This document shows, piece by piece, positions 1 to 35,357 of a stretch of 35,357 bases of DNA. The notes beneath the pieces are model-generated. The model was not told the origin of the DNA and did not search any database. It worked only from the letters and a program-made list of their open reading frames with translations. The position numbers and the translations under genes are program-made. Numbering within the stretch: position 1 is the stretch's first letter; the number at the start of each line of letters is the position of its first letter. This stretch comes from Chryseobacterium gleum. Its GTDB lineage: Bacteria > Bacteroidota > Bacteroidia > Flavobacteriales_D > Sanyastnellaceae. The stretch covers positions 1-35,357 of the forward strand of contig CAMCTV010000009.1 in assembly GCA_945878635.1 (NCBI GenBank). Reading direction: 5' to 3'.

Positions 1-481
1 GAACTTTGTTGCCTGTCTCTTTCAATTCCATCAAATGATTACCAAATCCTACAATGGGTTTGAATGCATCAAAGTTGGGGGTGAATTCAGGATCTGCAAT
101 AGCATATTGTAACACACGATCCAATGCAATAGAGGTAGGATCAAAATATCCTTTGGACCATTCTTTCATTTCTTCCATCTTGTGGTAAAATCGAACGAAA
201 TAATGTCTGTTGTCTTGAATGTCAATCGGCTTATTGACGTCCTTATTATAATTGAAATGATGGATGGTTGAGTTAGTATCGTTCAAATCAAAGTGCATCG
301 CAACACCTCTCAAAATATCATCGATTTCCTTTTCAAAGTTCGTAGAATCCCCCACCACTTCAATCTTATATTGTTTGCCCATGAACAAACCTTGATATTC
401 TCTACCTTGCAAAGTAGATTTGGAATTATTTTGGCAAGCGCAAACCATGAAGAAAGTCGCAAGAATGAAGAACCTAATCAT
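1..481 (-). CDS. ApbE-like FAD:protein FMN transferase lipoprotein, 5' part
   Basis: The first 160 codons are present and the gene runs off the left edge. The ATG at 481 opens a lipoprotein signal: a hydrophobic stretch ending in VCAC, so Cys14 would be lipidated. The mature part starts like the ApbE family (GLFMGKQYKIEVV), has a region like the family's S.I..FN segment (STIHHFNYN), then YFDPTSIALDRVL and a VGFG motif, which match the family's GAFDPT and GFG signatures. ApbE enzymes attach FMN to threonines of proteins such as Nqr/Rnf subunits, outside the cytoplasmic membrane. The catalytic C-terminal half is not visible, so activity cannot be judged. The gene is divergent from the plug-protein gene, only 22 bp away, so their promoters must overlap the coding starts. 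Family call is fairly sure; target protein is unknown. Confidence 0.78.
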   Translation of the reverse strand, partial: MIRFFILATFFMVCACQNNSKSTLQGREYQGLFMGKQYKIEVVGDSTNFEKEIDDILRGVAMHFDLNDTNSTIHHFNYNKDVNKPIDIQDNRHYFVRFYHKMEEMKEWSKGYFDPTSIALDRVLQYAIADPEFTPNFDAFKPIVGFGNHLMELKETGNKV

Positions 482-503
482 AGTCAACAAAATTAAGGCA
501 AGT

Positions 504-1784
504 ATGCAAGTACTTGGTCTTGTTGCTTTGAATATGTTATCCATCTTGTGCTGTTCACAATCACCCGTATGGATGGATCAAAGTCCTTTTGGCCACCAGG
601 AAGGCATTAGAAGTGTTACAACAACTTCTTTGGATGGCGATGTTGTTTTTCCCGTTTTGTTTCTGCAACAAACCACCCCATTGTGGTTTCAGTTTGATTG
701 GTTAGCTGATGAAAGAGAATGGCTGAGCTACCGCATTTTTCATTGTAATGTTGAAGGTAAGATCAATGAAGTTGATTACACCGAGTATGTTCAAGGTTTT
801 GAATCGCAGGAAATTTCCGAATCGCCTGAGTTTGGTGTCAACACCACAACTGATTATGTCCATTACCACTTGGCATTTCCCAATGACATGATGCGACCCA
901 CGAAGTCCGGTCGTTATTGGTTGTTGATTTATAGAAACAATGATTGGGAGGACAGAGACAATCATGTTGTATCGTTTCCTTTTTTTGTTGTCGATGAAAA
1001 AGTAATGATGCAAGCGCAGCTCAGACGTTCTTCCTTTGTTTCCAATATTTATTCTCACCAGCAGTTGGACGTGACTGTAAATCCCAACGAATATTTTTTG
1101 TCTGATATATTTAGAGACATTCATTTGTCTGTATATCAAAACTTCGAGTTGCAGTCGAGCAATAATTTTATCCATCCCAAACCTACATTTGTTGAGCCGC
1201 ACCAATGGCGATTTGTTGATGACACTCACCCCGGTTTTCCGGGAGGAAATGAATGGCGAATGATGTCAACCGTTGATATTTCAGTACCCGGATTCAATAT
1301 TGACCATACCCTGCCCAATCAAGAATGGCCAGAGGTTTTTGTAGCCATGGACCAATCCAACAAAAGAGCCCATTCCAGTTGGATGGATTACAATGGCAAA
1401 AATATCTGGGTGACCAAAAACAGTTCAGTTCAAGCACTAGAAGCAGATTATTTCTTGACTCACTTTCGTTTTAAACATCCACATGAATCACAACAAAAAC
1501 TTTATCTTGAAATACAAACGAATTTAGGAATCAAAGAATTATTCAATTGTAATTATGATGAATATTCAGCTTCTTACCGTTGCGATGCACTGTTAAAGCA
1601 AGGGATTTACAATTACCGATATCGTTTTTTTAACTCAGATACATCCAACGAAAACGGATTGGAATACACAGAGGGTAACTTTGCAGAAACGATGAATGAA
1701 TATCATTGTTTTTTATACCAACGAGACCCAGTTTATCAAATGGATCAAATCATTGGTTTTTACAAATTGAGCAACCGTCCATGA
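504..1784 (+). CDS. Type IX secretion system plug-domain protein (DUF5103 family)
   Basis: A 426-aa exported protein. I start it at ATG 504, because from there a signal peptide follows at once (MQVLGLVALNMLSILCCSQ); a reading from 420 would overlap the divergent gene and add a charged tail before the signal. Family hallmarks are present in order: YRIFHCN, EYVQGFE, NTTTDYVHYHLAFPN, SGRYWLLIY, HQQLDVTV, GNEWRMM, an ADYFLTHFRF block, KQGIYNYRYRF, and a terminal IIGFYKL. In this family (named T9SS plug domain in Pfam) the protein is thought to close the SprA outer-membrane channel of the T9SS when no substrate passes. It overlaps the next gene by ATGA, so the two are translationally coupled. A T9SS substrate (fasciclin protein, 28444-29574) is found in the same window. 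Confidence 0.82.
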   Translation: MQVLGLVALNMLSILCCSQSPVWMDQSPFGHQEGIRSVTTTSLDGDVVFPVLFLQQTTPLWFQFDWLADEREWLSYRIFHCNVEGKINEVDYTEYVQGFESQEISESPEFGVNTTTDYVHYHLAFPNDMMRPTKSGRYWLLIYRNNDWEDRDNHVVSFPFFVVDEKVMMQAQLRRSSFVSNIYSHQQLDVTVNPNEYFLSDIFRDIHLSVYQNFELQSSNNFIHPKPTFVEPHQWRFVDDTHPGFPGGNEWRMMSTVDISVPGFNIDHTLPNQEWPEVFVAMDQSNKRAHSSWMDYNGKNIWVTKNSSVQALEADYFLTHFRFKHPHESQQKLYLEIQTNLGIKELFNCNYDEYSASYRCDALLKQGIYNYRYRFFNSDTSNENGLEYTEGNFAETMNEYHCFLYQRDPVYQMDQIIGFYKLSNRP

Positions 1785-2713
1785 AAATAGTTGTAATTGG
1801 AAATGGGAAGATGGCGGCAGATTGCATCAAGATGATTTTGAATCAAACAGTGCATCAATTGTCTTATGTTTTCTTTGAAGCAGATATGAATGTCCAACCC
1901 AAGGTTTTATTGGATTGTATTGAAGAAAATCAAATTCCCTCCGCAGCCATTATCAAGATTCATGATGAAGGGAATTTAAACGTTTTGGAAGAACTTCAAC
2001 CCGATTGGATTTTCAACATCAACTGTTATCAATACCTCAGGGCTATTGTTCTTTCCAAGGCCAAATGCGGTGTCATCAACTTTCACAATGGTCCCTTACC
2101 GAGATATGGCGGTGTTAACATACCTACATGGGTCATACTAAACGGAGAGCAACAGCATGGAGTAACTTGGCATTTGGTCAATGAAGCCATAGATGCTGGT
2201 GATATTTTAGAACAAAGTACTTTTGAATTATCGTCCAAAATCACCGCAGCACAATTGATGGTTAAATGCATTCAAGAAGGGATTCGCTTGTTTGAAGAAA
2301 ATTGGATCTGCTGGATAGAAGGCCACACCAAGCCTCGCGTTCAGAATGGTGAAAGATTGTACTTTGGTTTAAAAGACAAAGTCAACCATGAGGGAATGCT
2401 CTCTGCCAACAATACAAGTGTTGACTGGGATAGAACAGTTAGGGCGCTCCATCTATTTCCTTACCCAAATGATGTCGCTTATGCGCACATTAAGATTCAG
2501 CATCAGAAATACTTTGCCATTGCGGGTAAGATCATTGATAATGATATTTCGCATCCCATCGGCACCATCACGTTGGATCAACCGACTGGTTTTGCTGTAC
2601 AATTGTCCGATGGTCATTACCTCATCACGCAATTGGCCGATGAAGAATGGAAATTGATTAAACCCAAAGATTTAGCGCTTATCTGCGGCTGTTCCAACTC
2701 AATGATTGAATAG
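1781..2713 (+). CDS. Formyltransferase family protein (Fmt/ArnA-like)
   Basis: A 310-aa enzyme starting at the ATG that overlaps the plug-protein stop (ATGA). The N-terminal half is a formyl_trans_N fold: a Rossmann-like start (MKIVVIGNGKM), VINFHNGPLPRYGGVN near residues 98-113 and IDAGDIL near 137-143. The usual catalytic Asn-His-Asp trio fits N100, H102 and D138. Such enzymes move a formyl group from 10-formyltetrahydrofolate to an amine. The housekeeping Fmt on tRNA is one possibility, but the C-terminal 100 residues do not look like a typical Fmt tRNA-binding domain, so a sugar-amine or other small-molecule acceptor is as likely. The link to the upstream secretion gene may be only shared transcription. 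Substrate unknown. Confidence 0.75.
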   Translation: MKIVVIGNGKMAADCIKMILNQTVHQLSYVFFEADMNVQPKVLLDCIEENQIPSAAIIKIHDEGNLNVLEELQPDWIFNINCYQYLRAIVLSKAKCGVINFHNGPLPRYGGVNIPTWVILNGEQQHGVTWHLVNEAIDAGDILEQSTFELSSKITAAQLMVKCIQEGIRLFEENWICWIEGHTKPRVQNGERLYFGLKDKVNHEGMLSANNTSVDWDRTVRALHLFPYPNDVAYAHIKIQHQKYFAIAGKIIDNDISHPIGTITLDQPTGFAVQLSDGHYLITQLADEEWKLIKPKDLALICGCSNSMIE

Positions 2714-2774
2714 TTTTTACAGACTTTTCAAATTTTTTCATCTCTTTTTTTCAACAATCTCTAATTTTTTTGGA

Positions 2775-2834
2775 TCGCCTTTTTCAAGTTATCCCCATTT
2801 CATTAACACTCCTTTCCTCAACCAAAAAAGGCGA
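2775..2834. repeat. 10-bp inverted repeat upstream of the condensin operon
   Basis: TCGCCTTTTT at 2775-2784 and its exact reverse complement AAAAAGGCGA at 2825-2834 lie in the 174-bp gap before the MksB-like gene. The arms are 40 nt apart. It may be a weak terminator for the formyltransferase gene or a regulatory structure in the leader of the operon. The rest of the gap is pyrimidine-rich on the plus strand and shows no coding signal. Confidence 0.4.
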
Positions 2835-2887
2835 ATAGCTTTACAAGGTTGAGCATCACAACTCGACCCTAAACAAATTTTTAAGGA

Positions 2888-5548
2888 ATGATTACACGAA
2901 TTATTGGTATCAATACCAGTACCTATGTGAACGCAGAAATGCGTCTAGATGATTGCGATTCATTGCAGTTGGTGGGGCCCAACAACGTCGGTAAATCGAC
3001 GTTGATTTATACCCTGAATTTCTTGTTCATCGTTGACGGATCCAAGATGTCTTTCTCAGGTCAACGCCGCGGCGACAAAGAAACCATTCACCACTACTTC
3101 CCAACCCACAACCAGAGTTATATCATTTTTGAGATCAAGAAGAACGATGCTGAGTATTGTATTCTGGTCAAGCGTGATAGCGATGGGGAATTGGAATATT
3201 TCAGATTGAATTGCGAATACCGTTCACAATATTTCTTCACCAAAGAAGGCACACACCAGCGTATCCGCAAATGGGATGAAGTTCAAACCACTTTGGAAGA
3301 GGAAAAAGTAGAGCTGTATTTGTACAAGAGCAAGACAGAAGTTTTCAATGCCGTTTACGCACGTGGCAAGCGCAATGAAGCGGTTATTTGGTTAGAGGAT
3401 AGCGTAAGAACGGATGGATTATCCAACAACTTTTCAAAGGTTTATCGTTATTTGATCAATTCAAAATTGATCACCAATAAAACCCTAAAGGAGTCTTTGA
3501 TCATTGCCGATAACAGAGAGAACGAAGGGCTTTCATTTTCGCAAAAGAACAAGAAAGACATCAACGATTTGTTGCGCATCAATGAGGAAATTAAAACCAT
3601 CAAGTCCATACAGAAGGATTTTGAAGAGTTCCGAGAGGTGGTGAATTTGTTTAGAGCGAAGAACAAGATTGTAAGTGATCTGGTTTATGCTTTTGACAAA
3701 CAATACAACGGTGTCATTCAGGATTTGGATTCTGGTCGTTTGGACAAAGAGAAGAATTTCCAAACCACTTTGGTCAATGTCAATGAAAAATTGAAGCCGC
3801 GTCAAGAGGAGTTGAACCGTGAAATTGGTAAAAAGGAAACCGAAGAAGAAATGCTAGAAAAGGATTTCATTGGATTGCAGACCCAATTGGATGAAATCAA
3901 TTCTTTTGAGACCAAGAAGTTTTTGGATGAGGCCTTGATCAATTTAGACGCCAAGCGCAAGGAGACTGAAGTTAGAATCACCACAGTTGAGAATAAAAAA
4001 TTGGATACCAAGCAACTGGAGTCCAAGTTGGGCAAATTGGACAGCGCCATTTCATTGTTGGAAAATCAGATTAAGAATTATGATGACCAGTTAATCCAAA
4101 AGATTACCGGTGATGATGAATCGAGAAAGGTATTGAATGCAATCTTCACACCGGAGTTCGCTACTCTACCTTCCAATTTGGTAAAGAAAAAGATCACCAA
4201 AGTTGGAGCGAGCATGAACATTTTTGATGGTGAAATCAAATTGCCCAAGGATATGCCATCCAAGGATATACCTTCTGTGAAAGCACTGAAAGAGGAATTG
4301 GCAGAGGTTCAGGCGGAGAAAATTGAATTGGAAAAACTTTGGGTAGTGGCCATGCACTTGGACAAGGCGCAGAAAGAGTTGCAAAAAGTAAATGAAGACA
4401 TCGAGGCCACTAAGGAAAAATTACGCAAGCTGAAAGAAAAGCCATCTTTAGAAAAGAAGATTTCTGAGTTGGGCAAGCAATTGCGCGAGGTCAAAGGAGA
4501 AAAGCAAACTCTTGAAGAGGAATTGCGCAAGTTAAAGAAAGATATCATTGAAAAAACGCTAGCGTTGGATACCTGGAAAGAGGACATCCGCAAGTCAGAG
4601 GAAAGGTTGATTGAGTTGAAGCGCAGAAAGCAAGAAATTGAAATGTTGGGCATTGTTCCAACAGCTTTTGATACAACAGAGTCATTGGACGATATCTACC
4701 AAAAAATCAAATTGGTGAGCCAAGATCGTGAAACATTGAAGTCCACTAAAGATAGAACCTTTGATCAACTGCGTTTCAAAACCAATAGCGCAACAGCGGA
4801 TGAAAATGAATTCATTAAATTCATTGAAGATGAAATTGCTTGCATCCAGGACAAAGAAAAATCCATCGATGGATTGTTGGCATCTATTTCAACCCAATTT
4901 GCCAATCCAGCTTACAATCTAAGAAAGCGCTTCGAAGAATTCAAAGCATTTGTATACAACAAATTCAATGATAGTCTTTCCAAGACACGCATCTCCAACA
5001 TTGAAAGTTTGCGCATTGAGCTGGTAGACAACAAGCGTGTATTGTTTGACTTGGAAAGAATTTCTTCCATTGAAAACTTGACTTCTCAATTGGCCTTTGA
5101 ATTTGAACAAGGTGAGGACTTGAAGATTCTGAACAACTACTTGGACAATGGAAAGACCATTGAGTTTGAAGATTTGTTTGACATTGAATTGCACCTGAAC
5201 ATCAAAGGCACTTTGAAGCGTGTGGATTTGAAAGAGCAAGTAGAATCGGACGGTACGGATAGGATGATTCGTTTGGTCATTGTCATGGCCATCATCAATC
5301 GTTTGGCCATTAGCTCTCCTCAAAATAAAATTGCACTCTTCATTGACGAGATTGGAACCATTGATGAGCAAAACCGTCCTCAGCTGGTACAGTTCTGTAA
5401 GGAGCACAACTACTTACCCATTTTTGCGGCGCCTCAGCCTTATGACGGATTCTCCAAGTATTATTTCATCTTCCGTTCAAAAGGAAAGATCAATTTGAAT
5501 GATCGCCAACATGCTGTAAGACGTGAAGAATTAAACCTTTTGAACTAA
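2888..5548 (+). CDS. mksB: SMC-like condensin ATPase, MksB/JetC-like
   Basis: An 886-aa protein with the architecture of an SMC-type ATPase. Walker A GPNNVGKST lies at residues 30-38, directly after a short N-terminal strand. Long heptad-rich, Glu/Lys-rich coiled coils fill roughly 215-400 and 465-620, separated by a non-coiled stretch at about 400-465 that may be a small hinge. A signature-like SDGTD is at 787-791 and Walker B ALFIDEIGTID has D820 and E821. It is much shorter than E. coli MukB (about 1,490 aa), as is usual for Mks proteins. It heads an operon with kleisin-like and MksE-like genes, which supports a MukBEF-like complex that extrudes or compacts DNA. The ATG at 2888 follows TAAGGA. 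Start and family are fairly sure; a RecN/SbcC-like role is the main alternative. Confidence 0.7.
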   Translation: MITRIIGINTSTYVNAEMRLDDCDSLQLVGPNNVGKSTLIYTLNFLFIVDGSKMSFSGQRRGDKETIHHYFPTHNQSYIIFEIKKNDAEYCILVKRDSDGELEYFRLNCEYRSQYFFTKEGTHQRIRKWDEVQTTLEEEKVELYLYKSKTEVFNAVYARGKRNEAVIWLEDSVRTDGLSNNFSKVYRYLINSKLITNKTLKESLIIADNRENEGLSFSQKNKKDINDLLRINEEIKTIKSIQKDFEEFREVVNLFRAKNKIVSDLVYAFDKQYNGVIQDLDSGRLDKEKNFQTTLVNVNEKLKPRQEELNREIGKKETEEEMLEKDFIGLQTQLDEINSFETKKFLDEALINLDAKRKETEVRITTVENKKLDTKQLESKLGKLDSAISLLENQIKNYDDQLIQKITGDDESRKVLNAIFTPEFATLPSNLVKKKITKVGASMNIFDGEIKLPKDMPSKDIPSVKALKEELAEVQAEKIELEKLWVVAMHLDKAQKELQKVNEDIEATKEKLRKLKEKPSLEKKISELGKQLREVKGEKQTLEEELRKLKKDIIEKTLALDTWKEDIRKSEERLIELKRRKQEIEMLGIVPTAFDTTESLDDIYQKIKLVSQDRETLKSTKDRTFDQLRFKTNSATADENEFIKFIEDEIACIQDKEKSIDGLLASISTQFANPAYNLRKRFEEFKAFVYNKFNDSLSKTRISNIESLRIELVDNKRVLFDLERISSIENLTSQLAFEFEQGEDLKILNNYLDNGKTIEFEDLFDIELHLNIKGTLKRVDLKEQVESDGTDRMIRLVIVMAIINRLAISSPQNKIALFIDEIGTIDEQNRPQLVQFCKEHNYLPIFAAPQPYDGFSKYYFIFRSKGKINLNDRQHAVRREELNLLN

Positions 5549-5661
5549 TGAAAACCTTTGATAACGAATTTCAATACAGCCCTTCAATTATAGAAAATCT
5601 TGAAGAGGTAAAAGTAAAATTTCACTTGATTGAAACCAGCGAAATAGCACAAAATGATTAA
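5548..5661 (+). CDS. 37-aa coupled small protein inside the condensin operon
   Basis: The stop of the ATPase gene (TAA) shares a base with an ATG (TAATG) that opens a 37-codon frame, MKTFDNEFQYSPSI then IENLEEVKVKFHLIETSEIAQND. It ends in TAA at 5659-5661, overlapping the ATG of the next gene by 8 bases (ATGATTAA). Both junctions are typical of translational coupling, so ribosomes would pass through this frame on the way to mksF. The product is acidic and has no recognisable domain. It may be a real small subunit or only a coupling leader that sets MksF levels. I know of no named homologue. Confidence 0.5.
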   Translation: MKTFDNEFQYSPSIIENLEEVKVKFHLIETSEIAQND

Positions 5662-6853
5662 AGCAGAACCACGGACCATCCTAAATTTCTTGCACACCTA
5701 TTTTGATGTGGTGCGGGATCTTTTTGAGTTCCAAGCCCATCATGGATTGATATCCAGAGAAGCTTTTGACATGATTGTCAAAAAACATGGTCAGCAAAAC
5801 ATCGTGGGAAAGCTGAAAGAGTACCGCATCGTAAGGAGCATCGGTAGTGATTTTGAAATGCGCGATGTGTATTTCAAAATGATGGAGTTCCTATTGTTTG
5901 AGTTCAAACCTTTGCTACCTGAGACCATCGAAAAGTACAAAGGAGCCATTGCCGAATTGTACATGAAAATTCGCTTGGGTGAAAACCATGATCGTGAAAT
6001 CTTGCAAGAGCGCATCAAGAACATCTCCCATCAAATCCGCGAGCTTGTTGATTTGGTCGAGCGCAATGCTTTTCGATTGCTCAGCGAGACAAGGGATTTG
6101 AAATCCAACATCGAGCGCGTGGAATACCGCGAGAAAGTACACAAAGCGTCTTTTTGGATTGAGTATTACATCCTTCCATTGAACAAAATTTTGGACGTCA
6201 ATCACTCGGAGTCTGTTACCAGTAAGCTATTAGAGGTCAGTGAATACGCCAATCGCAAACGATTGGATTTTGGTGATGAAACCATCCGCACTGAGTTTGA
6301 GAAATTGTACATGCAGCTGATTCAGACCAACCAAGATTTATTGCGTCAATCAAAGATTCTGACCAATGAATTGTTACCTCTCTTGGAAAGAATCAGAACT
6401 GAATCCTTGATTCTTACAGGTTTCATTGAGTTCTTGCGCAATCCATACAAAGTAGAAACACCACCTTTGTTGAAAGGATCGAGAACGATGGTTTACGCTA
6501 AGGAAATGCTCTTCAAAGTAAAAGAATTCTTTGAACAGTTTGAGCACCAAGAGGCTGTTTATTACGAAGAGGTGGATACGCAATTTGACAAATGGATTTT
6601 TGACCGAGAGGTTTTCATGGGGCAGTTGAATGCAGATCTGCCCGTGAAAGATTTCTTTGGATGGTGTTCCAAAATGTTGCTGAAAGAGTTCCCCAACATT
6701 GAGACAGAAAAATTCTTTGCCATCACTGGATTGTTATTTGATGAGCATTTGAATGTTGAGTTTCCCAAGAAAGATGAGAGAACCGTGATAGAAACATTGA
6801 ATGCCCGCATCAATCTACCGAAAATTAAAATAGAAACCCCCGTAAAAATTTAA
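5654..6853 (+). CDS. mksF: Kleisin-like condensin subunit, MksF/JetA-like
   Basis: A 399-aa cytoplasmic protein. The first 90 residues look like a winged-helix segment (helices, then IVGKLKEYRIVRSIGSDFEMRD), followed by an amphipathic helical region at about 100-290 with repeated I/L spacing, and a helical C-terminal part ending in basic LPKIKIETPVKI. This helical plan, its length and its place between an SMC-like ATPase gene and an MksE-like gene fit the MukF/MksF kleisin, which bridges the two ATPase heads. Recognition rests on context and fold pattern, not on a motif. The gene overlaps the 37-aa frame by 8 bases and ends 2 nt before the next start. Confidence 0.6.
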   Translation: MIKAEPRTILNFLHTYFDVVRDLFEFQAHHGLISREAFDMIVKKHGQQNIVGKLKEYRIVRSIGSDFEMRDVYFKMMEFLLFEFKPLLPETIEKYKGAIAELYMKIRLGENHDREILQERIKNISHQIRELVDLVERNAFRLLSETRDLKSNIERVEYREKVHKASFWIEYYILPLNKILDVNHSESVTSKLLEVSEYANRKRLDFGDETIRTEFEKLYMQLIQTNQDLLRQSKILTNELLPLLERIRTESLILTGFIEFLRNPYKVETPPLLKGSRTMVYAKEMLFKVKEFFEQFEHQEAVYYEEVDTQFDKWIFDREVFMGQLNADLPVKDFFGWCSKMLLKEFPNIETEKFFAITGLLFDEHLNVEFPKKDERTVIETLNARINLPKIKIETPVKI

Positions 6854-6855
6854 GT

Positions 6856-7398
6856 ATGGTATACCCTACGCACCATAGAAGAATCGTTGAAGACCTGATG
6901 GGTGGTAAGTTCATTTTGAGCAATGAAGACCACTACAATTCAATGAAAGAAAATGACAAGTTTTACAATGAATTTTTCAAAATCAGTTTTGATTTGGATT
7001 TGATTGTCAAGCCAGAGTTTTGCTATCTTTTGTCCAAAGACACGCAGGAGAATTTCTCTAGAGATGTCAGTATTTTCATAGCCGTATTGTGTTACGAGCT
7101 GGACAAAGACGGACAGAACTTCATGGAAATGATGGACTATCATGAGTTCAACTACGAGGAAATCGATCGTTATTTTGAAAACAGTTCATTCATTGATTTG
7201 ATTGAAAGCAACAAGGCTTTGAAAGATGCGGACAGCCGCAGAACACTCATCAATGGAATGGCAAGAAGAAATATCTTGCACAAATCCTTTGAGGACCGAT
7301 TCATCTTCACCCAGGCACACAGGGTGTTCATTGAATTTGCCAAAGAATTGGCGATGCGGAAAATGGCCGTGAGTAAAGAGGAAGGCGTAACGGAATAA
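6856..7398 (+). CDS. mksE: MksE/JetB-like condensin accessory subunit
   Basis: A 180-aa protein that begins 2 nt after the mksF stop. The sequence has the layout of MksE: an early LMGGKFILSNEDHYNSM segment, KFYNEFFKISFDLDLIVKPEFCYLL, then SRDVSIFIAVLCYELDKDG and a C-terminal winged-helix-like part with RFIFTQAHRVFIEFAKEL. In MukBEF and MksBEF this subunit binds the kleisin and regulates the ATPase. No MksG/JetD nuclease gene follows, unlike Wadjet anti-plasmid systems, so a role in chromosome organisation is the better guess. Assignment depends on both sequence pattern and operon position. Confidence 0.6.
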   Translation: MVYPTHHRRIVEDLMGGKFILSNEDHYNSMKENDKFYNEFFKISFDLDLIVKPEFCYLLSKDTQENFSRDVSIFIAVLCYELDKDGQNFMEMMDYHEFNYEEIDRYFENSSFIDLIESNKALKDADSRRTLINGMARRNILHKSFEDRFIFTQAHRVFIEFAKELAMRKMAVSKEEGVTE

Positions 7399-7425
7399 AA
7401 CCTTTTAACTTATAAAACAAATACC

Positions 7426-7968
7426 ATGAAAAAGTATGTCTTGTTCTCATTGCTGGGAGGATTCATCTTATTCGTTTATCAGTTTTTATCCCACGCAGCC
7501 ATAGACCTTCACAAGGATTTTCACAGATACACCGACAAGCAAGATACCATTACCTCCTTTCTGCAGAGTTTAAATCTGGAAGAAGGTTCGTATATGATGC
7601 CCATGTATCCTGAAGGATTATCTCAGGATGAGATTCAAAAGTACATGGAGGCCAAACAGGGCAAGCCATGGATCATTTTGCAATACCACAAAAATTGGGA
7701 CATGGACATGATAATGCCGATGCTCAGAGGGGTGATTACGGACATATTGGTTGCTGGATTATTGATGGTCATTTTTGCAGGAATGAAGGATTGTTCCACC
7801 AAGAAAGCGATGGTGGTGAGTTTAATGGTAGGATTAATTGGATTTTTGAACATCAACTACACCACCTTTATTTGGTATCAGACGCCCTCCCTATTTGCTT
7901 GGATGTTGGATGGCATCATCCCTTGGTTGGCTCTGGGCTGGTTAGGAGCCAAGATGGTAAAGAAGTAG
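7426..7968 (+). CDS. Conserved-looking four-helix membrane protein of unknown function
   Basis: A 180-aa protein, 27 nt after mksE and probably in the same transcript. Hydrophobic segments lie at about 4-25, 100-118, 126-147 and 152-175, and a soluble loop at about 26-98 carries a WIILQYHKNWDMDM stretch. I do not recognise a family. The position behind a condensin operon may be chance, since an intrinsic terminator follows only 27 nt later and closes the operon. It could be a DUF of the bacteroidete envelope. No signal for cleavage is obvious, so it is likely anchored in the inner membrane. Confidence 0.65.
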   Translation: MKKYVLFSLLGGFILFVYQFLSHAAIDLHKDFHRYTDKQDTITSFLQSLNLEEGSYMMPMYPEGLSQDEIQKYMEAKQGKPWIILQYHKNWDMDMIMPMLRGVITDILVAGLLMVIFAGMKDCSTKKAMVVSLMVGLIGFLNINYTTFIWYQTPSLFAWMLDGIIPWLALGWLGAKMVKK

Positions 7969-7994
7969 ACTACCATTTTGAAAACTCATTAAAA

Positions 7995-8016
7995 AAGGGC
8001 CTCGTTGAAGGCCCTT
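7995..8016. terminator. Bidirectional intrinsic terminator
   Basis: AAGGGCCT (7995-8002), a 6-nt loop and AGGCCCTT (8009-8016) form a perfect 8-bp stem between two converging genes. A-rich sequence precedes it, giving a good T-run for the minus-strand gene; the T-run on the plus side is short. Confidence 0.8.
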
Positions 8017-8021
8017 CTGAT

Positions 8022-8192
8022 TTATACGGTAGCTTGTTTGATTTCTTCTTGAATTCTGCGAATCCTTCTCGTTCGTTCATCGATTTTGGATTGTGGATAG
8101 CCATTGGTCATTGCTCTTGACAAACGCTTTTGCAGTTGATGCAATTTGTGTCCCAATTTTAGGACATCATACTTGTTCAGAATCCTTTTCAT
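8022..8192 (-). CDS. 56-aa basic small protein
   Basis: ATG at 8192, TAA at 8022-8024. The product reads MKRILNKYDVLKLGHKLHQL and continues with a strongly basic, helical sequence (KRLSRAM, DERTRRIRRIQEEIKQATV). It carries many Lys/Arg residues and no Cys or Trp. It converges with the membrane protein gene and shares its terminator. Helical periodicity and a clean start-stop with a following terminator speak for a real gene. A nucleic-acid-binding or ribosome-associated role is only a guess from charge. Confidence 0.55.
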   Translation of the reverse strand: MKRILNKYDVLKLGHKLHQLQKRLSRAMTNGYPQSKIDERTRRIRRIQEEIKQATV

Positions 8193-8379
8193 AGCATTAA
8201 ATTTTAATGAAAATAGTATGAAGGAATGGAAAAAGCAATTTTGAGATGTAAAAAAAAATTAAAGTGCGATTGGTGATTTTTAGCCCTGTGCCAAAGATGA
8301 AAGTGGCATGATTCTTTTAATTCGGAAAAATTTAAAAGGCCAAAAAAAACAATCAGCAACAAAAAAAGGTAAATATTTT

Positions 8380-8411
8380 TTTGGAAAAATAAAAAGTAAT
8401 GTTACATTTGC
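8380..8411 (+). promoter_or_regulatory. Bacteroidete promoter for tRNA-Asp
   Basis: TTTG at 8380-8383, exactly 19 nt, then TACATTTGC at 8403-8411. This matches the phylum's -33 TTTG and -7 TAnnTTTG elements. The tRNA begins 26 nt after the -7 box. Confidence 0.75.
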
Positions 8412-8436
8412 AACCGCTACCAAAGGGAAAAAAAAC

Positions 8437-8513
8437 GGTTCGGTAGTTCAGTTGGTTAGAATACATGCCTGTCACGCATGGGGTCGCGGGTTCGAGTCCC
8501 GTCCGAACCGCCA
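8437..8513 (+). tRNA. tRNA-Asp (GTC)
   Basis: Cloverleaf with acceptor GGTTCGG / CCGAACC, anticodon stem-loop TGCCTGTCACGCA giving anticodon GTC, and a T loop GGTTCGAGTCC. The sequence closely follows bacterial tRNA-Asp. A CCA end is encoded at 8511-8513, while the other three tRNAs here lack it. Confidence 0.95.
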
Positions 8514-8578
8514 AATCTGACGATTTTGCCCAGCAAAATGTCGTAATTCCGACAGAATCGTCGTAACAAAAATTAAAG

Positions 8579-8603
8579 CCTCAGGTAACTGAGGTTTTTT
8601 TTT
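8579..8603 (+). terminator. Intrinsic terminator after tRNA-Asp
   Basis: CCTCAG, GTAA loop, CTGAGG, then nine T (8595-8603). Between the tRNA and this hairpin is a second imperfect stem, ATTTTGC with GCAAAAT around 8523-8539. Confidence 0.85.
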
Positions 8604-8692
8604 AATAATTTTATTTTTGAGGCTCGTATTTTTTGGTTAGTCCGTTTTCCGACGATGCTTCAGATCATTTTTCTTCTCGGCTTTTCATTCAT

Positions 8693-9754
8693 TCAAACCT
8701 TCGGTTTGATTCTGAAATGCAGGATTACCTCGCTTCGCTCGATGGACCTAATGGGGGGCTTCACTAGAAAAAGCCAAATGGCTCCGCCATTGTTGTCTTT
8801 GTATATACTGAATATAGCAATGTCCTTTGAATTATCTTGAACTACATAATGCGTAATTTTCGTCCCATCATATTTCCAAGCACCATCACGATAGGTTGCA
8901 AACCACAAATTGTTATTGTTGTCAATTACTGTTGAAAGATACTCGTCCAAATTGCTGTCCTTTTTCCCATCTAAACCACCAATGCTTTTGTATCTGGTGT
9001 AAAATTTATTGCTTGTAAGAGTGGTACTGTCATAAACACTATAACGATATTCAGTATTGAACCAAAAGTCACCATTTTTGTCTTCCGTTATTGAACGTAC
9101 TCCGTTCGCACCTTCATCGCGAAATTCTGTCACATCTTCTTCGGTGATCCAATCAAACGATTTTCCATCGTATCGGCAAACTCCAACTGGATTTGTTCCA
9201 AACCAAATGTTTCCATTTCTGTCTTTATAAATACTGTAGATATCAAATGGATTGGATAAACTGGGTGGTTTAGGGAACTGCAATTCATGTAACGTATTTC
9301 CATCATAGCGATATACTTTTCCAGTATTTCCATAAGAATATTTAAACCACATATCTGTAGTTTCAAGTTTCCAATTTTCACTTGGAACAGCCGTTAATAT
9401 CATGAAATATTTTCCATTAAATTTGGATATTGATGACGTCGCGCTTGCACTTCCAAAATAAATATTACCAAATTCATCTTCTTTTATTTCATCAATTCTG
9501 TTGCTAAGCAATCCGTGTTTTGTTGTATAATTTACTAAGTCAGTTCCATCGTATTTATAAACACCTGTTTCCCAACTTCCAAACCAATAAACATTCTTTC
9601 TGTCTTGATAAACAACCATTATGCTTTCACCAAGTTCTTTAACGGTGTCACCTTTTATAAATTGGTCAGGGTTTTTGGAATGCATAGAAATTTGTCCAAT
9701 ACATGGTGTCAACAGATTAATGGTGCTGAGAAAAAAAAGGATATTCAAATTCAT
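8693..9754 (-). CDS. Exported propeller-repeat protein, 3' truncated
   Basis: A signal peptide (MNLNILFFLSTINLLTPCIGQ) opens a protein of about 353 aa; I use ATG 9754 rather than the GTG two codons upstream. The body has beta-propeller repeats of the two-component-regulator type: VYWFGSWETGVYKYDG, GNIYFGSASATSSISKFNG, GNIWFGTNPVGVCRYDG, GDFWFNTEYRYSVYD and NNLWFATYRDGAWKYDG. These usually sit in sensor kinases or as stand-alone periplasmic or secreted ligand binders. A last repeat starts (FSIYKDNNGG) but turns into unrelated residues (AIWLFLVKPPIRSIERSEV) before a stop. This suggests the gene was cut and joined to foreign sequence at about 8800, leaving no output domain. The gene lies in an AT-rich segment between two tRNA genes. 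Confidence 0.7.
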   Translation of the reverse strand: MNLNILFFLSTINLLTPCIGQISMHSKNPDQFIKGDTVKELGESIMVVYQDRKNVYWFGSWETGVYKYDGTDLVNYTTKHGLLSNRIDEIKEDEFGNIYFGSASATSSISKFNGKYFMILTAVPSENWKLETTDMWFKYSYGNTGKVYRYDGNTLHELQFPKPPSLSNPFDIYSIYKDRNGNIWFGTNPVGVCRYDGKSFDWITEEDVTEFRDEGANGVRSITEDKNGDFWFNTEYRYSVYDSTTLTSNKFYTRYKSIGGLDGKKDSNLDEYLSTVIDNNNNLWFATYRDGAWKYDGTKITHYVVQDNSKDIAIFSIYKDNNGGAIWLFLVKPPIRSIERSEVILHFRIKPKV

Positions 9755-10085
9755 TGCCACAGGTCAACTTTAATCAAAATTACAACTTAAAGTGAACACA
9801 AGGAACTGTTTACAAAGTCACCTCTCAAAGTAAACTTTCAACACTTCTAGAAATGCAAAAAGCCAATCATTCCTGACTGGCTTTTCTTATTAGCGGGTGA
9901 GCCACAAATTTCTAAATTCCTTGAAGGGTATGAAATGGTGGTTGATCTCTATAAATACATGAACAAACCAATTTAAATTTAAATTAAAACTCACTTGGAC
10001 ATAGGGACTCGGGAAAACTTAACACGATTAAATGAATTTTCTCGATTTGTTTCCAGCTGTCAACATGTGATTGAAATTAATATGT
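9755..10085. other. Gene-free gap with one hairpin
   Basis: No convincing gene. A hairpin of AAAAGCCA (9858-9865) and TGGCTTTT (9878-9885) can act as an intrinsic terminator on either strand. A short frame ends at 9980 with codons for EGYEMVVDLYKYMNKPI, which may be the decayed end of a lost gene, but the evidence is thin. Confidence 0.45.
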
Positions 10086-10562
10086 TTACACATTCTTTAA
10101 TTTCATGAGAATTTCGAGCAAGAATTTTCTTTCATCACTCGAAAGTGTCTCAAACATAATTTTGCTTATAGACTCCATTCTGCCGTGAGCTAATTCAAGC
10201 GTTTGGCTACCAACTTTTGTAAGCTTATACATTTTCTTGCGTTTGTCGACTTTATTCTGTTCTTCCAACACGAGTTGTCGGTCGATACACCTTTTAATAA
10301 ATTCAGAAACACTACTCTTTTCTAAATTCAAATAGTTTTTAATATCGCTATGATTTGGACTATCCGTGTGACTAATGAAAACCAAAATAGAATATTCCTC
10401 AGTATTTGAAATCAACAGGTCATTAAACGCATGACGTATCATATTACGTCTTTTTCTCTCAATTTGACTCCATCTCCAATGCAGAATCGATTGTAAAGCA
10501 GTTACAGTGTTTTCGGTTTTGTCGAGAATAGAATTCGTTATCTGATAGTCAATGTACCTCAT
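10086..10562 (-). CDS. MarR-family transcriptional regulator
   Basis: A 158-aa protein; ATG 10562 is preferred because an upstream extension would run across the shared promoter and operator. The winged helix-turn-helix is visible: EEYSILVFISHTDSPNHSDIKNYLNLEKSSVSEFIKRC as helices 2-4, then LVLEEQNKVDKRKKMYKLT as the wing with the family's D-x-R motif (VDKRKK), and a C-terminal dimerisation helix. MarR proteins repress divergent genes until a small ligand binds. Here the divergent neighbour starts an SDR-crtB-crtA-like row, and a perfect palindrome lies in the 50-bp gap. So it likely controls carotenoid genes and itself. The ligand is unknown. Confidence 0.8.
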   Translation of the reverse strand: MRYIDYQITNSILDKTENTVTALQSILHWRWSQIERKRRNMIRHAFNDLLISNTEEYSILVFISHTDSPNHSDIKNYLNLEKSSVSEFIKRCIDRQLVLEEQNKVDKRKKMYKLTKVGSQTLELAHGRMESISKIMFETLSSDERKFLLEILMKLKNV

Positions 10563-10570
10563 AAAAATTA

Positions 10571-10584
10571 GTTCAACGTTGAAC
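10571..10584. promoter_or_regulatory. Palindromic operator, probably for the MarR regulator
   Basis: GTTCAACGTTGAAC is a perfect 14-bp palindrome in the divergent gap, directly downstream of the likely -7 box of the regulator gene and 29 bp before the SDR start. MarR proteins bind palindromes of this size. Confidence 0.65.
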
Positions 10585-10611
10585 AAAAGTACCTCAAATT
10601 TGTCTAACAAA
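10584..10611 (-). promoter_or_regulatory. Likely promoter of the MarR gene
   Basis: On the minus strand TTTG (10611-10608), 16 nt, then TACTTTTG (10591-10584), matching the TAnnTTTG box. The spacing is slightly shorter than usual. The palindrome begins at the last base of the box, so binding would block transcription. Confidence 0.5.
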
Positions 10612-10612
10612 T

Positions 10613-11278
10613 ATGAAAACTTTAAGAATAGCCCTTTTCGGAGCAACAGGTAAAACCGGAATTGAATTCATAAAGCAATCTTCATTGCTTATGAATACGA
10701 GTGTAACAGCGTTCGTCAGAAATGTTGAAAAACTAAAAGAATCGCTTGAAGATCTGCCACATAATCTTCGAATTGTGCAATTTGACGTCAGGGGAAACTC
10801 CTCGTGGTCTGACGAACTTGAAAAATGTAATGTTTGGGTAAGCCTCGTTGGTATTTCAGGACTAATTTCTGCGCGAAAACCAAATTCACTGTATGCAAAA
10901 ACGGCTCAACTATTAACAGAGCGCGCAGTGAAATACAATCCTGAAAGAGTGTTAATAGTTACAAGCGGTGGCGTAGTTGATTCTGAATCTGAGCCCTGGA
11001 TATTGAAGAAAGTGTTGAAGCCCTTCTTTTTAAATCCGATGTACCAAGATATGAGAGTAATGGAGAATATTATTACCAAGAGTCAAATGAATTATGCTAT
11101 CGTTCGCCCCCCTTATTTGACAAACGGTAAGCTAATATCGCAATACAGAATAATCTTTGACGACTGGTTTACCGATGATAAAGTGCTTTCCAGGCGAGAC
11201 TTAGCTCATTTCCTAGTCATGCAATGTAGAGAATTGAATGAAAAATTCAATCGTCGAATAGTTGGTGTTTCCTATTAA
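10613..11278 (+). CDS. NAD(P)-binding SDR-like protein (NmrA/BLVRB type)
   Basis: A 221-aa protein with an atypical short-chain dehydrogenase fold. The nucleotide-binding GxxGxxG appears as LFGATGKTGIEF at about residues 8-19, followed by SVTAFVRNVEKL and a central VWVSLVGISG, then VLIVTSGGVVD and the AIVRPPYLTNG segment typical of NmrA-like and biliverdin-reductase-B-like proteins. These bind NAD(P) and either reduce small molecules or sense redox state. It is the first gene of a row with crtB and a CrtA-like gene, and ends 10 nt before crtB. A role in carotenoid modification or in redox sensing for the cluster is inference. The sequence is AT-rich like its neighbours. Confidence 0.75.
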   Translation: MKTLRIALFGATGKTGIEFIKQSSLLMNTSVTAFVRNVEKLKESLEDLPHNLRIVQFDVRGNSSWSDELEKCNVWVSLVGISGLISARKPNSLYAKTAQLLTERAVKYNPERVLIVTSGGVVDSESEPWILKKVLKPFFLNPMYQDMRVMENIITKSQMNYAIVRPPYLTNGKLISQYRIIFDDWFTDDKVLSRRDLAHFLVMQCRELNEKFNRRIVGVSY

Positions 11279-11288
11279 CAGCACAGAC

Positions 11289-12110
11289 ATGAATAATCTC
11301 TTTAATAAGACTTGTTTTTACTCAAGCAAAAAAACAACACAACTATACTCCACCTCCTTCAGTTCGGGTATATTATTCTTTCACAGGAGCATAAGACAAG
11401 ACATATACAATATTTATGGTTTTGTGAGATTCGCCGATGAAATTGTGGATACCTACATGGGAGTTGACAGTGCTGAAATTTTGAACGAGTTTAAGCAGGA
11501 AACATTCAAAGCAATTGAAAGGGGTGTGAGTTTCAATCCAATCATTCACTCCTTTCAATTAACAGTAACAAAGCACGAAATTGATCTTGAACTTATTCAT
11601 TCATTTTTAAAAAGTATGGAAATGGATTTGAGTAAAAAAGAATTTAACAAAGAGCAATTTGATCAATATGTTTATGGTTCAGCCGAAGTTATTGGGCTTA
11701 TGTGTCTTTCGGTATTTACAAAAGACAAAAGCGAGTATCTCAATTTGAAGAATTGCGCTGTTGCATTGGGATCAGCTTTCCAAAAAATAAATTTCATTCG
11801 AGACATGGGCAGTGACTTTTACGACAGAGGCAGAATATATTTTCCAAAAGTTGAATTCTCAAATTTTTCAAACCGAGAAAAGAAAGAAATTGAACATCAA
11901 ATTTCTCAAGAATTGGAGTTGGCTCGTCAAGGAATATTGAAATTACCACGTAATTCAAGGAAAGGTGTTTTCCTTGCATTCTCATACTACATGTCGCTTT
12001 TTTCAAAAATAATCTCTACTGAATCTTCAGAATTACAATCCAAGAGAATAAGAATATCTAATTGGCAAAAATTTCTCATTATGATTAGAGTTACTCTTCA
12101 AACTGCTTAA
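11289..12110 (+). CDS. crtB: Phytoene synthase
   Basis: A 273-aa trans-isoprenyl diphosphate synthase that joins two geranylgeranyl diphosphates to phytoene, the entry step to carotenoids and retinal. Both Asp-rich sites are intact: FADEIVD with D50 and D54, and RDMGSDF with D172 and D176. The order LYSTSFSSGILF, YGFVRFADEIVD, GSAEVIGLMCLSVF and ALGSAFQKINFIRD is the bacteroidete CrtB pattern, so a squalene synthase is less likely. I start at ATG 11289; an upstream ATG at 11262 would overlap the SDR gene and adds nothing conserved. The partner desaturase gene crtI is not in the window. A CrtA-like gene follows 13 nt later. Confidence 0.88.
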   Translation: MNNLFNKTCFYSSKKTTQLYSTSFSSGILFFHRSIRQDIYNIYGFVRFADEIVDTYMGVDSAEILNEFKQETFKAIERGVSFNPIIHSFQLTVTKHEIDLELIHSFLKSMEMDLSKKEFNKEQFDQYVYGSAEVIGLMCLSVFTKDKSEYLNLKNCAVALGSAFQKINFIRDMGSDFYDRGRIYFPKVEFSNFSNREKKEIEHQISQELELARQGILKLPRNSRKGVFLAFSYYMSLFSKIISTESSELQSKRIRISNWQKFLIMIRVTLQTA

Positions 12111-12123
12111 TGTTTATCCAATA

Positions 12124-12804
12124 ATGCAAATTACATCATTTTATGTTTTTCACATACGACCGAAGCATCAATACAATGCATTGGTTAAGATGTCATACGC
12201 ATCAATTAAACTTCGAAAGGCAACAGGATGCTCTTTTGCAAAAATTATGGGAAGTGGCGCAGGACCCTTAGGTTTTGGATTGAGACCAAATTTCAAATTA
12301 TACGTAGCAATAATGGTTTGGGATAATTTGGAAAGCTTGAGAATTTTTGAAAAATCAAACAAGATGTTTTTAGCCTATGAAAGTATTTCAACTAAAATAG
12401 ATAAATACTATGGTCAACCTTATAAAGTACATGGTTTATGGGGTGGTATTAATCCTTTCAAAATTGAATTGAATAAGGAAGTTTTGAATTCCGAAATTAT
12501 CGTTCTCACTAGAGCTCGAATACGCTTTAATCTTATCATCAAATTCTGGAGTTTTGTTCCCAGAACAAGCAACGCACTCCTCAATGTAGATGGTCGAAAG
12601 CTAAGTATTGGTGTCGGCGAACTTCCCTTGCTCTACCAAGCTACTATGAGCATTTGGAACTCTCAAGAACACATGCGCACTTATGCTTACGAGAATGCTG
12701 AACATCTTGAAGTTATCAGAAAAACAAAAGAATTAAATTGGTATGCGGAAGAACTTTTTTGTCGTTTCTATGCATTAGATATAGAAAACCTTCAAGCAAA
12801 TTGA
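12124..12804 (+). CDS. CrtA-like (spheroidene monooxygenase family) protein
   Basis: A 226-aa protein. The second half carries the family signature: ARIRFNLIIKFWSFVP, LSIGVGELPLLYQATMSIW, and EHLEVIRKTKELNWYAEELF then CRF. The first half has CSFAKIMGSGAGP, matching the family's WMGSGxGPG region. CrtA of purple bacteria adds a keto group at C-2 of acyclic carotenoids; bacteroidete relatives have been proposed as carotenoid oxygenases. Placement 13 nt behind crtB supports a carotenoid substrate. The family mark is good, the exact reaction is not known. It could make a 2-keto or hydroxylated end pigment or an antenna for the rhodopsin at 27561-28277. Confidence 0.68.
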   Translation: MQITSFYVFHIRPKHQYNALVKMSYASIKLRKATGCSFAKIMGSGAGPLGFGLRPNFKLYVAIMVWDNLESLRIFEKSNKMFLAYESISTKIDKYYGQPYKVHGLWGGINPFKIELNKEVLNSEIIVLTRARIRFNLIIKFWSFVPRTSNALLNVDGRKLSIGVGELPLLYQATMSIWNSQEHMRTYAYENAEHLEVIRKTKELNWYAEELFCRFYALDIENLQAN

Positions 12805-12930
12805 CAAGTTCTTTCATTACGGTTGAGTTTTACGGACTTTAATTTAAAGTGTATCAGTTTTTTGGAAAGCTTTTCCTGGTTTAGAAAAATGAATCACATA
12901 CCTTTATTCAGTCAAGCAAAAGAATTCAAC

Positions 12931-12939
12931 TATCTTTGC
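12931..12939 (+). promoter_or_regulatory. -7 box of tRNA-Arg(CCG)
   Basis: TATCTTTGC matches TAnnTTTGC and lies 11 nt before the tRNA. No clear TTTG is seen at the expected distance upstream. Confidence 0.5.
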
Positions 12940-12950
12940 TACCCTTAATT

Positions 12951-13022
12951 GGTCCTGTAGTATAATGGATATTACATGGGTTTCCGAAGCCCAGAATTCG
13001 CGTTCGATCCGCGACGGGATCA
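12951..13022 (+). tRNA. tRNA-Arg (CCG)
   Basis: Acceptor GGTCCTG pairs with CGGGATC using two G-T pairs. The anticodon arm TGGGT, loop TTCCGAA, GCCCA gives anticodon CCG. T arm CGCGTTCGATCCGCG. No CCA is encoded. Directly behind it lies a serine recombinase stub, so its 3' end may have been an integration site. Confidence 0.92.
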
Positions 13023-13028
13023 CTACTT

Positions 13029-13621
<593 letters not shown>

Positions 13622-13632
13622 ATGTTGCGAGG

Positions 13633-13666
13633 GCAAATATACATTGTTAATCTGTTGTTACGCAAA
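13633..13666 (-). promoter_or_regulatory. Promoter of tRNA-fMet
   Basis: Minus strand TTTG (13666-13663), 21 nt, TATATTTGC (13641-13633). This is close to the phylum consensus, 11 nt upstream of the tRNA. Confidence 0.65.
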
Positions 13667-13672
13667 TTATTT

Positions 13673-14875
13673 TCAAGAAAATGATTTGGCTATGCCACGC
13701 GCTGCGATTACTGCCGTTGTCCAAGCCGCCTGAAAATTAAATCCTCCTGTTACCGCGTCAATGTCTAATACCTCTCCTGCGAAATACAAATTCTTCTGCT
13801 CCCTGCTTTCCATGGTCTTGAAATTTATGCTGCGCAAATCAACACCTCCAGCGGTGACAAACTCCTCCTTAAAGGTCGACTTACCATTGACGGGTAAGCG
13901 CATCTGGGTTAATAGATCTGTCCAGCTTTCAATGGCCTCATTGGTCACATCAGCCCACAATTTATCTTTCTCCTTGTTGTGCTTTTGTACAACGAAATTC
14001 CACCATCGGTTGGTCACCCCTGGAGGATGCGCATTGATCACCTGCTTCTTGGCACTGGCCTTGCGGACCTCCATCAACTGTTGCTTGACTGTCTCCCTAT
14101 TCCATTGTGGCAAGCTATTCAACACCATCTCGGCCTGATATTTCCGCTCTGCCATCCACCTTGCCGCCCATGCACTCATCTTCAAAACTGAAGGTCCACT
14201 CGCACCCCAATGCGTGATGAGCATAGGGCCGTCCGTTGTCCAAGGTGCCCCATCCAATTCAACCTCTGCCTGAAAAGCCAATCCTGACAAGGCTTGCAAA
14301 GTCTCATCCGGTATGTGGAATGTAAACAACGAAGGAACTGCATCCACCATGCTGATGCCCAAACTCTTCAAGGCCTGCGCCATTTTGGGACTGCTGCCTG
14401 CAGTGACGACTAGGCGATCAAAGACTTCCTCTTGCCCATTGTCCAAGGTTAATCTCCATTGCTGATCAATGTGTTCAAATTTCGCTACGCCGATGTTGAC
14501 CAATACTCCAGGATGCAGTTGTTCTATAAAACAATCGATGATGGTTTGCGACTTGTCTGTAGTAGGAAACATTCTTCCATCCTCTTCTACTTTCAATTCC
14601 ACTCCCCGATCCGCAAACCATGCAATGGTATCGCCAGGCTGGAAATGATGAAATGGGCCCAACAATTCTTTGCCCCCTCGTGGGTAATACTTGATCAAGT
14701 CTTCTGGTTCAAAGCAGGCATGCGTCACATTACATCGTCCACCTCCACTCACTTTGACCTTGGCCAACGGAGTTGCTTTTTCATACAACTTCACTTCCGA
14801 CTCTGGCAAACACTCTTGCAATTGCAAAGCTGTAAAATATCCCGCAGCTCCAGCTCCAATGATGGCAATTCTCAT
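13673..14875 (-). CDS. HI0933/YhiN-family flavoprotein
   Basis: A 400-aa FAD/NAD(P)-dependent oxidoreductase. The dinucleotide site IAIIGAGAAGYFTALQL is at residues 3-19, the family signature KVSGGGRCNVTH follows near 41-52, and the C-terminal flavin contact FAGEVLDIDAVTGGFNFQ lies near 367-384. NCBI names the family aminoacetone oxidase-like, but the in vivo substrate is not established. The start ATG overlaps the stop of the upstream GlcD-like gene (ATGA), so the two flavoproteins are coupled. The GC content here (55 percent in the line at 14041) is higher than in the preceding carotenoid segment. Confidence 0.82.
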   Translation of the reverse strand: MRIAIIGAGAAGYFTALQLQECLPESEVKLYEKATPLAKVKVSGGGRCNVTHACFEPEDLIKYYPRGGKELLGPFHHFQPGDTIAWFADRGVELKVEEDGRMFPTTDKSQTIIDCFIEQLHPGVLVNIGVAKFEHIDQQWRLTLDNGQEEVFDRLVVTAGSSPKMAQALKSLGISMVDAVPSLFTFHIPDETLQALSGLAFQAEVELDGAPWTTDGPMLITHWGASGPSVLKMSAWAARWMAERKYQAEMVLNSLPQWNRETVKQQLMEVRKASAKKQVINAHPPGVTNRWWNFVVQKHNKEKDKLWADVTNEAIESWTDLLTQMRLPVNGKSTFKEEFVTAGGVDLRSINFKTMESREQKNLYFAGEVLDIDAVTGGFNFQAAWTTAVIAARGIAKSFS

Positions 14876-16281
14876 GGTAATATTTTTGATGGATTGAGAA
14901 TGCCTTGTGGGTCAAAAACCGATTTGATTCCCTTCATCACCATTAATTCTGTTGCATTAAATACCAAATGCATATAAGGTCGCTGCACATAACCTATCCC
15001 ATGCTCTCCGCTCAATGTCCCTCCCAATGATCGCGTGATGGTAAAAATCTCCGTGACGGCCTTGGGCAACATGTCGTTCCATTGCTCGTCTGTCAGCGCA
15101 TCCTTTACAATGTTCACGTGCAAGTTTCCATCTCCAGCATGTCCATAACAAATGGATCGGAAACCATATTTAGCACCAACTTCTTTCACTCCTTTGAGCA
15201 AAGCAGGCAATTGATAACGGGGAACAACAGTATCTTCCTCTTTATAAACCGAATGCGACTTTACAGCCTCTGCCACTTTTCGGCGCATCTTCCACAATTG
15301 ATTTTTCTGAGCATCATCTTCAGCCAACAATGGATCGCCGCAATCAAAAGCCGACAACACCTCCATGATGCGCTCACAGTCTTGCATCAATACCTCAGGA
15401 TAATTCCCATCTACTTCAATCAACAAATGCGCTTGTACTTTTTCTTCAATGGGAACAACCACATCGTCCAAAAATTGTAGGACAAAATCAATGGCATCGC
15501 GCTCCATAAATTCCAATGCACTGGGCATGATGCCCGCTTGAAAAATAGCGCTCACCGCTTGACATGCCTGCTCAGCTTGATAAAAAGGGACCAACATCAG
15601 CAATTGATGTTTGGGCAAGGGTAACAATTTCAGAACCGCTTTGGTAATTACTCCCAAGGTGCCCTCACTGCCCACCATGAGTTGTGTTAAATGATAACCC
15701 GTAGAATTCTTTAGCGTATTGGCTCCAGTCCAAATGACATCACCATTGGGCAAGACCACTTCCAGATTTAAAACAAAATCTTTGGTCACTCCGTACTTCA
15801 CCGCATGCGCACCTCCTGCATTCTCTGCGATATTACCACCAATGAAACACGAACCTTTGCTTGAAGGATCAGGTGCATAATACCATCCTTTTTCGGCACA
15901 TGCATCTTGCAACACTTGCGTAATCACTCCCGGTTCAGTGGTGACCTGTCCATTCTTTTCATCGATGTGCAGAATCTTGTTCATGCGCTCCATGCTCAGC
16001 CCCACCCCACCATAGATGGACAATGCACCTCCACTCAATCCAGTGCGCGCGCCTATAGGGGTAACGCAGATTTTCTGTTGGTTACAATGCGACATGATAG
16101 CAGCCACTTGCTCTGTGGATGAAGGTTGCAAAACAATATGCGGTGGAAAACAAAGGTCTTCTGTTTCGTCCGAACCGTAACGCTTGAGCACATCCTCATC
16201 AACGTGGACGGACGATTCACCTATACAGGAGCGAAAAAAATCCACGTCGGATGAATCAATACTTTTATAGTCTTTTGACAT
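14872..16281 (-). CDS. GlcD-type FAD-linked oxidase (glycolate / D-2-hydroxyacid)
   Basis: A 469-aa enzyme of the FAD_binding_4 / FAD-oxidase_C class. ATG 16281 is chosen because the sequence upstream enters the divergent gene. Marks in order: IGARTGLSGGALSIYGGVGL (PP-loop-like FAD site), YAPDPSSKGSCFIGGNIAEN, GGAHAVKYGVTKDFVLNLEV, ICYGHAGDGNLHVNI and GGTLSGEHGIGYVQRPY. These match GlcD, D-lactate dehydrogenase Dld and relatives, which oxidise a 2-hydroxy acid to the keto acid and pass electrons to a quinone or cytochrome. No GlcE or GlcF subunit gene and no fused Fe-S domain is present, so it likely works alone. Substrate could be D-lactate, glycolate or D-2-hydroxyglutarate. Confidence 0.85.
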   Translation of the reverse strand: MSKDYKSIDSSDVDFFRSCIGESSVHVDEDVLKRYGSDETEDLCFPPHIVLQPSSTEQVAAIMSHCNQQKICVTPIGARTGLSGGALSIYGGVGLSMERMNKILHIDEKNGQVTTEPGVITQVLQDACAEKGWYYAPDPSSKGSCFIGGNIAENAGGAHAVKYGVTKDFVLNLEVVLPNGDVIWTGANTLKNSTGYHLTQLMVGSEGTLGVITKAVLKLLPLPKHQLLMLVPFYQAEQACQAVSAIFQAGIMPSALEFMERDAIDFVLQFLDDVVVPIEEKVQAHLLIEVDGNYPEVLMQDCERIMEVLSAFDCGDPLLAEDDAQKNQLWKMRRKVAEAVKSHSVYKEEDTVVPRYQLPALLKGVKEVGAKYGFRSICYGHAGDGNLHVNIVKDALTDEQWNDMLPKAVTEIFTITRSLGGTLSGEHGIGYVQRPYMHLVFNATELMVMKGIKSVFDPQGILNPSKILP

Positions 16282-16333
16282 ATCCCAAAAATACCGCAAT
16301 GGGGCAATTGACCTTATATTCGCAAGAGAAGCT

Positions 16334-18547
16334 ATGAACATGAGATATTTAATTTTAACGACATTGATTTTGATCCAATCTGTATGGGTCATGGGACAGA
16401 AAAAACTAACCAACGAGTTGATTTGGACAGGCAGCACATTTGCCAGCGAGCGCTTTGAGCAAGGTCCCAGCATGAACGATGGACTGCACTACACCTTGCA
16501 AAAGAGCAACAAGAAATTAGGAGACTATATTGTCAAGTACAGCTATGCGACAGGAGATTCAGTTGGGCTAATCGCTTCGTCGGTGAGTATTTTTAAAAAT
16601 GCTGAGACTGGATTTGGTGGTTATAGCTTCAGCGCAGATGAAAAGAAAATATTGATTGAAACCAAGGAAGAGGCGTTGTACAGATACAGTTATTATGCCA
16701 CCTACTTCATCCATGATTTGAGCACCGGCAAGACTCAAGCTTTGATTGCAGGAGAGAAAAACAAAACCCGCTTGGCTAGTTTTAGTCCTGATGGAAATAA
16801 GGTGGCTTATGTTTATGATAATAACATTTTTATCTACGACATTAATAGGAATAAAACAACAGCAGTAACACAAGATGGCCAATGGAATACCATCATCAAT
16901 GGAGCTACTGATTGGGTTTACGAGGAGGAATTTGCATTGGTTCAAGGCTATCAATGGAGCCCCAATGGTTTGGCCATTGCTTATTTGAAATTCAACGAGA
17001 CGGAAGTTCCTGAATACGGAATGGATTTGTACGGCCAATTGTATCCTGAACGAGTTACATTCAAATATCCCAAGGCTGGGGAAAAAAACAGCCAAGTTTC
17101 AACACATGTTTATGACCTTTCCAACAATAGTACGGTGCATGTATTTTCAGGAAAAGAATCGGACACATACGTCCCTCGTTTCAAATGGCATCCGACAGAT
17201 TATCGATTGTTTGTTTACCAAATGAATCGCTTGCAAAATGAATTGAACATTGTTGGATACAATATTCAAAATGCTTTGAGCAAAGGGAGTAATATTCCAA
17301 CAGCTGAAACTTTGTACCAAGAAAGCAGCAAAACCTACATTGATGTTAATGACAACTTTTACTTTTTAAACAATCAGGAAGGATTCATCATTACCAGCGA
17401 ACAAAACGGATTTCAGCATTTGTATCACTATGACAATAGCGGAAAACTGAAAAAGCAATTGACCCAAGGGGATTGGGAGGTGGTTGATGTATACGGCTTG
17501 GATGAGAAGAACAATGTTTACTTCTCTTCCAATGAAAAAACACTGGGTAAGAGCATTCAGCGTGTGAATCTAAAAGGAAAGAATGAGTATTGGATGGGAA
17601 AAAAGTATGATGGCGGAACTTATGATGCGAGCTTTAGCAAGGGCATGAAGTATTGCATCATCACCCACTCCAATGCCAATCAACCTTCCACCATCACCTT
17701 GCACAACGAGACAGGATCAATGTTGAGAACGCTAGTGGCGAATGAAAAATTGAAATCTACACTTGCTGAATATTGCAGCAGCAAAAAAGAATTCATGACC
17801 TTCACCCTTCCGCAAGGACATACCTTAAATGCATGGATAATGATGCCCGAGAATATGGACAGGTCCAAAAAATATCCAGTTGTGTTTGTGATTTATGGCG
17901 GGCCTGGAAGAAACACAGTGATGGACATGTATGAAGGTCGCAACTATTTGTGGCATCAACTTTTGACGCAACAGGGTTACATTGTGGTCAGCGTGGATCC
18001 AAGAGGAACACAATTCCGTGGACGTGATTTTAAACATGCCACCTACTTGCAATTGGGCAAATTGGAAACCGAAGATTTCATGGGAGCAGCTAAACTATTG
18101 GCTGACTTTCCCAATGTGGATGACAACCGCATCAACATGCAAGGATGGAGCTTTGGTGGATACATGACCTCTTTGTGCATGACCAAAGGAGCAGATGTTT
18201 TTCACGCAGGTATCGCAGTTGCTCCGGTAACCAACTGGAAATATTATGACAGTATTTATACAGAGCGCTTCTTGCGCACGCCGCAAGAGAATAAAAGCGG
18301 ATACGAAGACAATTCACCTGTGAACTATGCCAAGATGTTGAATGGTCCGTTCTTGTTGGTTCACGGATCAGCCGATGACAACGTTCATTATCAAAATGCG
18401 ATGGACTTTGCGGAGGCTTTGATTCAAGCCAATAAGCCATTTGACTTCTTCTCATATCCCAACAAGAATCATGGTATATCAGGAGGAAAAACAAGATTGC
18501 ATTTGTTTGAAAAGATGACTCAGTTTCTATTGGAGAATGGCCATTGA
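16334..18547 (+). CDS. Dipeptidyl peptidase IV-like S9 peptidase
   Basis: A 737-aa exported serine peptidase. A signal peptide (MRYLILTTLILIQSVWVMGQ) suits the periplasm. The N-terminal propeller contains DWVYEEEFALVQGY, whose glutamates bind the substrate amino end in DPP IV. The alpha/beta-hydrolase domain has GGPGRNTVMD, then the nucleophile in GWSFGGY (S606), HGSADDNVH (D681) and KNHGI (H713), a complete triad in the usual order. It would cut Xaa-Pro or Xaa-Ala dipeptides from peptide amino ends. It overlaps the next gene by 11 bp, so both probably share an operon for breakdown of protein and glycan. The gene starts 52 bp from the divergent GlcD-like gene. Confidence 0.9.
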   Translation: MNMRYLILTTLILIQSVWVMGQKKLTNELIWTGSTFASERFEQGPSMNDGLHYTLQKSNKKLGDYIVKYSYATGDSVGLIASSVSIFKNAETGFGGYSFSADEKKILIETKEEALYRYSYYATYFIHDLSTGKTQALIAGEKNKTRLASFSPDGNKVAYVYDNNIFIYDINRNKTTAVTQDGQWNTIINGATDWVYEEEFALVQGYQWSPNGLAIAYLKFNETEVPEYGMDLYGQLYPERVTFKYPKAGEKNSQVSTHVYDLSNNSTVHVFSGKESDTYVPRFKWHPTDYRLFVYQMNRLQNELNIVGYNIQNALSKGSNIPTAETLYQESSKTYIDVNDNFYFLNNQEGFIITSEQNGFQHLYHYDNSGKLKKQLTQGDWEVVDVYGLDEKNNVYFSSNEKTLGKSIQRVNLKGKNEYWMGKKYDGGTYDASFSKGMKYCIITHSNANQPSTITLHNETGSMLRTLVANEKLKSTLAEYCSSKKEFMTFTLPQGHTLNAWIMMPENMDRSKKYPVVFVIYGGPGRNTVMDMYEGRNYLWHQLLTQQGYIVVSVDPRGTQFRGRDFKHATYLQLGKLETEDFMGAAKLLADFPNVDDNRINMQGWSFGGYMTSLCMTKGADVFHAGIAVAPVTNWKYYDSIYTERFLRTPQENKSGYEDNSPVNYAKMLNGPFLLVHGSADDNVHYQNAMDFAEALIQANKPFDFFSYPNKNHGISGGKTRLHLFEKMTQFLLENGH

Positions 18548-21371
18548 TAAACTGCTATTTCTGATGGGCATCCTTTTCTTGCCCATGTTCCATCAGGGGC
18601 AAGAGCGATTGTTCTTCAAAGAAAAAGTGGATGGAGAAGATATTCAATATTTCTCTCCTTACCATGAGTTTGCGCCTTTGGCCTTGTTGACCCGGTGCAA
18701 TGGTGAATCCCCGATCCGATTCAAAGGGCAATTGCCTAAATCAAAAAATCAGCGTTGCTCCTATGAATTCCTGATGGGTCACTCCAGCGGGACCAGTGGT
18801 GGAGACCGAAATTTTGATATTTATCTCAATGGCCACCTACTCTGCACCATGACAACCAAGGCCAAACAAAAAAACCTTGGATCAATGGTTGTATATCAAG
18901 ACAACGAAGTTTCTGTTGTGTTTGACATTTTGGAATATGACATCAATGGTGATGCATTTGGGCATTTGATTATTTCAGTGCCCATTGAAAGAGTAAAGGA
19001 AGAAGCGTTATTTGAGATATTTGGAACTTCTCAAGTCATCAGCAGAGATTGGATGATGGTATTTCAATATGTGCCACAATTAGAAGTGAATTGCCAAGCC
19101 ACTTCTTTGATTTACAGAAAAGGAGAAAGAAGATGCATACAAATCAGCGCCAACAATTTTGAAAAGGAATCGATTCAAATTCGCTTGAGCAGCAGAAATA
19201 TAGACACCATTTTATCGCTTAATCCAGGATACAATTTATTGAGTATCCCATCTTATCCCAAATCGTTTAGCGGAGTGGATACCCTCATGATTACGCATTA
19301 TCACAAAGATTTTGAATCTCCGTTAAAAATCTTTCATTTGAAAGTACTGCCCCACAAGCATTACGAGATGAATATCATTCACCACAGCCACAATGACATT
19401 GGGTATTCTCATCACCAAACGGAGGTAGAAAGAATTCAAACCAAGAATATTCGGTCCGCCATGCGATGGATTGAAAAAGCAAAGGCTGAAAGTCAAGAAG
19501 TGTATTGGCACATTGAATCGTTGTGGGCGGTAGAAAATTTCATGAAAGTGGCCAGCGACCAGGAGAAAAACCAGTTTGTATTTTATGTCAAAAGTGGAAA
19601 TTTGGTTCTATCCGCCAATTATGCCAATATTCTCAATGGGCTGTGCCATCCAGAGGAATTAAAATGGACATTGGAATATGCACAGAAGCTTCAATCGATT
19701 ACGGGAAGAGATATCCGAAATGCCATGATTACTGATATTCCTGGGATAACCTATTCAGCGCTCAATAATTACGTACAAAATAACATCCCTTTCCTTTCCT
19801 TGGGGCCCAATTATGTTGAAAAACATGCGGATCATGGAGATCGCGTTGGTAGTGTGATTGAACAAACTGGAGATACTTATTTTTATTGGCATCCCAATAA
19901 AACCTCCCAAGAAAAAGTGTTGGTATGGACTGCTGGAAAAGGCTACTCTTATTTTCACAATATTCAGGACAATGAGAAACAGTTTCAATGGGAAAAACGC
20001 ATTGCCAAATATGCAGATGAATTGACTGCTAAAAAGTATCCGCTTGACCTTGTGCAATTGCGTTACACCAAAAATGCAGACAACGGACCGGTGGACACTA
20101 CCCTGCACACCTTTGTTCAAAATTGGAACAATGTATACAGCAGCCCTACCCTTTCCATAGCCTCACTGGACCAATTGTATTTTAAAATAGAGAAAAACTA
20201 CGAGGCCATAGGTCATGTATATGGCGGTGAAATTTCGCCGTACTGGGAAGATGGCGCACTGTCCACTGCAAAAGAGGAAATAGAGATTAGACAGGTGGTA
20301 CAAAGGCTTTTGCAACTGGAAGAGCGATGGAACAACACAGAAAGAGACAAGTCGCCCTCCATTGACTTTTACTCCATTCATCGGGATATCGTGCTTTACC
20401 ATGAGCATACATGGGGATCGTGGTGCAGTATCTCAGATCCTTATTCTCCATTTACTACTCAGCAATGGCATTACAAAAAATCATTCTTGACCGAAGCTAG
20501 ACGCAAGTTGAAGGAAATTGAGGAAGTAATCAATCGGTATTCAGAAATAAAAACAGAAACAGAAAGAGAAAGAGAAAGAGAAAGAGAATCTAATTTAAAT
20601 CATGGCAAAATCATTCCCGTTCAATTCATGTACATTAACTCAGTGACTGGAGGAATTAGTGGATTGAAATTGAGTAATGAAAAGTCAATGTTCACCCAAA
20701 CAATCCCCATTGAAAAGCCAACCAGCATGGGTCCAATAGGTGAAAGATTCATGATGAATCTTGAATATCTTCCTGTTTTCTCTCCTGTTTATTGCATAGG
20801 AATTAATCCAACCAAATATTGTTTTCCAACGATAACCATTCCATCACAAACAGACAATGACAGTTTGCAAAATATTCAAGTTCATGGCGAGTGGAATACG
20901 GACATTGGTCAAATGACAGCAGACTGGCAATACCGCTTGAACAAGAAAGCCGGTGAGATTGAAATCAGTGTCAAGATTGAAAAAGACTCTACGCTCGAAA
21001 AAGAATCATTGCATTTCTTACTGAGCACAAATGCCGATGCGGAACGGTTGACCTATGGTACAACACCATTGGAATATCCAACAAGTCAACTTCCTGGATC
21101 CAACAAAGAATTTATTTGCAGTGAAGGAAACATTGTCCTTCATTACATGGATTATGATTGGGTAATAGAAAGCAACGATTTACCATTGATTGAAATTTGC
21201 CAACCCATTGACGAAACGCAGTCCATGGGGGCTAAAGTTTGGAAACGAGAACCCCAATCCATCGAGCAATTGTACTTGTACGTCTTCAATAACTATTGGC
21301 ATACCAACTACAAGGCTGAGCAAGGAGGCACATTGGCTTTCAAGGTCAAATTTTCACTGAAAGCCAAATAA
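18537..21371 (+). CDS. GH38-type alpha-mannosidase-like glycosidase
   Basis: A 944-aa protein with a weak signal peptide (KLLFLMGILFLPMFHQGQ). A large N-terminal region of about 280 residues, rich in beta strands, precedes the catalytic part. This opens with HHSHNDIGYSHHQTE at about residues 282-296, the family's metal-binding HND motif, and has MITDIPGITYS with the likely nucleophile at about D400. Family GH38 enzymes are retaining alpha-mannosidases with zinc. A C-terminal beta region follows. The order, with an extra N-terminal part, differs from classical GH38, so the substrate may not be mannose. A Glu/Arg low-complexity tract, encoded by a 6-bp repeat, sits between the catalytic and C-terminal parts. 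Starts inside the DPP IV gene end; the stop is 3 nt from the converging SGNH gene stop. Confidence 0.75.
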   Translation: MAIDKLLFLMGILFLPMFHQGQERLFFKEKVDGEDIQYFSPYHEFAPLALLTRCNGESPIRFKGQLPKSKNQRCSYEFLMGHSSGTSGGDRNFDIYLNGHLLCTMTTKAKQKNLGSMVVYQDNEVSVVFDILEYDINGDAFGHLIISVPIERVKEEALFEIFGTSQVISRDWMMVFQYVPQLEVNCQATSLIYRKGERRCIQISANNFEKESIQIRLSSRNIDTILSLNPGYNLLSIPSYPKSFSGVDTLMITHYHKDFESPLKIFHLKVLPHKHYEMNIIHHSHNDIGYSHHQTEVERIQTKNIRSAMRWIEKAKAESQEVYWHIESLWAVENFMKVASDQEKNQFVFYVKSGNLVLSANYANILNGLCHPEELKWTLEYAQKLQSITGRDIRNAMITDIPGITYSALNNYVQNNIPFLSLGPNYVEKHADHGDRVGSVIEQTGDTYFYWHPNKTSQEKVLVWTAGKGYSYFHNIQDNEKQFQWEKRIAKYADELTAKKYPLDLVQLRYTKNADNGPVDTTLHTFVQNWNNVYSSPTLSIASLDQLYFKIEKNYEAIGHVYGGEISPYWEDGALSTAKEEIEIRQVVQRLLQLEERWNNTERDKSPSIDFYSIHRDIVLYHEHTWGSWCSISDPYSPFTTQQWHYKKSFLTEARRKLKEIEEVINRYSEIKTETERERERERESNLNHGKIIPVQFMYINSVTGGISGLKLSNEKSMFTQTIPIEKPTSMGPIGERFMMNLEYLPVFSPVYCIGINPTKYCFPTITIPSQTDNDSLQNIQVHGEWNTDIGQMTADWQYRLNKKAGEIEISVKIEKDSTLEKESLHFLLSTNADAERLTYGTTPLEYPTSQLPGSNKEFICSEGNIVLHYMDYDWVIESNDLPLIEICQPIDETQSMGAKVWKREPQSIEQLYLYVFNNYWHTNYKAEQGGTLAFKVKFSLKAK
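20553..20588 (+). repeat. 6-bp microsatellite inside the glycosidase gene
   Basis: Purine-rich copies of GAAAGA/GAAACA, coding for alternating Glu and Arg (TERERERERE). Six-base slips would keep the frame, so length may vary among strains without harming the protein. Confidence 0.75.
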
Positions 21372-21374
21372 AAC

Positions 21375-22163
21375 TTACCTCTCCGTTATCGAGGCCAAAA
21401 TAGCTGTTGCAAGTTTTTGATTTCCTCTGCGGTTGAGGTGAAAAAAGTCGCGATACAAATCTTGATCACTGACATATTGAGAACAAACAGAATCGAAATC
21501 GACTATTCGAATGTTGTCTTTTAATACACTCTCATTGATTTTTTGCTCCAGTGCATCTCGATAGCAAGAAATATTATTGACATCACAACCCTGCCACCAG
21601 GCAAAGAATTGATTCCGAACGCGCTTTATCCAAGGAAACAAAGCAGTAGATTCCTCAATAGCAAAAGTGGGCAGCTCAACAATGATGGGAAAAGCCCCCA
21701 TACTTATGATACGTTCTGCAATCCAAAGCGTATGTTGAGCATAGAAATCAGGTCCAAATTGACCAGAGGCATCATTAACACCGATGATGACCACAACATA
21801 CTCCCATTGTTGTTGCGCGAAATGGGACAATGGAGATGGCTGGGTAATCATATGGTACAAGTCTTTTGAGGTGGCTCCGCAGAATCCAAATGACTTTGCG
21901 TCTGCATTCCGTCCAGCAGCTTTCAAACCTTCTTCAACAAAGTGCCCAACTTCTCCATTGTGAATCCAAGAATCTCCAATAAAGGCAATATTCAAAGTGG
22001 TATCAATGGACAATCGCTGAGAAATGGGCCATTCCTTCGGATGCGGAGAATCAGGCAAAATATGAGGTGCAAAGGCAAATCTTTGATGCCAATACAGGAT
22101 CAAGAGTCCTAAAATCAAGGTCAATAACCAGGTAAACGACCAAGATAAAGATGAGCGAGTCAT
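21375..22163 (-). CDS. SGNH/GDSL hydrolase, membrane anchored
   Basis: A 262-aa protein with one N-terminal membrane segment at about residues 8-25 (FTWLLTLILGLLILYW). The four SGNH blocks are visible: AFIGDSW with nucleophile S65, the Gly block SFGFCGATSKD, IIGVNDASG with the Asn, and DFFHLNRRGN with D239 and H242. Such enzymes hydrolyse esters, for example acetyl groups on glycans or lipids. The active part would face the periplasm. Its gene converges on the GH38-type gene with only 3 nt between stops; a shared role in glycan deacylation is possible but unproven. The start is 23 nt from the promoter box of the next tRNA gene on the other strand. Confidence 0.83.
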   Translation of the reverse strand: MTRSSLSWSFTWLLTLILGLLILYWHQRFAFAPHILPDSPHPKEWPISQRLSIDTTLNIAFIGDSWIHNGEVGHFVEEGLKAAGRNADAKSFGFCGATSKDLYHMITQPSPLSHFAQQQWEYVVVIIGVNDASGQFGPDFYAQHTLWIAERIISMGAFPIIVELPTFAIEESTALFPWIKRVRNQFFAWWQGCDVNNISCYRDALEQKINESVLKDNIRIVDFDSVCSQYVSDQDLYRDFFHLNRRGNQKLATAILASITER

Positions 22164-22186
22164 GAGAACGAAACTAAGGAAAAAAA

Positions 22187-22218
22187 TTTGTGAAAGTGGA
22201 ATAAACCCCTATATTTGC
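22187..22218 (+). promoter_or_regulatory. Promoter of tRNA-Arg(ACG)
   Basis: TTTG (22187-22190), exactly 19 nt, TATATTTGC (22210-22218): a full match to the phylum's promoter, 16 nt before the tRNA. Confidence 0.8.
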
Positions 22219-22234
22219 ACACGCATTAAGCGAT

Positions 22235-22308
22235 GGCACCGTAGCTCAATTGGATAGAGCATCTGACTACGGATCAGAAGGTTTGGGGTTCGACTCCCTA
22301 CGGTGTCA
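22235..22308 (+). tRNA. tRNA-Arg (ACG)
   Basis: Acceptor GGCACCG with CGGTGTC (one G-T pair), anticodon arm TCTGA, loop CTACGGA, TCAGA giving anticodon ACG, T arm GGGGTTCGACTCCC. No encoded CCA. Confidence 0.94.
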
Positions 22309-22316
22309 CTGAAAAG

Positions 22317-22343
22317 CCCTGGGTATATCCCGGGGATTTTTTT
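22317..22343 (+). terminator. Intrinsic terminator after tRNA-Arg(ACG)
   Basis: CCCTGGG, loop TATAT, CCCGGGG, then A and seven T. One T-G pair in a 7-bp stem. Confidence 0.85.
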
Positions 22344-22440
22344 ACTTCCAATTTTCAAATGTAAAACTATAATTTTACCATAATCTTTATTTAGTAAAAC
22401 TTTAGCATTACTTTTATTGCAATAATCGAATCACCAAATC

Positions 22441-22899
22441 GTGAAAAACAAAAAATTATACCTTGCTCAATTGGATCAAAAGTTGTCTCCTTTCGAAGCT
22501 GCCAAACTATCTATTCGACCAGCTATGGGCTGGGTGAAAACAATTCGCACATCCCTGGGTATGTCCATGGAGCAATTGGGCAGAAAATTAGGGGTAAGCA
22601 AGCAAAGCGTCCAGCATTTAGAGAAAAGAGAAAGCACAGGGTCAATAACATTATCAGCTTTGAATGATGTCGCCAAAGCATTGGACATGGAGCTGGTGTA
22701 TGGATTTGTTCCCAAAGGAGGAAGCGTGGTTCATTTGGTGGAAGAAAAGGCCCGGAAAATGGCTACCGACATCGTCATGCGCACATCCCACAATATGAAT
22801 CTCGAAGACCAAGCGGTATCGTATCAAAGATTGAACAAGGCCATCGAAGAGCGCACAAAAGAAATCATGCAACAATTGCCCAAAGCATTATGGGATTAA
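22441..22899 (+). CDS. Mobile mystery protein A (HTH partner)
   Basis: A 152-aa protein with a GTG start at 22441. A Cro/C1-type helix-turn-helix lies at about residues 40-85: SMEQLGRKLGVSKQSVQHLEKRES then GSITLSALNDVAKALDMEL. The beginning (AQLDQKLSPFEAAKLSIRPAMGWVKTIR) and the GFVPKG turn are characteristic of the family called mobile mystery protein A, found next to mobile mystery protein B in many genomes. It probably represses the pair and may act as antitoxin to the Fic protein. Its gene overlaps the next by 10 bp. It starts about 130 bp behind a tRNA gene, a common place for acquired DNA. Confidence 0.85.
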   Translation: MKNKKLYLAQLDQKLSPFEAAKLSIRPAMGWVKTIRTSLGMSMEQLGRKLGVSKQSVQHLEKRESTGSITLSALNDVAKALDMELVYGFVPKGGSVVHLVEEKARKMATDIVMRTSHNMNLEDQAVSYQRLNKAIEERTKEIMQQLPKALWD

Positions 22900-23486
22900 A
22901 ACAGACATACACTTCTGGACAAACCCCCATCAATGAAGAAGAAAGCGAGGGACTCAAAATTCTCACCATCACCACACAAGGCGAACTCAATGAATTTGAA
23001 CAACACAACATTGAGCACGCGATGGTCTGGCTTCTTTCGCAGCGGCTCACAGCACAACAATTGCTAACCGAATCCTTTATTAAGAAATTGCACGCCAAAA
23101 TGTATGGGGAAGTTTGGAAATGGGCGGGAAAGTTTAGAACAAGTGAAAAGAATTTAGGAGTCCCGCACTATTTGATCAGCACTGAACTGAAACGATTATT
23201 GGACGACACCCAATATTGGATCTCCAACGCCACCTTTTCGCCAGATGAAATAGCCATTCGATTCAAGCATCGCTTGGTATGTACTCACTGCTTTCCCAAC
23301 GGAAATGGAAGACATAGCCGCGTTATGTCTGATCTTATCATTGAAAAAATATTTGGCCTACCCCACTTCACCTGGGGCCACTCACCATTATCCGAGCATG
23401 ATTCCGCCAGAACAAAATATTTGGCCGCTTTGAAGAAAGCAGATCTCCATGACTACCAAGATTTGATGGACTTTGCGAGAAGTTAA
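22890..23486 (+). CDS. Mobile mystery protein B (Fic-domain protein)
   Basis: A 198-aa Fic protein. The core motif THCFPNGNGRHSR is at residues 132-144, with catalytic H133; Fic enzymes transfer AMP or another nucleotide part to a protein hydroxyl. The usual acidic residue before GNGR is N137 here, as in my memory of this family. The N-terminal TPINEEESEGL region corresponds to the family's TPLDxDExEGL start. The pair with protein A is known from mobile DNA and behaves like a toxin-antitoxin or regulatory module, but its biological effect is not established. The target is unknown. A dispersed repeat follows directly. Confidence 0.87.
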   Translation: MGLKQTYTSGQTPINEEESEGLKILTITTQGELNEFEQHNIEHAMVWLLSQRLTAQQLLTESFIKKLHAKMYGEVWKWAGKFRTSEKNLGVPHYLISTELKRLLDDTQYWISNATFSPDEIAIRFKHRLVCTHCFPNGNGRHSRVMSDLIIEKIFGLPHFTWGHSPLSEHDSARTKYLAALKKADLHDYQDLMDFARS

Positions 23487-23559
23487 AGATGATAAAAACA
23501 AAATCAATCGACACCTTTGTTCTTCAAGACAACATAATCACCCAAATTTTTTCCTGGAC

Positions 23560-23754
23560 CTCATCCGGCTATCCGTTTCAAGCTTTTTACTTTGCAAAAA
23601 GGCTTTCCACTGCTATCCGGGGTATGGGGAAAGGCCTACGGCAAAGTCGCTGCGGAATTAACGTTTTAAGAATGTTCGCCATTTCAACATAACCGAGCGT
23701 TTACTCTTTTGACAATTCCTTCTCACATTTTTCCACTTTAACTTTTGCCGTAGG
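23560..23754 (+). repeat. GCTATCCG hairpin repeat, copy 1
   Basis: GGCTATCCG (23568-23576), a hairpin of AAGCTTTTT and AAAAAGGCTT (23581-23606), then TCCACTGCTATCCGGGG (23607-23623). An outer inverted repeat, CCTACGGCAAAGT (23636-23648) with ACTTTTGCCGTAGG (23741-23754), follows. A related arrangement occurs on the minus strand at 31146-31216. This fills most of the 378-bp gap between the Fic gene and the WYL gene; I see no gene in the gap. Confidence 0.65.
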
Positions 23755-23774
23755 TTTTGATTACAATTTTTTAT

Positions 23775-23852
23775 TTTGTCAAATAAAACCACTTTCTTTG
23801 TCATATAAGGTCAATGTTGCTTTTGGTATTATCATTCTGACTTTATTTGTCA
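23775..23852 (+). promoter_or_regulatory. Three TTTGTCA boxes upstream of the WYL gene
   Basis: TTTGTCA occurs at 23775-23781, 23797-23803 and 23846-23852, the last 12 bp before the chosen ATG. The first two are 22 bp apart, about two helical turns. They may be binding sites of the WYL regulator itself. Confidence 0.35.
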
Positions 23853-23864
23853 AGATTTTTTATC

Positions 23865-24728
23865 ATGTTCAATCAAAACAGAATTTATAGGGTTTTTCAA
23901 CTGATTCATTTTTTGAAATCAAAACCGTCCAAACCCATTCGCAGCATCGCCAAACGTCTTGAAGCTTCTGAAAGAACCGTATACCGGTACTTGGATATGC
24001 TCAAAGATCTGGGATTTGATGTTGTTCGAGATGACAACAACCGATACGCATTGAATGCTGAGTCACCATTCGATACTCCTACATTCACTTCACAAGAGGC
24101 ACAATACCTCAAACGACTTGTTCAAACCAGTGGTAAAAAAGTGCAACTCAACGCCAGTATCCTTCAAAAATTGGCTCATCTGTATGACGATCCCTTGAAC
24201 ACCAACTTGATTGTTCAAGCTCAAATTGGACAATGGGTAGAAACCATCAGTCATGCAATCATCGATAAGAAACAAATCAAAATTGAACAATACGCCTCCG
24301 CCAATAGCCTCTCCATCTCTGATCGAATTATCGAACCCATTTGCTTCACCGATAACTATAGGTCCATTGCCGCTTTCGAGCCCCTGACGCAACGCTGCAA
24401 ATTCTTCAACCTAGAACGCATGGGCAACGTCGTAATGCTAGACAAGAAGTTTGCTCACGAAGCAAAACACGAGTTCAGACCACCCGATGCTTTTGGTTTT
24501 CAAGGAGACCAAACCAATAAAGTTATTGAACTGTCCATGAATCTCAGAGCTTATCTCATTTTAAAAGAAGAATACCCCATGTGCATCGCTCGTATTGTCA
24601 ATAAAGACAATTACCACCTAAAGATCAAAGTGCAAGGTTTCATGGCGCCTGCAAGATTTGTCAAAGGAATGAAAGAGGATGTCAAAGTGCTAGGATCAAA
24701 AGCGTTTATTGAATACTTGAAGGGATGA
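23865..24728 (+). CDS. WYL-domain transcriptional regulator
   Basis: A 287-aa regulator starting at ATG 23865; a TTG upstream would add six residues. An HTH_11 domain covers about residues 7-60: FQLIHFLKSKPSKPIRSIAK, RLEASERTVYRYLDMLKDLG, then the wing FDVVRDDNNRYAL. The WYL region follows at about 125-190 with IIDKKQIKIEQYASANS and NYRSIAAFEPLTQRCKFFNLERM, replacing the strict W-Y-L residues, and a C-terminal WCX-like part ends in VLGSKAFIEYLKG. WYL proteins sense nucleotides or nucleic acids and often control defence or DNA-damage genes. No clear target operon is adjacent except the Fic pair upstream. Its stop codon lies in the first unit of a minisatellite. Confidence 0.8.
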   Translation: MFNQNRIYRVFQLIHFLKSKPSKPIRSIAKRLEASERTVYRYLDMLKDLGFDVVRDDNNRYALNAESPFDTPTFTSQEAQYLKRLVQTSGKKVQLNASILQKLAHLYDDPLNTNLIVQAQIGQWVETISHAIIDKKQIKIEQYASANSLSISDRIIEPICFTDNYRSIAAFEPLTQRCKFFNLERMGNVVMLDKKFAHEAKHEFRPPDAFGFQGDQTNKVIELSMNLRAYLILKEEYPMCIARIVNKDNYHLKIKVQGFMAPARFVKGMKEDVKVLGSKAFIEYLKG

Positions 24729-24821
24729 AGGGATGAAGGGATGAAGGGGTGAAGGGATGAAGGGATGAAGGGATGAAGGGATGAAGGGATGAAGGGGTGA
24801 GGGATGAAGGGGTGAGGGATG
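24718..24821. repeat. 8-bp minisatellite (GATGAAGG)n
   Basis: About thirteen near-perfect copies of AGGGATGA, with AGGGGTGA variants and two 7-bp copies near the end. It fills the gap between the converging WYL and flavin-reductase genes and includes the WYL stop codon. Confidence 0.92.
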
Positions 24822-24843
24822 TCTAAGTGATGTTCAGTGGAAC

Positions 24844-25467
24844 TTATTTCGGAGATTTAGCATAGGGCAATTTACCCAGCAATTGTGCGACGTGATAGGT
24901 GTCCAACCCACTGCATGTGACGGATTGAGCAGCATTCAAATCAATAGAACCATCTTCCATCAAACAATCTTCAGGAGCCTCTAGGTATATGATTCGCCCA
25001 ATGATTATGGTGGTGTCATTTAATGCTATGTCTATTTTTTGCACCAATTCACAACCCAATTTTATTTTGCTCTCACTAACAAATGGCGCTTCAATCTCAT
25101 TGATGAATTGCGGTGTAAGGGCAACAGCTTCAAATTCACTAACTCCCGCTGGATACTTGGCACTGCATTGATGAGCCTTTTCGTAAAACTCAGGAAGCAC
25201 ATGATTCAATGTGTAGTACTTTGTGTTTAGAATATTTCCCAATGTGTTTTCTGCATTTTCTACAGGACGAATAACGATCCCGCAAAGCGCTGGATCAGCA
25301 CCGATATGAAAATAAGAACTAAAGGTGGCCAAGTTGTGATTCCCCTGAGGACTAATGGTGCCCAGGAGATGCAAACTTTTGTATCCACCAATTGAATTGA
25401 TTAAGTTGCCGCGATAACGGCGCTCCAAAGTGACTAAATCTTTTGCTGTCCAGCGCATATGATACAT
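24844..25467 (-). CDS. Flavin-reductase-like FMN-binding split-barrel protein
   Basis: A 207-aa protein of the DIM6/NTAB flavin reductase class. It shows the split-barrel start RRYRGNLINSIGGYKSLHLLGT, then NHNLATFSSYFHIGADPALCGIVIRP, ENTLGNILNTKYYTLNHV, and IIIGRIIYLEAPEDCL. Family members bind FMN and reduce or use it. The ATG at 25467 follows the CrtY-Blh stop by 9 nt, so it is co-translated with the retinal-forming fusion. CrtY needs reduced flavin for lycopene cyclisation in other bacteria, so supply of reduced flavin to the fused enzyme is a plausible role; that is inference. Start could be ATG 25458 as well. Confidence 0.75.
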   Translation of the reverse strand: MYHMRWTAKDLVTLERRYRGNLINSIGGYKSLHLLGTISPQGNHNLATFSSYFHIGADPALCGIVIRPVENAENTLGNILNTKYYTLNHVLPEFYEKAHQCSAKYPAGVSEFEAVALTPQFINEIEAPFVSESKIKLGCELVQKIDIALNDTTIIIGRIIYLEAPEDCLMEDGSIDLNAAQSVTCSGLDTYHVAQLLGKLPYAKSPK

Positions 25468-25476
25468 ATTCAAATC

Positions 25477-27489
25477 CTAGATCCTGGTAACTGCATTCCG
25501 ATTGTAAAAACGCAACATAGCCAAGACATGAGGAAAACTTAAACTGGATAAAAATATAAAAAAAACACTCCAGCCTACTTGATTGTTCATTGCATTCAAT
25601 GGCCAATAATACATATAAACCAATAAGAATATCCATGCGCCCAATTGAAAGACCAGAGATTGTTTCCACATTTGAAAATGGGTCAGCTTTAATCTTTGTC
25701 GCAAATGCCCCCAACCCAATGCACTATGTTGAAAGATAAAATAGAGTCCAAAAGCATAAATCAATGGAACCATTGCTGTTAAGCTCAACCAAATTAGGGT
25801 AATGAACATAGACCGCTGTTTGTGGTACCATGCCATCAAAAACCAAGGAATAAGGATAAAACCATTTGCATAAGGAATGGTTCCCGAATATCCCATAGCA
25901 GATAGAATTACTGAAGCCTCTCCTTGATGTGAACCTAGAATATAAAAGAGCAAAGTACCGCCCCACATCCAAGAAACAATGTTGGACATTCCCCACTCTA
26001 TTCCGTCCGTTTGACCAAAATGAATGGCTGAATAGATCAGGAAAATAAGCAACGCTAGCGTTGGGTGAAACATCCAGATTGTGGCCATCAAACCCATCAT
26101 TAGCAGGTAAAGTCCCAAGAAATTAAAGAACCTTTTGGTTCCAAAAACGCAAGACTCCACCAAGTGATCCAACGCTCCATGTGGAATTCCAATGGCAATA
26201 AGCCCCAACAATAGAATACCCAACGAAAAGAAATCAATCCAAATATTGTCTGGACTAAAAAAAGCAATTACCATCAAGTAAACAAAAATACCCAGTTGCC
26301 GATAGTACCTTCCACCCCAAACAAGCAGAGCCTTTAGAAATGGTCGCCAAGGCAATTGATAAAATATGTTTAACTCCTCTGTAAGAGTAGTTTTGTGCTC
26401 CAAAAATCGCATTACCATTGGCAAAGAAACTTTATGCAACAAAGCGTTAAATAAATCTTTTCCAAACTGTGGCCAGCGGGTCAACACAATGAGCAATAGC
26501 GCATCGTAAAATTCAAAACGACGATTGACTTTCCTTTTTGAAATAGACTTAAAAGACAACAACTCTTTATCTTGCTTTTCAATGTCATCAGCAATACGCA
26601 TGGCCTGATCACGCATCATCTTGAAAGCATAGCCAGTTGTGGGTTTTAACATTCCTGCTCTTGCGCCCAACAAGGTAACCCCTTTTCGATCACTGTGTGA
26701 CATGGCGCAATTGGTCATGGGTATTGCCGCCAATTCAGTTTCTTTGATTTCGTAATCCCCAAAATGTTTTTCAATGTATTCATGCAGGATAGGAAACGCA
26801 TCATCATCCGTCAGTGATTCCTTACCAAAACGGGTTAGCTCAACCAGGACATTGTGCGAATCAAATGGCAAAACATACATGAACTGGGTGTAGTCATTCT
26901 GTACAACATCAAAATCCATCCATCGAAACAAATCTGCATTTTCAATTGGTCGCTCCGTTTGAATAAACCACCCCACAAAACTCTGAAGCATAAAAACCTC
27001 TTGGTTCTTTGGCTCAAAATACTTGGGCGGGCGTGAATCAAAAATATGTTTGGCAAAATACTGTTCTCCGTTTGCGATGACATATTTCCCTTTGCTATTG
27101 GAGGCTACGATATCGGCGTGGTGCTGAATAATTCCTAATCGTTCACTCTGAATAATCTCTCTAGTAGCATCATACAAATCCAAACCTGAAATAAAATGGT
27201 ATCGAAAAGGATCCAAAGGCGCAGCCTCTCCTTTTGACAATTCCATTGTACTCCAAGATTTCTTGATCAAATGTCCTAGATCTTGAACAATACAATCTTT
27301 ATCATCAGCCCAAAAACAAAATGTGCGATCATTCTTGGTTTTTGCATCCCCATCCAAGATCAAAACTTTCTTACCAATGAACAGCTTGCGTTTATTCATC
27401 GCATGAATCAACAAAGCAGTAGAGGCTCCATTTCCTACAAAAATGTAATCATATGTTTCGCTCATACTGTTTTCATTTGATTGATTCAT
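25477..27489 (-). CDS. Lycopene beta-cyclase - Blh beta-carotene dioxygenase fusion
   Basis: One uninterrupted 670-aa frame with two enzymes. Residues about 10-385 are CrtY: FAD site YIFVGNGASTALLI, NDRTFCFW (53-60), FDSRPP (150-155), the QSFVGWFIQTERP block, MYVLPFDSHNVLVELT, and LLGARAGMLKPTTGYAFKMM. Residues about 395-665 are a Brp/Blh membrane enzyme: seven or so hydrophobic helices with GIPHGALDHL (H437, D441, H442), AIHFGQTD (H490), QHSALGWGHL (H588, H595) and FPHVLAML (H654). The chain could convert lycopene to beta-carotene and split it to two retinals. Separate crtY and blh genes are the norm. It lies between the rhodopsin gene and a flavin-reductase gene on the same strand. ATG 27465 is an alternative start. 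A strong hairpin precedes it. Confidence 0.88.
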   Translation of the reverse strand: MNQSNENSMSETYDYIFVGNGASTALLIHAMNKRKLFIGKKVLILDGDAKTKNDRTFCFWADDKDCIVQDLGHLIKKSWSTMELSKGEAAPLDPFRYHFISGLDLYDATREIIQSERLGIIQHHADIVASNSKGKYVIANGEQYFAKHIFDSRPPKYFEPKNQEVFMLQSFVGWFIQTERPIENADLFRWMDFDVVQNDYTQFMYVLPFDSHNVLVELTRFGKESLTDDDAFPILHEYIEKHFGDYEIKETELAAIPMTNCAMSHSDRKGVTLLGARAGMLKPTTGYAFKMMRDQAMRIADDIEKQDKELLSFKSISKRKVNRRFEFYDALLLIVLTRWPQFGKDLFNALLHKVSLPMVMRFLEHKTTLTEELNIFYQLPWRPFLKALLVWGGRYYRQLGIFVYLMVIAFFSPDNIWIDFFSLGILLLGLIAIGIPHGALDHLVESCVFGTKRFFNFLGLYLLMMGLMATIWMFHPTLALLIFLIYSAIHFGQTDGIEWGMSNIVSWMWGGTLLFYILGSHQGEASVILSAMGYSGTIPYANGFILIPWFLMAWYHKQRSMFITLIWLSLTAMVPLIYAFGLYFIFQHSALGWGHLRQRLKLTHFQMWKQSLVFQLGAWIFLLVYMYYWPLNAMNNQVGWSVFFIFLSSLSFPHVLAMLRFYNRNAVTRI

Positions 27490-27492
27490 GTT

Positions 27493-27536
27493 AAAAAAGA
27501 AAAGGGACGAAGGTTAAAAAAACACCTCGTCCCTTT
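27493..27536 (-). terminator. Intercistronic terminator hairpin behind rhodopsin
   Basis: AAAGGGACGAAGGT (27501-27514) and ACCTCGTCCCTTT (27524-27536) form a 13-bp stem with one bulged A. The minus strand continues with TTCTTTTTT at the 3' side. It is 3 nt from the fusion gene start, so read-through would be needed to reach it. Confidence 0.82.
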
Positions 27537-27560
27537 CCGATTGATTTGTTGTAAATGTGA

Positions 27561-28277
27561 TTAGTCTTCTGATCTAGAAAGACTGTAAATCACCAAACCG
27601 AAACCAATTTTATTGATGGCATCGGCGATGTTGTAAACGATATCCATGGCATGCAAAGCAGCTGCTTTGTCTTGAACCAATTTCATACCGAATAAACCTC
27701 CGTCGGTTCCTAGGATATATCCCAATGGATAAATTGCCCATCCAACCAACACGAACCAAGCAAGTATACGCGTAGCTTTTGCAACTTGTGGTCCTGCAGT
27801 TTGTGCCAATTTTGAAACCTCACCAAACCAAATTAGGTATGCGATGTAGAAGTATGCTGCTCCCGAGATTACTCCCCAAAGAACGCTTTGTGCTGGATCT
27901 AATACTTCTCCGATGTAACCAGTTACCAACATGACCAAAGACGCGAAGATCAACTTCCACAACAAAGAAACCTTTGCTCCAGCCTTTTTGGTAATCAAGT
28001 AAAATTCAACGCACATCAACGGAACAGTCAAAATCCAGTCCACATAACGGAAAAACGTTGGAGAATCGCCTGTCTCCAAATTGTAACCCCTCATGTAATA
28101 ATAGTGAACTGCTGCAATGAATGTAATCAAACCCGATACCAAGACGGAAGTTCTCCATTTTGGTGAGGTGTTGTTTAATTCAAAGAAGAAGAATACTGAT
28201 GCGGCCATCATGGCCATTGTTCCGATAAAGAACGTAAATGCAACATAGTTGTCGCTCGCAATTTTTAAATGCTCCAT
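27561..28277 (-). CDS. Green-tuned proton-pumping rhodopsin (proteorhodopsin-like)
   Basis: A 238-aa seven-helix membrane protein. Helix C reads RYVDWILTVPLMCVEFYL with D80, T84 and E91, the D-T-E motif of outward proton pumps (acceptor D, donor E). The spectral tuning site, eight residues after the acceptor, is M88, which goes with green absorption in bacteroidete pumps. H58 in helix B (AAVHYYY) fits the His that pairs with the acceptor in proteorhodopsin. The retinal lysine is K223 in NIADAINKIGFG, with D219 four residues before. Light would drive protons out and support ATP synthesis. Retinal is made by the fusion enzyme encoded just downstream. The leader has a CCAAAA repeat. Confidence 0.95.
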   Translation of the reverse strand: MEHLKIASDNYVAFTFFIGTMAMMAASVFFFFELNNTSPKWRTSVLVSGLITFIAAVHYYYMRGYNLETGDSPTFFRYVDWILTVPLMCVEFYLITKKAGAKVSLLWKLIFASLVMLVTGYIGEVLDPAQSVLWGVISGAAYFYIAYLIWFGEVSKLAQTAGPQVAKATRILAWFVLVGWAIYPLGYILGTDGGLFGMKLVQDKAAALHAMDIVYNIADAINKIGFGLVIYSLSRSED

Positions 28278-28278
28278 A

Positions 28279-28301
28279 GGTTTTGGTTTTGGTTTTGGTT
28301 G
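28279..28301 (-). repeat. (CCAAAA)n leader of the rhodopsin gene
   Basis: On the minus strand CAACCAAAACCAAAACC and one more unit run up to 2 nt before the rhodopsin ATG. Such an unstructured C/A leader in place of a Shine-Dalgarno site may favour strong initiation in Bacteroidota. Confidence 0.6.
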
Positions 28302-28352
28302 TTTCCTACTCTATTTAGGCTTTTCGGTTACGCCTTTTTATTAATATTACAT

Positions 28353-28380
28353 CAATAACAATTGATTATTGAACATGTTC
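28353..28380. promoter_or_regulatory. Palindromes upstream of rhodopsin
   Basis: GAACATGTTC (28371-28380) is a perfect 10-bp palindrome, touching an inverted repeat CAATAA...TTATTG (28353-28371). They lie about 75-100 bp before the rhodopsin ATG and may be operator sites. No clean TAnnTTTG box was found. Confidence 0.4.
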
Positions 28381-28392
28381 ACGGGATTAACA

Positions 28393-28420
28393 AAAAAAAG
28401 GACAATTTTCATTGCCCTTT
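28393..28420 (-). terminator. Terminator of the fasciclin gene
   Basis: On the minus strand AAAGGGCAAT, GAAA tetraloop, ATTGTCCTTT and further T residues. One G-T pair in a 10-bp stem. Confidence 0.85.
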
Positions 28421-28443
28421 CTTTTACCTAAACACCATTTCAA

Positions 28444-29574
28444 TTATTGCTTCGCAATGGTTGAAACATTGAAACCATTGTTGCCATGCAATGACAACAA
28501 GTACATTCCTTTGGAAAGATTGGAAAGATCCAATTGTGCATTACCGTTCAGATTACCAGACTCAATCACCTTACCAGAAAGATCAGTAAGTGAATACTTA
28601 GCTTGACCTGAGTATATAACATTGATCAAATCTTGTGTCGGATTTGGGAATACACTTACCTCAATACTGTTGTTATTAGATACAACAGTAGATGGAGGCA
28701 ACAATACAGCGTCAATGACGTGTGCCACACCGTTATAGGCCAAAACATCAGGAATAGTCACATTGGCGTTATTGATCATGACTCCATTGGTCAAAGAAAC
28801 CAAAACGGACTCTCCATTCAATGTAGTTACAGGACCTTCAACCAAATCAGTTGACAAAACCTCAGAACCAACAACGTGATAAGTTAAAACATCGGTCAAA
28901 TTAGGCAAAGCCAAAATCCCATTGATATCTGTTCCCAGGGCCGTGGCAAGATTGTCAAAAGCCTCGTTGGTAGGTGCAAAAACAGTGAAAGAAGCCAATG
29001 GATTGCTTAAAACAGGAACCAACTCCTCTTGTATCAATGCGGTGGTCAATGTGCTGAAACCATTATCAATTGCTAAATCGACTACAGTCTCCACTGGTAA
29101 AACAACACCATTCAAAACGTGAACAACTCCGTTGTCCGCAGCTACATCTGCCAAAGTCACTTGTGCTTGATTAACAAATACATTGCCTGAACCGGTTAAG
29201 GTCAATTTCAAAGTATTGGTTGTGCTCAACGGTTCAACAATGGCACCATTGGTTACCGCTGATGAAGGGACTGCCGTTCCAAGAACGTGATACAATAAAA
29301 TATCACTCAAAATATCCAAGGCCAACAAACCAGCAATATCGGTTTGCAAAGCACTAGCCAATTGTTCAAAAGCCTGATCGTCTGGAGCAAACACCGTTAA
29401 GTTGGCTGATGGATCTTGCAAAGCTGATGCTAAGCCTTCCTGTAGCAAGGCTGCCTCCAAATAATTGTGATTGGGACTGACTGCAATGACATCGTCAAAT
29501 ACATTGGTCTGGGCAATAGACTCGCTTGAAATTGAAACGATTAATGCTAGAGCAAAAAGTTTAATTATTTTCAT
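28444..29574 (-). CDS. Secreted fasciclin (FAS1) protein with T9SS sorting domain
   Basis: A 376-aa protein with a signal peptide (MKIIKLFALALIVSISSESIAQ). Two FAS1 domains follow at about 25-155 and 160-295; each has the pattern LTVFAPDDQAFEQLA or FTVFAPTNEAFDNLA, a L.YHVLG or LTYHVVG, and a final VVHVLNGVVLP or VAHVIDAVLLP. The C-terminal part (VSVFPNPTQDLINVIYSG and the GMYLLSL end) is a type A T9SS sorting domain, which directs export across the outer membrane and attachment to the surface. FAS1 proteins mediate adhesion. It is a separate transcript, with its own terminator, upstream of the rhodopsin gene on the same strand. Confidence 0.93.
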   Translation of the reverse strand: MKIIKLFALALIVSISSESIAQTNVFDDVIAVSPNHNYLEAALLQEGLASALQDPSANLTVFAPDDQAFEQLASALQTDIAGLLALDILSDILLYHVLGTAVPSSAVTNGAIVEPLSTTNTLKLTLTGSGNVFVNQAQVTLADVAADNGVVHVLNGVVLPVETVVDLAIDNGFSTLTTALIQEELVPVLSNPLASFTVFAPTNEAFDNLATALGTDINGILALPNLTDVLTYHVVGSEVLSTDLVEGPVTTLNGESVLVSLTNGVMINNANVTIPDVLAYNGVAHVIDAVLLPPSTVVSNNNSIEVSVFPNPTQDLINVIYSGQAKYSLTDLSGKVIESGNLNGNAQLDLSNLSKGMYLLSLHGNNGFNVSTIAKQ

Positions 29575-29678
29575 TTGTTTAATATTAGTTTTAAAACTTT
29601 AAACATCATGAGAATCACTTTGTTCACATATTAACAAATAAAAAATGACAATCATCACCTTTTGGCAAGGCGCAGAAC

Positions 29679-31058
29679 TCAATTCCAACCAGGAACACCA
29701 AAATCAATCATGCCCCTCTTCACCGATCCCATTTCATGGAAGATAGGCTCTCCATCTCTATATCTGTCCAGAGGCAATTGTTGCATCGATGTTTGAAACT
29801 TATCGTCTTTGCTGAAACAGAACAAAGCCACATCACTCCTTTCTAGTTCATTCCTACTTATACCTAGCTTTATCTCATCGATGAGCACTTGGCTATGCGT
29901 CTCAATTACAATTTTCCAATTGGCTTGATTCCCTGCTTCATCCAACATCATTCTCAACAATTTCCTTTGCCAAATGGAATGGAGGAACTTTTCTGGATTT
30001 TGAATGAAAATGACTTTCTCGGCTGAAAAGAACAATGAATCACTTTGGCGTTTTATTTTTTGAACTGCATCCGTCCACTCTTCAATCCAAGAACAAACAG
30101 ATTGAATACCTCTGCTGCACTTTTCCAAAGCCTCCTTTCGTCCTTGGTATTCCACAAATAGCTGCCTTCCCTGAAAAGTCCCATCCTCCAAAACTATTTT
30201 TTGCTGATCAATGAAAAATCCAAAATAATCTTGTGCCAATTGATTCTTTTTTTCAATTCTATTTTCCTCCCACTGCAACTTCCCCTTACCTACTAAAACA
30301 GGTGAATCAATTAAAAAAGTGATCATGGCTTGTTGGAAGTATAACAGAACTTTTTCCATTAAAAGTGCAATGGGTTCAAAGGCCGGATTGTTGGTGATGG
30401 ACAACCGCCGTCTAAAAAACATGGATTGAATATCTAAATAAAAGAAATGGAGATGACTGCCATTGTCTTCATAAAATTCGGGGCCATCTTCAATGTATTT
30501 TCTGAATAGATTTGAACACAACATACTGCCATCTTTCAATGGAATATCCATCTCTTGTTCCCATTCCTCCGCTGTGATCATGCCATATTCTTGGATGGCC
30601 TTGTACAAATAAATGGCTATTTGGCGCGTGTTAATTATACGCTCGTTAGGCCCCCAAATCAGCAGTGGCATTTGTCCGTCCTGAATAATAAATGTCTCCA
30701 CTTGCGCTGCCATCCACTCTTTATCTTTTCCAGAGCGCACCGATGATGAATCATTTATTTTGACCATTAAATTGGCCTTTCGATTGAGAAAAGAAATACT
30801 CCGTACGATGGTGGACTCTTTACTCAGATTGCCCTTGTGCGCCCAATTGCGCCAATCTTCTTGCGCATCGAAGTAAGTCAATGGTGGAAACTGTCTTCGT
30901 CGGAAATCTCTTACTGTATCATTGCGTTTGAACAATTGAATCAGTCCAGGAAGGATGGACTTTCCACTTCCATTGGGACCAACAAAAAGATTGACATCAC
31001 GTAAGGTAAAATCCACCGTTGTGCCAATGGATTTTAGGCTATTGATTTTAATATGCAT
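29679..31058 (-). CDS. AAA/ABC-like ATPase with degenerate Walker B (DUF3696-like)
   Basis: A 459-aa protein; ATG 31058 (MHIKINSLKSIG) is the proper start, because further upstream codons cross a repeat element. Walker A is GPNGSGKS at 27-34, after the usual VNLFVG strand. Near the C terminus the motif normally read as IEEPE or IEQPE and HLHP appears as IQNPEKFLHS at 352-361, so both acidic residues are gone, while the following VIETHSQVLID (386-396) is kept. Such ATPases, related to OLD and DUF3696 families, occur in defence operons and as stand-alone genes. With the Walker B changed, ATP may be bound but not hydrolysed. No nuclease or toxin partner gene is next to it on this strand; the divergent zinc-finger pair is the nearest neighbour. 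Confidence 0.72.
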   Translation of the reverse strand: MHIKINSLKSIGTTVDFTLRDVNLFVGPNGSGKSILPGLIQLFKRNDTVRDFRRRQFPPLTYFDAQEDWRNWAHKGNLSKESTIVRSISFLNRKANLMVKINDSSSVRSGKDKEWMAAQVETFIIQDGQMPLLIWGPNERIINTRQIAIYLYKAIQEYGMITAEEWEQEMDIPLKDGSMLCSNLFRKYIEDGPEFYEDNGSHLHFFYLDIQSMFFRRRLSITNNPAFEPIALLMEKVLLYFQQAMITFLIDSPVLVGKGKLQWEENRIEKKNQLAQDYFGFFIDQQKIVLEDGTFQGRQLFVEYQGRKEALEKCSRGIQSVCSWIEEWTDAVQKIKRQSDSLFFSAEKVIFIQNPEKFLHSIWQRKLLRMMLDEAGNQANWKIVIETHSQVLIDEIKLGISRNELERSDVALFCFSKDDKFQTSMQQLPLDRYRDGEPIFHEMGSVKRGMIDFGVPGWN

Positions 31059-31145
31059 ACTTCGGTTTTGTACAAATGGAAAACAGGTCATTGTAATGGA
31101 TTTACAATGGGGAAAAAAAATCGACCTAGGGAAAAGTTTCGAGCG

Positions 31146-31216
31146 CCAGCGATAGTAGCGGATATCCCGCAAGGGCGAGCGCAGCGAGCCCTGAGGAATA
31201 GCAGCGGATAGCGCGG
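31146..31216 (-). repeat. GCTATCCG hairpin repeat, copy 2
   Basis: Minus strand: CGCTATCCGCTGCTAT, a hairpin with arms AGGGC (31172-31176) and GCCCT (31188-31192), then ATATCCGCTACTATCG. The plus strand holds direct repeats ATAGTAGCGGATA (31152-31164) and ATAGCAGCGGATA (31198-31210). It is GC-rich in an AT-rich gap and resembles the element at 23560-23623. Confidence 0.65.
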
Positions 31217-31283
31217 TGACTTTTTGAAGGCGGAGCCGAAAAAAAGGCAGGCGAAAAAAAAAGAAAAATTTGGAATGATACAA

Positions 31284-31438
31284 TTTTTAGATTTTACTTT
31301 GCAGCATCATCCAGACGACAGCAATGTCACCAACCGAGCTTAACACGCCGCGGTGGTAAAAACGATGAGGACTAACCGTCAAAAAAGTGTTATTCCCCAG
31401 ATTTTCTGTTGTTCAGGATGTTGTAAAAAACAACAACC
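31284..31438 (+). other. Possible structured leader of the zinc-finger pair
   Basis: A GC-richer stretch at about 31305-31380 stands in AT-rich surroundings, and GTTGT, AAAAA, ACAAC forms a small hairpin just before the ATG at 31439. No TAnnTTTG box with a good partner was found. Could be a 5' leader RNA; evidence is weak. Confidence 0.3.
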
Positions 31439-32035
31439 ATGAAAAACAACATTATTTACCTTCCCCCTTTTTTCATCCATGAAGGGTTCCAACAAGCTGT
31501 TGATTTTACCGAGCATTTTGTGTTGGTCAAAGAGGGTGACGTGCGCCATATCTATTCATACACCGTCATTCTAGACGGAATACCCCATGTGGACGAGAAG
31601 CCAAATTTGGTTAAATCGTTCACAGACCAACAGCTGAGTGATTTTGATTTGAAAAGAAACTTTGTTTTGGAGTTCGCTTATCATCGCGGAGGCAGCGAAG
31701 ATTTTATATGGAGCAGTGTCGTATCGCGTGAAGAGTTCTTGGCCCTCATTGAAAAAAGGGAGTTTGAGGAATATGTTGTCAAGACTTATAATGAGCTATT
31801 TCCAGGAAGGTTGGTTCAGGAATTATTGGATAACAATGTAGATGTTACGGCAAGTAGATATGAAATAAACAAATGGTGGGCGGAATGTCCTCTGCCAACC
31901 AAAAGTAGCAAGCACAAGCATGGTTCATGGATTGATGCACAGCACAATGTATGGGAATGTAAGCTATGTAAAATCCAAGCTGACAATATTGCCCCATGGA
32001 GAGACAACAATCGATTAAAAGTCAACAATAAATAA
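31439..32035 (+). CDS. Unknown zinc-finger protein, first of a tandem pair
   Basis: A 198-aa cytoplasmic protein of no family known to me. The N-terminal half is mixed alpha/beta with HFVLVKEGDVRHIYSYTVIL and a helical middle (REEFLALIEKREFEEYVVKTYNELFPGRLVQEL). The C-terminal 50 residues hold a likely zinc site: C150 in AECPL, H159 or H161, then C174 and C177 in WECKLCKIQADNIAPW. This C, H, CxxC order recalls the CHC2 finger of DnaG primase, but the spacing differs. The next gene is a clear paralogue with the same start (FF-I-EG, FT-HFV-VK) and finger. The two are 20 nt apart and share direction. A nucleic-acid-related role is a guess. Confidence 0.7.
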   Translation: MKNNIIYLPPFFIHEGFQQAVDFTEHFVLVKEGDVRHIYSYTVILDGIPHVDEKPNLVKSFTDQQLSDFDLKRNFVLEFAYHRGGSEDFIWSSVVSREEFLALIEKREFEEYVVKTYNELFPGRLVQELLDNNVDVTASRYEINKWWAECPLPTKSSKHKHGSWIDAQHNVWECKLCKIQADNIAPWRDNNRLKVNNK

Positions 32036-32055
32036 TCACGCAAACCAAAAAACAA

Positions 32056-32646
32056 ATGAATAAAAGCATTCAATCGCAATTTCCATTTTTAATCATGGAG
32101 GGTTCTTTCCTCACCAGTGATTACACCTTGCACTTTGTCATGGTGAAATACGAAGATGGAACGCGGGAAATTTACAGGCATGTCGTATACATCAATCGCA
32201 AACCCTATTTTGACAAAGAACCCACCCTTTTGGACACCAGCGATCAATTCGAAGTAGATAGCGCCACTTACAAACGAGATTTCCTGATGAATCAAGCTTA
32301 CCAATTGGGCAGAGACAAATGTTCGGACCGACTTGTTTGGTGCAATGCCATCACTGTTGAGGAATTTCAAGAACGTTACAAGGAAGGCATTACGGAGTGT
32401 TATCAAATCATGGAATTCAACCGAAAGCATCCCGGAAAATTGCTTCGTCAAATTTCAAAATACTGCCTGACCAACCCCAGCAGTAAAGAATATTATCGGT
32501 GGCATGTCAGCTGTCCGCTCGGTCCAACATCATGGGATCATGGGTTTTGGATGGACACAAAAAAAAATGAATGGCATTGTGAAAAATGTCAAGCATCAGG
32601 AAACACTGTTGAACCTTGGAGATTAAGATGGAAAACATTCAAGTGA
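32056..32646 (+). CDS. Unknown zinc-finger protein, second of a tandem pair
   Basis: A 196-aa paralogue of the preceding gene. The pattern FPFLIMEGSFLTSDYTLHFVMVK aligns with the first 30 residues of its partner, EYYRWHVSCPLGPTSWDHGFW with its INKWWAECPL part, and WHCEKCQASGNTVEPW with WECKLCKIQADNIAPW. Zinc ligands would be C153, H162, C175 and C178, the same C-H-C-C order. Sequence identity is low over the middle, so the duplication is old, yet the two genes have stayed adjacent. They may form a hetero-complex. Extra cysteines (C89, C96, C115, C137) are not shared. Function unknown. Confidence 0.7.
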   Translation: MNKSIQSQFPFLIMEGSFLTSDYTLHFVMVKYEDGTREIYRHVVYINRKPYFDKEPTLLDTSDQFEVDSATYKRDFLMNQAYQLGRDKCSDRLVWCNAITVEEFQERYKEGITECYQIMEFNRKHPGKLLRQISKYCLTNPSSKEYYRWHVSCPLGPTSWDHGFWMDTKKNEWHCEKCQASGNTVEPWRLRWKTFK

Positions 32647-33066
32647 ATGATCAATAGTACAAATACTAATTCTTTCATAAATCAATAAATAAAATGTTAT
32701 GTAAAAAGCAAAGGCACTTGTTATTAAAACACTCTGAATCAACATTTCAGAAAAAACATGAAACAAACGTGGATATTCAGACAATGAAAGGTTAGAAAAT
32801 TCCGTTTCTTTTTTTGTACATATTCGAATGCTTTGACCTCCACCAAGAGCAGCATTCAAAGAAACTAGGACTATCTGCGTTGATGCAAAATCAAGTTGAC
32901 CTTGATATTGTTTTCGGTTACTCCGCAGATAGTCCTTTTTACATTAACGCAACTTTATTGAATCGATAATTAATCTTGAATATTTGAATTTATAATAATT
33001 TCGTGAAAAACATTTGGTTCAAAATAAATCTTTTCGAAATAATTTGGTTTAGCTTTCAAAAAAAAC
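32647..33066. other. 420-bp gene-free stretch upstream of phoH
   Basis: No gene on either strand. The AT-rich parts at 32647-32820 and 32941-33066 show no box I trust; the middle holds two strong stem-loops, listed separately. Confidence 0.6.
32826..32940 (+). ncRNA. Candidate structured RNA with terminator
   Basis: First stem GAATGCT (32826-32832) with AGCATTC (32851-32857). Second, outer stem GGACTATCTGCG (32868-32879) with CGCAGATAGTCC (32924-32935), 12 perfect pairs, followed by TTTTT (32936-32940). Inside it, ATCAAG (32890-32895) and CTTGAT (32901-32906) form a small hairpin. This fits a short transcript ended by an intrinsic terminator; the strand is set by the T-run. It is not a known family to me. 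Confidence 0.4.
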
Positions 33067-34404
33067 ATGGCTAAAATTTCTTCAAAAAAAATCTTTGTTT
33101 TAGACACCTCTGTTCTTTTGCATGATCACCACAGCATTGTCAAATTTGAGGAAAACGATGTTGTCATTCCCATCACTGTTTTGGAGGAATTGGACAAATT
33201 CAAGGTAGGAAATGAAATCAAGAATTTTGAGGCACGCGAGTGCATCCGGTTCATTGATAAAATGTCAGAGCAATACACGCTCAATGATTGGATTCCGATA
33301 AAAAATGGCAAAAGAGGACGATTGCGCATACAGATGCAGACCGAATTGGAATTGAGTGAGGACGCGACAAAGATTTTCTCCAGCGCCAAGAATGACCATC
33401 TAATCCTAAATGTTGCTGTTGAATTAAAATACAAATATCCTAAGATAAAAGTGGTATTGGTTTCCAAAGATATCAACCTACGATTAAAGGCCAAAGCGCT
33501 GAATATTTTAGCAGAAGACTACAAGCATGGCAAGGTCAATGATCAAATGATTGCCTACAGTGGAATAACTACCATTGAGAATACAGAGGCATTGGTCATT
33601 CGAAAATTGTATCAATCCGGCCACCACAACAAAGTAGCCATTTTAGGAAAAGAAAGAATCAACAATCACTTTTACATTTTAAAGAACAATGAAGCCAGCG
33701 TATTGGCCTATTACTCTGAAAAGGAACAGTTGATTCATCGGGTTGACAAAACTTATGCCTGTGGCATCAAGCCTAAGAATGCAGAACAAACCTTTGCCAT
33801 GGACGCCATCATGAATCCAGAAATCAAACTGGTCACCATTTCTGGAGTTGCTGGAACAGGAAAGACATTGTTGGCATTGGCAGGAGCCTTGGAACAGCGC
33901 AACCAATATGAACAAATCATTTTGGCGCGTCCAATTATTCCACTGAGCAACAGAGAGATTGGTTTCTTACCTGGAGATGCGCAAGAAAAAGTCAATCCCT
34001 ATATGCAGCCCTTATTTGATAATTTGAATTTTATCAAAAACCAATTCAGTGAAAATGAAAAGAAGCGCCGATGGATTGATGAAATGCAAGAGCAAGGTAG
34101 AATTACCATCGCCCCTTTGGCATTTATTCGAGGTAGAAGCTTGACCAATAGTATTTTCATCATTGATGAAGCACAGAACCTAACGCCACATGAAGTAAAA
34201 ACCATCGTCACCAGAGCAGGAGAAAATACCAAGGTTATTCTAACTGGTGATGTGAGACAAATCGATACGCCCTATTTGGATGAAAACTCCAATGGATTGA
34301 GTTACGTGATTGAGCGATTAAAAGGCAGCGATTTGTATTGCCACATTACATTGGCCAAAGGAGAGCGCAGTGAGTTGGCCAATTTGGCCAATGAAAAATT
34401 GTAA
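33067..34404 (+). CDS. PIN-PhoH fusion protein (PhoH2 type)
   Basis: A 445-aa protein. The N-terminal PIN nuclease domain (about 1-150) has FVLDTSVLLHD with D13, VLEELDKFK (about 39-47), and the later acid cluster VVLVSKDINLRLKAKAL. The C-terminal PhoH ATPase has Walker A SGVAGTGKT (259-267), ILARPIIPLSNREIGFLPGD and Walker B FIIDEAQNLTPHEVKT with D367 and E368. Proteins of this type unwind and cut RNA with ATP. It is a single gene with a strong terminator directly behind, and it is common in Bacteroidota as a housekeeping RNA-processing gene. The ATG at 33067 is preceded by an A-rich leader, no Shine-Dalgarno site. Confidence 0.9.
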   Translation: MAKISSKKIFVLDTSVLLHDHHSIVKFEENDVVIPITVLEELDKFKVGNEIKNFEARECIRFIDKMSEQYTLNDWIPIKNGKRGRLRIQMQTELELSEDATKIFSSAKNDHLILNVAVELKYKYPKIKVVLVSKDINLRLKAKALNILAEDYKHGKVNDQMIAYSGITTIENTEALVIRKLYQSGHHNKVAILGKERINNHFYILKNNEASVLAYYSEKEQLIHRVDKTYACGIKPKNAEQTFAMDAIMNPEIKLVTISGVAGTGKTLLALAGALEQRNQYEQIILARPIIPLSNREIGFLPGDAQEKVNPYMQPLFDNLNFIKNQFSENEKKRRWIDEMQEQGRITIAPLAFIRGRSLTNSIFIIDEAQNLTPHEVKTIVTRAGENTKVILTGDVRQIDTPYLDENSNGLSYVIERLKGSDLYCHITLAKGERSELANLANEKL

Positions 34405-34406
34405 TT

Positions 34407-34446
34407 AAAACCATCGTTCATGTCTAATATCATGAACGATGGTTTT
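34407..34446 (+). terminator. Very strong terminator after phoH
   Basis: AAAACCATCGTTCATG (34407-34422), 8-nt loop, CATGAACGATGGTTTT (34431-34446): a perfect 16-bp stem starting 3 nt after the phoH stop. It ends 10 nt before the next ATG. Confidence 0.9.
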
Positions 34447-34456
34447 ATATTTACCT

Positions 34457-35209
34457 ATGGCAAAAAAGAGAAAAACAAAGACCTTTCTTATTGTTTCATT
34501 GTTCCTCATTATCGGCAGCGTTGTAATTTGGTTGGCCGTTGATTATACCTGGATCCCCCCTGCCCCACCTGTTATTCGTGAACAGCCTTTGTTCATTCAG
34601 CGACACCCTTCCAATGTTTACACCTGGGGCATTGACATTTCTCACCACCAAGGTGATGTCAAATGGAAGATGATGATAGGAGATCACCGACCCGATTTCA
34701 TTTTTCTCAAAGCCACTGAAGGCAATCATTTCAAAGACAATCGATTTAACACGTATAAAAATGAAATCAAAAAGTTAGGCATATTGTTCTCAGGCTACCA
34801 CTTCATGCGTTTCAACCAAAACGGAAAAACCCAGGCCTTGCATTTCCTTGAAATGGCCCAACCCCAAAAAGGAGAATTGATTCCTGTGGTTGATATAGAG
34901 TACCAACGGCATTTGTACACCGACGAAATTGCCCAACGAAACATTGACCTATTTATGGAAACCATTCGTGAGAAAATAGGCGTTTACCCCATGGTGTATT
35001 GCGAGGAAAAATATTTTCACAAATACTTGAAGAAGAAATACAAAGACAATATCATCTTATGGATTGCGAATTACAAAAGAAAACCAACCGTAGAACATGA
35101 CCTATGGCAAAAAACCAGCAAATACAATCACCCCAGTTTTAGAGGGCGAATTGATTTCAATTTGCTACACGATGAACGCATAGGACTGCAGGATTTAATT
35201 TTGAAATGA
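34457..35209 (+). CDS. GH25 lysozyme-like muramidase, membrane anchored
   Basis: A 250-aa protein. I choose ATG 34457 because a reading from 34439 would start within the terminator hairpin. A basic start (MAKKRKTKT) and one membrane helix (FLIVSLFLIIGSVVIWLAV) put the enzyme in the periplasm or as an anchored lipoprotein-like form. The GH25 barrel has TWGIDISHHQG with the first catalytic Asp, FIFLKATEG, GILFSGYHFMRF, IPVVDIEY with the Asp-x-Glu pair, and VYPMVYCEEKYF. GH25 enzymes cut the MurNAc-GlcNAc bond of peptidoglycan. Its stop is directly adjacent to the stop of the converging gene at 35210. Confidence 0.87.
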   Translation: MAKKRKTKTFLIVSLFLIIGSVVIWLAVDYTWIPPAPPVIREQPLFIQRHPSNVYTWGIDISHHQGDVKWKMMIGDHRPDFIFLKATEGNHFKDNRFNTYKNEIKKLGILFSGYHFMRFNQNGKTQALHFLEMAQPQKGELIPVVDIEYQRHLYTDEIAQRNIDLFMETIREKIGVYPMVYCEEKYFHKYLKKKYKDNIILWIANYKRKPTVEHDLWQKTSKYNHPSFRGRIDFNLLHDERIGLQDLILK

Positions 35210-35357
35210 CTACTCTTCCACATTCAACAAATGCAAAATGCGGTGCACCATTGGGGCAAACAGAATCCCCGCCATGGTCAAAAATGCAACAATACTGTAC
35301 AACGCATAGAAAGAAGCAAACCATTTGGCGGCATCATTGGTTAGCACATTCACGGGA
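35210..35357 (-). CDS. C-terminal end of a membrane protein, possibly an ion channel
   Basis: The minus strand, read from the right edge, gives about 48 codons: PVNVLTNDAAKWFASFYALY, then a hydrophobic helix and APMVHRILHLLNVEE before TAG at 35210-35212. The mix of a soluble start, FxxFYALxSIVAFLxMAGIL and a basic/His end reminds me of the last helix of two-helix potassium channel proteins. Only the end is visible, so the family call is weak. It converges with the GH25 gene with no gap. Confidence 0.55.
   Translation of the reverse strand, partial: PVNVLTNDAAKWFASFYALYSIVAFLTMAGILFAPMVHRILHLLNVEE

Follow-up and report, generated by a model that had tools for sequence, protein, structure and literature searches.

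A probable private lycopene-to-retinal branch encoded by a crtY-blh fusion gene beside a proteorhodopsin gene in Bacteroidota

Phototrophy by rhodopsin depends critically on a supply of retinal. In the window analysed here (the whole stretch of DNA, 35,357 nucleotides), a proteorhodopsin gene is followed by a frame in which the lycopene cyclase CrtY and the retinal-forming enzyme Blh appear to be joined in one chain. Is the join real, how did it arise, and what would such a chain do for the cell? The following features bear on these questions.

24844..25473, minus strand: flavin reductase-like gene, 3 bases behind the fusion stop

25477..27489, minus strand: crtY-blh fusion gene, 670 amino acids, ATG at 27489

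25516..26205, minus strand: Blh domain by Pfam (BCD, PF15461), residues 429-658, with the universal His 437, 490, 588 and 654

26205..26364, minus strand: junction, in which the last CrtY helices (369-378) continue into a long helix (381-410) that is the first Blh membrane helix, with no disordered linker, as predicted

26329..27450, minus strand: CrtY domain by Pfam (Lycopene_cycl, PF05834), residues 14-387, with E217 in VELTRFG and the FAD motif GxGxS conserved

27493..27538, minus strand: terminator-like hairpin (27538-27499) and U-run (27498-27493), between the rhodopsin stop and the fusion start

27561..28277, minus strand: proteorhodopsin (Bac_rhodopsin, E 6.5e-45), with the D-T-E set (DWILTVPLMCVEF) and M at the spectral tuning site

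28444..29574, minus strand: upstream neighbour, a secreted fasciclin-domain protein with a T9SS tail, found only within the genus

The fusion frame is a single open reading frame of 670 codons on the minus strand; the plus strand of the same interval is full of stops. An earlier note on this DNA, which did not give the strand, had described one frame holding a full CrtY and then a full Blh, and the Pfam matches to Lycopene_cycl and BCD bear this out. The motifs it quoted (NDRTFCFW, DSRP, GARAGMLKPTTGYAF, GIPHGALDHL, AIHFGQTD, QHS and FPHVLAM) are all present in the translation. Translation more likely begins at the in-frame ATG at 27465 (residue 9), since most relatives show nothing aligned to residues 1-8 and the pLDDT of this stretch is below 50.

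That two genes were joined here by a sequencing or assembly error, the objection raised in the earlier note itself, is vanishingly improbable. The source is a draft genome of 170 contigs, which is the one point in favour of an error, but the uninterrupted frame recurs in dozens of other genomes, including two of the same genus (96% and 89% identity). Among the three same-genus copies dN/dS is 0.15-0.17 in the CrtY part, 0.09-0.37 in the junction and 0.03-0.05 in the Blh part, and the purifying selection thus spans the junction. A joining error is excluded because the frame is intact in these two relatives and dN/dS is well below 1 even across the junction.

Genome searches within Bacteroidota took in a sample of 299 Flavobacteriales genomes; in 67 of them, belonging to 15 genera, a single uninterrupted frame spans all or nearly all of the protein, as it also does in three genomes of another Bacteroidota order. 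Blh is present in 139 of the 299 (67 fused, 66 unfused, the rest fragments at contig ends); among sampled Flavobacteriales with a Blh, about every second genome carries the fusion, contrary to the impression of rarity left by the earlier note. A scan of genome contigs with the single protein gave two close relatives only, and viral contigs yielded no relative of the fusion. One candidate, G419, was rejected as two adjacent genes. Rhodopsin was found in 60 of the 67 fusion genomes, within 300 bases of the fusion in 30 and located elsewhere in half of those that have one; seven, from a set in which some genomes are incomplete, had no detected rhodopsin.

In the open-licence papers searched, no account of a bacterial CrtY-Blh fusion came to light. 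The closest known case is a protein of the protist Thecamonas that joins CrtI-CrtB-CrtYcd-Blh (PMC10016063). Both chains have a lycopene cyclase followed directly by a Blh at the C-terminus, and the authors of that study likewise propose direct conversion to retinal (PMC10016063). Thecamonas, however, is a eukaryote, its cyclase is of the CrtYc/d type, non-homologous to CrtY, and CrtI and CrtB are joined as well, whereas the cyclase of the bacterial chain falls in PF05834 with no PF18916 match and the chain holds no CrtI or CrtB. By these domain assignments the bacterial fusion is separate from, and convergent with, that of Thecamonas. Natural fusion of retinal-pathway enzymes within a bacterial rhodopsin cluster also occurs at other pathway steps: a 2023 study of rhodopsin clusters reports CrtIB in Pelagisphaera proteorhodopsin operons and cites CrtBY and CrtIBY, and its passage on known carotenoid fusions makes no mention of CrtY-Blh (PMC10284914). 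The two-protein CrtY and Blh systems found beside rhodopsin use the same enzyme families, but as two proteins with one cyclase within the retinal operon rather than as one chain.

The phylogenies point to how the join was made. A tree of CrtY domains, 35 fused and 41 unfused, places the fused ones on one side of one branch (support 97/99); closest to them are the unfused CrtY of three genomes (G030, G041, G442) whose crtY and blh genes, arranged in the same order, share 4 bases. Such overlapping pairs (L084, L085, L038, in other Bacteroidota) match the fusion in gene order and strand; unlike in the fusion, a stop and the 4-base overlap keep two proteins. Since the fused CrtY domains group in a single clade beside these pairs, the fusion, which is an old one, probably arose once, through loss of the stop in an overlapping crtY-blh pair. 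The Blh tree, whose details are unsure owing to long branches (L080, L127, L032), requires two changes for the fused domains, for example one gain and one loss. Nested in its fused clade (clade support 93/94) is the free-standing, equally short Blh of a genus-level group of the same family (g7, L111-L121). These loci have no CrtY match, and no CrtY remnant was found beside the g7 Blh genes, which suggests that this group lost the cyclase half later on. One related genus has Blh alone plus CrtYcd, so the fusion is not required for retinal supply. The overlapping pairs, the fusion and the Blh-only lineage offer evolutionary steps along which fused and unfused forms can be compared.

The CrtY half matches Lycopene_cycl with an E value of 1.7e-40 (139.8 bits against a gathering cut-off of 23.4), covering profile positions 1-378 of 380. 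It scores below the curated NCBIfam cut-offs for CrtY (87 against 209.5 bits for TIGR01790 and 53.1 against 215.2 bits for TIGR01789) and on this basis is a divergent member of the Lycopene_cycl family rather than a proven CrtY equivalog; its exact product is assumed, because these scores lie so far under the curated cut-offs. Its fold is that of the geranylgeranyl-reductase/hydroxybenzoate-hydroxylase flavoproteins, and among viral structures it best matches an annotated lycopene cyclase; a sequence search of solved structures with the fusion gave no relative. G19 and G21 of the FAD-binding motif GxGxS are conserved across fused and unfused CrtY, as is E217, which we take to be the catalytic acid. 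Four residues (D151, R153, Q202 and R220, the last three residues from E217) are nearly fixed in fused CrtY and mostly different in unfused CrtY.

It could be argued from these four residues, from the scores below the cut-offs and from the presence of CrtYcd in the genome that the CrtY half has changed its role, forming a compound with one ring or some other product, or chiefly anchoring or activating Blh while CrtYcd feeds Blh its beta-carotene. We consider this improbable: every position common to unfused CrtY, E217 included, is invariant in the fusion, dN/dS of this half stays at about 0.15-0.17, and a purely structural function would need no intact FAD fold.

The Blh half matches Pfam BCD (E 6.4e-29, 101.8 against a cut-off of 28) and passes the curated NCBIfam model (115.1 against 95.25). 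His 437, 490, 588 and 654 are invariant in the 35 fused and essentially all unfused Blh, and from what is known of the family they are candidate iron ligands. About ten membrane helices are predicted in this half, the positive-inside bias places both of its termini inside, on the side where CrtY must find FAD, and the predicted topology sets the four histidines on even-numbered helices, in their middle or inner part. An AlphaFold2 model built from 32 fused sequences (pLDDT 85, pTM 0.72) predicts that the final helix of CrtY runs almost without a break into the first membrane helix of Blh, with CrtY cytoplasmic. We read the protein as a conserved enzyme that is probably bifunctional, its CrtY half presumably turning lycopene into beta-carotene and its Blh half beta-carotene into retinal. 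With that predicted activity it would be a ready-made catalyst for retinal production.

The source genome has one rhodopsin and one Blh. On its contig C73, a crtI-crtB-(unknown)-idi-crtZ cluster ends with the gene for a second cyclase, of the unrelated CrtYcd type (PF18916, 1.1e-24). The CrtZ-like protein of this cluster shows its His boxes in the sequence, lies below the Pfam threshold, and is 51% identical to the product of a gene between crtB and CrtY in another fusion genome (G057), where the second cyclase is an unfused CrtY in a crtI-crtB-crtZ cluster and the fusion lies elsewhere. The idea that the fusion is the only lycopene cyclase of the genome, which had rested on a single match with the fusion protein and the absence of an FA_hydroxylase match, was rejected, as the crtI-crtB contig carries both CrtYcd and the CrtZ-like gene.

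What is new here is that 63 of the 67 fusion genomes, the source genome among them, keep a second lycopene cyclase (CrtYcd in 56, unfused CrtY in seven). Two cyclase types occur in only 6 of the 66 genomes with unfused Blh, a contrast with a Fisher p of about 1e-25 that overstates independence, the genomes being related and the 67 not independent events. From this contrast, which is the strongest genomic argument for a self-contained lycopene-to-retinal branch, the fusion is best read as a private branch from lycopene to retinal that supplies the adjoining proton-pumping rhodopsin, while CrtYcd, with crtI-crtB-idi-crtZ, serves the xanthophylls. We put the probability of this reading at roughly 0.78; labour would then be divided between the fusion for retinal and CrtYcd for xanthophylls. 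The routing of lycopene to retinal proposed in the earlier note is kept as the best reading. Its further expectation of little free beta-carotene fares less well: this is not readable from sequence and could hold only for the fusion branch, and beta-carotene need not be scarce in the cell, because the separate, non-homologous cyclase can make it for xanthophylls. Genomes with a one-chain enzyme beside a second cyclase lend themselves to direct study of how beta-carotene is divided between chromophore and pigments.

Other carotenoid genes of this genome were also seen. A second small carotenoid group lies in the window at 10086-12804, comprising a MarR-type regulator, an NAD-binding protein, a phytoene-synthase-like protein (47.5% to the genome's crtB) and a protein like CrtA, the spheroidene monooxygenase (150 bits, under a cut-off of 300). 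Contig C41 of the same genome (L110) carries CrtD (599.7 bits, over the cut-off) and a CruF-like gene at 1817-4516; because of these two genes, the genome probably makes further hydroxylated carotenoids.

Whether the private branch also hands beta-carotene physically from one active site to the other is a separate and more conjectural matter. Physical channelling is plausible, and a dedicated lycopene-to-retinal synthase with such a handover, keeping separate beta-carotene pools for the pump chromophore and the pigments, is a tentative proposal to which we give slightly less than even odds. We give comparable weight, again somewhat short of an even chance, to a neutral history in which an overlapping pair lost its stop once and the product was kept since both halves work; dosage would be equal, there would be no channelling, and beta-carotene would mix with the membrane pool. 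In its favour, crtY and blh stand in this order in sister loci and share 4 bases there, and the Blh-only lineage nested in the fused clade manages without the cyclase half. On the other hand, the same join is kept down to 33-35% identity, with a junction that is short and structured and shows no drift to a loose linker, and genomes with the fusion have kept a separate cyclase to serve the rest of the pathway, although channelling is not thereby proven.

The private-branch reading also draws on the neighbourhood. The fusion lies 71 bases downstream of the proteorhodopsin gene on the same strand. That it is encoded behind a proton-pumping rhodopsin, as had been stated before, agrees with the D..T..E residues, which we take to denote a proton pump; M occupies the spectral tuning position. 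The hairpin between the two genes (40 nt, fold z -3.5) was detected by a fold-based scan and missed by a generic terminator scan; scans for promoter-like sequence between rhodopsin and fusion gave no match. The hairpin and U-run layout recurs in all 17 rhodopsin-fusion gaps examined (L095 among them), whereas only 15 of the 45 other same-strand gaps of comparable length have it (p 9e-7), and in G128 the hairpin sequence has changed while its form is kept. Seven of the 8 loci in which unfused genes follow a rhodopsin have it as well, so the hairpin belongs to the rhodopsin operon rather than the fusion. It may act as a leaky terminator whose read-through would give much pump and little enzyme, a possible form of dosage control.

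Behind the fusion, the flavin reductase-like gene has relatives (43-75% identical) near rhodopsin or retinal genes, in other positions, in five genomes (G107, G202, G058, G097, G442). CrtY works with reduced FAD, and for this reason the flavin reductase-like protein may supply reduced flavin to CrtY and keep its flavin reduced.

Elsewhere in the window we observed a condensin-like set of the MksBEF/Wadjet type at 2888-7398 (an SMC-like ATPase, an unknown 399-amino-acid protein and an MksE-like protein; PF21980, 3.1e-17 for the last), and a pair of mobile mystery proteins, A (HTH) and B (Fic domain), at 22441-23486, both over curated cut-offs. An 8-base tandem repeat, TGAAGGGA, runs for about 13 copies at 24718-24821, directly behind a regulator-like gene (23847-24728).
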